Origin: Candidatus Binataceae bacterium
GTDB lineage: Bacteria; Desulfobacterota; Binatia; Binatales; Binataceae
Length of the DNA stretch: 64,000 bases
Assembly (NCBI GenBank): GCA_035650475.1
Contig: DASRHP010000012.1
Location: 918,059-982,058, forward strand
Direction: 5' to 3'
In this document: one piece after another, positions 1 to 64,000 of the stretch
Numbering within the stretch: the first letter of the stretch is position 1
How the letters are laid out: each line of letters begins with the position of its first letter
Translations under genes and position numbers: made by a program
Notes under the pieces: generated by a model
The model's database searches: none
What the model saw: only the letters and a program-made list of their open reading frames with translations
What the model was told of the DNA's origin: nothing

Positions 1-1821
1 GACGCCCGGGTTGGTCTCGCGAAACGTGGCCGCGGTCTCTTCCACGAGCGGATTCAAGTGGCCGGGCACCGGGTTGAGATGGGGCATCCGGGCGAAGGCC
101 GAGAACTCAGCGACCAGGCGTTTTAGGTCTTCGACCTCGCTGATGATCGTGCGCGTGCACTCTTCGAGCAGCTTGCCCGCCTCGCCATCCGCGCCCGCGG
201 CGAGTTGACGGCGCAGCCGCTCGGCCGAGAGCTGGATCGGCGTCAGCGGATTCTTGATCTCGTGCGCGATGCGGCGGGCGACCTCGCGCCACGCCTCCAT
301 CCGCTCGACCTTGGCGAGCTGGCTTACGTCTTCCAGGAACAGCACCGTGCCCAGCTCGCCGCTCTCGCCCAGTGCGCTCGCCGTCACCATCAGTTCATGC
401 TCGCCGCCGCCGTTGAACGGCTCCAGCTTGAGCGAGGAGTGCGCTTCGTGGGGATGGCGGTTTTGCGCGAAGATCTCGTCAAGCGCCTGCGCCAGGGCCG
501 GACGGAAGACCGCGCGCCATGAACTCCCGAGCGCGTCAGCGGCTTTCAGCCCTAACATCCGCTCCGCGCACGGGTTGATTGCCGTGACCGTCCCCTGCTC
601 GTCGAGGCCGATAACCCCCGCGCTGACGTTGCGCAGCAGCGTTTCGGTGTATGAACGGCGGCGCTCCAATTCGGCGCGCGAGGCGCGCAGATCGGCGGTC
701 ATCCGGTTGAACGAAAGGACCAACTGGCCAATCTCGTCATCGCCGACCGACGGGATTTGATAGTCAAGCTCGCCGTGGGCTATCGCCTGGGTGCCTTCGG
801 CGAGCAGCTTGATTGGTCCGGTGACGCCCCGCGCAAGGAACATCCCGAACCAGCTCGCCAGCAGCACCACGACCAGCCCGATCAGCGTCAGCGCCAGGAA
901 ATAGCTGTGCAGGATGGGCTGATGAAGAATGCGCAACTGGGAGTAGTCCTCGAAGGTTTTCGAGATGCCGGCGGCGCGCTGTGCCAGGCTGCGCGGCAGG
1001 AAATAGTCCACCACCACCGCGCCGATCACCGCGTCGGAGTCCGCGGAAGTGTAGATGGGCGCGCTGCCGCGGATGATGTCCGACTTGCCCAGGCTGTCGG
1101 TGCGGGTTGTCGCGTGTCCGCTCAGGGTTTGCGCCAGTAGCGGCGATTCTGGCGCGACGCCGATTCCAGTCGGGGTCTTGGGACTCAGCGCGAGCAGCAA
1201 CAGGCGACGCTCGCGGTCGAAGACCTCGATTGTACCGAGGTTGTACTCCTGCTGGCGTTGCTCGACGAACGTCTTCAGCGCGGCCCGCTGGTCGGGCTTG
1301 AGCAGGCCGCGGGCGGCGATCTCGCCGGCCAGCACCCGCGCGAAGTGCGCCGCATTGTTGGCCGAGTTAAGGTAATAGACCTTGGCGATGTCGAGCGAGT
1401 CGTCGAGCACGCGCTCGTACTCGGGGTTGAACCAGCTCCCGACGTCGGCGTGCAGGAAGGCGCCCGCAACCACCAGCAGGAAGGCGCTCGGGACCAGCGC
1501 CACCGCGATAAAGCCCAGCACCAGGCGGACCTGGAACTTCGAGCCGATCAGCCCGCGGCGATGCTCGAAGATGACCTTGGCGAGGTTGCGTCCGACCAGC
1601 AGCAGGAGCAGGCCGAGCAACAGGAAGCTGAGGTCGAACAGCAGGATTACAACGAGGTTGGAAACCAGCGAGGTGTGGCGGCTGAGCGGCGGCAACTCGG
1701 TCTGGGCGAGCACGAAGGCGACCAGCACGGCCGCCGCCACGCCCACCGCGATAAGCTCGCGCCGGCGGCGCTTGAGCTCAGCCTCGCGCGCCGCGTCTGT
1801 GACTTTGACCTCGTCGGCCAC
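1..1821 (-). CDS. ntrY: NtrY-like membrane sensor histidine kinase (partial)
   Basis: The reading frame runs off the left edge, so the C-terminal ATP-binding domain is missing from the window; 607 codons are visible. A basic N-terminus is followed by three hydrophobic segments, an extracytoplasmic region, a fourth membrane segment with a HAMP-like linker, a PAS domain, and the dimerisation box HEIKNPLTPIQLSAERLR. The phospho-acceptor His is near residue 520 (codon 262-264). This box and topology are typical of NtrY, which senses nitrogen or redox status and phosphorylates an NtrX regulator. The GTG start is chosen because an in-frame stop lies two codons upstream; that stop belongs to the preceding DUF2905 gene, so the two are probably co-transcribed. 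The NtrX partner would lie left of the window. Confidence 0.9.
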   Translation of the reverse strand, partial: MADEVKVTDAAREAELKRRRRELIAVGVAAAVLVAFVLAQTELPPLSRHTSLVSNLVVILLFDLSFLLLGLLLLLVGRNLAKVIFEHRRGLIGSKFQVRLVLGFIAVALVPSAFLLVVAGAFLHADVGSWFNPEYERVLDDSLDIAKVYYLNSANNAAHFARVLAGEIAARGLLKPDQRAALKTFVEQRQQEYNLGTIEVFDRERRLLLLALSPKTPTGIGVAPESPLLAQTLSGHATTRTDSLGKSDIIRGSAPIYTSADSDAVIGAVVVDYFLPRSLAQRAAGISKTFEDYSQLRILHQPILHSYFLALTLIGLVVVLLASWFGMFLARGVTGPIKLLAEGTQAIAHGELDYQIPSVGDDEIGQLVLSFNRMTADLRASRAELERRRSYTETLLRNVSAGVIGLDEQGTVTAINPCAERMLGLKAADALGSSWRAVFRPALAQALDEIFAQNRHPHEAHSSLKLEPFNGGGEHELMVTASALGESGELGTVLFLEDVSQLAKVERMEAWREVARRIAHEIKNPLTPIQLSAERLRRQLAAGADGEAGKLLEECTRTIISEVEDLKRLVAEFSAFARMPHLNPVPGHLNPLVEETAATFRETNPGV

Positions 1822-1824
1822 GCC

Positions 1825-2040
1825 TCAGCGCCTCAACAGAGCCAGCAACAGGCTCAGGATGACACTGATCACGATCGCCGTGGTTAGTGGAAAATACAGC
1901 GCGAAATTGCCGCGCCGCACGTAGATGTCGCCGGGCAGCCGGCCCAGCCCGGGTATCGAGCCAAGTCCCCATAGCGCCGCGCCGAGCACGATCAGAATGA
2001 GCCCCAGCGCGATAATTGCTTTTCCAAGTTGCGATGCCAT
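1825..2040 (-). CDS. DUF2905 family small membrane protein
   Basis: This 71-residue protein has two hydrophobic segments separated by a G-x-L-P-G-D-I-x-V-x-R-G-N loop, which matches the DUF2905 family of unknown function. The ATG at 2040 follows an AGGG ribosome site and is preferred to a TTG two codons upstream. Its stop codon is one codon before the kinase start, so it is almost certainly translated with the kinase. Members are short inner-membrane proteins found in many bacteria; no activity can be assigned. Confidence 0.85.
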   Translation of the reverse strand: MASQLGKAIIALGLILIVLGAALWGLGSIPGLGRLPGDIYVRRGNFALYFPLTTAIVISVILSLLLALLRR

Positions 2041-2091
2041 CGTCAAGCCCTACACGCGCGTCCACGCGTCGCGGAGCCGGCGCGTAATGTC

Positions 2092-4194
2092 TCAGGCGTG
2101 GGCGCGCTCCTTTTGCGCAGCCTCGCGCGCTTCGCGTGCTTCCTTGATAATTTTGTCCGCGATCGGTCCTGGCGCCTCTTCGTAGTGCGAGAAGTGCGAC
2201 TCGAACGACCCACGCCCCGAGGTAATCGAGCGCAGGTCGGGCGCATACTTCAGGATCTCCGACATCGGGACCAGCGCCTTAATCACCTGGCTCTGCCCCT
2301 TGCGATCCATCCCCAGCACCTTGCCCCGACGCGAGTTGAGATCGCCGATGACGTCGCCCATGCATTCCTCGGGGCACGCGACCTCCAGCGCCATGATCGG
2401 CTCGAGGATGATCGGGCGCGCCTTCTCCAACGCCGCCTTCAACCCCATCGAGGCTGCGATCTGGAACGCCATGTCCGAGGAGTCCACCGCGTGAAAGCTG
2501 CCGTCGTAAACCGACACCTTCACGTCAACCACCGGGTAGCCCGCCAGATAGCCCTCGCTCAGGGTGTTGCGCACGCCCTTTTCGACCGACGGGATAAACT
2601 GGCGCGGGATCACACCGCCGACGATTTCGTCCTTGAACTCGAAGCCGCCGCCGCGCGCCAGCGGCTCGACGCGTAGCCAACAGTCACCGTACTGTCCGCG
2701 GCCGCCGGATTGGCGCTTGTACTTGCCCTGAGCCTCGGCGCGCCCCTTGATGGTTTCCTTGTAGGGCACCTTGGGCGATTGAAGTTCAACTTCTACATTA
2801 AATTTCCGCTTGAGCTTCTCGACCGTCACTTCGATATGCATCTGGCCGGTGCCGGAGAGGATGATCTCGTGGGTCTGCGGATCGCGATGCATCTCGAGCG
2901 CGGGATCCTCCTCGACCAAACGCGCCAGCGCCTGCGAGGCCTTCTCTTCGTCGCCCTTGCTCTTGGGCCGCACGGCAAACGATATGACAGGGGCAGGCCG
3001 TTCAGCGGGAGGGAAAATCACCACGGATTTCTCGTCGCATAGCGTATCGCCGGTGGTAGTGTCCTTGAGCTTGGCGACGGCGACGATCTCGCCGGGCAAT
3101 GCGGCAGCAATCGGCGCCTGCTTCTTGCCCTCGAGCCGCAGCAGCTGGCCGAAGCGCTCGCGCGCGCCGCGCGTCGCGTTAAGCACGCTGGCGTCGCTGC
3201 TGGCGCGGCCGGATACGACGCGGAAAATCGACAGCTTGCCTGCGAACGGATCGATCACGGTCTTGAACACGAAGGCCGAAAACGGGGCCGCCGGGTCGGG
3301 CGCGCGTTCGACCGGCGCACCGTTGCCGTCAATCCCCTGGCGCGCCGGCCGTTCGTTGGGAGCCGGCAGCAGCGCAAGCACGGCGTCGAGCAGCGGTCCG
3401 ACACCGATATTTTTAGTTCCCGAGCCACACAGCACGGGCGTCAACTTGCCGCCCAGCACCGCGGCGCGTAGCGCCGCGCGCAGCTCCTCGTCCTCCAGCG
3501 CTCCCTGATCGAGGTACTTTTCGAGCAGTGCGTCGTCGGTCTCAGCGACCGCTTCGCATAGCCGCGTCCGCGCTGCCTCGGCGCGCGCCTTCAGATCGCC
3601 GGTTAAGTCCTCTTCCTTCGCCTTGCCGCCAGTATCGACGTACGACAGGGCCTTCATCGCCAGCAGGTCGATGACACCGCTGAATCCGGCTTCCTCGCCG
3701 ATCGGAAGCGTGAGCGCGACCGGATGCGCTTCGAGGGTCTTCTCGAGATCGGCCATCGCCGCGTCAAAGCTGGTGCGCTCGCGGTCGAGGCGCGAGACGA
3801 AGGAAATGCGGGGCAAGCCCAAACGTCCGGTCGCTTCCCAGATTTTTTCCGACTCGACCTTAAGGTCGCCGCCCGGAGTGGCAAGGAAGACTACGGCGTC
3901 CACCGCGCGCATCGTCGCAAACGTATCGGGCAGAAACGCCGAATAGCCGGGAGTGTCCGCGAAGATCACTTCGTTGCGCTTCCAGTTGAAGTGATGGAAC
4001 GAAGAGTTTATCGAAACCTGGCGGCTGAGCTCCTCGGGTTCGAAATCCATCGCCGCGGTGCCGTCGTCCGGGCGGCCCAGGCGGGTCACCGCCCCCGCCG
4101 TGAACAGTATCGCCTCGGCGAGCTGGGTCTTGCCGGTGGCGCCCTGGCCGACGATCGCGATGTTTCTGAGGCGCCCGATTTCCTCCACAGCCAT
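2092..4194 (-). CDS. Elongation factor G-like GTPase (FusA paralogue)
   Basis: This 700-residue protein has the full EF-G domain order: P-loop GQGATGKT, switch region with S-x-Q-V-S-I-N, G3 DTPGY, and the C-terminal domains ending in GRGSFESHFSHYEE. EF-G drives ribosomal translocation or recycling using GTP. This copy is a divergent paralogue: the G4 element that normally reads NKxD is SRLD (near residue 135), and it sits outside any str operon with rpsL, rpsG or tuf. EF-G-like paralogues of this kind are common in deltaproteobacteria and are mostly uncharacterised. The ATG follows an AGGAG site at good spacing. Confidence 0.88.
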   Translation of the reverse strand: MAVEEIGRLRNIAIVGQGATGKTQLAEAILFTAGAVTRLGRPDDGTAAMDFEPEELSRQVSINSSFHHFNWKRNEVIFADTPGYSAFLPDTFATMRAVDAVVFLATPGGDLKVESEKIWEATGRLGLPRISFVSRLDRERTSFDAAMADLEKTLEAHPVALTLPIGEEAGFSGVIDLLAMKALSYVDTGGKAKEEDLTGDLKARAEAARTRLCEAVAETDDALLEKYLDQGALEDEELRAALRAAVLGGKLTPVLCGSGTKNIGVGPLLDAVLALLPAPNERPARQGIDGNGAPVERAPDPAAPFSAFVFKTVIDPFAGKLSIFRVVSGRASSDASVLNATRGARERFGQLLRLEGKKQAPIAAALPGEIVAVAKLKDTTTGDTLCDEKSVVIFPPAERPAPVISFAVRPKSKGDEEKASQALARLVEEDPALEMHRDPQTHEIILSGTGQMHIEVTVEKLKRKFNVEVELQSPKVPYKETIKGRAEAQGKYKRQSGGRGQYGDCWLRVEPLARGGGFEFKDEIVGGVIPRQFIPSVEKGVRNTLSEGYLAGYPVVDVKVSVYDGSFHAVDSSDMAFQIAASMGLKAALEKARPIILEPIMALEVACPEECMGDVIGDLNSRRGKVLGMDRKGQSQVIKALVPMSEILKYAPDLRSITSGRGSFESHFSHYEEAPGPIADKIIKEAREAREAAQKERAHA

Positions 4195-4310
4195 ACGCTT
4201 TGCTCCTGGCCAAGTTCTCTAGGTCGTGTCCAGCGCTCCCGCTACGCGTGATAATTCCGTGCCGCGGGCCGCGGATCGTGGGCTAACGCGACCGTCAACG
4301 CTTCCCTGCC

Positions 4311-5147
4311 TCAATCGTACGCGCCCTCAACGGTTACGTCACCCGCCAGCACCCGAAGCGTCCCCACCTCTGTATCCAGCAAGAGCGCGCCGTCGGCTGC
4401 GATCCCGCTGACCGTGCCGCAGAGGCGGTTGCAACCGTCAACGACGGCGACACGCCGACCGGTCAGCGCCGAGTAACGCTCCCATGCCGGCCACACCGCG
4501 GCGAAACCGCCGCTCAGGGTCTCCATATAGCGAGTGTCAAGACGGGAAAAAAGCGCGGCGGCAAGCGTCGTGCGGTCGCAGGGTCGGCCGGTTGCGGCGA
4601 GTACCGAGGTCGCCTTGCCGCGCAGGTCGTCTGGAATCTGCTCGGGCGGGAGGTTCAGATTGATCCCGATCCCGAGCAACACGCAGGCCAGGCGCTGGCG
4701 CGTGTCGGTTACCGCCTCGGCGATGATCCCGCCCACTTTGCGCCCGGCAAGCCATACGTCGTTGGGCCATTTGAGCGCGACGATGCCGGGCGCCACGCTC
4801 TCCATCGCTTCGGCCACCGCGACACCCGCCACCAGGCTGAGCAGGGCGGCTTCGGCCACCGGCAGGTCGGGGCGCAGGATGAACGTTCCGTAAAAGTTGA
4901 CGCCGGGCGGCGAGTGCCATCGCCGGCCCATCCGCCCTCGCCCCGCGCTCTGCTGCTCCGCGACCACAACTTCACCGTGGAGCGCGCCCTGGGCGGCCAG
5001 CGCCCTCGCGGTTTCCTGCGTCGATTCCAGCTCTTCGAAATAGTGAACGCGCCATCCGATCGATCCGGCCGGACGCCCGGCGGCGGCCGCCTCGTACGGA
5101 TTGGCGGAGCGCTGAGAGTTACGACGCGAGTTTCGGCGCGTGGGCAT
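4311..5147 (-). CDS. birA: Biotin--[acetyl-CoA-carboxylase] ligase, monofunctional
   Basis: This enzyme activates biotin with ATP and attaches it to the carboxyl-carrier protein. The 278-residue protein has the catalytic core: the E-S-T-Q motif, the glycine/arginine loop S-A-G-R-G-R-M-G-R, K-W-P-N-D-V, and the small C-terminal SH3-like domain. No N-terminal helix-turn-helix is present, so it should not repress biotin synthesis as E. coli BirA does. The ATG at 5147 lies behind AGGAAG and inside the short spacer after nadC; longer starts would run into nadC. The first 25 residues are a basic, low-complexity tail. Confidence 0.9.
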   Translation of the reverse strand: MPTRRNSRRNSQRSANPYEAAAAGRPAGSIGWRVHYFEELESTQETARALAAQGALHGEVVVAEQQSAGRGRMGRRWHSPPGVNFYGTFILRPDLPVAEAALLSLVAGVAVAEAMESVAPGIVALKWPNDVWLAGRKVGGIIAEAVTDTRQRLACVLLGIGINLNLPPEQIPDDLRGKATSVLAATGRPCDRTTLAAALFSRLDTRYMETLSGGFAAVWPAWERYSALTGRRVAVVDGCNRLCGTVSGIAADGALLLDTEVGTLRVLAGDVTVEGAYD

Positions 5148-5193
5148 CGTTCTGCTTCCTGTCAGATTTTCGCCGGCGACGCGGCGTCTGATT

Positions 5194-6045
5194 CTAAGGC
5201 GGCTCGATTCGCATGCTGAGGTCAACCGCTGGCGCCGAATGCGTGAGCGCACCCACCGAGATCAGGTCAATCCCAGCCTCGGCAATTGCGCGCACACTTT
5301 CCAGCGTCACGCCTCCGGAAACCTCGAGCAGAACCGGAGCGGGTGCGAGTGCACGCGCCTGGCGGATCGCTGCGAGCGGCATGTTGTCGAGCAGGATCGC
5401 GTCGGCGCCGGCGGCCAGCGCTTCCTCGACCTGGGCGAGGGTTTCGCATTCGACCTCGACGCGCAACGTATGGGGCGCCAGCTTGCGCGCGCGCTCGATC
5501 GCAAGGCGCACTGACCCCGCCGCCGCGATATGGTTCTCCTTGATCAGCACGCCGCTGTCGAGGCCGAAGCGATGGTTGAAGCCACCGCCGACTCGCACCG
5601 CGTATTTTTCCACCACACGCAGGCCCGGATGGGTCTTGCGGGTGTCGACGATGCGCGCGCGAGTGCCCGCAACCGCCTCCACGTAGCGGCGCGTTATCGT
5701 CGCAATTCCCGACATCAGCTGCAGGAAATTCAGCGCCGTACGTTCGCCGATCAGGAGGCCGGCGAGCCGGCCCTCAACCTCGGCCACAACCGCGCCCTGC
5801 GCGAGGATCTTGCCCTCAGGGGCAAGTGTCGAGACTGCAGGTTCGGCGCCCGACAGCCTGAAGACGCGATCGATGAGGACGCCGCCGCAAAGCACGATGT
5901 GGGGCGACTCCTTGACCACGATCCTCGCCCGTCCCAACTGTTGCGGCGCCACGGTAGCGGCAGTGGTAACATCGCCCTGGCCGAGGTCCTCAGCCAGCGC
6001 ACGGCGCAAAAGCTCGGTCAGGTCGAGTTGGTTGAATAGCTCCAC
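5194..6045 (-). CDS. nadC: Nicotinate-nucleotide pyrophosphorylase (carboxylating)
   Basis: Quinolinate phosphoribosyltransferase converts quinolinate and PRPP to nicotinate mononucleotide in de novo NAD synthesis. The 283-residue length is standard. Visible family signatures are the N-terminal E-D-L-G-x-G-D-V-T, the basic substrate-binding run D-T-R-K-T-x-P-G-L-R, the H-R-x-G-L motif, I-K-E-N-H, and the barrel end E-V-S-G-G-V with I-S-V-G-A-L-T-H-S-A. The start is GTG at 6045, just 24 bases after the valS stop, so valS, nadC and birA form one transcription unit. Confidence 0.95.
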   Translation of the reverse strand: MELFNQLDLTELLRRALAEDLGQGDVTTAATVAPQQLGRARIVVKESPHIVLCGGVLIDRVFRLSGAEPAVSTLAPEGKILAQGAVVAEVEGRLAGLLIGERTALNFLQLMSGIATITRRYVEAVAGTRARIVDTRKTHPGLRVVEKYAVRVGGGFNHRFGLDSGVLIKENHIAAAGSVRLAIERARKLAPHTLRVEVECETLAQVEEALAAGADAILLDNMPLAAIRQARALAPAPVLLEVSGGVTLESVRAIAEAGIDLISVGALTHSAPAVDLSMRIEPP

Positions 6046-6069
6046 GGCCCCGCTCGCGCGACGCTCGGG

Positions 6070-8760
6070 CTACACCGCTTCTTCGAGTTGCCTGAGCTGG
6101 GCGCGCAGCAGGCGTTCCTGGCTGGCCAGCTCGTCTGCGCGCTGCTGCATCTGCTCGCGCATCTCGGGCGCCGCCTTGGCGATGAAGTCCGGATTGTCAA
6201 GCCGCGCCCGATGTTGTTCGAGATGGGCGCTTACGTCGCCCAGCTTCTTGCGAATCGCCGCGCGCGCCCGCTCGAAATCGAAGGCTGCGGGTGCGATCAC
6301 CGAAACCTCACACCATCCCAGCACCGCGGTGACCATCCCCTTTGCCGCGCGGTCGGCCGCGCCGGCCAGGCTGATGCTTGCGGTCTTGGCCATCGTCGCC
6401 GCGTACGGCTTCCAGCGCTCGAACTCGGCGCGAAACGCTTCCATCGCCTCGCCCGTACCGCCCGCGCCAAGCAGCCTGATGCGCGCTTCCACGCGCTGCC
6501 CCGGATGGTAGCCGAGCAGCGAGCGCAACGAGTTGATCGCTTCGGTGGCCGCGATACAGCGATCCATCGCCGCCGCCTCGCCCTCGCCGAGCAAATCGCG
6601 CTCGGCCGGGGTCGGAAACCTCGCGATCGCCAGATGGGGCGCCAGGCCGGACTCGTCGATATAGGGGCGCAGCGCCTGCCAGATTTCCTCGGTCACAAAG
6701 GGCATGAAGGGATGAAGCAGGCGGAGCAGCGAATCGAAGCATCGCACCAGCACCCAGCGCGCCGCCGACTGCCGCGAACCGGTCTCCTTCAGCGGCTCCT
6801 TGGCCAGCTCGATATACCAGTCACAGAACTCATGCCAGATGAAATCGTACGCCTTGAGCGCCGCGACGTTGAACTCGTAGCGATCGATCGCGGCGCTCAC
6901 CTCGCGAATCGCCTCGTCCAGCCGCGCCATGATCCAGCGCTCTGCCAGCCTGAGCTCGGACGGCTGCGCGGATGGCACGGGTTGCGGCGCGCCTTCGAGG
7001 TTCATCAGCACGAAGCGAGCCGCGTTCCATACCTTGTTGGCGAAGGCACGCGAGGCGGCCAGTCGGTCGTCAGAGAGGATGAGGTCGCGCCCCTGGACGC
7101 TGAGCTGGGCGAGCGTGAAGCGCACCGCGTCAGTGCCATAGCGCTCCATGATGTCGAGCGGATCGACCACGTTGCCGCGCGACTTGGTCATCTTCTTGCC
7201 GTACTGGTCGCGCACCAGCGGAGTGATGTACACGTCGTGGAACGGCACCTGCCCCGTGCACTTCAACCCCATCATCATCATCCGGGCGACCCAGAAGAAG
7301 ATGATGTCGAAGCCAGTGATAAGCAGGCTGGTCGGATAGTAGCGCGCCAGCTCGGGTGTGGCGTCGGGCCAGCCGAGGGTCGAAAACGGCCACAGCGCCG
7401 AACTGAACCAGGTGTCGAGCACGTCGTCGTCCTGGCGCAGGTCGGTGCCGCCGCATTTGGCGCAAGCCGTAGGCCGCTGGGCGGCAACCGTCGGCTCGCC
7501 GCATCGCTCGCACCAGTACGCCGGGATGCGGTGGCCCCACCATAGCTGGCGCGAGATGCACCAGTCGTGGACGTTTTCCATCCATGAGAAGTAGGTGTTC
7601 TCCCAGAACTTTGGATGGAAGGCTGTGCGGCCGTCGCGCACTGCCGCGATCGCTTCCTCGGCCAGCGGTTTGATCCGCACGAACCACTGATACGAAAGCA
7701 GCGGCTCCACCACGGTTTCGCAGCGCGAGCAGACGCCGAGCGCGTGACGGTGCGGCTCGATCTTTTCAAGCAGCCCCTGCGCTTCGAGGTCCTCGACCAG
7801 CTTGCGCCGGCAATCCTCGCGCGTCAGCCCGCGGTACGCGCCCGCCGCATCATTCATTCGCGCGTGCGCGTCCATCACCGCAATCTGCTCGAGCCCGTGG
7901 CGGCGGCCAAGTTCGAAGTCATTGAAATCGTGCGCCGGAGTGATCTTGACCGCGCCGGTGCCGAAGGCCGGGTCAACGGCGGGATCCGCGAGCAGCGGAA
8001 TCTCGCGGCCCGTCAGCGGCAGCACGATCTTTTTTCCGACCAGCGCGCGATAGCGCTCGTCGTCCGGATGCACCGCGACGGCGGCGTCGCCCAGCATCGT
8101 CTCCGGCCGCGTGGTCGCAACGGTAACCGCGCCCGCGCCGTCAGCTAAGGGGTAGCGGATGTACCACAGATGGCCCAGCGTTTCCTTGTGATCGACTTCG
8201 AGGTCGGAAAGCGCGGTCTCGCAGCGCGGGCACCAGTTGATCAGGCTGAGCGCGCGGTATATCAGCCCCTCGCGATAGAGACGGACGAAAATTTCGCTCA
8301 CCGCGCGCGAAAGCCCGGGATCGAGCGTGAAGCGCTCGCGGCTCCAGTCGCACGAGGCGCCCAGACGGCGCAGCTGGTTGAGGATGCGCCCGCCGTAGGT
8401 TTCCTTCCACTGCCACACCCGCGCGACGAAGGCCTCGCGCCCAAGGTCGTGGCGCGTCTTGCCCTCTTTTGCCAGTTCGCGCTCGACCACGTTCTGGGTC
8501 GCGATTCCGGCATGGTCAGTGCCCGGCTGCCAGAGCGTGTTGTAACCCTGCATCCGGCGCATGCGCACGATCACATCGTGCAGGGTGACGTTGAGCGCGT
8601 GACCGAGATGAAGCTGGCCGGTGATGTTGGGCGGCGGAATGACGATCGAGAATACGGGGCCCGGACGCGCCGGATCGGCCTTGAAATAGCCGAGGTCAAT
8701 CCAGCGCTGAAACCAATGCTCCTCCGCGCTCTTCGGGTCGAAGGTCTTGCTCAGTTCCAA
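6070..8760 (-). CDS. valS: Valyl-tRNA synthetase
   Basis: Class I synthetase that charges tRNA-Val and edits misactivated threonine. The 896-residue protein has the N-terminal E-x-x-W-x-x-W element, the HIGH-type motif HLGHA after PPPNITG, the CP1 editing domain with T-T-R-P-E-T-M-L-G-D, the KMSKS-type loop KKMTKS, an anticodon-binding domain and a C-terminal coiled-coil arm. Several Cys pairs in the middle (C-x-x-C repeats near residues 190 and 350-425) suggest zinc sites. The start is an unusual TTG, chosen because the family N-terminus M-E-L-x-K-x-x-D-P begins here; no good Shine-Dalgarno is visible. Confidence 0.95.
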   Translation of the reverse strand: MELSKTFDPKSAEEHWFQRWIDLGYFKADPARPGPVFSIVIPPPNITGQLHLGHALNVTLHDVIVRMRRMQGYNTLWQPGTDHAGIATQNVVERELAKEGKTRHDLGREAFVARVWQWKETYGGRILNQLRRLGASCDWSRERFTLDPGLSRAVSEIFVRLYREGLIYRALSLINWCPRCETALSDLEVDHKETLGHLWYIRYPLADGAGAVTVATTRPETMLGDAAVAVHPDDERYRALVGKKIVLPLTGREIPLLADPAVDPAFGTGAVKITPAHDFNDFELGRRHGLEQIAVMDAHARMNDAAGAYRGLTREDCRRKLVEDLEAQGLLEKIEPHRHALGVCSRCETVVEPLLSYQWFVRIKPLAEEAIAAVRDGRTAFHPKFWENTYFSWMENVHDWCISRQLWWGHRIPAYWCERCGEPTVAAQRPTACAKCGGTDLRQDDDVLDTWFSSALWPFSTLGWPDATPELARYYPTSLLITGFDIIFFWVARMMMMGLKCTGQVPFHDVYITPLVRDQYGKKMTKSRGNVVDPLDIMERYGTDAVRFTLAQLSVQGRDLILSDDRLAASRAFANKVWNAARFVLMNLEGAPQPVPSAQPSELRLAERWIMARLDEAIREVSAAIDRYEFNVAALKAYDFIWHEFCDWYIELAKEPLKETGSRQSAARWVLVRCFDSLLRLLHPFMPFVTEEIWQALRPYIDESGLAPHLAIARFPTPAERDLLGEGEAAAMDRCIAATEAINSLRSLLGYHPGQRVEARIRLLGAGGTGEAMEAFRAEFERWKPYAATMAKTASISLAGAADRAAKGMVTAVLGWCEVSVIAPAAFDFERARAAIRKKLGDVSAHLEQHRARLDNPDFIAKAAPEMREQMQQRADELASQERLLRAQLRQLEEAV

Positions 8761-8799
8761 GGGGAGCCCGTCTTGCCTAGCGGAATTCAGTGCGTTGAG

Positions 8800-8828
8800 C
8801 GGTCAGGCCGATAAGCACTGGCCTACCG
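8800..8828 (-). other. Hairpin in the valS leader
   Basis: A nine-base-pair stem with one bulged base and a ten-base loop sits between tRNA-Leu and the valS start. On the transcribed strand it reads CGGTAGGCC, loop, GGCCTGACCG. No U-tract follows, so it is not a classical terminator. It could be an RNA processing site between the tRNA and the mRNA, or a weak attenuator; this is inference only. Confidence 0.35.
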
Positions 8829-8875
8829 CGGCGCATCCGTCTAAAGAATATCGCGGCGACGCCGGCGGCGAAATC

Positions 8876-8961
8876 TGGTGCGAGAGGGGGGACTTGAACC
8901 CCCACGAGCTTGCGCTCACAAGGTCCTGAGCCTTGCGCGTCTGCCGTTCCGCCACTCTCGC
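8876..8961 (-). tRNA. tRNA-Leu (anticodon CAG)
   Basis: The 86-base cloverleaf has a perfect seven-pair acceptor stem (GCGAGAG with CTCTCGC), discriminator A and an encoded CCA end. The anticodon stem CAAGG/CCTTG holds loop CTCAGGA, giving anticodon CAG. The long variable arm and the T-loop GTTCAAGTC fit a leucine tRNA. It lies 115 bases upstream of valS on the same strand and could share its transcript. Neither flank shows signs of an integrated element. Confidence 0.96.
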
Positions 8962-9032
8962 GCCCCGGTATCTGAAAGGGTTTAATCGGCTGCGGAGTCG
9001 AATTCAAGCCGTCGCGCCGCTTGTGGAGAAAT

Positions 9033-9926
9033 TTGAAACTGTCGGTCGTAATCGCCACTCACGCGCGTCCCGAGGCACTGGCACGCCTGGTCACAAGCCT
9101 CGCGCCGCAACTGCGCCCGGGCGAGCGTGAGCTCTTGATCGCCGACAACGGCACGCCCGCGCCGACGCCCCTGCTTGCGCCGGCGCCGCCGCATCAGCAT
9201 CTGCATGACCCCCGTCCCGGCAAATGCCGCGTCCAGAACCGAGCGCTGCGCAAAGCCTCAGGCGAAATCGTCGTGTGTCTCGACGACGACCTCGTCGTGG
9301 TCTCCGACTATCTCGACCAAGTCGAGCGCTTCTTCAGCGAACACCCGCAGTTCGCGGCGATGAAAGGCCGCGTCCTGCCCGTCGAGGATCCTGTGGCCAA
9401 AGTCGGCGCCGCGGCTGCGCCCTGGCTCGACCTTCCGATCGTTGACCACGGCGAGCAGGTGATCGAAGTGCGGGGTGTCCTCGGCGCAAACATGGCCTTT
9501 CGCGTGTCGGTGCTTGAGCGCGTGGGGCTGTTCGACGAGCGGCTGGGACCGGGCGCGGCCGGCCACGAGGAGGAGACCGAAATGTCGGCGCGGCTGCGCC
9601 GTGCGGGGTTCAGGATCGGCTACGCGCCGCGCGCGCTGGTTTATCACGAGGTCGACCCGTCGCGCGCCGACCGCACGCGCTTTCTGCGCATCGCGCGCGA
9701 GCGCGGTCGATGCCGGATGATCCACGAACACCATCGCGCGCTCGCGGTGCTTGCGGACAACACGATGGCAGTATTGCGGGTCTGGGCCGCGCGAATCGCC
9801 GGCGCCCGCCCCGAGCGCCTGGCGCGTGCGGAGTGGCGGCTCGCGGTCACGCGCGGGATGCGCGATGTGCTCTGGCAAGGAGCGCAGACAAAGACCGGTG
9901 ACAGCTCATTCAGCGAGCAAACCTGA
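9033..9926 (+). CDS. Glycosyltransferase family 2
   Basis: This is a GT-A fold transferase of about 297 residues. The N-terminal strand L-S-V-V-I-A-T-H is followed by the nucleotide-sugar metal motif D-D-D at V-C-L-D-D-D-L and a later acceptor region G-A-N-M-A-F-R with H-E-E-E-T-E. It transfers a sugar from an activated donor, probably to a polysaccharide or lipid carrier; the substrate cannot be told. No ATG is available: TTG codons at 9021 and 9033 are both possible, and 9033 is preferred because GGAG precedes it. It converges on another glycosyltransferase and has no visible sugar-synthesis neighbours. Confidence 0.85.
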   Translation: MKLSVVIATHARPEALARLVTSLAPQLRPGERELLIADNGTPAPTPLLAPAPPHQHLHDPRPGKCRVQNRALRKASGEIVVCLDDDLVVVSDYLDQVERFFSEHPQFAAMKGRVLPVEDPVAKVGAAAAPWLDLPIVDHGEQVIEVRGVLGANMAFRVSVLERVGLFDERLGPGAAGHEEETEMSARLRRAGFRIGYAPRALVYHEVDPSRADRTRFLRIARERGRCRMIHEHHRALAVLADNTMAVLRVWAARIAGARPERLARAEWRLAVTRGMRDVLWQGAQTKTGDSSFSEQT

Positions 9927-10013
9927 GGACGGCTGCGACCTGACCTCCCGCCCCTTCCCCAAGGCAAAGGGGGGCAAGAGCCATTGAGCTTGCCGCCGTC
10001 CACAGGCGCTCGA

Positions 10014-11135
10014 TTAGGCCAGCGAGTTTATCAGCGCGAGCAGACCGTTGGCGTAGCGCTCCCAGGTGTATCCGGCGGCGGCCGCGCGGGCGGCTTCGCC
10101 GAGTTCGCGGCCGCTCTGCACGAGCGCGTCGAGACCGTTTGCGATCTCGCCGGAATCGGCGGGATCCTCTACGACGAGGTGCTGCAGGAGCGGCGGCATC
10201 AGTTCAGCGACCCCGCATTGCGCACTGGCGAGCGCGCCGATCCCGCTCGCCAGCGCTTCCATCACGACGTTGCCGAAGGGCTCGAAAAATGAGGGCAGTG
10301 CGAGTGCGTCGGAGGCATGCAGGACGCGCTCGATCTGTTCCTGCGCGCCGAGGAAACGCACGCGATCGTCGATTCCGAGCCGATGAGCCAGGCGAATGTA
10401 GCGAATCGCGGCGCGGTCGCTCCCGGCGATCAGCAGAAACGGCCGCGTTTCCATCGCGCTGCACGCCTTGAGCAGAGGCGCGAGCCCCTTGCGCGCGAAG
10501 CCGTTGCCTACGAAGGCCACCACCGGCGCGCCAGTGTCGGCCTGGAATGCTTGCCGAAGGCCGACGCGCGTCGCACGGTCCGCCACCGGATGGAAGCGCT
10601 CGAGGTTGACCCCATTGTAAAGTGTCGCGACTTTTTCCGGAGCTAGCTCGAACTCTGCAATCAGCTCCTTGCGCACGAGCTTCGACACCGCGATCGCCAG
10701 CCGCAGTGCCGGCGACGTGAACCCGGCTCGCTCAACCGCCATCTGCACGCGATGATAGGGCCGCAGATGCATCGCTGACGCCGCGGCGCGCCCTCGCCAC
10801 CGCCGCGCCGCCCGCAGATAGGCAACATGCGCGCCACCGCCCGAGCGCAGCACGTCGGCGCCCACCGCGCGCGCAAAGCTGATCACCAGGTCGGCGCCGT
10901 CGCGCCGCGCCATCGCCGGCGCAGCCCACGCGAATCGCCAAAGCCCCAGGCTTGGGCTCAACCACGACGTACCGACCTGCACGATACGCCATCGCCGCGT
11001 CGGCTTGCGCACCTCCGCGGCGTAGATGGTCACCTCGTGGCCCGCCCGCAGCAGGCCTTCGGCCGTCACCAGCAGATCGCGCTCGGTTCCGCCACCCGCC
11101 GGATCGAATCTGCGCGCAATCAGCGCCAACCGCAT
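10014..11135 (-). CDS. Glycosyltransferase family 4 (GT-B fold)
   Basis: This 373-residue protein has an N-terminal acceptor half beginning M-R-L-A-L-I-A-R-R-F with a G-G-G-T-E-R loop. The C-terminal donor half carries V-A-F-V-G-N-G-F-x-R-K-G-L and the retaining-enzyme motif P-S-F-F-E-P-F-G-N-V-V-M-E-A. The family includes WaaG-type lipopolysaccharide core transferases, and the G-F-x-R-K-G-L pattern resembles them, so a core-oligosaccharide role is plausible but unproven. It is transcribed toward the GT2 gene. The start is the ATG at 11135. Confidence 0.88.
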   Translation of the reverse strand: MRLALIARRFDPAGGGTERDLLVTAEGLLRAGHEVTIYAAEVRKPTRRWRIVQVGTSWLSPSLGLWRFAWAAPAMARRDGADLVISFARAVGADVLRSGGGAHVAYLRAARRWRGRAAASAMHLRPYHRVQMAVERAGFTSPALRLAIAVSKLVRKELIAEFELAPEKVATLYNGVNLERFHPVADRATRVGLRQAFQADTGAPVVAFVGNGFARKGLAPLLKACSAMETRPFLLIAGSDRAAIRYIRLAHRLGIDDRVRFLGAQEQIERVLHASDALALPSFFEPFGNVVMEALASGIGALASAQCGVAELMPPLLQHLVVEDPADSGEIANGLDALVQSGRELGEAARAAAAGYTWERYANGLLALINSLA

Positions 11136-11295
11136 CGCGGCTCACCCCACGTCGCTGGCTGCCAGCCGGCGCCGCGTACGTCGCGTACAGTGCGCACCGA
11201 CCTTCCGCGCATGCCGACACGCCGCTGCCTCGGTCTGATGCCTGGCAGGGCTGCTTGTGTTAGCGTAATCGGCTGGACGGAGAGGCGCAGGGGCA

Positions 11296-12759
11296 ATGAT
11301 CGAAGTCCAGTGTACAAGTTGTCAGACCCGTTACCGGATTGACGAACGGATTCTGCCTGACGAAACCCCAACGTTCAAATGCTCGCGCTGTGGGCACGTG
11401 TTCACCATCGAGCCGCGCAAGCGGACGTCGCGGCGCGCCGGCCCCGAAGGCGCGCGCCCCGCGCCCGCGCCTTCGCCGGCCACGCGGCCACCGGCGGAGG
11501 AGCCGGACAGCCCTGCCGCAGCGCCGGCCGCGCCTGACGGCGCGCCGGCCGCCGCGGCGCAACCGCCTCGGAGCGGCGCCTCGGACCTCGGCGCTTTGGC
11601 GCCGAGGTCCGAGGCGCCGCCGCCATCGTCGGCCGATGCTGCGGCTGGGGGCGCCGCCGCAAACGCGGCGAGGTCTGTGGGCGGCGCGCCGGACGCGGCA
11701 GCGCCAAGCATGGCCGCGCCGACGCGCCCGCAGCCTGCGCCGCGTCGGGCACCCAAGGCGCCGCGCGAGGCGGCGCAGGCGGGTGAGCAGCGTCCGGCGG
11801 CTGACCAACCGACGCCCGACGACACACCCGCGCCCGCAGCTTCGGACGAAGCCGCTTCGCGGCGCCCTCCCACAGAGGAGCTTCTAAGCCGACGCTTCGA
11901 GCCAACGCCAAACGAACAGAGCTCACCCGGAGTGAATCTGAGCTTCGACTTCAGCGATGAAGTCCGCGCGCCCGTGGGCGAGCCCGACCACGCCGCCAAA
12001 GGTTACGGCGAGGAACCGTGGGAGGTCGGAGAGCCGGAAGCCGTCCCCCCGCCGCGAATCGCGCGCGCCCCGCGCCGTATCCGCGGCGACGAGATCGACG
12101 ATGCGCGCGAGGGCCACGATTTTGAACCGCTCAACCACGAAGAGGCCAGCGCCGCAGCGGCTCGGCTCGAAGCCGAGTTGCGCGGGCGTTCCTACACGCT
12201 GCACTCGGCCGGGTTTTTCATCGCGCTGTTCGCTGTTGTGGTGTTCGGCTTCGGCGTCCTGAGCATGATTATCTGCGGAGCGCCCTTGGCCAGCGCCGAG
12301 TTGCTAAGCGCCTTGCCGGTGGTCGGCGCCGATCTCGAACCGCCGATCTCGCCCGCGCAAAGGGTAGCGCTCAGCCAGGTCCGGGCCCGCTACGCGACGA
12401 TCAAAGACAAGCAGACGGCGCTTATTATCAGCGGGGTAGCCGAGAATGTGAGCTCGGCGAGGCTCGGCGCGGTGCAGATCGAAGCCGCGTTGAGCGGTCC
12501 CACGAACCAGCCGCTGCGCGTGCGCGCGGTCTATTGCGGCAACAATCTGTCGCCGGCAATGGTCAGCGAGATGACACCGCACGAGCTGGACTTCTTCGAA
12601 AGGCTCGACGGGCCGAAGAACTTCACCCTGCCCCCGCAAGGCAACGCCCCATTCGTGATCGTGTTCGTCGCGCCGCCCGCGGGTGTAAGCCGGTTCCAGT
12701 TGCGGGTCGCCAAGGCCGAAACAGCGCCGGCCACGGCGCCGGCCTCGGCGAGTGATTAG
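11296..12759 (+). CDS. MJ0042-type zinc-ribbon membrane protein (DUF3426-like)
   Basis: This 487-residue protein starts with an MJ0042 zinc ribbon: C-T-S-C near residue 7 and C-S-R-C near residue 32. A long Ala/Pro-rich linker (about 45-210) and an acidic region follow, then one transmembrane helix near residue 315 and a C-terminal domain of about 130 residues resembling DUF3426. Family proteins place the ribbon in the cytoplasm and the C-terminal domain outside; their role is unknown. The linker DNA holds a perfect 22-bp inverted repeat (listed separately). It is preceded by an AGGGG site and ends four bases from the convergent gcvH stop. Confidence 0.82.
   Translation: MIEVQCTSCQTRYRIDERILPDETPTFKCSRCGHVFTIEPRKRTSRRAGPEGARPAPAPSPATRPPAEEPDSPAAAPAAPDGAPAAAAQPPRSGASDLGALAPRSEAPPPSSADAAAGGAAANAARSVGGAPDAAAPSMAAPTRPQPAPRRAPKAPREAAQAGEQRPAADQPTPDDTPAPAASDEAASRRPPTEELLSRRFEPTPNEQSSPGVNLSFDFSDEVRAPVGEPDHAAKGYGEEPWEVGEPEAVPPPRIARAPRRIRGDEIDDAREGHDFEPLNHEEASAAAARLEAELRGRSYTLHSAGFFIALFAVVVFGFGVLSMIICGAPLASAELLSALPVVGADLEPPISPAQRVALSQVRARYATIKDKQTALIISGVAENVSSARLGAVQIEAALSGPTNQPLRVRAVYCGNNLSPAMVSEMTPHELDFFERLDGPKNFTLPPQGNAPFVIVFVAPPAGVSRFQLRVAKAETAPATAPASASD
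11573..11620. repeat. Perfect 22-bp inverted repeat inside a coding region
   Basis: The arms at 11573-11594 and 11599-11620 are perfect reverse complements around the four-base loop TTTG. They lie in the Ala/Pro-rich linker of the zinc-ribbon protein and encode residues around G-A-S-D-L-G-A-L-A-P-R-S-E-A-P. Such a long perfect stem is far beyond what codon choice requires, so it is either an inserted palindromic element kept in frame or an RNA hairpin affecting translation or mRNA stability. Confidence 0.85.
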
Positions 12760-12763
12760 CTCC

Positions 12764-13153
12764 CTACTCCTTCTCCTTGGCGACCATCTCCTCGTATTCC
12801 TCGCTGTCCATCAGGTCGTCGACTTCGGCGAGATCGCTGAAGCGCACCTTGATCAGCCAGCCGTCGCCGTACGGATCTTCGTTGATAACCTCGGGACTTT
12901 CGGGCAGGTCCTCGTTGACCTCGATCACGGTGCCGCTGACGGGGGCATAGATGTCGGAGACGGCCTTGACCGATTCGACGACGCCGAACGGATCGTCCTT
13001 GCTGATCTTTTCGCCGACCGACGGGAGCTCGATATAAACGATCTCGCCGAGCTGTTCCTGCGCATGGTCGGTGATTCCGATGGTGGCGACCGAATCTTCG
13101 GTCGCCACCCATTCATGCTCTTTCGAGTACTTGAGTCCCGGCGGAACCTCCAT
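12764..13153 (-). CDS. gcvH: Glycine cleavage system H protein
   Basis: The lipoyl carrier that shuttles the aminomethyl group between P and T proteins, and a possible lipoate donor for other complexes. The 129-residue protein has the typical opening K-Y-S-K-E-H-E-W, the G-I-T-D-H-A-Q segment and the lipoylation site E-S-V-K-A-V-S-D. The ATG at 13153 has a strong GGAGG six bases upstream and is preferred to a TTG four codons earlier. No gcvT, gcvP or lipoate gene is in the window, so it is an orphan here. Confidence 0.95.
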   Translation of the reverse strand: MEVPPGLKYSKEHEWVATEDSVATIGITDHAQEQLGEIVYIELPSVGEKISKDDPFGVVESVKAVSDIYAPVSGTVIEVNEDLPESPEVINEDPYGDGWLIKVRFSDLAEVDDLMDSEEYEEMVAKEKE

Positions 13154-13331
13154 GTCCTCCTCCAAACGATCGCCGCCTTGTGCTCCCCCGGCGTGCCGAT
13201 CTTCAACGGCGCCGGACCCGCGGCCGCATATCTGCCATCAAGCGCGGCGGAAAACCGCTTGTCAAGTTCCCTTGAGATTTCCTCAAGTAGGCGCCGCCTC
13301 TGTCGCACGCGGCGGGAAAGGTCGAGCAGCG

Positions 13332-14438
13332 ATGATCGTCGGGGTCCCCACTGAAATCAAGCCGGACGAGCGGCGCGTCGCGCTGACGCCCGCGGGCGCC
13401 GCGGTTTTGCGCAGCCACGGCCATCGCGTGCTGGTGCAGAGCGGCGCCGGCGCGGGCAGCGGCCATAGCGATCGCGAGTACCAGGCCGCGGGCGCGCAGA
13501 TCGTGCGCGCGGCGGCCGCGGTATGGGCGCGCGCGCGGATGGTGCTCAAGGTCAAGGAACCGCAGCCATCCGAGTTCCGCTTCCTGCGCCCCGATCTGGT
13601 ACTCTTCACTTATCTCCACCTTGCCGCCGAGCCGCGTCTTGCGCGCGAACTCGTGCGCCGCGGCACTACCGCGCTCGGTTATGAGACGGTGCAGCTCGCC
13701 GACGGCAGCCTGCCGCTGCTCGCGCCGATGAGCGAGGTGGCGGGGCGGCTTGCGATCCAGGTCGGCGGATGGTGCCTGGAGGCGCAGAACGGCGGCGATG
13801 GCGTGCTGCTCAGCGGCGCCGCGGGCGTCCGACCGGGACGGGTCGCGGTGCTGGGCGGCGGAATCGCCGGCGCCAACGCGGCGCGCGTCGCCGCCGGCGT
13901 CGGCGCCGAGGTCACCATCCTCGACGTCAATCCGACACGCCTGCGCTACCTGAGCGAAACGCTCGAGGGGCGCATCACCACCGTGATGTCCAACCGCGCG
14001 ACGATCGAAGAGGAGGTGCTGCGCTCCGATCTGGTGGTTGGCACCGTGCTAGTGCCGGGCGCGCGCACGCCGCGCCTAATCACGCGCCGGATGGTTTCAC
14101 GGATGAAGCGCGGCGCGGCGCTGGTCGATTTATCGATCGACCAGGGGGGACTCTCCGAGACCTCGCGTCCGACCAGCCACAAGCGGCCGATCTTCATCGC
14201 CGAGGGCGTGGTCCACTACTGCGTGACCAACATGCCGGCGATCGTGCCGCACACCTCGACCTACGCGTTGACCAACGCGACGCTGAGCTATGCGCTGGAG
14301 CTGGCCGATCACGGAGTGCTCGAAGCCGGCGCGCGCAACGCCGCAATCCGCGCCGGGCTCAACACCTTCGGCGGCCACGTCGCGCATCCGGCGGTCGCCG
14401 CCGCGCTGCGGATGAAGCCGCGCTCGCCGTGGGACTGA
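13332..14438 (+). CDS. ald: Alanine dehydrogenase
   Basis: NAD-dependent enzyme interconverting L-alanine and pyruvate plus ammonia. The 368-residue protein opens with the family pattern M-I-V-G-V-P-x-E-I-K and continues with R-R-V-A-L-T-P; substrate-binding K at V-K-E-P-Q, the Rossmann motif V-A-V-L-G-G-G-I-A-G-x-N-A, and the end segment V-T-N-M-P-A-I-V-P-H-T-S-T are all present. Length matches the usual 370. The ATG at 13332 fits the family start; an open frame extends upstream but shows no family sequence. It is divergent from gcvH. Confidence 0.93.
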   Translation: MIVGVPTEIKPDERRVALTPAGAAVLRSHGHRVLVQSGAGAGSGHSDREYQAAGAQIVRAAAAVWARARMVLKVKEPQPSEFRFLRPDLVLFTYLHLAAEPRLARELVRRGTTALGYETVQLADGSLPLLAPMSEVAGRLAIQVGGWCLEAQNGGDGVLLSGAAGVRPGRVAVLGGGIAGANAARVAAGVGAEVTILDVNPTRLRYLSETLEGRITTVMSNRATIEEEVLRSDLVVGTVLVPGARTPRLITRRMVSRMKRGAALVDLSIDQGGLSETSRPTSHKRPIFIAEGVVHYCVTNMPAIVPHTSTYALTNATLSYALELADHGVLEAGARNAAIRAGLNTFGGHVAHPAVAAALRMKPRSPWD

Positions 14439-14477
14439 GGCGGCCTCCGGGATGGCATCGGCGAAGCCGCCCTTGGC

Positions 14478-14515
14478 CATTCTGAACCAAGCGCAGAATC
14501 CGCGCGAAGCGATTC
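14478..14515 (+). repeat. Degenerate interspersed repeat, copy A
   Basis: This 38-base segment matches 31 of 38 positions of a second copy at 18493-18530, both ending in the shared GCGAAGCGATTC. It lies between the convergent ends of ald and the lipoprotein gene. The same kind of sequence recurs in reverse orientation at 30437-30463. Confidence 0.6.
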
Positions 14516-14529
14516 CGAGTACGCGCGGA

Positions 14530-15282
14530 TCAGTAGGTGCCGGTTCCCGGCGGCATCGGCACCGGCGTGACGGGCAGCGTGTAGGTGAGCTTGGAGGCGA
14601 GGTCGGCGATCGCTTCGTCGACGCCGCGCTGCGCGATGTCGTGCGCGCGCACCCAGCGGGCGCGATTCTCGACGAAATTGGCGAGGTTGAAGATGTTCTG
14701 CGTCAGCGCCTGCTGCTCGCGCGCGTAGCGCGCGGTCCACAGCACGACGCCGTTGTGCACGTCAATCACGTGGATCGCGAAGGCCACCGCCGCCGGGCTC
14801 TTCGCGGCGTAGTCGCTGCCCACGCGCTCCTTATAACGGGTCACCGTGCCGTAGAGCACGGCGTCGGCGGAAAGCTGACGGCCGAGCTTGAGCGCGTTCT
14901 GCTGGAGATTCGCCATCGTCGTCGGCGGCAGTGTGGACAGAACGTCGCGCACGTCGCTCTCCGGCGCGACTTCCCATCCGGAGACCAGAGTGACGCGGCT
15001 GTAGATGTCGGCGGTGAGCGATTCCGGCGCACCCTCCTCGATTGGCTCGCCAGTGGCGTTGGGATGCTCGATCAGCGGCATCACGGCCAGCCGATGCACC
15101 TTGACGGTCTTGATCGAGCGCACCGAATGGATCTCCAGCGAGGGATCGCTGCCGACCACCGGGATGGCCGACATCGTGTCGTGCCAGACCTGACCGACCG
15201 AGCGGTCCTTCGCACATCCGGGCGCCAGCAGCACCCATGCCAGCGCGAGCGCTGCCGCGGCGGACGGATTAATCTTGTTCAC
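14530..15282 (-). CDS. Putative outer-membrane lipoprotein (CsgG/LpoB-like fold?)
   Basis: This 250-residue protein has a lipoprotein signal ending at L-A-P-G-C (Cys near residue 23). The mature part contains a strand-rich segment L-A-V-M-P-L and a later A-D-A-V-L-Y-G-T-V-T-R-Y, which recalls the TolB-N/CsgG/LpoB-type fold used by envelope assembly lipoproteins. No specific family could be named with certainty. The GTG start overlaps the aspS stop as GTGA, so it is translationally coupled to aspS, an odd partner for an envelope protein. Confidence 0.7.
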   Translation of the reverse strand: MNKINPSAAAALALAWVLLAPGCAKDRSVGQVWHDTMSAIPVVGSDPSLEIHSVRSIKTVKVHRLAVMPLIEHPNATGEPIEEGAPESLTADIYSRVTLVSGWEVAPESDVRDVLSTLPPTTMANLQQNALKLGRQLSADAVLYGTVTRYKERVGSDYAAKSPAAVAFAIHVIDVHNGVVLWTARYAREQQALTQNIFNLANFVENRARWVRAHDIAQRGVDEAIADLASKLTYTLPVTPVPMPPGTGTY

Positions 15283-17069
15283 GGCGTCACCTTGATCGAG
15301 AGTTCGCGCAACTGACGCGCGTCCACCTCCGACGGCGCCCCGCTCATCAGATCCACCGCCTTCTGCGTCTTCGGGAATGCCATGACGTCGCGCAGGGAGT
15401 CGGTACCGCAGACCAGCATCGCAATCCGATCCACGCCGAAGGCGATACCGCCGTGCGGCGGCGCGCCGTAGCCCAGCGCCTCGATCAGAAACCCGAACCG
15501 GCGCATCGCCTCTTCGCGCGTGAAGCCGAGCAGTTCGAAGGCCCGCAGCTGGAGCTCCGGCGTGTGGATACGGATCGAGCCGCCGCCCAGCTCCTCGCCG
15601 TTGAGCACCATGTCGTAGGCGAGCGCGCGCACGCTGAGCGGCTGGTCGCGCAGCAGATCGAGATCTTCGGGATGGGGCGCGGTGAACGGGTGGTTGACCG
15701 ACACCAGGCGTTTGTCCTCATCGCTGTATTCGAACAGCGGAAACTCCACCACCCACAGGAACTTGCGCTCGCCGCTCTGGCGCAGCTTGAAACGATCCCC
15801 GAGCTGAAGCCGCAGCTCGCCCAGGACCGGGCGCACGCGCGCCGCGCCGCCCGCCATCATCAGCAGCGTGTCTCCGGCACCGAGCCCGGCGGCCGCGCCC
15901 GCACGCTCGCGCTCGGCATCGCCAACATGGCGCGCGATCGGCCCCTGCCATCCGTCGGCTCCGACCTTAGCCCACGCCAGGCCCATCCCGTGGCGCGCGC
16001 GCACGCCCTCGACCAGCTCGTCGAGTTCGCGCCGGCTGAGCTGATGCGCCGCGGGGAGCGCGATTCCATAGATGCTCTCGCCGCGTCCGAGCGCCTCGGC
16101 GAACACCTTGAACTGGGTGCCGCCGAACGCCGCATCGAGCCGCTTGAGCTCCATTCCCAAGCGCATGTCGGGCTTGTCGCTCCCGAAGCGCTCCATTGCC
16201 TCGGCCCAGGTCAGGCGCACAAATGGGCGCGCGATTTCGACCCCGAGCACGGCGCGGTATATCGCCGCCATCATCCCCTCGCCCACCGCGATGATGTCGT
16301 CGATACGCGGGCAGGTCATTTCGATATCGACCTGGCTGAACTCGGGCTGGCGGTTGGCGCGCAGGTCCTCGTCGCGGAAGCAGCGCGCGATCTGGTAGTA
16401 GCGGTCGAAGCCGCCGACCATCAGGAGCTGCTTCAGCAGCTGCGGCGATTGCGGCAGCGCGAAAAAGCGCCCCGGGTTGACGCGGCTCGGCACGATATAA
16501 TCGCGCGCGCCCTCGGGCGTCGGCCGCCAGAGAATCGGCGTCTCGATTTCGACGAAGCCCTCGCCGTCAAGAAACGCGCGCGTCGCCTTGACTGCAAGCG
16601 CGCGCCGGCGCAGGTTGCGCTGCATCGCCGGGCGGCGCAGGTCGATATAGCGGTAGCGCAGCCGCACGTCCTCGGCGGTCGTCTCGCCGTCGATCGGAAA
16701 CGGCGGCGGCTGCGACGCGTTGAGGATACGCGCCTCGCAGACCGCGACTTCGATTTCTCCGGTCGGCAGCTCAGCGTTGACCGTGCCTTCCGCGCGGCGC
16801 ACGACCTTGCCGCGCACCGCGACGTAGTACTCCGAGCGGGCGCGCCCCGCGACCTCGTGCGCCGCAGGGTCGTGTGCCGGATTGAACACCAGCTGAACGA
16901 TCCCCTCACGGTCGCGCAGGTCGATGAAGATGAGGCCGCCGTGGTCGCGCCGCGCCGCGACCCATCCCCACAGCGCGACCTCGCGCCCGGCGTCGGCCGC
17001 GCGCAGCGCGCCGCAGAAGTCGGTGCGCTGCCACGGCGGCAGCGGCGAGTATTCGGAGAATTCAGCCAT
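15279..17069 (-). CDS. aspS: Aspartyl-tRNA synthetase (bacterial type)
   Basis: Class II synthetase charging tRNA-Asp. The 596-residue protein has the OB-fold anticodon domain (G-W-V-A-A-R-R-D-H-G-G), motif 2 with F-R-D-E-D-L-R-A-N-R-Q-P-E-F, the GAD insertion typical of bacterial AspRS, and motif 3 G-x-A-F-G-V-D-R. It lies 57 bases downstream of hisS on the same strand, the usual hisS-aspS operon order. Whether it is discriminating or also charges tRNA-Asn cannot be read from sequence alone. Confidence 0.96.
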   Translation of the reverse strand: MAEFSEYSPLPPWQRTDFCGALRAADAGREVALWGWVAARRDHGGLIFIDLRDREGIVQLVFNPAHDPAAHEVAGRARSEYYVAVRGKVVRRAEGTVNAELPTGEIEVAVCEARILNASQPPPFPIDGETTAEDVRLRYRYIDLRRPAMQRNLRRRALAVKATRAFLDGEGFVEIETPILWRPTPEGARDYIVPSRVNPGRFFALPQSPQLLKQLLMVGGFDRYYQIARCFRDEDLRANRQPEFSQVDIEMTCPRIDDIIAVGEGMMAAIYRAVLGVEIARPFVRLTWAEAMERFGSDKPDMRLGMELKRLDAAFGGTQFKVFAEALGRGESIYGIALPAAHQLSRRELDELVEGVRARHGMGLAWAKVGADGWQGPIARHVGDAERERAGAAAGLGAGDTLLMMAGGAARVRPVLGELRLQLGDRFKLRQSGERKFLWVVEFPLFEYSDEDKRLVSVNHPFTAPHPEDLDLLRDQPLSVRALAYDMVLNGEELGGGSIRIHTPELQLRAFELLGFTREEAMRRFGFLIEALGYGAPPHGGIAFGVDRIAMLVCGTDSLRDVMAFPKTQKAVDLMSGAPSEVDARQLRELSIKVTP

Positions 17070-17126
17070 CGCAGTCGTCAGTGAGTCGGACTCGGCGTCT
17101 GTGGCAGGATACCCGTGCGCCGCCGG

Positions 17127-18386
17127 CTACGGAATAGTGGACGCGCGCCCGTCCTTGAGCGCCGCGATCAGATCGCGCTGCGCTACCTCGCTCTGCGCGC
17201 TCGCCTTGAGGTCGCGCACCACGGCGGTCGCGCGCTGGAGCTCGTTGTCGCCGATGATCACGGCGTAGCGCGCGCCGATCTTGTCCGCGCGACGCAGCAG
17301 CGCTTTGAGTCCCCGCCCGGGCGTCATCACTTCGACCCTCAGCCCCGCCGCGCGCATCTCGCCCGCTAGCCGCATCGCCACACGCACCGCGGCGTCGCCC
17401 AAGGCGGCCAGCGCGGCGTCGGGCCGTGCCTCGAATTTCCCCGCCTCCAGCGCGAGCGCGAGGCGATCGACGCCGATCGCGAAGCCGGTGCCCGGCACCG
17501 GAGCACCGCCCAGCGCTTCGACCAGGCCGTCGTAGCGCCCGCCGGCGGCAACCGCGCTCTGCGCTCCGACGGCGCCCGAGATCACCTCGAATGTGGTGCG
17601 GGTGTAATAGTCGAGCCCGCGCACCAGGCGCGGATTGACGCGATACGGCACCGCGGCATCGCTGAGCAGCTCGCAGACGATCGCGAAATGCGCGCGGCAG
17701 GCCTCGCAGAGGTAGTCCTGGCTCCTCGGCGCGTCCTCGGCGAGCTTAACGTCGATCTTGCAGTCGAGCACGCGCAGCGGGTTGCGCTCGAGCCGCTGAT
17801 GGCAGTCCTGGCAGAGCTCGGCCAGATGGGCACGGCCCCATGCGAGCAGCGCCTGACGAAAGCGCGGCCGGCACTCGGGGCATCCGAGCGAATTGACCTC
17901 GAAATTCAACGCCAGGGCGAGCTCGCGTCTGAGCTCGTCGATCATCACCATCAACTCGGCGTCCGTGGCGGCGTCGGCGCGGCCGAAGATCTCCACGCCG
18001 AACTGCGAGAACTGTCGAAAGCGCCCCTTTTGGGGACGTTCGCGCCGGAACATCGGCCCGACGTAGTACCATCGCTGCTCCGGCTCGCTGCGATCCAAGC
18101 CGGCCTCGATATACGCGCGCACCACCCCGGGTGTGCCCTCGGGGCGCAGCGCGAGCGTAGTCTCGGCCTCGTCGCGGTCGGCGAAGGCGTACATCTGCTT
18201 TTCGACGATGTCGGTGGTTTCGCCGGTGGAGCGCTGGTAAAGCTCCAAGCGCTCGAGCACCGGGATGCGCACTTCGCTTATGTTGTGGCGCTCGGCGATG
18301 GCGCGCGCGCGGTCCTCGACTACAGCGAGGCTGCGCGCCTGCGCCCCCGCAATGTCCTGGAATCCTCTGAGCCGCGTCAGTTGCAC
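17127..18386 (-). CDS. hisS: Histidyl-tRNA synthetase
   Basis: Class II synthetase for tRNA-His. The protein begins with L-x-R-G-F-Q-D-I and carries motif 2 F-R-R-E-R-P-Q-K-G-R-F-R-Q-F, the HisA signature V-R-G-L-D-Y-Y-T-R-T, motif 3 G-F-A-I-G-V-D-R and a C-terminal anticodon domain. The GTG at 18386 gives 419 residues, the normal size; a longer frame upstream carries no family sequence and overlaps a repeat-rich spacer. No strong ribosome site precedes the GTG, so the exact start is uncertain. Confidence 0.93.
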   Translation of the reverse strand: MQLTRLRGFQDIAGAQARSLAVVEDRARAIAERHNISEVRIPVLERLELYQRSTGETTDIVEKQMYAFADRDEAETTLALRPEGTPGVVRAYIEAGLDRSEPEQRWYYVGPMFRRERPQKGRFRQFSQFGVEIFGRADAATDAELMVMIDELRRELALALNFEVNSLGCPECRPRFRQALLAWGRAHLAELCQDCHQRLERNPLRVLDCKIDVKLAEDAPRSQDYLCEACRAHFAIVCELLSDAAVPYRVNPRLVRGLDYYTRTTFEVISGAVGAQSAVAAGGRYDGLVEALGGAPVPGTGFAIGVDRLALALEAGKFEARPDAALAALGDAAVRVAMRLAGEMRAAGLRVEVMTPGRGLKALLRRADKIGARYAVIIGDNELQRATAVVRDLKASAQSEVAQRDLIAALKDGRASTIP

Positions 18387-18492
18387 GATGCGTTCGTGGT
18401 TGCCGTGTGAAACGAATCGCCGCGCGCTGAGCCTTGGACTCCGCTCGCAGACTCGCTTCGCTCGAGATGACACCCAAGGGCGCCTCTCTTAC

Positions 18493-18530
18493 CATGCTGA
18501 GCGAAGCTAAGAATCTCCGCGAAGCGATTC
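18493..18530 (+). repeat. Degenerate interspersed repeat, copy B
   Basis: This 38-base unit is 31/38 identical to copy A at 14478-14515. It sits in the 244-base spacer between the hisS start and the thiolase terminator. The adjacent 18441-18480 segment also has the look of dispersed intergenic repeat sequence. Confidence 0.6.
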
Positions 18531-18569
18531 GCTATCCCCAACAGAAATCTATCCGCGCAGGCGGGCAAG

Positions 18570-18595
18570 AAAAAGGGCCGCCAAGCAAGCGGCCC
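18570..18595 (-). terminator. Rho-independent terminator after the thiolase gene
   Basis: On the minus strand a seven-pair GC stem (GGGCCGC with GCGGCCC, seven-base loop) is followed by five T. It lies 35 bases past the thiolase stop and correctly ends that transcript. Confidence 0.85.
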
Positions 18596-18630
18596 CTTCG
18601 GCCTCGTTGCAACAGGCCAGCCCCGCAAGC

Positions 18631-19794
18631 CTAGACGGTCAGGATGTGGATGGTGCAGGCCGAGCCAAGCCCGATGACGTGCGCCTGGCCCACCTTGGCA
18701 TTGGGCACCTGACGATCCTTGGCCCGCGGGTCCCCGGTGAGATGCCAGACGATTTCACAGATGTTGGCGACGCCCGTGGCGCCCAGCGGATGGCCCTTGC
18801 TGAGCAGGCCGCCCGAGACGTTGACTGGCGCATAGCCGCCGAGGTCGGGATGCTTGCCACCGCCGCTATCGATGAATTTGCCGGCCTCGCCGTCGCCGCA
18901 CAGGCCGAGGTTCTCGTAGTGCACGAGCTCGGCGGTGGCAAAGCAGTCGTGCAGCTCGGTGAGATTCACGTCCTTGGGGCCCAAGCCCGCCATCTCGTAC
19001 GCCTTCTTGGAGGCGCGCCGGGTCAACGTGCTCACATCGGGCAGCGCTAGGTCGCGGTCGGTCCACGGATCCGAGGTCAGCACCGAGGCGGCAACCCGCG
19101 CGCGCTTGCGTCCGGCGGCGAGCTGCTTGAGCTTGCTCTCGGAGACCAGAATCGCCGCCGCCGCACCGTCGCCGGTCGGGCAGCACATGTAGAGCGTGTT
19201 GGGGTACGAGATCATGCGCGAGTTGAGAACGTCCTCGAGAGTGACCTCATTGCGGTACTGCGAGAAGGGGTTGCGGGTCGCATGCTTGTGCGACTTCACC
19301 GAGATCTTGGCGAAGTGCTCGATGGTGGTACCGTACTTGCGCATGTGCTCGACGCCGGCCTGGCCGAACACCGCCGGCATCAAGCCCGAGCCGAGCCGCC
19401 CCTCGGTCGCGTAGGCAGGGTCGCTGCCGCCGCCTCCGCCGCCGAGCAGGCCCTGCTTGCCCATCTGCTCCACCCCGACCGCCAGCGTGACGTCATACAT
19501 CCCCGACGCGATCGCCAAGTACGCTTCGCGGAAGGCGGTTGAGCCGGTGGCGCAGGCGTTGGAAACGTTGACTACAGGGATGCCGGTCTGACCAATCTGC
19601 TGGAGGATGCGCTGCCCGACCATCGCGTTGGCCTGGTAGAGGTTGCCGCAGGCGAAGAGCTCGACGTCCTTGATACTGATGCCGGCGTCCTTGAGCGCGA
19701 TTTCGGCCGCCTCGCCGCCCAGCTCGGGCACGCTCTTTTCCGGATAACGACCGAACTTGATCATCCCGGTTCCCAATACGTAAACGTTCTGCAT
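18631..19794 (-). CDS. Thiolase (SCP-x/acetyl-CoA acetyltransferase type)
   Basis: This 387-residue enzyme has the nucleophilic Cys in S-N-A-C-A-T-G-S, the glycine-rich G-H-P-L-G-A-T-G with its catalytic His, and a C-terminal S-A-C-T-I-H. It belongs to the SCP-2/non-specific thiolase branch rather than classical FadA, and such proteins act in the last steps of side-chain, branched or aromatic acyl-CoA breakdown. A strong AGGAGG site precedes the ATG. It follows a DUF35 gene by 72 bases; the two families often work as a complex. Confidence 0.92.
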   Translation of the reverse strand: MQNVYVLGTGMIKFGRYPEKSVPELGGEAAEIALKDAGISIKDVELFACGNLYQANAMVGQRILQQIGQTGIPVVNVSNACATGSTAFREAYLAIASGMYDVTLAVGVEQMGKQGLLGGGGGGSDPAYATEGRLGSGLMPAVFGQAGVEHMRKYGTTIEHFAKISVKSHKHATRNPFSQYRNEVTLEDVLNSRMISYPNTLYMCCPTGDGAAAAILVSESKLKQLAAGRKRARVAASVLTSDPWTDRDLALPDVSTLTRRASKKAYEMAGLGPKDVNLTELHDCFATAELVHYENLGLCGDGEAGKFIDSGGGKHPDLGGYAPVNVSGGLLSKGHPLGATGVANICEIVWHLTGDPRAKDRQVPNAKVGQAHVIGLGSACTIHILTV

Positions 19795-19866
19795 CTCGGA
19801 TCCTCCTGCCGGACCAGCCGGCGCTCAGGTTGCGCCTAGCGCGCGCGGCGCCCTGATGCTGCTCTC

Positions 19867-20310
19867 CTAATTCTTGCTCGGTTTGAACGCGAATGCGACG
19901 ACGTCGTTGCCCTGGCGATCCTTGGCCACCACGTTGGTGATCATCTCCACCGGCATGTCGAACATCTGCTTGGGGTTCTTCTGGGCCTCCTCGGCTTCAA
20001 CACCCACGATATTGGTGCGCACGCTGACGCCCTCGGGCAGATCGACGATCGCCGTGATGTAAGGCGTCTTGATTCCGGGGAACGACTGATGAACCACCGA
20101 GAAGACCCACACCTTGCCCTTGTCGCTCAGCTGGATCGGCTTGAGGGTGTCGGTGGCGCCGCACTTCGAGCACGCCACACGTTTGGTGTCGAGAAAAGTC
20201 GCGCCGCATGCTGAGCACTTGCATCCCATCAGGTGGGGCTTAGGTGCGAGCTTGAGGAAAGGAACGATCGGCTTGGGGCCGGTTTCGGCCGCTTGCGCCT
20301 GCTCAGCCAT
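19867..20310 (-). CDS. Zn-ribbon/OB-fold acyl-CoA-binding protein (DUF35)
   Basis: This 147-residue protein has an N-terminal rubredoxin-like zinc ribbon (C-K-C-S-A-C then C-S-K-C) and a DUF35 OB-fold. Proteins of this family bind acyl-CoA and pair with thiolases, for example in HMG-CoA synthesis or sterol side-chain retro-aldol reactions. Its place directly upstream of the thiolase on the same strand supports a thiolase-DUF35 complex. The ATG is preceded by GGGAGG. Confidence 0.9.
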   Translation of the reverse strand: MAEQAQAAETGPKPIVPFLKLAPKPHLMGCKCSACGATFLDTKRVACSKCGATDTLKPIQLSDKGKVWVFSVVHQSFPGIKTPYITAIVDLPEGVSVRTNIVGVEAEEAQKNPKQMFDMPVEMITNVVAKDRQGNDVVAFAFKPSKN

Positions 20311-20434
20311 GGACTGCCTCCCGAACTTCGAGTCTCGATGAAGACGCTAAAATGCGCCCGGCGAGCGCGCGTCATCCGTCGCCGGCCGGCCGCGATGCGG
20401 AGTCTCCCACAGGCCGTTCAAAGCGTCAACTGTT

Positions 20435-21412
20435 TCAAATCGAACGCCACAGCTCGGCCATTCGGCGCCGCTCGGCGGCGTCTGGCAGACGCCCATAGCC
20501 AGCCTTGAGATCATCGGCGAGATGGGCCGGCTCGGCGGTCGCGGGGATCACACAGGTCACCGCCGGATGGGAGACGATGAATTTCAGGAAGAACTGCGCC
20601 CAGCTCGAACATCCCAACTCGGCCGCCAACGGCGGCAGCGCGGCCTTGCGTGCGCGGCGGAAGAGGCCGCCGCCCTCGAACGGGCGATTGACGAGCACCG
20701 CGATCCCGCGCTCGGCGGCGAGCGGCAGCAGCCGCGCCTCAGCCTCGCGGGTCTCGATCGAATAGGGAAGCTGGACGAAGTCGATACGCTCGCGCTCCAT
20801 AACGTCGGCCAGCGCGCCGAAGGCTGACGGCGTGTAGTGGGTGATCCCGATGTACCTCACCTGCCCGGCGTCCTTCATCCGGCGCAGCGTCGCGAGCTGG
20901 GTCGGCCAATCGACCAGGTTATGCACTTGCATCAGGTCGATGACGCGCGTGCGGAGCAGCTCGGCCGAGCGGCGCATCTGCGCGATTCCCTCCTCGCGCC
21001 CCGAGGTCCACACCTTGGTCGCGAGGAAGATTCGCTCGCGCGCGTGCATTGCGGCGAGCAGCTCGCCGACCACCGCCTCGGCCCGCCCGTACATCGGCGA
21101 GCTGTCGATCACCTTGCCGCCGCCGTCGAGCAGCAGGCGGAGCACTTCAGTGAGAGCCTTGCGCGTGGTGGGGTCGAGCGCGACGTCGAAGGTCTGCCAC
21201 GTGCCCAGCCCGATTATTGGCAGCGCCTCGCCGCTGGTCGGGATCGGCCGCGTGAGCATCGCCCGGCCGGGATTATTCATCGTTGCAACCTCCGGATTCT
21301 GCGATACCGCTCCCAAAATGGAGGCGCGCAACACTCGCACGGCGGCGTCGAGCATCAGCGCGCCCGCCGCTGCGGCCGCGAGCCGCAGAAACTCCGCTCG
21401 CGTGAGCCTCAC
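20435..21412 (-). CDS. Aldo/keto reductase with Tat-like N-terminus
   Basis: This 325-residue protein has an AKR barrel: the start I-I-G-L-G-T-W, catalytic D-S-S-P-M-Y-G, the Lys in F-L-A-T-K-V, and the cofactor end near V-I-P-A-T. The first 35 residues resemble a Tat export signal (L-T-R-A-E-F-L-R-L-A-A-A) but the twin arginine is R-A, so export is doubtful. The start is a GTG at 21412; an internal ATG about 45 codons later would give a cytosolic form. It is divergent from the FAH-family gene. Confidence 0.85.
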   Translation of the reverse strand: MRLTRAEFLRLAAAAAGALMLDAAVRVLRASILGAVSQNPEVATMNNPGRAMLTRPIPTSGEALPIIGLGTWQTFDVALDPTTRKALTEVLRLLLDGGGKVIDSSPMYGRAEAVVGELLAAMHARERIFLATKVWTSGREEGIAQMRRSAELLRTRVIDLMQVHNLVDWPTQLATLRRMKDAGQVRYIGITHYTPSAFGALADVMERERIDFVQLPYSIETREAEARLLPLAAERGIAVLVNRPFEGGGLFRRARKAALPPLAAELGCSSWAQFFLKFIVSHPAVTCVIPATAEPAHLADDLKAGYGRLPDAAERRRMAELWRSI

Positions 21413-21413
21413 A

Positions 21414-21475
21414 CCCGGCTTCTACCACCTCGGCCCCGAGTTACCCCGGCTTCTACCACATCGGCCCCGAGTTAC
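21414..21475. repeat. Tandem repeat of two 31-bp units
   Basis: Two adjacent 31-base units differ at one position (core GGCTTCTACCAC, then TCGGCCCCGAG). They fill the spacer between the divergent aldo/keto reductase and FAH-family starts. They could hold regulator sites or be a recent slippage duplication. Confidence 0.85.
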
Positions 21476-21529
21476 CCCCTCCCCTCTGGGTTGCGCTAGA
21501 CTCGGGCGCGGAATCGGAGGAGCCGGGGC

Positions 21530-22468
21530 ATGAAGTTGCTGTCGTTCGAGGCTGGGGCGGAGGCGCACGTCGGGGTCGCGCTCGCCGACGGCATCTACGA
21601 CCTGACCTGCGCGCTCAACACGACGCATCCGGAGCTGCGATGCGCCGCTTCGCTGCTCGCAATTATCCAGGCCGGAATCGACATCGACACCGTGGCGGCC
21701 GAAAGCGTCGAGCGGCTGCGCGGCGCCGGCAAGCTCGCCGATTACGCCGTGCGGCACCCGAAATGGCTGCCGCCGATCCTGCGCCCGCCCAAGATTCTGG
21801 CGCTGGCGCTCAACTACCGCGAGCATATCGAGGAGAGCAAGCTCAGCTTCTTCGACGAGCCGATCATCTTCGCCAAGTACAGCAGCAACCTCGTCGGGCA
21901 CGAGGGCGAGATCGAGCTGCCGCCGTTCCCGCAGATGGTTGACGAGGAGCACGAGCTGGCACTGGTCGTCGGGCGCGACTGCCGGCACATCCGGCCCTCC
22001 GCGGCGCGCGATTACATCTTCGGCTATACCATCTGCAACGACGTCTCGGCGCGCGACCGCCAGCGCGAGCGGCTGAAGATGGGCCAGCCGTACAGCTACG
22101 CGAAGAACTTCGCGAGTTTCTGTCCGATGGGTCCGTGGGTCGTGACGGCCCGCGAGCTGCCCGACGCGCGCAACCTCAGGATGGAAGTGCGAGTCAACGG
22201 CCGGGTCCGGCGCATAGGCAACACCTCCGCGATGATCTTCGATCCCTTCGAGGTGCTCGCCTATTGCTCGGACTACACCCTGATGGAGGCGGGCGACGTG
22301 ATCTCGCTCGGCACCTACGCCGGCAACAAGCGGCTTGAGGCAGGCGACGTAGTTGAGATGGAGACCGAGGGGATTGGCGTGCTGCGCAACCGGGTGGCCG
22401 CCGCGCGGGCGCCGTGGCCCAACTTCGCGGCCGACAAGCCCACCGGACCGCTGGTCAGGCAAAAATAG
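21530..22468 (+). CDS. Fumarylacetoacetate hydrolase family protein
   Basis: This 312-residue enzyme has the FAH C-terminal domain: L-N-Y-R-E-H, metal ligands in D-E-E-H-E-L-A-L-V-V-G, the segment Y-T-I-C-N-D-V-S-A-R-D, and the end D-V-I-S-L-G-T. The family hydrolyses or decarboxylates 2-oxo acids in aromatic catabolism. The ATG follows GGAGGAG. A VOC-family gene starts 24 bases later, so the pair likely serves one aromatic-type degradation route; the substrate is unknown. Confidence 0.9.
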   Translation: MKLLSFEAGAEAHVGVALADGIYDLTCALNTTHPELRCAASLLAIIQAGIDIDTVAAESVERLRGAGKLADYAVRHPKWLPPILRPPKILALALNYREHIEESKLSFFDEPIIFAKYSSNLVGHEGEIELPPFPQMVDEEHELALVVGRDCRHIRPSAARDYIFGYTICNDVSARDRQRERLKMGQPYSYAKNFASFCPMGPWVVTARELPDARNLRMEVRVNGRVRRIGNTSAMIFDPFEVLAYCSDYTLMEAGDVISLGTYAGNKRLEAGDVVEMETEGIGVLRNRVAAARAPWPNFAADKPTGPLVRQK

Positions 22469-22492
22469 GGACGGACCTGAGGAGGGCACGCA

Positions 22493-23038
22493 ATGGCTAC
22501 CCCGTCGATCGCCAGGCTCGGACACGTCGGTCTCCACGTGCAGGACCTCGAAAAACAGAAGTCCTTCTATCGCGATATCCTCGGCCTGACCGTCAGCGAC
22601 GAAGACCCGGAACTGGGAATGGTGTTCATGAGCTCGCGCCCCGACGAAGAGCATCACGAACTCCTGCTTTGCCGCGGGCGCAATGTCGGCAGCGACGCGC
22701 GTGTGGTGCAACAGGTCTCGTTCCGCTGCAACTCGCTGGAGGACGTGCTCGGCTTTTATCGTCGCTTCAAGGAAAAGGGTGTCCAAATCGACGTCATTCT
22801 TTCCCACGGCAACGCGATCGGCGTTTATGGCCTCGATCCCGAGGGCAATCGGTTCGAGGTGTACTGGAACACCGGGCTCAAGGCCAAACAGCCCTATGGG
22901 CAGGTGCTCGACTTGGAGAAGCCGGCGGTCGAACTGATGAAGGAAGTTGAGGAATCCGTCGCCAGGTACGGCAAGACCGGTTACATTGACCGCGCGCGCC
23001 TGGCCCGCCAGAATATCGCGCCCTCGTCCGAGAAATAG
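22493..23038 (+). CDS. VOC-superfamily (glyoxalase/extradiol dioxygenase-like) protein
   Basis: This 181-residue protein has two beta-alpha-beta-beta-beta modules. The likely metal ligands are the His in L-G-H-V-G-L-H-V, a second His near D-E-E-H-H-E-L and the Glu in R-F-E-V-Y-W. It resembles the catalytic half of ring-cleaving extradiol dioxygenases. Co-transcription with the FAH-type hydrolase (24-base gap, good GGAGG site) fits ring cleavage followed by hydrolysis. Confidence 0.87.
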   Translation: MATPSIARLGHVGLHVQDLEKQKSFYRDILGLTVSDEDPELGMVFMSSRPDEEHHELLLCRGRNVGSDARVVQQVSFRCNSLEDVLGFYRRFKEKGVQIDVILSHGNAIGVYGLDPEGNRFEVYWNTGLKAKQPYGQVLDLEKPAVELMKEVEESVARYGKTGYIDRARLARQNIAPSSEK

Positions 23039-23057
23039 AGCCCCACGCCTGCTCGCG

Positions 23058-25649
23058 TTACTCGCCGCGCGCGATGACTGCCGGCGGCGCCGGCGGCAGG
23101 TTTATCGCCCCACCGTTGTACGTGCGCACGCCAATCGAGTCTGGCGCAAACTCGATACTGACCGCGCCGTCCATATCCGTGCGCAAAACCAGCGCACCGG
23201 ATTCCCGGTAACGCTCGACCACCTCGGGCGCCGGAAAATGAAAGCGATTGCGGTAGCCAAGCGAGACGACGGTCACGCGCGGGTGCACCGCCTCGACGAA
23301 GGGCGCACTCGACGAGGTGCGGCTGCCGTGATGCGGCGCCTTGAGCACCGTCGAGGCGAGCTCGGACTCGGGCACGTGGGCAAGCAGGGTCCGTTCGCCT
23401 TCCGCTTCGAGATCGCCGGTAAACATCACACTGCGCCCGCGCTGCGCAATCCGCAGCACCATCGAGAGATTGTTGCTGCTGGCGACCTCGCCGGGTTGCG
23501 GATTTAGACAGCGTACGGTTGCACCGGCGATTCGCACGGGCGGCATCGCAGAGTTGACGATACGCACCGGGATATCTTCGGCTGCGATCTGAGCCATCAA
23601 GGCGCGGTAGGCGGCGTCGGTACTGATGGCGCCGCTGGTCCAGAACTCGGCGGGCGAGAAATTGCGCGCGACGAATGCCATCCCGCCGAAATGGTCGAGG
23701 TCGGGATGGCTCACCACCAGGTAGTCGACGTGCATGATCTTCTTCGTCCACAGGTAGCGCGCCACCACGCGCTCGCCGAAATCGAAACCATCGGGCCACG
23801 CGCCGCCCGCGTCGATCAGCATCACGCGCCCGCCGCCGAAGCGCACCACCGCCGCGTCCCCCTCGCCCACCGAAAGGAAGGTCACCCGCAGGCCCTGATC
23901 GAACCATCGCGCGCCGCTCCACCACCCCGCGTCTGCCGCCGTCGCTACAGCGAGGAGCGCGAGCGCCGCGATACGCCAGCGTGCAGGGGGGCACAAGCGC
24001 ACGGCGGAGCCGACCGCAGCCGGCCTGGGTTGCCCGGCGGGCGCGGCGGCGCCTTCGGGCCAGACGAACGGCCGGCTCAGCCATAGCAGGAGCCATCCGT
24101 AGGCAATCGCAATTTCGAGCAGTGTTGGCGTGAACGTCCTGAAATAGGCCGCCGGCCATTCGACAAACCATCCGGCAAGCGCCGTCCCCAGCCAAAGCGC
24201 CCATCCCGCCATGCGCAGCACCGGCACGCCCAGGGTTGGCGCGACGAGCCCGACCAGGCATCCCGCCAGGCCGCATACCACGCCGCCCAGCGCCATCACC
24301 GGCACCACGACCGCGTTGGCGACCACGCCTACGGCCGAGAACTGGTTGAAGTGATAGGCGGTGAGCGGCGCGACACCCAGCAACGCCCAGAATGAAACCG
24401 CGACATATCCCCCGACCACGGCCGCCATACGCATCGCGCGGGAGGGGGGGCCGGCGATCACGTCGCGCCGCTCGAGACGCAGCCGCCACCAGGCCGTGAA
24501 GCGCCGCATCCCGAGCACGATCGCTATCACCGATACGAATGAGAGTTGGAAGCCGATATCGCCGCTCGAGCCGGGCATCGCAAGGCAAATCACGATCGCG
24601 GCCAGCGCCAGGCTCGCCATCACCTCGCGCGCGCGGTCCGTGACCACCGCCAGCGTATACGCCAGCACCATCACCAGCGCGCGCGTGGTCGAGACGTGAT
24701 GCCCGGCGATGGCGGCATATGCCATTACCGCCAACGCGGCGCACGCGGCGGCGAGCTTGTTCGCGTAGCCAAGCGCACACAGCGAAGAGACGAGCGACAT
24801 CACTAACCGCACAGTGGCGAAAGCGGCCGCGGCGACGCAACCAAAGTGGAGCCCGGAGATCACCAGCATGTGGGCAAGGCCGGTGCGCGCGAAGCGCTCG
24901 CGCAGCCCGCGCGTGATTCCGCCGCGGTCGCCGATCACCAGTGCGCGCAGTTCCGCGCGCTCATCGCCGACGAGACCGGCGTCGATCAGCGCACCGATCC
25001 GCGTGCGTACTGCCGCGATTTGCGCCTGCGGAAAGCGGCTGCGATGGCCGATAACGGCAAGCGCCGTATCGCTGCGCGGGTTGAGCACGAGGCGCGCGGC
25101 GATTGCGTTGCGCGCGAGGTAGGCGGCGTAGTCGAATTCGCCGGGGTCGCCGAAGGCGCGCGCGAAACGCAGCGCGCCACGCAACTCCACCTCGTCGCCG
25201 ACCCGCACGTCGGCGCTGCCGCCGATTACGGTTACGCGGATCGTGCCGCGGACCCGACGCATCGTGGCCGCGTCGAGGCCCGCGCGCTCGACATCGACGT
25301 ACACGTACTCGCGATCCGCAAAGCGCTCCGGCGCGCGGTCGATCCATCCCTCAACCGTGACGGTCGCACCGTCAGCGAAACTGGCCAGGCTTGAGCGGCT
25401 GCGCGGCGGCGCGATGGTCTTGCGCGCCGTCGATGCCGCCGCGGCAGCTATCGCGATCAGGGCGAGCGCCATCGCGACCGCGGCTGTGCGCCGGATATAG
25501 AGGAGAAGGGCACCGAACGCCGCCACGGCGGCCGCCCACGGCGGAGGGGCGAACGTGCAGAGGCCAAGCGCGTCGCCCGCGACGATCGCTCCGGCGACCA
25601 GATAGATCGGCGCGATCTCGAGTAGCGCCGCCGATAAAAAAGATGTCAC
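23058..25649 (-). CDS. comEC: ComEC/Rec2 DNA uptake channel
   Basis: This 863-residue inner-membrane protein has the N-terminal DUF4131 region, about ten membrane helices with the competence-domain motif H-M-L-V-I-S-G-L-H-F, and a C-terminal metallo-beta-lactamase domain (F-L-S-V-G-E-G-D-A, S-H-P-D-L-D-H-F-G-G, A-P-H-H-G-S). It moves single-stranded DNA into the cytoplasm in natural transformation. The metal-binding motif is intact, so nuclease activity is plausible. No other competence gene is in the window. The start is GTG, and the gene is divergent from the M48 protease. Confidence 0.93.
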   Translation of the reverse strand: MTSFLSAALLEIAPIYLVAGAIVAGDALGLCTFAPPPWAAAVAAFGALLLYIRRTAAVAMALALIAIAAAAASTARKTIAPPRSRSSLASFADGATVTVEGWIDRAPERFADREYVYVDVERAGLDAATMRRVRGTIRVTVIGGSADVRVGDEVELRGALRFARAFGDPGEFDYAAYLARNAIAARLVLNPRSDTALAVIGHRSRFPQAQIAAVRTRIGALIDAGLVGDERAELRALVIGDRGGITRGLRERFARTGLAHMLVISGLHFGCVAAAAFATVRLVMSLVSSLCALGYANKLAAACAALAVMAYAAIAGHHVSTTRALVMVLAYTLAVVTDRAREVMASLALAAIVICLAMPGSSGDIGFQLSFVSVIAIVLGMRRFTAWWRLRLERRDVIAGPPSRAMRMAAVVGGYVAVSFWALLGVAPLTAYHFNQFSAVGVVANAVVVPVMALGGVVCGLAGCLVGLVAPTLGVPVLRMAGWALWLGTALAGWFVEWPAAYFRTFTPTLLEIAIAYGWLLLWLSRPFVWPEGAAAPAGQPRPAAVGSAVRLCPPARWRIAALALLAVATAADAGWWSGARWFDQGLRVTFLSVGEGDAAVVRFGGGRVMLIDAGGAWPDGFDFGERVVARYLWTKKIMHVDYLVVSHPDLDHFGGMAFVARNFSPAEFWTSGAISTDAAYRALMAQIAAEDIPVRIVNSAMPPVRIAGATVRCLNPQPGEVASSNNLSMVLRIAQRGRSVMFTGDLEAEGERTLLAHVPESELASTVLKAPHHGSRTSSSAPFVEAVHPRVTVVSLGYRNRFHFPAPEVVERYRESGALVLRTDMDGAVSIEFAPDSIGVRTYNGGAINLPPAPPAVIARGE

Positions 25650-25675
25650 GTCCTATTGTGAGGCGGATAATGTAA

Positions 25676-27187
25676 ATGATGCGCACGGCAGAATTGCGGT
25701 TTGCACGACCCGAAAAGATCAGCCGGCTAGTTTTAACCGCTATGCTCGCGGCAGCGGCGCTCACGCTCGCGCCCGCCGGTTGCGCGGTCAATCCAGCCAC
25801 CGGCCGAACCGCCCTGACCGGCTTCACCACCGCGGCGGACGAGGCACGCATCGGGCGCGAACAGCATCCGCAGATCCTGCAGGCCTTCGGCGGCGCCTAC
25901 GAGGGCTCCGGACTCGACGCCTACGTCAATCGGATCGGCCAGGCGCTGGCGCGCCAGACCGAACGCACCGACGTGACCTACACATTCACCATCCTCAACT
26001 CACCGATCGTCAACGCGATCGCCACCCCCGGCGGCTACGTTTACATCACCCGCGGACTGCTCGCGCTCGCCGACAACGAGGGCGAGGTCGCCAGCGTGCT
26101 CGGTCACGAGCTCGGCCACATCACCGCGCTCCATCACGCGCAGCAGCAGAGCCGCCAGACGCTGGCCTCGCTCGGGATCGCCGCGCTCGCGATCGCGACC
26201 GGCGCCCCCGCCGCGCTTATCCAGGGGACGCAGCTCGCCGCGCTGGCCTATCTGCGCAGCTTCTCGCGCGAGCAGGAGTACGAAGCCGACCAGCTCGGCG
26301 CCCGCTACATGGCGCGCGCCGGCTATGACCCGCGCGCCGCGGTTGCGTTCCTGCGCAAGCTCCAGGCCTACACCACGCTTCAGGAGACGATCCTCGGACA
26401 GCCGGGCCGCGCGGAACGCTTCGGCTTTCTCGCCACCCATCCGACCACCGCGGATCGGATCGAGAGCGCCATCGCAGCCGCCAGGGTAACGGTCGTTGCG
26501 AATCCGACGGTGGGACGCGACAGCTATCTCGAAGCGATCGACGGGATGCTTTACGGCGAACCGGCCTCGCAGGGCTACATCCGCGGGCGCACGTTCAGCC
26601 ATCCGCTTTTGCGCATCAGCTTCGAGGTCCCGCCCGAGTACCAGCTGTTCAACACGCAGAACGCGGTCTTCGCGCCCGGCCCCGGCGAGGCGCTGATCGT
26701 CTTCGACGCCGCGCCGCAGCCCGAGCGGCTGCGTCAGATGACGATGGCGCAGTACGTTGGCGGCGCCGGCCGCACCACGCTTAACGGGGTCACCGCGATG
26801 CGCGTCAACGGGCTGGAGGCGGCCACCGGATGGGTCAACGTACAGACCAATCGCGGCCCGATGGAGCTCAGGCTGGCGGCGATCCGCACCGAACCCGCGC
26901 GCGTCTATCGCTTCCGCTTCCTGACCCCGCTCACGCTGCTGGCGCAGCTTGGTCCAGGCAACATGCGCACGATCCAGAGCTTCCGCACGCTGAGCCCGGC
27001 CGAGGCGGCGGCGCTCAAACCGCTGCGGGTGCGTGTGGTCATGGTCAACAAGGGCGACACCGTGGCGGCGATGGCGAAGCGGATGGCGTTCGAGACCTAT
27101 CGCGCCGAGCGCTTTCGCGTGCTCAACGGTCTCGCTCCGGGCGCGGAGCTGACTCCCGGCCAGCGGGTCAAGATAATCACCGAATAG
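25676..27187 (+). CDS. M48-family metalloprotease lipoprotein with LysM-like C-terminus
   Basis: This 503-residue protein has a lipoprotein signal (A-P-A-G-C, Cys36), then a peptidase M48 domain with H-E-L-G-H at residues 144-148 and a downstream E-x-E-A-D that supplies the third zinc ligand. The last 55 residues (V-N-K-G-D-T-V, then L-x-P-G-Q-R-V-K-I) look like a LysM peptidoglycan-binding module. It resembles BepA/LoiP-type periplasmic quality-control proteases that act on outer-membrane barrel proteins. Two ATG codons stand in tandem at the start. Confidence 0.9.
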   Translation: MMRTAELRFARPEKISRLVLTAMLAAAALTLAPAGCAVNPATGRTALTGFTTAADEARIGREQHPQILQAFGGAYEGSGLDAYVNRIGQALARQTERTDVTYTFTILNSPIVNAIATPGGYVYITRGLLALADNEGEVASVLGHELGHITALHHAQQQSRQTLASLGIAALAIATGAPAALIQGTQLAALAYLRSFSREQEYEADQLGARYMARAGYDPRAAVAFLRKLQAYTTLQETILGQPGRAERFGFLATHPTTADRIESAIAAARVTVVANPTVGRDSYLEAIDGMLYGEPASQGYIRGRTFSHPLLRISFEVPPEYQLFNTQNAVFAPGPGEALIVFDAAPQPERLRQMTMAQYVGGAGRTTLNGVTAMRVNGLEAATGWVNVQTNRGPMELRLAAIRTEPARVYRFRFLTPLTLLAQLGPGNMRTIQSFRTLSPAEAAALKPLRVRVVMVNKGDTVAAMAKRMAFETYRAERFRVLNGLAPGAELTPGQRVKIITE

Positions 27188-27201
27188 GCGCGCGCGGCGC
27201 G

Positions 27202-29487
27202 TCAGTCGGGGTCAGGAGCTGCGTCGCTTGGGCCGGCGTCGGTGGACTCGTCGTGCGCGAGCGCGAGGTCGAGCTGCGCGTCGTCGGCGGATGCCTGCAC
27301 GTTGGCCGCGGCCTCCTCGGCCGCCTCGGCGCGCTCCTCATTGTCGAGCAGCGCGTGCATCGTGTCGAGGTAACGCCTGACTTCGGCGGCCAGCTCGCGA
27401 TTCATCCCCTTGACCACCGCCAGCTCCTCGACGCTGGCCTGGCGAATCCGCCGCAAGCTGCCGAAATGCGTCAACAGGGCGCGCCGGCGCACCGGGCCGA
27501 CTCCTTCGATGTCGTCCAGCACCGAGCGCAGGCGCGCGCGCCTGCGCAGCTCGCGGTTGTAGGTGATGGCGAAGCGATGAGCCTCGTCGCGGATGCGGAC
27601 CAGAAGGAAGAGCGCGGTCGAGTTCTTCGGCAAAACGATCGGGTCTTTGCGGTTGGGCAGGAAGACGCGCTCCTCGGACTTGACCACCGAGCGCGCGCGC
27701 GGCGCGTTGAGCACGTGCTGCTTGGCGAGTCCGACCACGTCGATCTGGTCGAGCAGTTTGAATTCGCGCAATACCTCAAGCGCTACATTCAGTTGCCCTT
27801 TGCCGCCGTCGATCACCCACAGGTCGGGGTATTCGCCTTCGGCGACGGCGCGTTTGAGCCGGCGGCTCAGCACCTCGTACATGCTGGCGAAATCGTCCTG
27901 CCCCTCGACCGTGCGGATCCGGTAGCGGCGGTACAGTTCCTTGCGCGGCTCACCCTCGTCGAAGGTCGCCTGCGCCCCGACCACCATCGAGCCCTGCAAG
28001 TTGGAGATGTCGAAGCACTCGATGCGCTTGGGCGTGTTACGCAGATGGAGCCGCGCGCGCAGCTCTTCGAGCATTCGCTCGCGCGTGTTCTCGTTGTCGC
28101 GGCGCGCGGCGAAGCTCTGCCGCGCGTTGTCCATCGCCATCTCCAAAAGCCGCAGCTTTTCGCCGCGCTGGGGAACGAGGAACTCGACCTTCTTGCCGCG
28201 CCGTTCGCTGAGCAGTTCGGCGCGCGCCTCGGCGTCCTCCAGCGCGACCGGCACGATCACTTCGTCCGGGATGTTGCGGGCGCCGGAGTAGAATTGGGTG
28301 AGCAGGTCGGCGAGCACATCCTCGTCGGCGAACTCGAGGTCCTGGAAACTCCATCCCTGCGTGCTGGTGAGCTTGCCGCCGCGGACCATCAGGACGATCG
28401 CCTCAATAAAGCCGCCCTCGCGGTAGAGCCCGAAGACGTCCTGGTCGATGCCCCAGTGATGGAGCACGGTCTGGCGCTCGACCGTCTTTTCGATCGCCCG
28501 CACCTGGTCGCGCACGCGCGCGGCGTCCTCGAACTCCAACCGTTGCGCGTGCGTGCGCATCCGCTCGCGCATCTCCTTGAGCAGCTCCAGGTTGCGCCCT
28601 TCGAGCAGCATCTGGGCGGCCCGCAGATGGCCTTCGTACTCGGCGCGGTCAACGGGCAGACAGCACGGCCCCAGGCATCGCTTGATCTGGTACTCCAGGC
28701 ACGGGCGGGCGCGGTTTTTGAACACCGCGTCCGAACAGGTCCGGAGCGGGAAGACCTTGCGGATGACGTCGATGGTCTCGCGCAGGCCGTCGGCCGAACC
28801 GAAGGGGCCGAAGTATTTGCCGCCGTCGCGCACGATCCTGCGGGTGACCATGATCCGCGGCCAGGGATGATTGGTGATCTTGGCGCTGAGATACGACTTG
28901 TCGTCCTTGAGCCGGATGTTGTAGCGCGGGCGATACTGCTTGATCAGATTGTTTTCGAGTATGAGCGCTTCCTTTTCGCTGCGCGCGACCAGCACGTCGA
29001 AGTCGCGCACGCGGCGCATCAGAAACCGCACCTGGAAGCGGGTGTCGCCGCTCTCGCGGAAGTAGGCGCGCACACGCGCGCGCAGCGACTTGGCTTTGCC
29101 GACGTAGAGCACCTTGCCCGGCGCGCCGCTCGGGCTCGGCCGCTCGCGCAGCAGATAGACGCCCGGCTCTACGGGAATGGCGTCGAGCTTGCGCTCGAGC
29201 GCGGCGTCGGCGTCGGCCGCCACCGGCGTCTCGGCGCCGCCCCCGTCCGGCGGTGGGTAGCTGACCAGCGAGTCGAAGCGCCGGCGCTCGGCGGGCAGCA
29301 CCAGGCTGGCCTGCGCGCCGGCGCCGCCATCGCCGCCCGCAACGGAGTCAGCAGCATCGACCGCTCGCGACGGCGACGCTGCGGCCTGCTCCGCAGCGTC
29401 GCCGCCACGGGCGCGCTGATGCATCCCCTCCGCCGCACGCACCATCGCCGCCGCCGCGCGCCGGTCTCCGATTCGCTCTTTGGACAT
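27202..29487 (-). CDS. uvrC: Excinuclease ABC subunit C
   Basis: Nuclease that makes both incisions in nucleotide excision repair. The 761-residue protein has a low-complexity N-terminal extension of about 95 residues, the GIY-YIG domain (P-G-V-Y-L-L, V-L-Y-V-G-K-A-K), a Cys-rich cluster fitting the Fe-S site (C-S-D-A, C-L-E-Y, C-L-G-P-C), the UVR helix pair, the RNase H-like domain (D-I-S-N-L-Q-G, D-G-G-K-G-Q), HhH motifs and an acidic tail. UvrC is usually 600-650 residues. The start is set by a promoter directly upstream (ATG at 29487, TTG one codon before). Confidence 0.94.
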   Translation of the reverse strand: MSKERIGDRRAAAAMVRAAEGMHQRARGGDAAEQAAASPSRAVDAADSVAGGDGGAGAQASLVLPAERRRFDSLVSYPPPDGGGAETPVAADADAALERKLDAIPVEPGVYLLRERPSPSGAPGKVLYVGKAKSLRARVRAYFRESGDTRFQVRFLMRRVRDFDVLVARSEKEALILENNLIKQYRPRYNIRLKDDKSYLSAKITNHPWPRIMVTRRIVRDGGKYFGPFGSADGLRETIDVIRKVFPLRTCSDAVFKNRARPCLEYQIKRCLGPCCLPVDRAEYEGHLRAAQMLLEGRNLELLKEMRERMRTHAQRLEFEDAARVRDQVRAIEKTVERQTVLHHWGIDQDVFGLYREGGFIEAIVLMVRGGKLTSTQGWSFQDLEFADEDVLADLLTQFYSGARNIPDEVIVPVALEDAEARAELLSERRGKKVEFLVPQRGEKLRLLEMAMDNARQSFAARRDNENTRERMLEELRARLHLRNTPKRIECFDISNLQGSMVVGAQATFDEGEPRKELYRRYRIRTVEGQDDFASMYEVLSRRLKRAVAEGEYPDLWVIDGGKGQLNVALEVLREFKLLDQIDVVGLAKQHVLNAPRARSVVKSEERVFLPNRKDPIVLPKNSTALFLLVRIRDEAHRFAITYNRELRRRARLRSVLDDIEGVGPVRRRALLTHFGSLRRIRQASVEELAVVKGMNRELAAEVRRYLDTMHALLDNEERAEAAEEAAANVQASADDAQLDLALAHDESTDAGPSDAAPDPD

Positions 29488-29496
29488 CAATCGTGG

Positions 29497-29502
29497 ATTA
29501 TA
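29497..29502 (-). promoter_or_regulatory. Extended -10 promoter of uvrC
   Basis: On the minus strand TGGTATAAT is an extended -10 with a perfect TATAAT hexamer; no good -35 is seen. Its end lies only nine bases before the uvrC ATG, so transcription would begin at or within about three bases of the start codon, giving a leaderless mRNA. No Shine-Dalgarno precedes the ATG, which agrees. Confidence 0.6.
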
Positions 29503-29572
29503 CCATCATCACCGCTTCGGCCTGACCGGCTTTGGGCCGGCGCGCAGCGGCGGCCAAACGAGGGGTTTCATC

Positions 29573-30418
29573 ATGGGCAGATTGGACGGCAAAGTCGCGG
29601 TGATCACCGGCGCGGCCAGCGGGATGGGCCGCACGACGGCGGCGCGCTTCGCGGGCGAAGGCGCGGCGGTCGTGATCGCCGACCTCAACGAAGAAGGCGG
29701 CGCCGCCGCGGTGCGCGAGTGCAAGGAAAACGGCGGCCGCGCCGTGTTTCAGAAGACCGACGTAACTTCCGAAGCCGCGGTCAAGGCGATGGTCGAGCGG
29801 GCGGTCAGGGAGTTCGGCCGCCTCGACATCACTTTCAACAACGCCGGCCTGGGCGGCGCGCTCGGAAGTATCGAGCACACCACGGTCGAAGATTGGGATC
29901 GCACGCAGGCCGTCCTGTTGCGCGGGGTGTTCCTCGGGATGAAGCATTCGATTCCCGAGATGCGCAGGATCGGCGGCGGTTCCATCATATCGACAGCTTC
30001 GGTGGCCGGGCTCGCCGGCGGCCACGGTCCGCATTCTTACAGCGCGGCCAAGGCCGGCGTCATCAATCTCACGCGCTCGGTCGCGCTCGAAGCCGCCAAG
30101 GACAAGATCCGCGTCAACTGCATCTGCCCAGGCGGAATCAACACGCCGATTTTCAACTTCGTCTCGCAGGACCGCGAAATGATGGAAAAGCTGCTGGCGC
30201 GGCTCCATCCGCTCCAACGCGCCGGCCATGGCGAGGATATCGCCAACATGGCGCTCTTCCTAGCCAGCGACGAGTCGGAGTGGATAACGGGCGCCGCGAT
30301 GGTGGTTGACGGCGGGCTGACGGCGGGGCGCAACGTCTTCGCTGACCCCGACTTCGGCGGCGGGATGTACGCGCCGGCCAGCATCTACGCGGGCCCGTCC
30401 TTCGAGGTCAAGCGCTAG
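29573..30418 (+). CDS. SDR-family NAD(P)-dependent oxidoreductase
   Basis: This classical short-chain dehydrogenase has 281 residues. It has the cofactor motif T-G-A-A-S-G-M-G-R, the acidic residue in I-A-D-L that favours NAD, the N-N-A-G segment, the catalytic Ser, and Y-S-A-A-K. The final 30 residues (after V-V-D-G-G-L) form an extra tail rich in Gly, Tyr and Phe not typical of the family. The ATG follows GAGGGG. It is placed between uvrC and uvrB but on the opposite strand, with no apparent link to repair. Confidence 0.92.
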   Translation: MGRLDGKVAVITGAASGMGRTTAARFAGEGAAVVIADLNEEGGAAAVRECKENGGRAVFQKTDVTSEAAVKAMVERAVREFGRLDITFNNAGLGGALGSIEHTTVEDWDRTQAVLLRGVFLGMKHSIPEMRRIGGGSIISTASVAGLAGGHGPHSYSAAKAGVINLTRSVALEAAKDKIRVNCICPGGINTPIFNFVSQDREMMEKLLARLHPLQRAGHGEDIANMALFLASDESEWITGAAMVVDGGLTAGRNVFADPDFGGGMYAPASIYAGPSFEVKR

Positions 30419-30436
30419 GTGTCAGAAGCTGGCTTG

Positions 30437-30463
30437 GCGGAAATGCTTCGCTTCTCTCAGAAG
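30437..30463 (-). repeat. Degenerate interspersed repeat, partial copy C
   Basis: This 27-base segment matches 21 of 27 positions of the reverse complement of copy B (18493-18530), with the shared cores GCTT and CTCAG. It lies between the convergent ends of the SDR gene and uvrB, as copy A lies between convergent genes. Confidence 0.4.
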
Positions 30464-30464
30464 C

Positions 30465-32714
<2,250 letters not shown>

Positions 32715-32953
32715 GGCCGTTATTTTAGCAGGTGCGTCGAGCGGGCGGCGAACAGCGCCGCGCGCCTTTGCGCACAGCGCGCCATGCTGCATCCCGATGC
32801 GGTCGGCAAAACGCGGGGCTCCGCGAGATTGCGTACGGCAAACCGAACGATCCAGAATTTAACCGTCAGCCCGATTATTCCGTCCCGCTGATCTTGAACG
32901 CGCCGGCGGCCGGGCGGCACGCCGCCCGATCCGCGATCTCGCGAGGTGACCCG

Positions 32954-34075
32954 ATGAGCGCGCTTACGACGGTCGATTGGATTGGAATCGCGATCAACGC
33001 CGGCGTCTTCGTCGCCGCGCTGGCCGCCGGGTTCGCGCTGAGCGCGGCGGCGCTCTCGCTGATGCGCCGGCTGGCGGCGCGTACGCAAAGCACGCTGGAC
33101 GACTCTCTCGCCCGGCACTGCGCCGGTCCGCTACGACTGATGCTCCCGCTGCTCGCGCTGGACCTCGTGCTGCCTTCGCTCGCGATACCTCCGGCCGTGG
33201 ACAATCCGGTCCGCCACGTAATCGGCCTACTGCTGATCTACGCCGTCGCGTGGCTGACGATCAGGCTGGGCTCGGTTGTCGAAGACCTCCTGGTCGAGCG
33301 GTTTCGTGTCGATGTGAAAGACAATCTCAAGGCGCGGCGGATACGCACGCAGTTCGTGGTCTTCAAACGGGTGTTGACCCTGGTGGTGACGATTATCGCG
33401 GCGGGAGTCGCGCTGACCACTTTCGACTGGGCGCGGACGATCGGCACCAGCGTCCTGGCCTCCGCCGGGATCCTCGGCCTAGCCGGCTCGCTGGCCGCGC
33501 GGCCGACGATCGAGAACCTGGTCGCCGGGCTTCAGATCGCCCTGACTGAACCGATCCGGCTCGAAGACGTCGTGATTGCCGACAACGAGTGGGGATGGAT
33601 CGAGGAAATCACCACGACCTACGTCGTGATGCGCACCTGGGACCTGCGCCGGCTGCTCCTGCCCATCTCCTATTTCATCAAGACGCCCTTCCAAAACTGG
33701 ACCCGGCAGAGCGCCGACCTGCTCGCCTACGTTTACCTCAACCTCGATTACCGCACGCCAATCGAGCCGCTGCGCCAGGAATTCACGCGGATACTCGAGG
33801 CAAGTCCGCGATGGGACCGCAAGGTGTGCGTGCTGCAAGTGACGGACGCTACCGAGCGCACGATCCAGATCCGCGCCCTGGCGAGCGCCGCCGACTCGTC
33901 GCTGGCGTGGGACCTCAGGTGCGAGGTGCGCGAGAAACTTATCGACTTCATCCAGCGCAACTACCCCCATGTTCTGCCGCGGGCGCGGGCCGAGCTCGAC
34001 GGCGAACTCAACACCCGCGTGCTCGCACCCGACGGTCTGCGGCAGTCGCAGCCTCAGGGTGGACCCGCGTTGTGA
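32954..34075 (+). CDS. MscS-family mechanosensitive ion channel
   Basis: This 373-residue inner-membrane protein has four predicted helices, the pore-lining helix with A-S-A-G-I-L-G-L-A-G-S-L-A-A, and the cytoplasmic beta domain P-I-R-L-E-D-V-V-I-A-D-N-E-W-G. These features define small-conductance mechanosensitive channels that release solutes on osmotic downshift. The ATG follows GAGGTGA; an open frame continues upstream without family sequence. The gene is divergent from uvrB across 239 bases, whose mscS-proximal part contains a short CGGGCGG/CCGCCCG hairpin. Confidence 0.9.
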   Translation: MSALTTVDWIGIAINAGVFVAALAAGFALSAAALSLMRRLAARTQSTLDDSLARHCAGPLRLMLPLLALDLVLPSLAIPPAVDNPVRHVIGLLLIYAVAWLTIRLGSVVEDLLVERFRVDVKDNLKARRIRTQFVVFKRVLTLVVTIIAAGVALTTFDWARTIGTSVLASAGILGLAGSLAARPTIENLVAGLQIALTEPIRLEDVVIADNEWGWIEEITTTYVVMRTWDLRRLLLPISYFIKTPFQNWTRQSADLLAYVYLNLDYRTPIEPLRQEFTRILEASPRWDRKVCVLQVTDATERTIQIRALASAADSSLAWDLRCEVREKLIDFIQRNYPHVLPRARAELDGELNTRVLAPDGLRQSQPQGGPAL

Positions 34076-34400
34076 GCGCGCCGAACAGCCGATCAAGTCT
34101 GACGCCTGGATGGAAAAGCCCACCTCGAAGGTAGTTGCGCTGTTGACGCGTTCGGCGAAAAATCGGCGAATGCCCAGTTGAAGGTATCGTCGTTGCACCA
34201 ATTACGGTGGCGCGTTGCACCTTTGCGTATTGCCCAAGTCTGGTCCGTCCATCTTTTGCCCGTTTGATCAGGCAAAAACGAGCACCGCGACGGCCAAATT
34301 GAGTGGCATCGGCCATGCTTTTGACGACAGAGTCGTTGTCGCTTCGTCAGGAATGATTCCCGGGGCCCAGCGGCGACCGGGGAGGAGGCAAAAACCTATT
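34076..34400. other. Intergenic spacer with no recognised gene
   Basis: These 325 bases are lower in GC than the surroundings and contain two copies of GTTGCACC about 20 bases apart near 34193-34222. They must hold the promoter of the histidine-rich protein gene, but no convincing -35/-10 pair could be chosen. No tRNA or small RNA is evident. Confidence 0.5.
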
Positions 34401-35159
34401 ATGAGGAGAATGCTGAAAGAACTGCTGATGGCTGCAGTGCTGACCTTGGCCGCAGCACCGGCGATGGCGCAGTCAAACGCCCTTCAGAACTACTACGGCT
34501 TTCTCGCACAGCATCCAGAGCTACAAAACGCGTTGACTGGTAACCCGAGCCTCTACCGCAGCCCGGGCTTCATGACCCAGCATCCGACCCTTTGGTCGTA
34601 CCTCCAGCAGAACCCGAGCGCCTACCAGGCGATGCTCGCCAAAGCGCCATCCTATCGTCCGGACGGCAACGCCTACGCGCTCGCTAATTTTCTCCATTCC
34701 CATCCGCAGGTGGACCAAGCCTTGGCAGTGAATCCCGCGCTATCGACTGACCCTACCTTCCTCGCGCGGCACCCCAATTTCAGGCGTTTCCTGCAAAAGC
34801 ATCCGGCCGTGCAGCGCCAGATGGCCGCTCGTGGGTGGAGCTTCAATCAGTGGCAGCGCTATCATCGATGGCAAGAGCGTAGCCAGTGGCGCGACGCCGA
34901 CGATTGGAGCGATCGCGACTGGCGCGACCAATGGAGGCGTCAGCGCGCCCTCGAACAGGCTGAGGAACGCGAGGAGCATGAGGAGTTCGAGGAGCATGAG
35001 CATCACGACCACGGCAAACACCTCGGCTGGTACAAGCATCACGGCAAGCACCGCGACGACGGTGACGACGATGCGCCGGGCGCGGCGAACTACGCTTGGC
35101 ACCACGGCCATCACGGCGGCCATGCGCACCACGGGCATCACGGACACGACATGGATTGA
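34401..35159 (+). CDS. Secreted histidine-rich HP/NP-repeat protein, function unknown
   Basis: This 252-residue protein has a clear signal peptide (cleavage after A-M-A, residue 23). Four 23-residue-type units start at F34, F57, F97 and F120, each with His-Pro four residues in and a second Asn-Pro or His-Pro exactly ten residues later; 17 residues are inserted between units two and three. A Trp/Arg-rich and then acidic region follows (about 144-205), then a C-terminal tail with many H-H-G and H-G-H runs, likely to bind Zn, Ni or Cu. The gene stands alone between a weak-spacer region and a strong terminator. I do not recognise a named family. Confidence 0.8.
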   Translation: MRRMLKELLMAAVLTLAAAPAMAQSNALQNYYGFLAQHPELQNALTGNPSLYRSPGFMTQHPTLWSYLQQNPSAYQAMLAKAPSYRPDGNAYALANFLHSHPQVDQALAVNPALSTDPTFLARHPNFRRFLQKHPAVQRQMAARGWSFNQWQRYHRWQERSQWRDADDWSDRDWRDQWRRQRALEQAEEREEHEEFEEHEHHDHGKHLGWYKHHGKHRDDGDDDAPGAANYAWHHGHHGGHAHHGHHGHDMD

Positions 35160-35228
35160 AGGGCAGCTTTTCCCGCCGGCACGTTGAAGTGCTGAGAGAG
35201 AAGGGCCAAAGCTCAAGGTCTCGGCTGA

Positions 35229-35265
35229 AGGCCGGGCCGGCGATGAGCCGGTCCGGCCTTTCTCT
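35229..35265 (+). terminator. Terminator after the histidine-rich protein gene
   Basis: A 13-pair stem with one G-T wobble (AGGCCGGGCCGGC against GCCGGTCCGGCCT, loop GATGA) is followed by TTTCTCT. It lies 70 bases past the stop and makes the gene monocistronic. Confidence 0.85.
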
Positions 35266-35429
35266 ATGCTGACTTGGCATTTTCAAGAGGCTGCACAGAT
35301 TCACCGGGCCCGTCGATTTGAACGAAATCACGCCCAAAATGCGCCAATGTTTTCGCTAGCGACTCGCTAATAACAAATTCGACGCAAGTGAAAACACAAC
35401 GATTGTTAGAATTAAGTTGCTCCAAATTG

Positions 35430-35459
35430 TTGCAATACACCCGAAGCGCTCCCTATATT
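35430..35459 (+). promoter_or_regulatory. Sigma-70-type promoter for the Pal-like lipoprotein gene
   Basis: TTGCAA (35430-35435), an 18-base spacer and TATATT (35454-35459) form the best promoter in an AT-richer island of about 130 bases. Transcription would start near 35466, leaving a leader of about 165 bases before the ATG at 35630. Confidence 0.6.
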
Positions 35460-35629
35460 TTTAGCGGCGTATCGCTGGGTGCAGCGCCGAAGCCGGCGCC
35501 TTCGCTCACAGCTCGCTGAGGCCAGCATCAGTTCCGGGGCGGCTTCGACTTGGTTCAGTGGCGCGCTGAACGGGTTTATTCGGGCCGCGCCGACGTCCTT
35601 CAGCGCCCGGACCACGGAAAGGAAGGGTT

Positions 35630-36295
35630 ATGGCAGGGAGAAGTCGAGGAAAGGGGATTGTGGCCCTGTGCCTAGCAGCCTCCGTTGGCTTGGCGGGCTG
35701 CGGGATGACGCAGGAGCAAAAGGACTACACGATCTATGGGGCCGTGGCCGGCGCCGCCCTTATCGGCGGCGGTATCGGTGGCGGAGTTTACGCCGCCGAT
35801 AACAGCGATAACTGGCCCGCGATCCCGGCCGGGATCGTCGGTGGCGCAATCATCGGCGGAATCATCGGGTACCTGATGGCGCCCGCGCCGCCGCCTCCGC
35901 CACCCCCTCCCCCGCCGCCGCCTCCTCCGCCTCCGCCGCCGCCTCCACCAGCGCCGGAGAAGTTGATCCTGCGTGGCGTGCATTTCGACTTTGACAAGTC
36001 CAACATCCGTCCGCAGGACGCCGCGGTGCTGGACGAGGCCGCCGACATCCTCAAGGCGCATCCGAACGTGAACGTCAACGTAAACGGCTACTGCGATGCG
36101 ATCGGCACGGTGCGCTATAATCAGAAGCTGTCCGAGCGGCGCGCGGACGCGGTCGTCAAGTACCTGGCCGACCACGGCGTCGCTGAGAGCCGGCTGATTC
36201 CGCACGGCTACGGCAAGACGCACTTCGTGGCGACCAACTCGACGCCCGAAGGGCGCGCCCAAAACCGGCGAGTCGAGCTGGTGCCAATCCAGTAG
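35630..36295 (+). CDS. Pal/OmpA-type peptidoglycan-associated lipoprotein
   Basis: This 221-residue protein starts with a lipoprotein signal (G-L-A-G-C, Cys24), then a glycine-zipper-like region (G-A-V-A-G-A-A-L-I-G-G-G, G-G-A-I-I-G-G-I-I-G). A linker with 21 consecutive prolines follows, encoded by mixed CCN codons. The C-terminal OmpA domain has V-H-F-D-F-D-K-S-N-I, L-S-E-R-R-A and N-R-R-V-E-L, which bind peptidoglycan. It should anchor the outer membrane to the wall. The usual tol neighbours are absent. The linker would need elongation factor P. Confidence 0.9.
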   Translation: MAGRSRGKGIVALCLAASVGLAGCGMTQEQKDYTIYGAVAGAALIGGGIGGGVYAADNSDNWPAIPAGIVGGAIIGGIIGYLMAPAPPPPPPPPPPPPPPPPPPPPPAPEKLILRGVHFDFDKSNIRPQDAAVLDEAADILKAHPNVNVNVNGYCDAIGTVRYNQKLSERRADAVVKYLADHGVAESRLIPHGYGKTHFVATNSTPEGRAQNRRVELVPIQ

Positions 36296-36317
36296 ACGCA
36301 GCCAGCTAACCATGGAC

Positions 36318-36350
36318 GGCGGCCGCAGCCCAATTTGGGCTGCGGCCGCC
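36318..36350 (+). terminator. Strong hairpin after the Pal-like gene
   Basis: Arms of 14 perfect pairs (GGCGGCCGCAGCCC and its complement) enclose the loop AATTT, 23 bases past the stop. No T-tract follows, so it may act with Rho, protect the 3' end, or be an imperfect terminator. Confidence 0.6.
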
Positions 36351-36490
36351 GCCGTACCGCGGCTGACCGGCGTGTGCGTCCGCTTCCCTCCAACGTCCCT
36401 GGCGCACCGGATTGACATGCCCAGGCGGCGTGGCTCCGCCTTCGGTTTACAGCGCGATTCTTCGCTTACGCGGGCTTGAGGCTGTACCTC

Positions 36491-36518
36491 TTTACAGAGC
36501 TTCGCGGCGCGCAATAAT
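36491..36518 (+). promoter_or_regulatory. Promoter of the secreted-protein gene
   Basis: TTTACA (36491-36496), a 16-base spacer and AATAAT (36513-36518) lie 31 bases before the ATG at 36550, giving a leader of about 25 bases that contains a GGGGGG ribosome site. Confidence 0.55.
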
Positions 36519-36549
36519 TGTCGTGCAACCGGAGTTTCGGGGGGCGTCT

Positions 36550-37260
36550 ATGGGCTATGTTTGGCGGGGATGCACGAGGGCCTTTTCGACAGCCGTCGGC
36601 ATGATCGCACTCGACCTGTTCCTGCTTCCACTCGCCGCAACAGCGCAGTCGCTGCTACCTCACCCCCCCTCGGCCCCAGCTGCGGCGCCAACCTCGGCAG
36701 CATCCACGAAGCCGACAGTCCCAGGCGCCTCGATCATGGTGCCCGCCGCCGCAACGGCCCGCTCTTCATCGACTGTCGCGATGACCGGCGCAACTTCGCC
36801 CGCCCTTCCCTCTGGATCTCAACCCGCCCCCAACGCTTCCGCTGCCAAGGCGGTGCTTAAGGGCGTGGACGGCCAGAGTATGGCGGCGACCGCCGAGAAG
36901 CTCAGTCCTCTGATGATGCGCGCGCTCAAGCAGTTCGAGATCGCCAAGGCCTCGTTCGCCGGCTTCTGCGAGGACTGGCATCGCAAGCTCGCCGAGCGCG
37001 AGGCAGACAACCTCGCCCACATCACTTGGAAGCTTCAAAACGGGATGGAGACCGGCACCTATGTCGGCTATGGCCCGATCGAAAGCTGCACCTGCAAGCA
37101 GGCGCACAACGGCGTACCAATTGGCGAACTGACCTACAAGGAGTTGGACAACACGCTAACCGGCAAGACAATCGAGGAGGCCTTGCACGCCAAGCCCTCG
37201 GTGACCACAGTCCCCACGCGCGAGATCTTCAGTTGGGACAAGGGCAAGTGGTACTACTGA
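36550..37260 (+). CDS. Secreted protein of unknown function
   Basis: This 236-residue protein has a signal peptide (hydrophobic core near residues 15-30, cleavage after A-T-A). An Ala/Pro/Ser/Thr-rich linker of about 80 residues precedes a C-terminal domain of about 130 residues containing F-C-E-D-W-H-R-K-L and C-T-C-K. The domain has three cysteines and many charged helices; I do not recognise it. The gene has its own promoter and a very strong terminator, so it is transcribed alone. Confidence 0.75.
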   Translation: MGYVWRGCTRAFSTAVGMIALDLFLLPLAATAQSLLPHPPSAPAAAPTSAASTKPTVPGASIMVPAAATARSSSTVAMTGATSPALPSGSQPAPNASAAKAVLKGVDGQSMAATAEKLSPLMMRALKQFEIAKASFAGFCEDWHRKLAEREADNLAHITWKLQNGMETGTYVGYGPIESCTCKQAHNGVPIGELTYKELDNTLTGKTIEEALHAKPSVTTVPTREIFSWDKGKWYY

Positions 37261-37292
37261 AGTGCCTATCCGCCCTTGCGGCAAGGGCAAAG

Positions 37293-37327
37293 GCGGCCGG
37301 CTCCGACGAGCCGGCCGCTTTTTTTTT
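37293..37327 (+). terminator. Rho-independent terminator
   Basis: An 11-pair perfect stem (GCGGCCGGCTC and its complement, loop CGAC) is followed by nine T. It ends the secreted-protein transcript and separates it from the convergent acyl-CoA dehydrogenase gene. Confidence 0.95.
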
Positions 37328-37362
37328 CGATTCCCAAATGGTCGTCGGCGCCGCGCGCGCGT

Positions 37363-38583
37363 TCAGTTGAGCTCCTTGCTTGAGTAGTTGAGAATGCGGC
37401 GGGCGACGATCAGCAGGTTGATCTGCTGGGTGCCCTCGAAGATGTCATTGATCTTTGCGTCGCGCATCCACTTTTCGACCAGGTAGCGGCGCGAATAGCC
37501 CAGTGGCCCCAGCATCTCTACCGCCTTCTGCGTGATCTGGGTGACCGCCAGCCCCGCCTTGGCCTTGGCCATCGAGGCCTCCAAGTTGTTGCGCATCCCC
37601 GCATCCAGCATCCAGGCCGCGCGCCAGGTGAGCAGACGGGCGGCTTTGAGCTGGACTTCCATCTCCATGAAGTCGCGCTCGATGGCGCTGAGCCGACGCG
37701 GCGAGAGGCCGTAGCGAATCTCCACCTTCTGTTCGCCGAGGAAGTCGCGTACGAAGTCGAGCGCGGCGCGTCCCACCCCGATCGCCATCGCCGCCACGAT
37801 CGGCCGGGTCGCGTCGAACGTCGCCATTACGTCCTTGAACCCGCCGCGGTCGCGCTTCACCTCGGGGCTACCCAGAAGATGGTCAGCCGGGATCCGGCAA
37901 TTGTCGAAGACGATTGCCGCGGTATCGCTGACCCGGATACCGAGCTTCTTCTCGAGTCGTACCACCGACATCCCGGGAGTCCCGTGCTCGATCACGAACG
38001 GCTTGATTCCTGCTCGCCCGGCGCTCTTGTCCACCGTCGCCCAGACCACGACGAAGCCTTCGGACTTTTCCGCCGCCATCCATCCAGAGGTGCAGAAGAT
38101 CTTGGTGCCATTGATCACCCAATGGTCGCCGTCGCGGGTGGCGGTGGTGGTTATTGCTGCGGAATCCGAGCCGCATCCGGGCTCCGTGATCGCCATCGCG
38201 CCCCACTTGGGCGGGCCGCTGCGGAACGGGGCAAGGAAGCGCTGCTTCTGCTCGGGCGTCCCCGCGGCTCCCACCGCCGCGCCGCCCAGTCCCGCATTGG
38301 GAATCGATAGGAACAGGCCGGCGTCGCCCCAACACAGCTCTTCGGTGGTGGCGACGGTGTAAAGGTTGCGCATCCGCGGCCCGCCCTGGCCGCCGTCGCC
38401 GCCGCCCATCGGATCGCCGCCGGGCGCGGTGGTCGCGGCCCACATGGCATTGATGAAGTCCCAGGGCTTTTCGTGCTCGCGCTCGTCGTACTCGCGCGAG
38501 ATTGGCCGCATCATCTGCTCAGCCACCGTATGGTAGAGCTGGATCCGCTTCTGGGTCTGCGGTTCGAATTCGAAGTCGATCAT
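37363..38583 (-). CDS. Acyl-CoA dehydrogenase, catalytically intact subunit
   Basis: This FAD enzyme of 406 residues introduces an alpha-beta double bond into an acyl-CoA. It has the FAD/substrate motif I-T-E-P-G-C-G-S-D and the end segment R-D-A-K-I-N-D-I-F-E-G-T-Q-Q-I with the catalytic Glu. A glycine-rich insert (about residues 60-75) is unusual. The ATG at 38583 follows GAGGAAGAGG and lies 28 bases after the stop of a second acyl-CoA dehydrogenase; an upstream extension in the same frame is shadow sequence over that gene. The pair probably forms a heteromer. Confidence 0.92.
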   Translation of the reverse strand: MIDFEFEPQTQKRIQLYHTVAEQMMRPISREYDEREHEKPWDFINAMWAATTAPGGDPMGGGDGGQGGPRMRNLYTVATTEELCWGDAGLFLSIPNAGLGGAAVGAAGTPEQKQRFLAPFRSGPPKWGAMAITEPGCGSDSAAITTTATRDGDHWVINGTKIFCTSGWMAAEKSEGFVVVWATVDKSAGRAGIKPFVIEHGTPGMSVVRLEKKLGIRVSDTAAIVFDNCRIPADHLLGSPEVKRDRGGFKDVMATFDATRPIVAAMAIGVGRAALDFVRDFLGEQKVEIRYGLSPRRLSAIERDFMEMEVQLKAARLLTWRAAWMLDAGMRNNLEASMAKAKAGLAVTQITQKAVEMLGPLGYSRRYLVEKWMRDAKINDIFEGTQQINLLIVARRILNYSSKELN

Positions 38584-38611
38584 CGTCGGGGCCCTCTTCC
38601 TCGCTGGCAGC

Positions 38612-39706
38612 TCAGACCGTCGCCAGTCCTTCGAAGCTCGAGAAGCCACGCGCGTCGCGCAGCCACAGCTCGACCGGATGCTCGCGGATATAGCCGTGGC
38701 CGCCGAGCACCTGGACCGCATTGTCGGTAACCTTGAGCGCGGCGGCAGCGACGTAGTTGCGGGCGAGGTAGCTTTCCTTGAAGGCGTCAGCGCCGCGGTC
38801 GAGATGCCATGCGGCCTCCCACGCGAGCAGGCGGGAGGCGTCGATCTCGATCGCCATCTCGGCGAGCATGAAAGCGACCGCCTGCTTGGTTGCGATCGGC
38901 ACGCCGAAGGCCTTGCGCTCGCGGGCATAATCGCGAGCGTATTCGAAGGCCGCGCGCGCCACGCCCACCCCCATCGCGGCCAGCGCGACGCGCGACTGGC
39001 TGAGCACGCGCCGGAAATCGACTCCGCCGCCACCGCCCAGACGCGCTTCGGCACCGACCCGCAGGCCGTCGAGCTCCAGCTCGAAGGTTTCGAGCGCCTT
39101 TAGTCCCATGTTCTTTTCGCGCCCGCCGATCCTGAGCCCAGACGCTCCGCGCGGAACAAGGTAGCCGCCGACACCATCCCCCTCGGTCGCCCACACCAGA
39201 ATCGTCTCGGCGGATGCCGCCAGCGGCACCAGGCATTTTCGTCCCGAAAGCACGAAACCTGCGCCGTCGCGCCGCGCCGTGGTCGCAAGCTCAGAGGCGT
39301 CGAAGTCCCATCGCGGCTCCATTAGCGCCGCAGTCGCCGGGGCGAACTCCGCGCCGGCGAGGCGCCTTAGATGGCGCTCGCGCTGATCGTCGGAACCGAA
39401 TTCGAGCACAGGGAAGGCGAGCAACCGCGGGCACAGCGCATGCAATGCTATCGCGAGATCGCCCCACGCGAGCTCCTCGGCGACAATCGCGCCGCTGACC
39501 GCCGAGCGCGCATCGCCGTTGCCGCCGAGTTTTTCGGGAATCGGCCCTTGGACCAGGCCCAGTTGCCAGGCCTTGGCAATAAGCCCGGCGCAAATAGCGC
39601 CGCTCTCGTCGGCCTCCCGCGCCGCCGGGCGGATCTCCTCGCGCGCGAACGCGCCGACGCTGTCGCGCATCATCCGCTGCTCTTCGCTCAGTTCGAAGCT
39701 CACCAT
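38612..39706 (-). CDS. Acyl-CoA dehydrogenase-like protein, degenerate FAD motif
   Basis: This 364-residue protein shares the acyl-CoA dehydrogenase fold (F-E-L-S-E-E-Q, middle beta domain, helical C-terminus with G-G-H-G-Y and P-V-E-L-W-L-R-D-A-R). The T-E-P-x-x-G-S-D motif is changed to M-E-P-R-W-D-F-D, and the chain stops right after F-E-G, lacking the last helix. In actinobacterial steroid catabolism, adjacent genes encode heterotetramers in which one partner has lost FAD-binding residues; this pair fits that pattern. Its own activity is doubtful. Confidence 0.88.
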   Translation of the reverse strand: MVSFELSEEQRMMRDSVGAFAREEIRPAAREADESGAICAGLIAKAWQLGLVQGPIPEKLGGNGDARSAVSGAIVAEELAWGDLAIALHALCPRLLAFPVLEFGSDDQRERHLRRLAGAEFAPATAALMEPRWDFDASELATTARRDGAGFVLSGRKCLVPLAASAETILVWATEGDGVGGYLVPRGASGLRIGGREKNMGLKALETFELELDGLRVGAEARLGGGGGVDFRRVLSQSRVALAAMGVGVARAAFEYARDYARERKAFGVPIATKQAVAFMLAEMAIEIDASRLLAWEAAWHLDRGADAFKESYLARNYVAAAALKVTDNAVQVLGGHGYIREHPVELWLRDARGFSSFEGLATV

Positions 39707-39749
39707 GATCTCGTTTCAGCCCAATTTTGCCCTGGAACGGTTGCGCTCG

Positions 39750-39884
39750 TCAGTCCGGCTCGCGCCGATCCTCGGCCTCTTCCTGCTCACGGCGCAACCG
39801 CGCCCGCTCGCGCGCGCGGCGGTAGCGGGTCGTATCCTCCTCGACCCGGGTAGGCGGGGCGAGTGGCTTGCGCACCTTGCGCAT
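39750..39884 (-). CDS. Small charged 44-residue protein (possible)
   Basis: The short frame encodes M-R-K-V-R-K-P-L followed by an Arg/Glu-rich helix. GGAG stands eight bases before the ATG, an excellent ribosome site. It lies between the small secreted protein gene and the degenerate acyl-CoA dehydrogenase, all on one strand with short gaps. No family is recognised. Low complexity and length leave real doubt. Confidence 0.45.
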   Translation of the reverse strand: MRKVRKPLAPPTRVEEDTTRYRRARERARLRREQEEAEDRREPD

Positions 39885-39974
39885 CACGCCGTCTCCCGGT
39901 TTGTGGATCGCTCGCCTACGCGACGGCATTCTTCGATACTAACGAAGCGCGGCGACAAAACCACGCCGGTGTTG

Positions 39975-40328
39975 TCACTGCCCGGCGCCTTTCCTTGCCA
40001 TCGCGCGATGCCAGGCGGCGAGCGCTCTGTCCTGCTCGGCGGCCTGCTGGTACGACCTGATGAGCGCCTTGCAGTGCAGCACGTTGGTGGTCTTGGTGTA
40101 GATGTTCTCCGAGGCGCGATGGAGCTTGACCATTTTTTCGTTCGCGGCCGCCTCGCCGTCGTAGTAAGCGGCAATCGCCTCGTGGTCGGCCGGCGCCTTC
40201 GCCTTCGCAATCATCTGGTTGAGGTTTTCGCTCGTGACCGCTGCCGGCTGAGCGGCCACCCGACCCGCCGACACAGCAGCGGCAAGCACGATCAGCGCGG
40301 CAGCGAACAGCCCGGATGCTCTCTTCAT
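39975..40328 (-). CDS. Small secreted helical protein of a copper operon
   Basis: This 117-residue protein has a signal peptide (cleavage after V-A-A) and a mature all-helical part with A-D-H-E-A-I-A-A-Y-Y, several spaced His residues (K-L-H-R-A-S, V-L-H-C-K, A-W-H-R-A-M) and one Cys. It starts 36 bases after copA on the same strand, so it is probably part of the CsoR-controlled transcript. A periplasmic copper-handling role is inferred from context and His content; no named family is recognised. Confidence 0.8.
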   Translation of the reverse strand: MKRASGLFAAALIVLAAAVSAGRVAAQPAAVTSENLNQMIAKAKAPADHEAIAAYYDGEAAANEKMVKLHRASENIYTKTTNVLHCKALIRSYQQAAEQDRALAAWHRAMARKGAGQ

Positions 40329-40364
40329 GCTTTCCTCCTCGGCATTGTTATCACCCGACCGTGC

Positions 40365-42716
40365 CTAAATCGCGACGCGGCGCAGCCGCAGCGCGTTGGC
40401 GACCACCGACACCGAGCTGAGCGCCATCGCCGCGCTCGCGATAATCGGGCTCAGCAGGATTCCGAACCACGGATAGAGGACACCCGCCGCGATGGGCACG
40501 CCGAGGGCGTTGTAGACGAAGGCGAAGAAGAGGTTCTGACGGATGTTGCGCATGGTGGCGCGGCTGAGCAGGCGCGCCTTGGCGATCCCGCGCAGGTCGC
40601 CTTTGACCAGGGTGATCCCGGCGCTCTGCATCGCGATATCGGTTCCCGTGCCCATCGCGATCCCGACCTGCGCCTGCGCCAGCGCCGGCGCGTCGTTGAT
40701 CCCGTCGCCCGCCATCGCAACAATTCGCCCTTCGGCCTGAAGCCGTCTGACCTCGCCCGCCTTGTCCTGCGGCAGGACTTCGGCCCGCACCTCGTCCAGC
40801 CCGAGCCGACGCGCGACCGCCTCGGCGGTGGTCCTGCTGTCGCCGGTCAGCATCACGATCCGCACGCCGCTGCGCTTAAGCAGGCGCACGGCCTCGGCGC
40901 TGGATGGCTTTATGGGGTCGGCGACGCCGATAACGCCGGCGGGCTTGCGGTCGATCGCGACCAGCATCGCGGTTTCGCCCTCGACTCGCATCCGTTCGGC
41001 CCGCGCGGCCAGCTCCGCCGAAGGAATCTGTAAATCTTCGAGCAGGCGCGCATTGCCGAGGGCTACCTGGTGACCGTCCACGACGCCAGTTACGCCCTTG
41101 CCCGAAATCGATTTGAACTCACGCGCGTCGGCCAAGGCGATGCCGCGCTGCTCCGCGCCTGCCACGATGGCCGAAGCCAGCGGGTGCTCACTGCCGCGTT
41201 CGACCGCAGCCGCCATCCGCAGCAGCGCGGTCTCATCCCACTCGCCCACCGCCGTTACGGAAGCAAGCCGAGGCTTTCCCTCGGTCAGGGTGCCGGTCTT
41301 GTCGACGACCAACGTGTCCACCTTCTCCATGACTTCGAGCGCCTCGGCGTCCCTGATCAGTACGCCCGCGGTGGCGCCGCGGCCGGTGCCCACCATGATC
41401 GCCATCGGGGTCGCCAGCCCCAGCGCGCACGGGCATGCGATTATCAGGACCGAGACCGCGTTGACGATCGCCTCGCCCAGCCCGGGCCCCACAAACAGCC
41501 AAACCACGAACGTCAGCGCGGCAATCGCGACCACCGCAGGCACAAACCATCCGGAGACCACATCCGCCAGCCGCTGGATTGGCGCCCGGCTGCGCTGGGC
41601 CTCGCTCACCATGTGCACGATCTGCGCGAGCAGCGAGTCGGCGCCCACTTTGCGCGCCTCCATCGTGAAGCCGCCGGCGCCGTTTACGGTTGCGCCGATC
41701 ACCTTGTCGCCGGCCCTCTTCTCGACCGGCATCGACTCGCCGGTGATCATCGATTCATCGACAGCGCTGGCGCCGTCGAGGACGACGCCATCAACCGGCA
41801 CCTTTTCACCCGGCCGCACGCGCAATCGATCACCGGGCTTGACATGCTCGAGCGGAACGTCGCGCTCGGAGCCATCGGGCAGGATAAGCCGCGCCGTGCG
41901 CGGGGCGAGATCGAGCAGCGCTCGAATCGCGCTGCTGGTCTGGCTGCGCGCGCGCAGTTCGAGCACCTGGCCGAGCAGAACGAGGATCGTGATCACTGCG
42001 GCGGCCTCGAAGTAGGTCGGAACCGCGCCGCTCGGCTCGCGCGCCGAAACCGGAAAGAGCTCGGGCGCGGCCAGCGCGACCACGCTGTAACTCCAGGCGA
42101 CGCCGACACCGATCGAGATCAGGGTGAACATGTTAAGATGGCGGCTGAGGAGCGAACGGTAGCCGCGCTCGAAAAACGGCCATCCCGCCCACAGCACCAC
42201 CGGCGTCGCGAGGATGAGCTCGGCAAGGTCTGCGGTGCGGGCCGACAACAGCGCCGACCATACGCTCTCCGGCACCATCACCAGCAAAACCACCGGCACC
42301 GTCAGCGCGGCGCCGATCCAGAACCTGCGCGTCATGTCGCGCAGCTCGGCATTCCCCTCCGGGGCGAGCGCTGGTGTGCGTGGTTCGAGCGCCATCCCGC
42401 ACAGCGGACAGTCTCCAGGCGCGTTGCGCACGACCTCCGGATGCATCGGGCAGGTGTACTCGGCGGCCTCCTGGACCGCGGGCGGCGCCTTCGCTGCGAC
42501 GTGCGCCCGCATGGGCGCGGAAGTGGTAGGCCGGCTCAGATATTTTGCAGGGTCCTCAACGAAGCGTTCGAGGCACTTCTGCCCGCAGAAGTAGTAGCGC
42601 CGGCCGTCGTGTTCGGCAGAGCGAGCGCTCGGCGTAACCTTCACCTTCATCCCGCAGACCGGATCGGTCGCGTGCTCGACGGTTGCCCCAGCCTGGCCGA
42701 CCTCGATTTCCGTCAT
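40365..42716 (-). CDS. copA: Copper-translocating P-type ATPase
   Basis: This 783-residue inner-membrane pump exports Cu(I). The N-terminus carries a YHS domain (D-P-V-C-G-M, F-C-G-Q-K-C) and a heavy-metal-binding segment (Y-T-C-P-M-H-P, C-P-L-C-G-M) instead of classical CxxC metal domains. The core has G-E-S-M-P-V, the membrane C-P-C site, D-K-T-G-T and G-D-G-I-N-D. Y-N in helix seven and M-x-x-S-S in helix eight match Cu(I) pumps. It starts 33 bases after csoR and should be co-transcribed. Confidence 0.95.
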
Positions 42717-42749
42717 GGCTTAACTCCGCGGCGAGCGCCCAAGGGGCGT

Positions 42750-43100
42750 CTAACGGGCAAATTTGGCGAACAGGCCCAGGAGTTCCGCATACGTGTCCTC
42801 CGCGCGGCGGGAGCTGCCGCTGCGAATCGCGTCCGCCGCGCAGTGGCGCAGGTGGTTGTGGAGCAGCTCGCGCGCCACCGCCCGCAGCGCCTCGTTGATC
42901 GCCGCGATCTGGACCAAAATGTCCGCACAGTAGCGCTCCTGCTCGACCATCCGCTGCACGCCGCGGACCTGGCCCTCGATGCGCCTGAGGCGGCGGAGGT
43001 TTTTCGCCTTGGCACCCGTATCGACCGCAACGGCGCGCCGGCGCAACGCGTGCTCGGCGCCGCCGTTCCGCCGGCCGTCGGCTTTCTGTGTGTGGTCCAT
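42750..43100 (-). CDS. csoR: CsoR-family copper-sensing repressor
   Basis: This all-helical repressor of 116 residues releases DNA on binding Cu(I). The metal ligands Cys58, His83 and Cys87 have exactly the spacing of characterised CsoR (25 and 4 residues). The DNA-contact region is the basic L-R-R-L-R-R-I-E-G-Q-V-R-G. The ATG at 43100 has GGAG six bases upstream; an in-frame ATG at 43112 is possible. A palindromic operator lies just upstream, so the gene likely represses itself and copA. Confidence 0.93.
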   Translation of the reverse strand: MDHTQKADGRRNGGAEHALRRRAVAVDTGAKAKNLRRLRRIEGQVRGVQRMVEQERYCADILVQIAAINEALRAVARELLHNHLRHCAADAIRSGSSRRAEDTYAELLGLFAKFAR

Positions 43101-43116
43101 TTCCAGCTCCATTCTA

Positions 43117-43133
43117 ATACCCCTGCAGGGTAT
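43117..43133. promoter_or_regulatory. CsoR operator palindrome
   Basis: ATACCCCTGCAGGGTAT is an interrupted palindrome with ATACCC and GGGTAT arms around a five-base centre. It matches the G-tract/TA pattern of known CsoR operators and lies 17 bases upstream of the csoR ATG, over the likely core promoter. Confidence 0.85.
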
Positions 43134-43305
43134 CAGGCCAGCGTATGGGGACATCGCCCGATGATCCGCGGGTGGTGCGTCATGCCGGCAGCCGCGGGCG
43201 CGGCCCGCCCACACGAGTGCGCCTCCACCGCGCAGTTGATCGCGGTCCCGCTTGGACTAAATTCAACTGCGCGCCGCTCGTCGGCGCAACAAAGGAGCTT
43301 CGGTC

Positions 43306-44373
43306 ATGGAATTCGGCACCCTCATCTTTACCAAGCCGCAGCGCGCAATCATCGATACTCGCTACGCCGAGGAGCGCGGCTTTACGCACGCCTGGTTTCC
43401 CGACTCGCACATGATCTGGGGCGACACCTACGCGTGCATGGCGCTGGCGGCGGCCAGCACGACCCGGATCAGGCTCGGCACCGGCATCTCCGTGGCCAAA
43501 AACCGCATCCCGCCGGTGACCGTTCATTCGATCGCGACGATCAACGAGCTTGCGCCCAGGCGCGTGATCCTGGGCTTCGGCACCGGACACACGGGGCGGC
43601 GCGTGATGGGCCTGCCGCCGGTGAGCTTCGCCGATTTCCGCGAGGAGGTGCGTGTCATTCGCGAGCTGCTGCGCGAGGGCGAGGCCGTTTACAACGCCGA
43701 GGGGCACGCGCGCAAAATCCGCTACCTCCATCGCGAACGCCGCTTCATCAACCTCGACGACAGGATTCCACTTTACGTTGCGGCCAATGCGCCGCGTGCG
43801 CTCGCGCTCGCCGGCGAGTTCGGCGACGGCATCATCACGACCGGCGTGGCGACGCCCGAGCGGATGGGCGCGGTGCGGCGCCATGCCCAGGAAGGCGCGC
43901 GCGCGGCGGGCCGCGAGCCGGGCGGGATGCCGATAGTCTCGCTCAGCCACGTATGCGTGCTGCGTCCGGGCGAGGCGATGGATTCGCCGCGCGTGGTCGA
44001 GATGGTGGGGCCGTGGGTGATCACCTGCCTGCACGCGATCGCCGCCGGATACGCCAAGCCGCGCTCGCTCCCACCCGACGCGCGCAAGGTGTATGACGCC
44101 TATGCCGAGTACACGGAGCGGATGGAACCGGCGGCGGAGCGCTATCTGAAACTGCACGTCGGACACTGCACCTACGTGGTGCCCGAGGAGCGCCGTTTCG
44201 TGACGGCGGAGACCATTCGCGCCACGACGATCATAGGAAGCCGCGAAGAGCTGGTGGACAAACTGCGCGCGCTGCAGAGCGCGGGGCTCGGTCAGATCAT
44301 TCTCAACCCGTCGATGGATCGGTTCAACGAGACGATCGATGAGGTGTCGCGCGAACTGATCGGGCGGGTATAG
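43306..44373 (+). CDS. LLM-class flavin/F420-dependent oxidoreductase
   Basis: This luciferase-like barrel has 355 residues. It shows the N-terminal strand with E-F-G-T-L-I-F, the helix A-E-E-R-G-F-T-H-A-W-F-P-D-S-H, the segment L-G-T-G-I-S and the G-F-G-T-G-H loop. Sequences of this type are mostly F420-dependent (for example methylenetetrahydromethanopterin reductase-like). The ATG follows AAGGAG. It is divergent from csoR and seems monocistronic; no F420 synthesis gene is in the window. Confidence 0.88.
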   Translation: MEFGTLIFTKPQRAIIDTRYAEERGFTHAWFPDSHMIWGDTYACMALAAASTTRIRLGTGISVAKNRIPPVTVHSIATINELAPRRVILGFGTGHTGRRVMGLPPVSFADFREEVRVIRELLREGEAVYNAEGHARKIRYLHRERRFINLDDRIPLYVAANAPRALALAGEFGDGIITTGVATPERMGAVRRHAQEGARAAGREPGGMPIVSLSHVCVLRPGEAMDSPRVVEMVGPWVITCLHAIAAGYAKPRSLPPDARKVYDAYAEYTERMEPAAERYLKLHVGHCTYVVPEERRFVTAETIRATTIIGSREELVDKLRALQSAGLGQIILNPSMDRFNETIDEVSRELIGRV

Positions 44374-44570
44374 ACGGAAAAGCAACCAACCCTCGGCCGG
44401 ACGGGGTCCCGGCTCGGCCCAAGATGCGCGAGTTCGGAGGCCTGCGTCCCACTAACCCGGAAGGAACTCGCTGGAAGTGGCAACCGCCGGCAGGTGGAGC
44501 GGGCGTCCCTGCCCACCTTGAGGTGGTAAGGCTGCCGGGGCCCGCGCCGCTGACGAACAGGGCTCCGCGC

Positions 44571-45857
44571 CTAGAACGGGTAGTTAATTCCGGAGAAGAC
44601 CGCGGCGCCCTCGCCGCCCCATCCGACGTCAACATAGCCGACCACGAACGGCTCGGCGATCCCGCGAAAGCCCATTCCGCCGACCGGATGGAGATCAGTG
44701 ACGAAGACCTCGCCGGGGTTGTGGAAGACCCGCCCGGCGTCAAAGAACGGCGCGAGCTCGAGGACGCCGTGAGTGTTGAAGATGTCGGTGTCGAACACCC
44801 GCGCCCGCATCTCGATGTTGACGTCGAACAGGTTGTTGTCCACCCAGCGGCCGGCGCCGTAGCCGCGCAGGGTCTGCTGCTGGAAGAACAGGCTCTCTTC
44901 GCCGCCCAGGCGCCCCATCGACCAAAACGGCACCTCGTTGCCGCTCGGCATGTACTGCAAATAGCCGTGAGTGGCAAGCGTGATCTTCTGCCCGATCGGG
45001 AAGTAATGGCGGAGGTCCATGCCGAAGCGGGTGTACGAGATCGAGCTTCCCATGCTGCGGTCGGCGAACGAGGCGTAAACCATCGAGTAGCCGCCGTCAG
45101 TCGGGATGTCGATCGAATTGCGGGTATCGTAGCTGAGCTGGACCTGGTTGAGCAGCTCGCTGCCGCCGCTGAGCCCTTTGAGGGTCGGAAAAAGCTTGAA
45201 GATGGAGGGGATGTTGTTGAAAGCGCCGTTGAAGATGCGCACGTAGCGCGGACGCTCATAAAGCGCGAGCTGGAGCCGGGGTGTGATGTTGTAGCCTAGC
45301 GTGCCCTCGAAATAGAGCTGCTCGGTCGTGTAGTTGGTCTCTTCGCCTTCCGCGGCACTGTTGCCGATCCCGAAGAAGCGCTCGGTGGGATCGCGCTCGA
45401 AGAAGAAATGGCCGCTGAACGACCAGGTCTTCTGATGGGTGCGGCCGATCGCATAGTAGAGATCGACGTTGCGCGCGATCTTCTCCTGCAAACCTCCGAT
45501 CACCCACCACTGCTCGTCGGCCGACGGATAGGAGAGAAAGCGGAAGGTCCCCCCGGCGCCGAGGGTGGAGTTGTTGTTGATGTCGGGCGCAAGAATATCC
45601 GTTATCTGATTGTTCTGGTCGTTGAACAGCGCGGCCAGCAGCACGCCGTAGGTCACGCCGGCGTTGGGGTCGCTCTCGACCTCGGGCACCGGAATCATCG
45701 TGAATGGCCAGTTATGCGGATTGAGCGGCGTCGGCCAGGTGTTGGGGTTGAGATAGCCCGGCCAGGTGTCAGGTTCGATAAGGCTGAACGCGCGCGCCGG
45801 GCGAGCCCAGCACAGCGCGAGCACCAGCACTAGGGCGACTGTGCGCAAGTGTCTCAT
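44571..45857 (-). CDS. Omp85/BamA-like outer-membrane barrel (no POTRA)
   Basis: This 428-residue protein has a signal peptide (cleavage after A-R-A) and a 16-strand-like barrel of the bacterial surface antigen (D15) type. Features include G-V-T-Y-G, the L-R-G-Y-G-A-G-R-W motif that corresponds to the conserved V-R-G-F/Y lid loop, and a terminal Phe. There are no POTRA repeats. Just after the signal, three nine-residue repeats centred on W-P occur (Trp32, 41, 50). The ATG at 45857 is preferred to a TTG one codon upstream. It may be a surface lipoprotein- or lipid-linked barrel; the substrate is unknown. Confidence 0.85.
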   Translation of the reverse strand: MRHLRTVALVLVLALCWARPARAFSLIEPDTWPGYLNPNTWPTPLNPHNWPFTMIPVPEVESDPNAGVTYGVLLAALFNDQNNQITDILAPDINNNSTLGAGGTFRFLSYPSADEQWWVIGGLQEKIARNVDLYYAIGRTHQKTWSFSGHFFFERDPTERFFGIGNSAAEGEETNYTTEQLYFEGTLGYNITPRLQLALYERPRYVRIFNGAFNNIPSIFKLFPTLKGLSGGSELLNQVQLSYDTRNSIDIPTDGGYSMVYASFADRSMGSSISYTRFGMDLRHYFPIGQKITLATHGYLQYMPSGNEVPFWSMGRLGGEESLFFQQQTLRGYGAGRWVDNNLFDVNIEMRARVFDTDIFNTHGVLELAPFFDAGRVFHNPGEVFVTDLHPVGGMGFRGIAEPFVVGYVDVGWGGEGAAVFSGINYPF

Positions 45858-46092
45858 CAAATGGTGATCGACAAGCCGAATCGGCCGCTCACTTTCGGGG
45901 TTACACCGTGACAGGCATCGGCGTGCTGATCAACCGTGCCGCGCGGTTTCCGCGCTTGCCTGAAATGTGCAAGGATTCCGGTCGGGCAAGCCCCAGGGTT
46001 GAAGAGCACCCGCAGCGCACAGCGCACCGCCCCCGACGGGGGATGGCGGCGGGCGCGAGCGGGCGACCCGACTAGTACGGAGGATCCAGGCG

Positions 46093-47787
46093 ATGGCCAC
46101 AGTCGACGGCGGTGAACTGGTAGCCCGCGTGATGCGGGAAAACAAGACGCGATACTGCTTCGCGATCAATGGCGGACATCTGTTCCCCATCCTGGCCCAG
46201 CTTCGCAGTCACGAAATCAAGCTCATCCACATGCGTCACGAGCAGGCGACCGCCTACGCTGCCGACGGCTGGGCCCGGATGACCGGCGAGCCCGGCGTAT
46301 GCATGGTCACCGCCGGATGCGGCCTGACCAACGCGGTCACCGGACTGTGCCTGGCGGCCATGACCCAGAGCGCGGTGGTCTGCATCTCTGGCCAGCATCC
46401 CAACACCGAGGATCACCAGGGCTCCTTCCAGGAGGCCTACGGCTCCGAGGTGGTGCGCAGCTTCGCCAAGTACACCAAGCGCGTGACCGACTTCAGCACC
46501 ATCGAGTTCGACATGCGCCTGGCCTTCCGCGAGGCGATCACGCCGCCGCAGGGCGTCGCCCTGGTCGAGATTCCGCAGAACATCCTTTATCACCACGCGC
46601 GCGAGGGCGAGGCGCAGATTCCGGGCGGGATGCGCTTTACGACCGACGACCTGCGCGCGGCGGGCGACCCGGCCAAGATCGATCGCGCGCTGGAGCTGCT
46701 GCACGCGGCCGAGCGCCCGCTCATCGCGGGCGGCGACGGCCTGTTCTGGTCGCAGGCCGCGCCGGAGCTGCGCGAGTTCGTCGAACTGACCTCGATTCCG
46801 GTCTACGCGCGGCGCGCCGGCCAGGGCTCGGTCTCCGAGGAGCATCCGCTGGCCGTCCGCGGCGCGTTCAAGAAGCCGTTCACGGGCCGCGCCGACGTCG
46901 TCCTCACCCTCGGCTTCCGTTTCTGGAGCGGCGAGCACTTCGGCCGCCCCAAGACCTGGAACGACAAGGCCAAGTACATCCAGGTCGATCCTACCGCCAG
47001 CCGGATCGGCTGGCAGGTGCCGGCCGAGGTGCCGATCGTCGGCGATCCCAAGCTGGTCCTGCGCCAGATGATCAACCGGCTCAAGGAGCTCAAGCTCGAT
47101 TTCTCAAAGAACCGCAATTCGCAGTGGCTCAAGGAGCTCGCCGAAGTACGCGCCAACTTCGAGCGCCAGGTCGCCGACAACGCAAAGAAGTTCCATACCA
47201 ACCGCCCGATTCATCCGGCGCGCCTGAGCCGCGACCTGGTTTCCGTACTCGACAAGAACGCGACCGTCGTGATCGACAGCTTCACCTTGTCCGGCTGGAT
47301 GAGCCAGAACATGATCTGCCGCTTTCCCGGCCAGATCATCGACGCCGGTCCATTGGCGCCGGTCGGCCACGGCTTCGGGATGGGGATTGGGGTGCAGCTC
47401 GCGCGGCCCGGCGCGCAGGTCGTTCTGGTCATGGGCGACGGCGGACTCGGCATCGGCGGCTTCGACATGGAGACTGCCGCGCGCTACAAGCTGCCGATCG
47501 TCTGCTTGCTGTGGAACAACAGCTCGTGGGGACCGAGTTTCGAGTCGATGCCGTTGCTGAAGGACCGCACCGATCCGTTCAACATGCTCCAGGACATCCG
47601 CTACGACAAGATTTTCAGCGAGATGGGATGCCACGGCGAGAACGTCACCGAGCCCGAGCAGATAATCCCGGCGCTCGAACGCGCTTTTAAGTCGGGCAAG
47701 CCGGCGCTGGTCAACGTGATTGGCGACAAGACGGTCGGCCATCCGACCCTGGGCGGCAACCTGCTCGGCTCGACCGGATCGAACTAG
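46093..47787 (+). CDS. Thiamine pyrophosphate-dependent enzyme (acetolactate synthase-like)
   Basis: This 564-residue protein has the three-domain POX/AHAS layout. The catalytic Glu is in M-R-H-E-Q-A-T-A-Y-A-A-D-G, and the TPP-magnesium motif runs from G-D-G-G-L-G to L-W-N-N. The middle domain includes D-P-T-A. It resembles acetolactate synthase, oxalyl-CoA decarboxylase and 2-hydroxyacyl-CoA lyase alike; no regulatory ilvH subunit is adjacent, so a branched-chain role is unlikely. A GGAGG site precedes the ATG and a clear terminator follows, so it is transcribed alone. Confidence 0.88.
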   Translation: MATVDGGELVARVMRENKTRYCFAINGGHLFPILAQLRSHEIKLIHMRHEQATAYAADGWARMTGEPGVCMVTAGCGLTNAVTGLCLAAMTQSAVVCISGQHPNTEDHQGSFQEAYGSEVVRSFAKYTKRVTDFSTIEFDMRLAFREAITPPQGVALVEIPQNILYHHAREGEAQIPGGMRFTTDDLRAAGDPAKIDRALELLHAAERPLIAGGDGLFWSQAAPELREFVELTSIPVYARRAGQGSVSEEHPLAVRGAFKKPFTGRADVVLTLGFRFWSGEHFGRPKTWNDKAKYIQVDPTASRIGWQVPAEVPIVGDPKLVLRQMINRLKELKLDFSKNRNSQWLKELAEVRANFERQVADNAKKFHTNRPIHPARLSRDLVSVLDKNATVVIDSFTLSGWMSQNMICRFPGQIIDAGPLAPVGHGFGMGIGVQLARPGAQVVLVMGDGGLGIGGFDMETAARYKLPIVCLLWNNSSWGPSFESMPLLKDRTDPFNMLQDIRYDKIFSEMGCHGENVTEPEQIIPALERAFKSGKPALVNVIGDKTVGHPTLGGNLLGSTGSN

Positions 47788-47835
47788 AGTCGGCACGTCG
47801 CCTGGCTCGTGTCCGCGGCGCAGCAAAGAGCAGCC

Positions 47836-47877
47836 CACGGGCGGCGGGAGGTGAGCCCCGCCGCCCGTGCAATTTTT
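47836..47877 (+). terminator. Rho-independent terminator after the TPP enzyme
   Basis: A 13-pair perfect stem (CACGGGCGGCGGG and complement, eight-base loop) is followed by CAATTTTT. It lies 49 bases past the stop. Confidence 0.9.
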
Positions 47878-47956
47878 GGATGCGCCGCGACCGCTGCTGT
47901 GCCGTGGTCGTAACTCCGGCTGGCGCGGCGCTCCGAACCGTGTAAGCTATAACGCC

Positions 47957-48556
47957 ATGGTCCTCGGATCCTTGCGCGCGCCGACGCGCCTGGCGGGCGC
48001 GGCAGCAATGCTGCTGGTGTTGGCGCTGGTTTCCGCCGGATGCAAGGCGGCCAAGCAACAGGTCGCGGCGACACCGAAGAGCTGCCCCGACGGCGCCGAG
48101 CTCAAGGGCGCGCCGCCGCCGGAGGGCACCGAGATCTGGTGTGAAAAAGAGGTCGGTGGCGTGCCGGTAAAGGACGGCGTCTTCGTCACGTATAACCTCA
48201 ACGGCGACCGGATGCTCGAAGGTTACTATCACGACGGCAAACAGACCGGCGAGTGGACCATGTGGTACAACAACGGCCAGCGTGCGTCGGTCGATCACTA
48301 CAAGGACGGCGTCCAGGACGGCGAGCACATCAGCTGGTACGCCAACGGGGCCAAGGCGATCGAGGGCAATTACCGCGGCGGCAAGCGCGAGGGCGTGTGG
48401 CACCGATGGGATGCCAACGGCCTGCGCATGTGGACCGACGTCTATCAGGATGACTTGAAGGTCTCGACCACCACCTCGACCGGACCTGGGGCCGGCACAG
48501 GTGGCAGTGCACCTGCCGGCGCAGCCGCGGGCAACGACGCCGCAACCAGCAAGTAG
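47957..48556 (+). CDS. MORN-repeat (YwqK-like) lipoprotein
   Basis: This 199-residue protein has a lipoprotein signal (L-V-S-A-G-C). The mature part carries four MORN-like units such as G-Y-Y-H-D-G-K-Q-T-G-E-W, W-Y-N-N-G-Q and W-Y-A-N-G-A-K, spaced about 23 residues apart. The C-terminal 35 residues are Gly/Ala/Thr-rich. Such proteins are envelope lipoproteins of unknown function; some relate to the YwqK antitoxin family by fold only. The ATG at 47957 is chosen because it begins the signal peptide. Confidence 0.83.
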   Translation: MVLGSLRAPTRLAGAAAMLLVLALVSAGCKAAKQQVAATPKSCPDGAELKGAPPPEGTEIWCEKEVGGVPVKDGVFVTYNLNGDRMLEGYYHDGKQTGEWTMWYNNGQRASVDHYKDGVQDGEHISWYANGAKAIEGNYRGGKREGVWHRWDANGLRMWTDVYQDDLKVSTTTSTGPGAGTGGSAPAGAAAGNDAATSK

Positions 48557-48596
48557 CGGCGCGCCTGCGCCGTCGATATTGATTTCGCCGCGCGCC

Positions 48597-50171
48597 TCAT
48601 TCCATCGCGGACGCGGGCGCTTCGATCGCGGTTAGCGGGATGCCGTCGGCCGCCAGCGCGACCGTGTAGTACGCCTCGGGCGCGCCCCATACCAGCGCCG
48701 CCGCTGCGCGATTACCCACGCCGAGCGGGCGGGCGAAAATCTGCTCGATGTTCGCGTTGATCCGCAGCGCATTGGGCGCCAGCGGCGCGTCGAGCGCTCC
48801 ATTGCGGATGAGATAGGAATCGCCGCTTACGGTGCAGGTGAAGTCGCCCGCGCGTTGGCCGTTTATCGGGTAGGTGTACCAGACCCGACCGACGTAGATC
48901 CCCTCGCCTACTGCGCGAATCAGCTCGCGCTCGCTCACACCTCCGCGCGTCCGCATGATGACGTTGGTCGCAGTCGAAGCCGGATGGGAGTCGTAGCGGC
49001 GCACCGCGCTGTCGCCGAGGCGGTAGCCGCTGTGGGGCGCGAACCGGATCGTGTCGCCCGCCAGCGGACCGAGTTTCTCGCCGCGATGCTCGTCGGTGGA
49101 GAGCCGATGGCTGTCGTAGAAATTGGAAAGTAGCCCTACCAGCCGGCCGTCGCGGACCAGAGGCGTGCGCATTGCCGCCAGCCCCTCGCAGGTGAGCCGT
49201 CTGCGGATCGCGCCCCGCGGTGCTGCGGGGTCATCGTACAGGCTGATCCGCGAATCCATCACCTGCGCGCCGAAACGTCCGTGGTACGCGCTGTTGGCGG
49301 CGTGAAAGGAACCTGTCGTCAGCGACGGCACCACCATGTAGTTCAGAAGCTCGGCCACCGGCTGCGGACCGAGCACGACGCGATAAACGCCGCCTGGCGG
49401 ACGCTCGCCGCTGCCCAGCGCGAGCGCCCGCATCACGGCGTCGCGTCCCGCGCGCGCCACCGCTCGTGCCAACTCGGCCGGGGTCGCGCCAATGGCCGAC
49501 GCAGTGCCCTTGGCGCCCAGCGATTCGATCAGCGCCGTGACCATGCATGTGAAATGCGCGCCGGTTTCGAGCCGCACGCCGTCGAAGTTCGAGCTGACGA
49601 GCGCCATCCGATCGCGCATCAACGAAACGTCGCCGCCCAGGACCAGCCCGGGCGAGACGCTGCGCGCGGCGCGATGCGACCTGAACGCCTTCAGAGCGCC
49701 GCCGATTATCTGCCACGCTCCTTCGACCAGCGGCGCGTCGCCGGCGCGCGCAAGGCCGCGGCGCTCGGCATCGGCGCCGCCGCTGCCGGGGCGCGCCGCG
49801 CGCAGCGCCCTGTCCGGAGTGAGCGCCTGTGCGGCTGCGGGTAATCCGGGGAAGTACGGGTCCACCACCACTGCGCGGCGCGCGCGCGCAAGCGCCGCGC
49901 GCAGCGCTTCGACGCTGAAGTCGCCCGCCTCGGCCGCCATCCCGGTCTCCCGCCCATCGCGGCGCATCACAATCCTGAGCGCGAAGCCGTCGGCCGCATG
50001 CGTCTTCGCCTCCTCGACGCCACGGCACGGGATGTCGGAGGTGTAGGCAAGACGGGCCACGCGATGCTCGCCGCTTGCGCAATAGACCTCGAACTGTCCG
50101 AGATCTTTCTCGCGCGCAAGCAGCGCGCGCGCCGCGCGGGCAAAGCCGGTGAGTTCCGAAGCCGAGCGCAT
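48597..50171 (-). CDS. tldE: TldE/PmbA-family subunit of the TldDE protease
   Basis: This 524-residue protein belongs to the TldD/PmbA fold and is longer than the usual 450 residues. It lacks the HExxxH motif, as the non-catalytic TldE subunit does, and has the typical C-terminal core (V-V-P-S-L-T-T-G, G-G-V-S-E-R-E-L, G-D-F-T-C-T-V-S-G). TldE pairs with TldD to degrade unfolded peptides and to mature some ribosomal peptides. It starts eight bases after tldD; longer starts overlap tldD. It is the last gene of the zinc-transport run. Confidence 0.88.
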   Translation of the reverse strand: MRSASELTGFARAARALLAREKDLGQFEVYCASGEHRVARLAYTSDIPCRGVEEAKTHAADGFALRIVMRRDGRETGMAAEAGDFSVEALRAALARARRAVVVDPYFPGLPAAAQALTPDRALRAARPGSGGADAERRGLARAGDAPLVEGAWQIIGGALKAFRSHRAARSVSPGLVLGGDVSLMRDRMALVSSNFDGVRLETGAHFTCMVTALIESLGAKGTASAIGATPAELARAVARAGRDAVMRALALGSGERPPGGVYRVVLGPQPVAELLNYMVVPSLTTGSFHAANSAYHGRFGAQVMDSRISLYDDPAAPRGAIRRRLTCEGLAAMRTPLVRDGRLVGLLSNFYDSHRLSTDEHRGEKLGPLAGDTIRFAPHSGYRLGDSAVRRYDSHPASTATNVIMRTRGGVSERELIRAVGEGIYVGRVWYTYPINGQRAGDFTCTVSGDSYLIRNGALDAPLAPNALRINANIEQIFARPLGVGNRAAAALVWGAPEAYYTVALAADGIPLTAIEAPASAME

Positions 50172-50179
50172 CGCGCGCC

Positions 50180-51757
50180 TTACCGTCCGCCCAGCCGCGC
50201 GCGCGAGCGCAGCGTCGGCCCGCCGTTCGACATCCGCTTGACCTGCATCGGCTGGCCCTTGCCGCAATTGGGAATCGCGATCAGCCGCAGGTCGTTGCCG
50301 ACGGCATCAATATCGAGGAAGAACCGCCGCGAGTCGGCGATCACGCTGCCCGCGCGGTAGAGCCGCCCCAGCCGGCCGCGCTCGATCTCGTACACGCGGC
50401 GGGCCGAGATGCGGAAATTCTCGCGCGACTCGGCGATCGACGGAATCGCGCTGCCGCAGATGTAGTAGCCGCGTTCGACCTCGGCGATCATCGACTGCGG
50501 GTCGCTCTCGCCCGGCATCACGAACGTGTTCGACATCCGTATTAGCGGGACATAGAAGACTTCACTCGCGCGCGCGGCGCCGTTGGGCTCCACCCCGAGC
50601 ACGGCGGCGGTGTCGCGCGAATTGAGAAAGCCGCTGAACACCCCGTTCTCGATATGCATCACGCGCCCCCCGGGCGTGCCCTCGTGGTCGTAACGGTAAT
50701 GGCCGTAGCCGCCGAGCGTCGGATCCGAGCACGCGTTGAGCAGCGGCGAGCCGACGCGCCGGCCGATCTCGTTGTCCACCAGCGAGCGCAGAAACCAGCT
50801 CCGCCCAGCATACGCCGCCTCCATCTTGAGCGCGCGGTCGGCCTCGCTCGGATGGCCGATAATCTCGTGGGCGAGCAGCGCGTTGAAGTGCGGGTCGGTG
50901 ACCACTGTGACCTCGGTCTCGGGCGGCTTGAGTGCGGGCGCCGCGGCGAGCTCGCGCGCCTCGCGGCCGATCTCCAGCGCGAACGCGACGAGGTCGGGGT
51001 TGGGCATCAGTTCGTCGCGCCAGGGTTCGAGCAGACACTCGAGGCCGCGCTGCTGGCCGATCGTGTCGTAGGTTTCCTGATGGCCGTCGGCGCTCTGCGC
51101 GACGACATAGCAATCGCCCTGCGAAAACGCGAAGCCCTGGGTTATCACCGAACCGGAGCTGTTCACAAACAGCTCCTCACGCAGCTCGCTCAGTGCGGCG
51201 ATAACGTTGAAGGCGATCTCCGGGCCGAGCGCGGCGACCTGGGCCGATGCCTCGCGGGTCAGGCCCTTGAGCGCGGCGGAATCCAGCGTGCGCGGGTCAC
51301 GTCGGAAGACGGCCGCGACCTCGTCTTGCACCGCCGCTGGCGGTTCGAATCCGGCCGCGGCCATGCTCTGCGCGCGCGCGCCCAACTCGCGGATTAACGC
51401 GGCCTTTGCGCGGGCCCCAAGCCGCGCGCGCCCGTACGCCTCCTCAAGCGCCGCGCGTATCGTGCCTATCAGCTTGCCCGGCGCGAGCGCGAGCCGGCCG
51501 AGCTCGACCCCGGCCTGGCCGACGCCGACCGCTCCGCCGCGCCCGCCCACGCGCACGCTGAGTCCCACGCCGGCGCTCTCACCCTCCTGCGCCGAGCGCG
51601 GCTCGCCGTCGGCGGCCGAACTCGACCGGCTGAACATCGCCTCGAACCGCAGATCGGCATAAAGCGCATCGCGCCGCGTGCGGACGAAACGCGCGAGCAA
51701 TATCGGCCCTTCTTTCTTGAGCAGCTCGACCGCGTCGAACGCGTCCCTGGATCCCAT
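50180..51757 (-). CDS. tldD: TldD metallopeptidase subunit
   Basis: This 525-residue protein has the zinc-binding H-E-I-I-G-H-P-S-E motif (TldD-type HExxxH) and the downstream G-Y-G-H-Y-R-Y-D-H-E-G-T-P segment with the third-ligand region. With TldE it forms a barrel-like heterodimer that hydrolyses small peptides. The ATG at 51757 is five bases after the znuB stop, so translation is coupled; an upstream in-frame extension is shadow sequence over the transporter genes. Linkage of this zinc enzyme to a zinc importer is unusual. Confidence 0.92.
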   Translation of the reverse strand: MGSRDAFDAVELLKKEGPILLARFVRTRRDALYADLRFEAMFSRSSSAADGEPRSAQEGESAGVGLSVRVGGRGGAVGVGQAGVELGRLALAPGKLIGTIRAALEEAYGRARLGARAKAALIRELGARAQSMAAAGFEPPAAVQDEVAAVFRRDPRTLDSAALKGLTREASAQVAALGPEIAFNVIAALSELREELFVNSSGSVITQGFAFSQGDCYVVAQSADGHQETYDTIGQQRGLECLLEPWRDELMPNPDLVAFALEIGREARELAAAPALKPPETEVTVVTDPHFNALLAHEIIGHPSEADRALKMEAAYAGRSWFLRSLVDNEIGRRVGSPLLNACSDPTLGGYGHYRYDHEGTPGGRVMHIENGVFSGFLNSRDTAAVLGVEPNGAARASEVFYVPLIRMSNTFVMPGESDPQSMIAEVERGYYICGSAIPSIAESRENFRISARRVYEIERGRLGRLYRAGSVIADSRRFFLDIDAVGNDLRLIAIPNCGKGQPMQVKRMSNGGPTLRSRARLGGR

Positions 51758-51762
51758 CGCGA

Positions 51763-52566
51763 TTACTCGCCCCGGATTGCGGACCAAATGTAGCTGAGTC
51801 CGAAAGCGGCGGCGAGGAGCGCAACGATGCTTGGCCCGGTGGGAAGGTCGAGCCAGTAGGAGCCGGCGATGCCGGTCACCGTGCACACCAGGCCAAGCGC
51901 GGTCGCCAGGCTGAAGGCGGCGGCAAGGCTTCCGACCAGGCACAACGCGGCGGCGCCCGGCGCAACCAGGAGCGTGAACGTCAGCAGTGCGCCCACGCCG
52001 CGTATCGCGATCGCCACTGCGACGCCGAGGGCGACGTAGAAAATCGTGTTCCACAGATCGACCCGGATCCCTAGCGCGCGCGCCATGTCCGGGTCGTAGG
52101 CCGTGATCAGGAATTCCTTGTAGGCAAGATACTGGATCGCGAGCACCACGCCGAAAGCGATTACCATCGCCCACAGCAGCGGCAGGGGCACGGTGAGAAT
52201 ATTGCCGAAGAGCACGTTGAGGATGTTGCCCTCGCCGCGCGGCGACCTTGCGATCAGCAGCACGGCGGCCGCCGCGCCACCCGCATACAGCATCCCGATC
52301 AGCGCCTCCAGCGGAAGCCGCAGCTTGTCGGCCGCGCGCGAGAAGGCGAGGAAGGTGATTATGGTCAGCGCGATCGCGACCGCGAACGGTTCGACATTGA
52401 CCAGGATCGCCAACGCCACGCCAGCCGAGGAAATCTCGGCCACCGCCGCGCCGACGAAGACGATTCGCCGCAGCACGACATAGACGCTGAGCGGCGCGAG
52501 TCCGAGCGCGACCAGCACGCCCGCAATCAGCACGTGGCGCATGAAGGGGACGCCAAGCAGGCCCAT
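51763..52566 (-). CDS. znuB: Metal ABC transporter permease
   Basis: This ABC-3 type inner-membrane permease of 267 residues has eight hydrophobic segments and the family stretch A-L-G-I-R-V-D-L-W near the cytoplasmic loop. It forms the channel of the importer. Its ATG shares a base with the znuC stop (TGATG), so the two are tightly coupled. Length and order (binding protein, ATPase, permease) are standard for Zn/Mn uptake systems. Confidence 0.93.
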   Translation of the reverse strand: MGLLGVPFMRHVLIAGVLVALGLAPLSVYVVLRRIVFVGAAVAEISSAGVALAILVNVEPFAVAIALTIITFLAFSRAADKLRLPLEALIGMLYAGGAAAAVLLIARSPRGEGNILNVLFGNILTVPLPLLWAMVIAFGVVLAIQYLAYKEFLITAYDPDMARALGIRVDLWNTIFYVALGVAVAIAIRGVGALLTFTLLVAPGAAALCLVGSLAAAFSLATALGLVCTVTGIAGSYWLDLPTGPSIVALLAAAFGLSYIWSAIRGE

Positions 52567-53285
52567 CAGACGCCCTCCTCGCTGTAGGCGCGCGCGAGGT
52601 TCGCCGGCGCAAGCATCTCGTCCTTGGCGCCGATGAGCAGGCTGCCGTCGGCGGTTATCAGCGCGACGCGGCGGGCGAAGTTTTCGATCGCGCTCAGCAG
52701 ATGAGTAACGAAGACGACAGTGGTCGCGCCGGTGCGCTGCAAGTCGAGCAGCAGCTCCATGATCGCCCGCTCGGCCCGGATATCCATCCCGTTGGTCGGC
52801 TCGTCGAGCAGCAGCGCGTCGGGCTCGCCGGCCAGGGCGCGCGCGATCAGCACGCGCTGCTGCTGGCCGCCGGAAAGCGAGCGGTAGGGGCTGTGTGCGT
52901 GGCGTCCCATCCCGACCCGCCCAAGACATCCGTGCGCGATTTCAACGTCGCCCGCCCTCGCCCGCCGCATCGCGCCCAGCATTCCGAACCGCCCCATCAC
53001 CGCGACTTCGAGCGCGGAGAGCGGAAAGTGCGGATCCAGCCGCTCGCGCTGCGGCACGTAGCCAAGCCGCGGGAGAGCGCCGTTTCGCGCGACCCATTCG
53101 ATCGTCCCCTGCCGCGGCGCGAGCAAACCGAGCATCGCGCGCAGGAGCGTGGTCTTGCCCGAGCCGTTCGGACCCATCACGCCAAGGAAGTCGCCGCGCG
53201 CTATCGTGAAGTCCAGCCGGCTGAGCACCGTGCGCGCGCCGTAGCCCAGCGCAACCCCCCGCACGCGCACTAGGTCATCCGGCAT
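52566..53285 (-). CDS. znuC: Metal ABC transporter ATP-binding protein
   Basis: This 239-residue ATPase has Walker A G-P-N-G-S-G-K-T-T, signature L-S-G-G-Q-Q-Q-R-V, Walker B L-L-L-D-E-P-T-N and the switch His in V-F-V-T-H. It powers metal import through ZnuB. Its start overlaps the znuA end by 11 bases. Confidence 0.94.
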   Translation of the reverse strand: MPDDLVRVRGVALGYGARTVLSRLDFTIARGDFLGVMGPNGSGKTTLLRAMLGLLAPRQGTIEWVARNGALPRLGYVPQRERLDPHFPLSALEVAVMGRFGMLGAMRRARAGDVEIAHGCLGRVGMGRHAHSPYRSLSGGQQQRVLIARALAGEPDALLLDEPTNGMDIRAERAIMELLLDLQRTGATTVVFVTHLLSAIENFARRVALITADGSLLIGAKDEMLAPANLARAYSEEGV

Positions 53286-54216
53286 GGCTCTTCCTCAGCG
53301 CGGCGACGAACTGGCCGACGATGTAATCGATCATCGAGATATAGTCCTTCTGCTCGGGCGTTCCGCCGACGTCGATCGGCAGATCGAGATACGGCACGCC
53401 GACCTGGCCGGCGACCAGTTTGGCGATCGACACGTCGTAGTACGGTTCCGTAATGATCAGGCGTACACCGTCGCGCTTGCAGATGTTGATGACCTCCTCG
53501 ACCCGCCGCGGCGAAGGCACGAACCCCGGCTTGCTCTCGATCGTGGTCGGAATCACGAGCCCGAAGGCACGCGCGAAGTAATCCCACGACTCATGGTAGG
53601 GCACGAATTTGACCCCGGCGTACGGCGCCATCTCGGTGCGCCATTTGGCCTCGGCCGCGCTCAGCCGGTGCTCGAAGGCGGCCAGATTGGCCGCGAAGTA
53701 TTGCTTGTCGGCGGGGTCGCTGTACGCGAGCGCGTTGAAGATGTTGCGCGCCATGATGCGGCCGTCCTCGGGGTCGAGCTGGTAGTGGGGATTGCCGTAG
53801 GGATGGATGTCGCCGAAGCTGTAATCGACCCGTCCCTGGGGAACGTCGAGCAGCGGGATCTGATAGGAAACCTGCGCCTTGACGAGGCTTGAATTGTTGG
53901 CCTCGTTGACGAGGTCGCGCGCCCATTCCTCCAATCCGAGCCCCACCTGGATGAACAGCCGCGCGCGATGGATCTTGAACAGGTCGCTCGGCCGCGGCGA
54001 ATAGAGATCGGCGTTGAAGCCAGGCGGCACCAGCGCCGCAACTTCCACCTTGTCGCCGCCCACGGCCGACGCAAGCGCGGCGAGGTCGGTAGTGGTAGTG
54101 ACGACGCGCAGCGGCGCCGCGCACAGCGGCCGCGGCGCAGCGAGCGTAATCCCCACCGCAAGCGCCGCGACCGCGAGCGTCGCAGGGATAAATCGGTTTA
54201 CCGGTATGAATCGCAT
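53275..54216 (-). CDS. znuA: Periplasmic metal-binding protein of the ABC importer
   Basis: This cluster A-I binding protein has 313 residues and a signal peptide (cleavage near L-C-A-A-P). Of the usual ligands, His is present in G-N-P-H-Y and in Y-H-E-S-W, and a C-terminal Asp candidate lies in L-D-L-P-I-D. The first ligand is changed: the H-x-Y-x-P-x-P-S-D motif reads D-L-Y-S-P-R-P-S-D. No His-rich loop is present. Zn or Mn are both possible. The ATG at 54216 is preferred to a GTG one codon earlier. Confidence 0.92.
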   Translation of the reverse strand: MRFIPVNRFIPATLAVAALAVGITLAAPRPLCAAPLRVVTTTTDLAALASAVGGDKVEVAALVPPGFNADLYSPRPSDLFKIHRARLFIQVGLGLEEWARDLVNEANNSSLVKAQVSYQIPLLDVPQGRVDYSFGDIHPYGNPHYQLDPEDGRIMARNIFNALAYSDPADKQYFAANLAAFEHRLSAAEAKWRTEMAPYAGVKFVPYHESWDYFARAFGLVIPTTIESKPGFVPSPRRVEEVINICKRDGVRLIITEPYYDVSIAKLVAGQVGVPYLDLPIDVGGTPEQKDYISMIDYIVGQFVAALRKSHAG

Positions 54217-54222
54217 CACAAC

Positions 54223-55692
54223 TTAATCCAGCGGTTTGAGGTTGCCCAGCGAAAAGGTTGCCTGGAGATAGACGAAGTCGGCGGCGCGCATCGGCCCGCT
54301 CGCTGTCGCGTGCGTGTACTGCATCCGCAGCCGTGTGTTGTCGGATACGAAGTAGGTGAAAAGGGGCGAGGCCGCGAACTGAGTGCCGCGCGCCACCCCC
54401 GGCACGTCCCACATGTCGAGCAGCAGCGCCGCGTGATAGCGCAGCCAGAAGTTGTAATCGAGCAACGTGTACACGCCGCGCTTGATCCCGTGGTCGCCGA
54501 CGTTGGCCCGCTCGGCCAGCAGTCCCTCGGCGCTCCAGGTCCAGATGTGGCGTTGGTCGGGCGCGTACTGGATTTGCAAAAACGGGTCTTCCAGATAACT
54601 CTGTCCGCCGCTGCCCGCGCCCGGCCCGCCGGCCATGCTGAAACCCGCGAGCATCGAGCCCGACGTGAACAGCTCGCGCGAGTACATCAGGCTGCCGATA
54701 TAGGCGAAGTCGAACGTGTTGCCGTTGCGATGGTCGAAGGCGAGCGTGTTCTGCCCGCTGATGACATTGAGGTCCGCCTTGAGGTCGAGCTCCCACGGAT
54801 TGGGCACATAGGCGCTCAGGTTGACGCCCGGATTGATGAAGCCGTCGGGGCCGATGTACTGCGCGAGCGCGTCGGGCCGATTCACCACCGGGAGCTGGAA
54901 CGTGTCGAGCCCGTTGAGCAGGCCGAAGGTGGAGCGGTACTGGCCAATACGCAGATTGAGGCCCCAAGGCAATTTGTGGAAAACGAGAAAGGCCTCCTCG
55001 ATATCGAATGGTCCGTCGTTGGGTTTGTCGATCGAGATTTGCGCGTTCGTGTAGGGGTCGATCGGCGAAAAGAAGATGAGCTGGGTATCGCGCGGGACAA
55101 ACTGATCGTTGGCCGGGTTGTAGCGCGGGTCGCCACGATGGAGGTCGCTCTGCTGAAACGTGATATCGCCGACGCCGCCGATATCAGGGATGAAGACCTT
55201 GGGCACGCCCTGCACGCTGGGGATGATCACGCCCTGCCCCTGTGGTGCGCCTCCCATGCCGAATCCCGGTTGGCGCGCAGTTGGGCCCGATAGCTCGCCC
55301 GGCATCAGCGACTTCAGCGCTCCGGCGGGCGTGACCCCAGTGCCCGCCGGCGTCACTCCGGGCGGCGGCGCCGGCAGGCCGCTCTCGGCGGCCTGTGCCG
55401 GCGCCGCGCCGCGGGCCGCCGTCGGCGCCGCGCCCGAGGGCGCCGCGCCGGCAGCGGACGGCTGGGTGCTCGGCGGCGCGGCCTTCAGCCGCGCCGTCAG
55501 GGCATCGAGCCGCTCTTGCAGCGCGCCCAGTTGCGCGCGCATCGCGCGCACTTCGGCGCGCAGCTCGCTAACTTCCCTGTCGCGGGCGGCCGCCGATTCG
55601 TCGGCGGCCGCCGCGACCGCCGGCAGCGCAGCCACCGCGGCCGTCGCCGCGCACCACACCGCCAGCAAGGCGATACCCATCCGCGTCGCCAT
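54223..55692 (-). CDS. Coiled-coil outer-membrane porin of the metal-uptake operon
   Basis: This 489-residue protein has a signal peptide, a coiled coil (about 36-75; V-S-E-L-R-A-E-V-R-A-M-R), an Ala/Pro/Gly linker, and a barrel domain with alternating aromatic strands (about 160-489). The design resembles wall-anchored porins of the OprP/OprO or zinc-regulated type. Its stop is six bases before the znuA start, so it is very likely the outer-membrane entry for the same metal. No TonB box is seen. Confidence 0.85.
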   Translation of the reverse strand: MATRMGIALLAVWCAATAAVAALPAVAAAADESAAARDREVSELRAEVRAMRAQLGALQERLDALTARLKAAPPSTQPSAAGAAPSGAAPTAARGAAPAQAAESGLPAPPPGVTPAGTGVTPAGALKSLMPGELSGPTARQPGFGMGGAPQGQGVIIPSVQGVPKVFIPDIGGVGDITFQQSDLHRGDPRYNPANDQFVPRDTQLIFFSPIDPYTNAQISIDKPNDGPFDIEEAFLVFHKLPWGLNLRIGQYRSTFGLLNGLDTFQLPVVNRPDALAQYIGPDGFINPGVNLSAYVPNPWELDLKADLNVISGQNTLAFDHRNGNTFDFAYIGSLMYSRELFTSGSMLAGFSMAGGPGAGSGGQSYLEDPFLQIQYAPDQRHIWTWSAEGLLAERANVGDHGIKRGVYTLLDYNFWLRYHAALLLDMWDVPGVARGTQFAASPLFTYFVSDNTRLRMQYTHATASGPMRAADFVYLQATFSLGNLKPLD

Positions 55693-55812
55693 ACGTTCTC
55701 ACTCCGCAACGGGTTATGTATCGCCGCCCGCCTTCCTCGCTGGGGCGAGCGTCGATTCCGCGCTCAGCCCGGGCCGAGCGCAGCTCACAAATTGAGAATC
55801 AGCGCGAAAGCG

Positions 55813-56169
55813 TCAGACGACGCGGGACGGCGGCGCGCGGGTCGGCGCCGAAGTGCGGTCGGGAACCACCGCGCGCTCCGGCGCCGCCGTCGCCAGCGCA
55901 CTCAGCGCCGGCTGAGGCCGCGCCAGCGACGGCGTAGCGGCGGGATTGGCCGGGAAGTGAACTGCGAGCAGGCAGAGCGCGCACACCCCGGCGTCGACGT
56001 TGACGACCGGCGCGAGACTCGCGCGCGCGGAGGCAAGCTGTGGATGGTAATGGGCGGCCGCGGCGGTCTGCGCAAAGAGCAGAAGCGCTGCGGCGATCAA
56101 CGCCAGGCGCCTGAGGCTCCGCGCGCTGATGCAGCGCCGCAGTCTTGCCGTATATGCGGCGTCTCCCAT
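55813..56169 (-). CDS. Small exported H-x-H / C-x-x-C protein
   Basis: This 118-residue protein has a strong hydrophobic signal after an Arg-rich start, then H-Y-H-P just after the predicted cleavage, and C-A-L-C-L-L-A-V-H about 25 residues later; the rest is Ala/Pro-rich. The pattern resembles DUF2946-like proteins near metal-transport genes. It lies 120 bases upstream of the porin on the same strand and may be the first gene of the metal operon. A GTG at 56190 is an alternative start. Confidence 0.65.
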   Translation of the reverse strand: MGDAAYTARLRRCISARSLRRLALIAAALLLFAQTAAAAHYHPQLASARASLAPVVNVDAGVCALCLLAVHFPANPAATPSLARPQPALSALATAAPERAVVPDRTSAPTRAPPSRVV

Positions 56170-56202
56170 GCTCGTAAGGGCAAGGCGCACGAGGCGCGCC
56201 GC

Positions 56203-57402
56203 CTAAATCACGCCTTCCTGCTTGAGACGTTCGACCTCGGCGGCGTCGAAGCCGAGATATTCGGCGAAGACTTCGTTGTTGTGCTGGCCGAGCAGCGGCG
56301 CGCTGCGCACCTCGACGGGCGAGTCTTCGAGCTTGACCGGGCATCCGGGCATCGTGAACTCGCCGCGCACCGGATGCTGAATCGTCGCGATCATTCCGCG
56401 CTCGCGCAGATGCGGGTCGTTGAGCAGTTCGACGCTGTCGAGCACCTTGCCGCACGGGACGCCGGCTTCGCCCAGGATGCGCATCACCTCATGCTTGGTA
56501 TGCTGGCTGGTCCAGGCGGTGATCGCTTCGTTGATTTCGTCGACGTGATGGCCGCGCGAGCGGCGGTCCTTGAAGCGCTCGTCGGTTATCATGTCCTCGC
56601 GGCCCATCGCCCGGCACAGCGCGCTCCACATTTCGGGCGTGGTGCACAGGATATAGACGTAGTCGTTGTCGCCGCCGGGCGCGCATTTGAAGACGTCGCC
56701 GGGCGCCCCGCCCGCCAACCGGTTGCCCATCCGCGGCACGGGCTTGTGCGTGATGTACGTGCCCATCATCGGCACCCGGCAGAAGTTGAGGATCGCGTCC
56801 TGCATCGCGACCTCGACCTTCTGGCCCTTGCCCGTGCGCTGGCGCTGGATATAGGCGGCGAGCACGCCGATCGCCGCGTGCATCCCGGTGCCGGTGTCGC
56901 CGATCGTCGGCCCGGGCTTGAGCGGCGGCGAGCCCGCAAAGCCGGTCAGCGCCATCGCGCCGCCCGAGGCCTGCGCGATCATGTCGAAGCTCTTGTACTT
57001 GCTGTACGGGCCGTAGGTGCCGAAGCCTTTGATCGTCAGGTAGATGAGGCGCGGATTGAGCTCGCGCAACCGCTCCCATCCGAAGCCCCAGCTCTCGAGG
57101 GTGCCGAGCGAGAAATTCTCCGAGAGCACGTCGAAGTGCCTGACCAGCTCGGCGAAGATCCGCTTGCCGCGCTCGTCCTTGAGGTTGAGCGTGATCGAGC
57201 GCTTGTTGGCGTTGAGCAACATGAAGTAGTGCGAATCGACGCCGGGCTTCTCGGTCAGCTGCCAGCGCCCCTGCTCGCCGGTCTTGGGAGTTTCGACCTT
57301 GACCACGTCGGCGCCGAGCCACGCCAGCATCTCGGTGCACGAGGTGCCGGCTTCGAACTGCGTCAGATCGAGGACCCTCACGCCTGCCAACGCCTTGTCC
57401 AT
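56203..57402 (-). CDS. CaiB/BaiF-family (class III) CoA transferase
   Basis: This 399-residue enzyme moves CoA between acyl-CoA and a free acid. It opens with L-x-G-V-R-V-L-D-L-T, contains K-V-E-T-P, N-K-R-S-I, and the catalytic Asp in I-G-D-T-G-T-G. The formyl-CoA transferase branch is the nearest type, but substrates vary widely. It is separated by 12-33 bases from the downstream small exported protein, so it may lie in the same transcript, although its function is metabolic. Confidence 0.92.
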   Translation of the reverse strand: MDKALAGVRVLDLTQFEAGTSCTEMLAWLGADVVKVETPKTGEQGRWQLTEKPGVDSHYFMLLNANKRSITLNLKDERGKRIFAELVRHFDVLSENFSLGTLESWGFGWERLRELNPRLIYLTIKGFGTYGPYSKYKSFDMIAQASGGAMALTGFAGSPPLKPGPTIGDTGTGMHAAIGVLAAYIQRQRTGKGQKVEVAMQDAILNFCRVPMMGTYITHKPVPRMGNRLAGGAPGDVFKCAPGGDNDYVYILCTTPEMWSALCRAMGREDMITDERFKDRRSRGHHVDEINEAITAWTSQHTKHEVMRILGEAGVPCGKVLDSVELLNDPHLRERGMIATIQHPVRGEFTMPGCPVKLEDSPVEVRSAPLLGQHNNEVFAEYLGFDAAEVERLKQEGVI

Positions 57403-57585
57403 CGGAGCCCTCCTGCCCGGACGGTCCCCGCACTTCGCCGGCGCGCGCGCTTGGGCGGCAGCGCGGGGAGCTCTGGAGTTTAGATTGGTTGTACCGCCTC
57501 AAGCGCGCCGCGGCAAGTTGGCGAGCCGCTCCCTTCTCGCCTCGGTCGCGCGGCCTCTGATAAAAGTGGGGCAAGTGAGCGCACC

Positions 57586-58731
57586 GTGCGTGCGCCGTTC
57601 ACAAAACTGATGTCGATCGCAGCCACGAGTCTCGCCCGCATCCGCGACGAACTCAACCAGACCTTCCTCGAACGGACTGACCTCGTTGACGGCGCGCTGT
57701 GCGCGCTGCTCTCGGCCAATCACGTGCTGATCATCGGGCCGCCCGGGACGGCCAAGTCGATGCTCGCCGACGAGCTTTGCCGGCGGATCGAGGGCGCCAA
57801 CTATTTCCAATGGCTGCTCACCCGCTTCAGCACACCCGAGGAGATCTTCGGCGCGGTGAGCTTAAGCGGGCTCGAGCAGGATGACTACCGACGGGTGACC
57901 ACGAACAAGCTGCCCGAGGCGCATATCGCCTTCCTCGACGAAATCTTCAAGGCCAATTCGTCGATCCTCAACGCGCTGCTCACGATTATCAACGAGCGCT
58001 TCTTCCACAACGGGCGCGCGCGTGTGCGCGTGCCGCTGATTACGATGTTCGGGGCATCCAACGAGCTGCCCGACGAGGAGGAGCTCACGGCGCTCTACGA
58101 CCGCTTCATGCTGCGCTTCACGGTCGATTACATCGCCGAGGATTTCCGCTTCCTCAAGATGCTGGAAGGCGCACGGCCGCCCAGCCGCACCACCCTGAGC
58201 TTCGCCGAGCTCGACGAGCTGCGCGCCGCCGCGCGCGCGGTGGAAGTCGCGCGCGGCGTGCTCTCGGCAATCGCCGAACTGCGCCGCGAGCTTGGACGCC
58301 GGCAGATCGTCGTCTCCGACCGCCGCTGGCACAACTCGCTCGACATCTTGCGCGCGCACGCCCTGCTCTCTGGCCGCACTGCGGCCGCCGAGGACGATCT
58401 CGCCTTCCTCGAGCACGTGCTATGGAAGGACCCTGAGGAGCATCCTAAGGTCCGCGACGCGATCCATCGCCTGATCAAGGGCTACGAGGAGCAGGCGCGC
58501 GAGCTTCTTATCCAGAGCCAGGAGCTGCGCGAATACGCCGAGCGCGGATGGGAGAGCGAGGAGATGCGCAATCGCGCGCTGGTCGAGGCCCACACCAAGA
58601 TCGCCAACATCCTGGTGCGGCTAGACAACCTCGTGCGCGAGGCCGTCCAGAGCGGCGCCGCCGTCGCAGGCATCGAGTCGATGCGCTCGCAGGTCAGGGA
58701 GATCCAGCAGGCGATGCTGCGCCGGATGTAG
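57586..58731 (+). CDS. MoxR-type AAA+ ATPase, RavA-like
   Basis: This 381-residue ATPase has Walker A G-P-P-G-T-A-K-S, Walker B F-L-D-E-I-F-K, sensor 1 G-A-S-N-E-L-P and arginine finger in Y-D-R-F. A helical lid and a C-terminal coiled region follow. The close match is the RavA branch, which normally pairs with the von Willebrand protein ViaA. No such partner lies nearby; recO follows 30 bases later. The start is GTG at 57586, with ATG at 57610 as alternative. Confidence 0.9.
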   Translation: MRAPFTKLMSIAATSLARIRDELNQTFLERTDLVDGALCALLSANHVLIIGPPGTAKSMLADELCRRIEGANYFQWLLTRFSTPEEIFGAVSLSGLEQDDYRRVTTNKLPEAHIAFLDEIFKANSSILNALLTIINERFFHNGRARVRVPLITMFGASNELPDEEELTALYDRFMLRFTVDYIAEDFRFLKMLEGARPPSRTTLSFAELDELRAAARAVEVARGVLSAIAELRRELGRRQIVVSDRRWHNSLDILRAHALLSGRTAAAEDDLAFLEHVLWKDPEEHPKVRDAIHRLIKGYEEQARELLIQSQELREYAERGWESEEMRNRALVEAHTKIANILVRLDNLVREAVQSGAAVAGIESMRSQVREIQQAMLRRM

Positions 58732-58761
58732 TCCGCGCGGCACGCCGCGACGCGCTCGCCG

Positions 58762-59523
58762 ATGCCCGCCGAAGAATCCACCGCCGCGCTCGTGCTCCGC
58801 ACGCGCGACTACATGGAGTCCGACCGTATCGTGACCCTGCTCACCGAGCGTGCGGGCAAACTCGGCGGCATCGCCAAGGGTGCCAAGTCCTCGCGCCGGC
58901 GCTTCGAGCGGCGGCTGGAGCCTTTCTCGCACGTGATGCTGTATTTTCGCCGCCGCCCGCACGGCCAGCTGGTCTTCATCACGCGCGCCGAGGCGGGCGA
59001 CCTCGCGCAGTACAATCTCGACGGCGACCTCGGCCGCTTCGCGCTCGGTTCCTACATGCTGGAGCTCGCCGACGCGCTCGCCTCCGAAGAGGCCGACGCG
59101 GCCGGCGCCTACCGCCTGCTTGCCGGAGCGCTCGGCGCGCTCAGCGCGGGTGCGGCGGGTGCGGCGCTGCGCCAGGCCTACGAGCTGCGGCTGCTCGGAT
59201 GGGCCGGCTTCGGACTGGACTTCGAGCGTTGCCGCATCTGCGGGGCGGACCAGGCCGGCGCGCCGGCGGTGTACTTCATCGTCGACCGCGGCGGGATCGT
59301 GTGCGTGCGCTGCCGCGAAGTGACGCCTGAGGGTGGAATCCGGCTCGGCGCCGCGAGTGCGTCCGCGCTCGCGCATCTCGCACGCATTCCTGTCGGCGAC
59401 GCGGCCGGGGCGCAGGCGGCTGGCCCCGACGGCGCGCTTGCGCTCGCCCGCTTCATCGCGTCGGTCGTCGATCGCAGGCTCAAGTCGGTGGAGTTCCTCG
59501 ACTCGATAGTGGCGCCGCGCTGA
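58762..59523 (+). CDS. recO: DNA repair protein RecO
   Basis: RecO helps load RecA at gaps together with RecF and RecR. The 253-residue protein has the OB-fold start (V-L-R-T-R-D-Y-x-E-S-D-R-I-V-T-L-L-T, K-L-G-G-I-A-K-G-A), a helical middle and a zinc finger with C-R-I-C and C-V-R-C. Length is standard. It is 30 bases downstream of the RavA-like gene and convergent with the regulator gene. Confidence 0.93.
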   Translation: MPAEESTAALVLRTRDYMESDRIVTLLTERAGKLGGIAKGAKSSRRRFERRLEPFSHVMLYFRRRPHGQLVFITRAEAGDLAQYNLDGDLGRFALGSYMLELADALASEEADAAGAYRLLAGALGALSAGAAGAALRQAYELRLLGWAGFGLDFERCRICGADQAGAPAVYFIVDRGGIVCVRCREVTPEGGIRLGAASASALAHLARIPVGDAAGAQAAGPDGALALARFIASVVDRRLKSVEFLDSIVAPR

Positions 59524-59563
59524 AGGCGCGCGCGCCGCGGCGCAAAGCGGGTTGCCGCGGCGG

Positions 59564-60739
59564 TCAGTTGAGCCGGGCGATCACCTGCCCGGTTGAGCTC
59601 GTATCGTAGCCGCTGAGCGCGGCCAGCTCGCGCGCGAAGCGCGACGAGTTGAGCGCTTCGAGCATCGCACGCACCGGCGCCGACTGCAGATCACGCTCCA
59701 GGACCACCAGATCGTAGCGCTCTTCGCAAATCGGAACGAAGTCGAGATTCCATGCCGCGGCCGCCACTCGCAAAGTGGGGCCGGTGTCGGCCTCGCCCGC
59801 GGCGATTGCGGCGGCCACTTCGAGATGGCCGCTAAACTCGCGCGCGTAGCCCGCAATTCGGCGCGGCGCGATCTTCAACGCCGCCAGCGTCCGGTCCAAC
59901 ATCAGCCGGGCGCCCGAGCCAGGCTCCCGGTTGGCCAGCCGCACGCCGGGCCGCGCGAGATCCGCGACTGAGCGGATTGCCAGCGGATTGCCGTGCCGCA
60001 CGCCGAGTCCGAGCTCCCACCGCGCGAAATTCACCATCAAGGCGTGCCGCCGCCCCAGCGCCTCGCGCACGGCGCCAACGCTGGACTCGCCGCGAGCGGG
60101 CGCGGAGGCCCGCCCCGCCGAGGACTCGCCTCGATCTCCCAGATGGACGCCGGCGGCGTGGACGCGGCCTTCGAGCAGCGCGGCGAGCGCCGCGCGGCTG
60201 GAGCGCGCAATCGGCGCGAGCGCGGCGGCGGAACGCTGGCGTCCGAGCCAGTCGGCAAGGACCGTGACCGCCGGATCGCATCCCGCGACCAGCAGCGTCG
60301 TTTCGATTTCTTCCGGCGTGCGAAACGCGGCTACGCGGGCGCGCCGTCCGTGCACGGCTTCAAGCACGCCGGGCGCCGGTGCCAGACGCAAGGCGGGCGA
60401 CGGCTGGGGCTGCGCGACCAGCCGTCCGCCGACGCGTCCGAGCGCAACCGCGCCGTGCGGCCTCGCGCCCGCCTCCGCTCGCTCGTCGCCGATCCAGGCG
60501 GCTTCCAGGTGGGTCTGCGAGTCGGACGCACCGAAGAGCGCCTCGACGCTTTCGCCGAGTTCGCGCGCGAGGGCGAGCGCCACCCCGACGCCCGGCTGGT
60601 AGGCCCCAGATTCGATCGCGCTCAGCGCCTGGCGCGAGATTCCGGCGCGGCGGGCAAGCTCGCTCTGACCGAGGCCGCGAGCGATGCGCGCCCGCCGCAG
60701 CGCCGACTTTGATTCTGCCTGCGCCAGTTTACTTGTCAT
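59564..60739 (-). CDS. XRE regulator fused to a periplasmic-binding-protein-like domain
   Basis: This 391-residue protein has an N-terminal XRE helix-turn-helix (about 14-65; R-R-A-R-I-A-R-G-L-G-Q-S-E-L-A, R-Q-A-L-S-A-I-E). A middle region follows, then a C-terminal PBP-like (PF12727-type) domain about 220 residues long with N-R-E-P-G-S-G-A-R and a D-T-G-P-T segment. Such fusions sense small ligands, molybdate among them. The ATG follows AGGA. It is divergent from an outer-membrane barrel gene, with start codons only 21 bases apart. Confidence 0.88.
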   Translation of the reverse strand: MTSKLAQAESKSALRRARIARGLGQSELARRAGISRQALSAIESGAYQPGVGVALALARELGESVEALFGASDSQTHLEAAWIGDERAEAGARPHGAVALGRVGGRLVAQPQPSPALRLAPAPGVLEAVHGRRARVAAFRTPEEIETTLLVAGCDPAVTVLADWLGRQRSAAALAPIARSSRAALAALLEGRVHAAGVHLGDRGESSAGRASAPARGESSVGAVREALGRRHALMVNFARWELGLGVRHGNPLAIRSVADLARPGVRLANREPGSGARLMLDRTLAALKIAPRRIAGYAREFSGHLEVAAAIAAGEADTGPTLRVAAAAWNLDFVPICEERYDLVVLERDLQSAPVRAMLEALNSSRFARELAALSGYDTSSTGQVIARLN

Positions 60740-60760
60740 TTGTCCTGAATATTGGCATAG

Positions 60761-61729
60761 ATGACGCCTGCTATGGAAGTTCGAAATTCGTCCCGACCAA
60801 ATCTCATCGCGTGTCTGGTTGCCACGGCCGTCGCAGTAATCGTGCTCTCGGCATCGCGGGCCGCTGCGCAGAGCCCATCGAGCCCGCCGGCGCTTTCTGC
60901 GGAACCGTCGCTGTTCGCGCCGGTCGCGGAGTACTTCGCCGACTGGATGCCGCGCGCCACACGCATTCAGTCTGAACAGCCGCACTGGATTACGCCGCTG
61001 GTCACGGTCACGCCGCGGCTCGAACAGGAGTACCGCTACGATCAGTTATGGCAGGCGCAGGCGCACGGCGCGGCGCTCGATAACTTCGGCGCGAGCAAAG
61101 GGCTCGAATTGATCCCGTGGTACAACGTCGAGGTCATCCTCGGCGTTCCCGGATGGATCGCGCACAACGGCTCCATCCCGCATCCCAAGGCAAAGAAGAA
61201 CGGCAAGCGACCGGTCGCGCCGCCCATCGACGGCTGGGCTGACGAAACCTTTCTCGTGAAGTACCGCATCCTGTCCGCCAATGAGGACAGCGGCAATTAC
61301 CTCCTGACCGCCTTCATGGGTTTCAGCGCTCCGACCGGTGCCGACGGCAATAGCGCGCGCCATGCGGTCTTCACTCCGGCGATCGCGTTCGGCAAAGGAT
61401 GGGGCGCCTTCGACTTCCAGAGCACGCTGGGGGTTGCGATTCCCAACGGCGGGATGGAGCGGCTGTCGATGCCGCTGAGCTACAACACCGCCTTCCAGTA
61501 CCACGTGCTCACGTATTTCTGGCCGGAACTGGAGGTCAACTACACCTGGTTCACCCGCGGCGAGAACGCGGGCAAGAACCAGGTTTTTCTGACGCCCGGA
61601 CTCGTCGTCGGACGCATCCCGGTCCGCGAGCGGCTCGGCCTGACTTTCGGAGCCGGCTACCAGGTCGCCGTCACGCACCATCCGGCGTACAACCACGCCG
61701 TCGTTTTTTCCGGGCGCATTCCGTTCTGA
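60761..61729 (+). CDS. Outer-membrane barrel protein (PF13557-like), function unknown
   Basis: This 322-residue protein has a signal peptide (cleavage after A-A-A-Q) and a barrel-like mature part with alternating aromatic strands ending in a terminal Phe (G-R-I-P-F), the outer-membrane assembly signal. It resembles the phenol MetA-pathway/transporter barrel family. Divergence from a ligand-sensing regulator suggests it is that regulator's target and a channel for the sensed compound. ATG at 60761; a second ATG lies four codons on. Confidence 0.82.
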   Translation: MTPAMEVRNSSRPNLIACLVATAVAVIVLSASRAAAQSPSSPPALSAEPSLFAPVAEYFADWMPRATRIQSEQPHWITPLVTVTPRLEQEYRYDQLWQAQAHGAALDNFGASKGLELIPWYNVEVILGVPGWIAHNGSIPHPKAKKNGKRPVAPPIDGWADETFLVKYRILSANEDSGNYLLTAFMGFSAPTGADGNSARHAVFTPAIAFGKGWGAFDFQSTLGVAIPNGGMERLSMPLSYNTAFQYHVLTYFWPELEVNYTWFTRGENAGKNQVFLTPGLVVGRIPVRERLGLTFGAGYQVAVTHHPAYNHAVVFSGRIPF

Positions 61730-62023
61730 CCGCGCGCGAGCGATTGATGCTTCGGCAAATCTGCAATTTCGTGCATCAGGCTTGCGGCGGGCACGGCCCT
61801 CAGGGCGCTCGCCGTGGCGGCGCTGGCGGTGCTGGCAGAGGACTTCGTGCCAGTTGGAATTGATTTCGGACGCATGCGCCGATGTCGGTGTGTAGAGCCC
61901 CGAGAAATGCGGCCTGCGCGCCTATTCCCAGCCCTATGGCGTCGACCCGCGCCACCGGATGCCGGCGGCGCTGCGCGCGATGGCCCGTCCGCTCGGCGGC
62001 GACTGACGCGCGGGCCGAAGTTG
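61730..62023. other. Intergenic region with a possible degraded coding remnant
   Basis: These 294 bases separate the barrel gene from the histidine phosphatase. On the plus strand a short open stretch at 61896-62006 ends in a protein-like L-R-A-M-A-R-P-L-G-G-D but has an in-frame TAG at 61893 and no start or ribosome site, so it may be a gene remnant. No terminator with a T-tract was found. Confidence 0.3.
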
Positions 62024-62614
62024 TCAGCTCTCGACCAGATGCGGCTCGACGATCCGCGGATGCAGGAAGCGTCCATCGCTGTGCTCGACGAGCACGATTC
62101 CGCAGTTGGGCGGGACGTGCGCGCTCTCCCAGCAGCCGGTCAGGTGCGCCCAACAGCACAGCATCACGCCGCCATGGCTGACGACGACGAGTTCGCCGTC
62201 AGCGGCGCGCGCCGCCAGCCGCTCGAGCACCGGCGCAACGCGTGCGCGCACGTCCTCGTAGCTCTCGCCGCCCTCGGGGCGCCATAGCCACATCTTCTCG
62301 GTATCGAACGTCGGATCGTCACGCACGGCGTCGTAGGGCTGCCCCCTGAGATAGCCGAAATTGCGCTCGTAGAGGCCGGGCTCGATTTCGGTCGGCAACC
62401 CCAGGGCATCGGCGATGATCCGGCCGGTCTCGCGCGCCCGCGCGTAGGGACTGGTGATTACCAGGCGCGGCCTGAACAGGCGCGCGATATGCCGCGCCGC
62501 CATCGCGGCCTGCTCGCGGCCGAGGTCGGTGAGCGGCGCGTCCGGTGTGGTGGTAAAGCGGCGTTCGCGATTGCCTTCGCTCTCGCCGTGGCGAACCATT
62601 ATCAATTTACCCAT
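62024..62614 (-). CDS. Histidine phosphatase family protein (phosphoglycerate mutase-like)
   Basis: This 196-residue protein has the phospho-His motif V-R-H-G-E-S (His9), the T-S-P-Y-A-R-A-R-E-T segment and the second His in V-V-S-H-G-G. These define the phosphoglycerate mutase/CobC-like branch. The substrate is unknown. It lies 20 bases downstream of the stomatin-like gene, likely the end of that transcript. Confidence 0.9.
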   Translation of the reverse strand: MGKLIMVRHGESEGNRERRFTTTPDAPLTDLGREQAAMAARHIARLFRPRLVITSPYARARETGRIIADALGLPTEIEPGLYERNFGYLRGQPYDAVRDDPTFDTEKMWLWRPEGGESYEDVRARVAPVLERLAARAADGELVVVSHGGVMLCCWAHLTGCWESAHVPPNCGIVLVEHSDGRFLHPRIVEPHLVES

Positions 62615-62634
62615 CGCGAAACGACAGTCCCTGA

Positions 62635-63420
62635 TCAGGGCTTGGCCGTGCCCTCCGCCGCCGCGCCGGCGGCCGCGCGCCGCATTGTGTAGAACGGCTC
62701 GAGCAGATCAAGCGGGATCGGGAACAGCGTGGTCGAGTTGTTCTCGGTTGCGATCTCGGCCAGAGTCTGAAGATAGCGCAACTGAAGCGTGATCGGGCTC
62801 TTGCTCATGATCTCGGCCGCCTCGGCCAGCCGCTGCGCCGCCTGGAACTCGCCCTCGGCGGCGATCACCTTGGCCCGTCGTTCGCGCTCGGCCTCGGCCT
62901 GGCGCGCGATCGCGCGCTGCATGTCCTGCGGCAGGTCGATGTTCTTGAGCTCGACCAGGGTGACCTTGATTCCCCACGGCTCGGTCTGCGCATCGACCAC
63001 CTCCTGGATGCGCGCGTTGAGCTTCTCGCGCTGGGCGAGCAGATCGTCGAGGTCGGTTTGGCCGCCGACCGAGCGCAGCGTGGTCTGTGCAAGCTGCGTG
63101 GTTGCGAACAGGTAGCTTGCGACCTCGGTCACCGCGCGCGACGGATCGAGCACGCGGAAGTAGAGCACGGCGCTGACTTTGACCGTGACGTTGTCGCGCG
63201 TGATTACGTCCTGGGGCGGGATGTCAAGCGTGACCGTGCGCAGATCGACGCGCACCGCGCGCTCGACAATCGGGATGACGAAAATCACGCCCGGACCGCG
63301 GTAAGGCGTCAACCGGCCGAGCCGGAAGACGACCGCACGTTCGTATTCGTTGTACACCCTGATCCCGCTGAGCAGGATGATCACGCCGATTACCACGATC
63401 ACTCCCAACGCTATCCCCAT
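62635..63420 (-). CDS. Stomatin/slipin-like SPFH membrane protein
   Basis: This 261-residue protein has one N-terminal membrane helix and an SPFH/band 7 domain with [24 protein letters not shown] and the coiled helix [10 protein letters not shown]. It is a typical slipin that forms membrane rings with NfeD, whose gene lies 43 bases upstream on the same strand. The ATG at 63420 follows GGGGGG; a longer frame upstream has no family sequence. Confidence 0.93.
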
Positions 63421-63463
63421 AGTCGTTTCCCCCCGGCCGCAGTCCGGCCGCGCGCTCCTGCGT

Positions 63464-64000
63464 TCAGTTGCCCGATTCGCTCCCCGGCTCGCGCCGCACT
63501 TCGATTTCAAGGCCGCGCACTGCGGTGACCCGCGCGCGCGTCCCCACGCCGAGCGGCTCGTCGCTCACCGCCCGCCAATGCTCCCCGTGTACGAAGACCC
63601 GCCCGTGGCCGCCGGGCGCAATCGCTTCGCGCACCTCGCCGATTTCGCCGAGGAGGCCCTCGCTGCCAGTCTGCGCATGGCGGCGCCGCTCGCGCAGCAC
63701 GACCCATCCCAGTCCGACGATAATCGCGCTCATCGCGATCGCGGCGCCGGCAATCATCCCGCGGTTGATCCGCAGGTCGGTCTGCGCACTGTCGATCAGC
63801 AGGAGCGAGCCGATCACGAAGGCGGTCACGCCGCCCACGGCGAGCACGCCGTAGCTGGTCACAAACGCTTCCGCGATCAGCAATGCCACCCCCAGCAGCA
63901 GGAGCAAGAGGCCTGCGAGGCTGATCGGCAGAACCTCGAACGAACCGAGCGCCAGCAGCAGGCAGATCGCGCCCGCCACCCCCGGCAGATAGACGCCCGG
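63464..64000 (-). CDS. NfeD-family membrane protein (partial, C-terminal part)
   Basis: The frame continues past the right edge. The visible 178 residues have four hydrophobic helices ([16 protein letters not shown] and others) and a C-terminal OB-fold with [12 protein letters not shown] and G-T-R-A-R-V. The entering sequence (P-G-V-Y-L-P-G) suggests the long NfeD form with an N-terminal ClpP-like serine protease outside the window. NfeD and slipin act together in membrane quality control. Confidence 0.88.

Follow-up and report, generated by a model that had tools for sequence, protein, structure and literature searches.

What might be the role of a protein in which His-Pro and Asn-Pro pairs recur at regular distances and which ends in a His-rich tail? 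This question is raised by a gene of an uncultured soil bacterium of the Binatota, considered here within a window of 64,000 nucleotides, that is, the whole stretch of DNA that was analysed. The gene, referred to as the HP-domain gene, encodes a secreted protein with two small helical domains, and its layout is as follows (window positions):

34381..34388, + strand: ribosome-binding site GGAGGAGG, 12 nt 5' of the ATG, read in the sequence
34401..35159, + strand: HP-domain gene, 252 residues, without Cys
34401..34469, + strand: signal peptide of the Sec type, residues 1-23, probable cleavage after AMA, recognized by eye
34476..34655, + strand: HP domain 1, residues 26-85 (units F34 and F57 of the earlier note on this DNA)
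34665..34844, + strand: HP domain 2, residues 89-148 (units F97 and F120 of the earlier note)
34845..34934, + strand: Trp-rich stretch (residues 149-178), degenerate version of the 31-residue Trp module found in syntenic relatives
34935..35156, + strand: tail rich in acidic residues and His, residues 179-252

The start codon is backed by the strong ribosome-binding site GGAGGAGG at the distance given above. Secretion and a His-rich C-terminus, both proposed in the earlier note, are borne out by the Sec-type signal ending in AMA and by the 10 His among the last 23 residues (19 in residues 181-252). In the copy from the sister genome (L005), AQ ends at residue 24, as in the window protein. Between the two genomes, pN/pS amounts to 0.34-0.43 across the domains and the Trp-rich stretch, which are thus constrained, and to 1.58 in the signal peptide, which is unconstrained. 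Moreover, the tail stretch HHDHGKHLGWYKHHGKH is almost identical in the sister genome, where HHDHGKHLGWYKH is conserved as well.

The HP and NP pairs of the window protein lie at positions 38/48, 61/71, 101/111, and 124/134, and the four 23-residue units of the earlier note, each starting with Phe and carrying HP four residues in and NP or HP ten residues later, are indeed present. When the protein was shuffled 50,000 times with its HP/NP dipeptides kept intact, four +10 spacings were matched in 21 shuffles and four +23 spacings in nine, while neither two 0/10/23/33 quartets nor four +63 spacings ever appeared; the spacing is far above chance expectation. However, the real unit is not the 23-mer but a domain of about 60 residues, present twice and made of two unequal 23-residue halves, the distance from F34 to F97 being 63 residues and the four units pairing into two domains. 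Among relatives, which carry one to four domains per protein, the pattern reads FxxFLxxHPxVAxxLxxNPxLIxDPxYLxxHPxLxxFLxxHPxVRxxL. Autocorrelation of the profile of 105 distinct domains from relatives (119 before the removal of duplicates and of domains that filled fewer than 50 columns) peaks at lags of 33 (2.01), 23 (1.03), and 10 (0.93); the lag-23 value was matched by one of 5,000 column shuffles, and the two halves are related. Periodicity in homologues, on which the earlier note had staked its repeat, is therefore kept.

In the AlphaFold2 models (pLDDT 81.6 and 86.2), a domain consists of six short helices, and every H-P or N-P falls on the junction of two helices; the first half is followed by two short helices and the second by one longer helix, so that the halves are not equivalent. 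The earlier note had suggested a repeat scaffold with a metal sponge attached; a repeated fold, here helical, that is followed by a His/Asp-rich tail is consistent with these models, but a purely open scaffold is not, the modelled domains being compact six-helix bodies. Since every motif sits at a modelled junction, all of them resemble helix caps. His precedes Pro in 98, 90, and 88 of the 105 domains at motifs one, three, and four, respectively; at motif two this place is taken mainly by Asn (68) or Asp (19). These counts were redone with a profile on loci that BLAST or profile searches had located, as the first domain set, collected by regular expression and DNA pattern, was biased towards HP; some of these loci duplicate genes on pattern-picked contigs, and the profile in turn derives from pattern-picked loci together with the window. 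Ser, Thr, and Gly are absent from the three His positions in the 105 domains, which suggests a role beyond that of a generic cap. Nevertheless, the most frequent substitute of His is Asn, a replacement that suits capping better than ligation and speaks against a strict role as ligand.

On sequence grounds, the nearest described family is that of the mycobacterial hemophores, which we take to be Pfam PF16525 (MHB) and NCBIfam TIGR04529 and TIGR04530, with Rv0203 as PDB 3MAY. Among 45 single domains searched at E<=0.01, 31 match TIGR04529, a hemophore-related family (best 2.3e-5), and 23 match MHB (best 6.7e-6); reversed domains never match MHB (0/45), and no other NCBIfam family is matched by more than one of the 45. 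Domain 2 of the window protein alone matches TIGR04529 with an E of 1.4e-4. However, the whole window protein falls below the cut-offs of both MHB (23.9 of 27.4 bits) and TIGR04529 (25.4 of 32 bits). The relatives above the Pfam cut-off (L009, L014, and L017 out of ten, and also L063) and the NCBIfam cut-off (five of eight) are all multi-domain, and tandem copies inflate scores, to the extent that even the unrelated RecA_C and BRK exceed their cut-offs in L063. In the host genome as a whole, PF16525 has no match at E<=0.01. One mycobacterial plasmid record contained no MHB match. Because of the scores below both cut-offs, the empty host-genome search, and the tandem inflation, the protein is better regarded as a distant relative of hemophores than as a member.

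An alignment with the 3MAY sequence brings out YLDSHP and HFEANP, with an E of 0.86. The haem residues of Rv0203, Tyr59, His63, and His89, correspond with a single offset of 34 to Y25, H29, and H55 in the chain of 3MAY and fall on the Tyr and His of YLDSHP and the His of HFEANP. The window domains carry Phe at the position of the haem Tyr (F34/H38 and F97/H101) and hence do not have the Tyr+His pair. They share with Rv0203 a small, secreted, helical protein type, the aromatic-L-x-x-H-P motif ([YF]LxxHP), and a second Pro-capped motif downstream, but differ in their tandem arrangement, the Trp/His tail, and an additional NPxLxxDPxYLxxHP stretch between the motifs. Moreover, Cys is missing from the window protein and from all 105 domains, in contrast with the disulfide of Rv0203 mentioned in PMC7516205. 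Comparison of folds yielded no usable match with Foldseek plus VIA, without 3MAY among the matches listed, and no significant Foldseek match among those listed; sequence searches of solved structures returned nothing for the window protein, L009 matches only at E>=0.14, and, with alignment A3, spectrin at E>3 only. A pyruvate carboxylase fragment obtained with alignment A4 (E 0.025) was regarded as chance. The remark of the earlier note that it knew of no assigned function holds for this family itself, for which none was found in the literature (nor was anything on hemophores in Acidobacteria), but it has to be amended by the nearest described family being the hemophores.

HP-domain proteins are a large multi-copy secreted family. 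Profile A4 matches 34 of 41 Binataceae genomes and 47 of 148 genomes of the class, 13 of the latter lying outside Binataceae; in a sample of the phylum, four of 247 genomes match, all within Binataceae. BLAST detects the family in 29 of 57 relatives. A DNA-pattern scan of genome contigs returned 36 stretches, with a family ORF in 28 and none in eight (L038, L040, L054, L056, L057, L059, L064, and L070). The 28 named contigs with an ORF include five labelled Acidobacteria and one Betaproteobacteria, whose genomes hold one to four HP domains each. Searches of plasmids and phages gave no convincing copy: the DNA pattern was absent from viral contigs, tblastn of L009 gave nothing in plasmids, and a 64-residue domain search reached plasmids only at E>=0.5 and phages only at E>=4. 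PHROG gave no match. The host genome itself encodes further single-domain HP proteins on contig C9, about 0.6 kb apart (L002:1345-1797 and L003:1372-1749), in which YP replaces HP at motifs three and four. In L046:3234-3845 (the same gene as in L018), the HP-domain gene runs across two frames through a frameshift or an assembly error, and it was excluded from the pools.

The genomic surroundings divide the relatives into two groups. In the window, they comprise:

30465..32792, - strand: uvrB, synteny marker
35630..36295, + strand: OmpA-family protein, probable lipoprotein, conserved neighbour (Pfam OmpA, 88.9 bits; synteny)
36412..37260, + strand: secreted protein without Pfam match, conserved neighbour

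An MscS-like gene, recognized by eye, lies between uvrB and the HP-domain gene, and no haem or metal genes were noticed near the latter. In a synteny survey of 89 partly overlapping loci, the OmpA-family gene adjoins the HP-domain gene in the window and at eight distinct loci (L036, L043, L052, L066, L068, L071, L072, and L073). At all of these except L052, which shows none within its 8 kb, uvrB is nearby, and the secreted third protein is shared by the window, L036, L043, L052, L068, L071, and L073. In the OmpA-family neighbour of the window, about 20 prolines in a row precede the OmpA domain. In the second group, eight distinct loci adjoin an ECF sigma factor that is 60-71% identical between loci (L009, L010/L049, L014, L015/L061, L018/L046, L026, L047, and L053); in the DNA examined, seven of the eight also have an anti-sigma gene and four a DUF3106-like gene. 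Tandem HP paralogues beside the ECF sigma factor include those at L047:5004-6909, L053:1097-3367, L049:1-1957, and L061:5142-7512. The ECF-linked paralogues likely form an envelope-stress or ligand-responsive unit. In the regex domain set, Tyr+His (YxxxH) is found in 16 of 19 ECF-linked versus three of 17 uvrB-linked domains. The six ECF-linked proteins measured end 6 to 10 residues past the last domain; ten uvrB-linked proteins, that of the window included, have Trp- and His-rich tails of 56 to 273 residues, and a His/Asp tail is present in most uvrB-linked relatives.

The Trp-rich module also occurs on its own. As a 31-residue repeat, GDYDDxHxWRPAxWWWxxxPxWVxxHHPEW, it is strung together 8-10 times in large secreted proteins of Binataceae, and shorter forms occur as well:

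L152:1297-3093, + strand: Trp-repeat array
L146:1-1782, - strand: Trp-repeat array
L154:1-1713, - strand: Trp-repeat array
L144:976-2550, - strand: Trp-repeat array
L151:1189-1647, + strand: short Trp-repeat form, in the host genome
L140:1255-1623, + strand: short Trp-repeat form

Single copies are found in small proteins that end in a His/Asp stretch. The repeat profile matches 27 of 148 genomes of the class, all Binataceae, and at E<=1e-4 it does not match the Trp-rich stretch of the window protein itself. Four Trp-repeat proteins gave no Pfam match, and no PDB match of note was obtained.

The reading favoured here, though tentatively and at somewhat less than even chances, is that the window protein is an envelope ligand- or metal-buffering protein built on a hemophore-like domain. 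The protein would be exported by Sec to the envelope. In the models, six short helices pack into a compact bundle in each domain, and the H-P and N-P pairs close one helix while capping the one that follows. The specific profile matches and the shared [YF]LxxHP suggest that this domain could be a distant relative of the hemophore domain. The domains may hold a ligand close to their conserved aromatic and His residues, the Trp/His/Asp tail, which is probably exposed, may gather divalent metal, and the conserved OmpA-family neighbour points to the outer envelope as the likely place of work. Since the Tyr position is Phe in the window copy, a metal or another compound seems a likelier ligand than haem bound in the manner of Rv0203, which is unlikely and doubtful for this copy; the ECF-linked paralogues are better candidates for haem binding.

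The position of every motif at a modelled helix junction and the exchange of His, Asn, and Asp at the caps would also fit domains with a structural or client-binding function, like STI1/XPC-binding domains, in an envelope chaperone or adaptor that acts with the conserved OmpA neighbour, the likeness to hemophores then being a convergence of helix caps. Such a function is rather improbable. Seven of the 45 single domains match XPC-binding (best 8.4e-5), fewer and more weakly than they match hemophores, and the absence of Ser, Thr, and Gly from the three His positions of the 105 domains speaks against mere capping. The STI1-like XPC-binding family stays below its cut-off, with the window protein unlisted at E<=5 and ten relatives reaching at most 20.1 of 26.4 bits. 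The resemblance to the domains of Rad23 and ubiquilin lies in NP-capped short amphipathic helices and weak matches, but few members of the HP-domain family match. Proteins of the Rad23/ubiquilin type are intracellular proteins of eukaryotes and are not known to carry the conserved His.

Alternatively, the His/Asp tail, as the metal sponge of the earlier note, could do the work, the domains just spacing, anchoring, or multimerizing it. The 19 His of the tail, the retention of HHDHGKHLGWYKH in the sister genome, and the recurrence of His-rich tails among uvrB-linked relatives agree with this idea. However, the length and sequence of the tail are highly variable, the ECF-linked relatives do without it, and the domains are under constraint; the idea is unlikely. 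A superhelix of leucine-rich-repeat variants is far less probable still, although the window protein scores 33.8 bits against Pfam PF25591 (LRV_2), above the cut-off of 27, and the repeats are similar in length and share NP. The best stretch spans just 22 of 61 model positions, at E<=0.01 the family is matched by only six of 26 relatives, the sister copy remains under the cut-off, and the models give separate compact domains instead of a superhelix; among the single domains, five of 45 match LRV_2 (best 1.3e-8).

Returning to a buffering protein on a hemophore-like domain, a broader and distinctly speculative scenario, unlikely as it stands, is that Binatota and some Acidobacteria possess an expanded, tandem, polyvalent hemophore-like lineage. 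Its ECF branch would keep Tyr+His in nearly every copy, while the other branch, that of the window, would have changed Tyr into Phe or Trp, acquired Trp modules as well as a tail that binds metal, and taken up a different ligand. If the relation to hemophores is true, haem- or porphyrin-carrying domains would reach uncultured soil phyla in tandem form, and a function would be available for a family with several copies in many of these genomes. Moreover, the synteny groups with and without Tyr would offer a direct contrast for binding.
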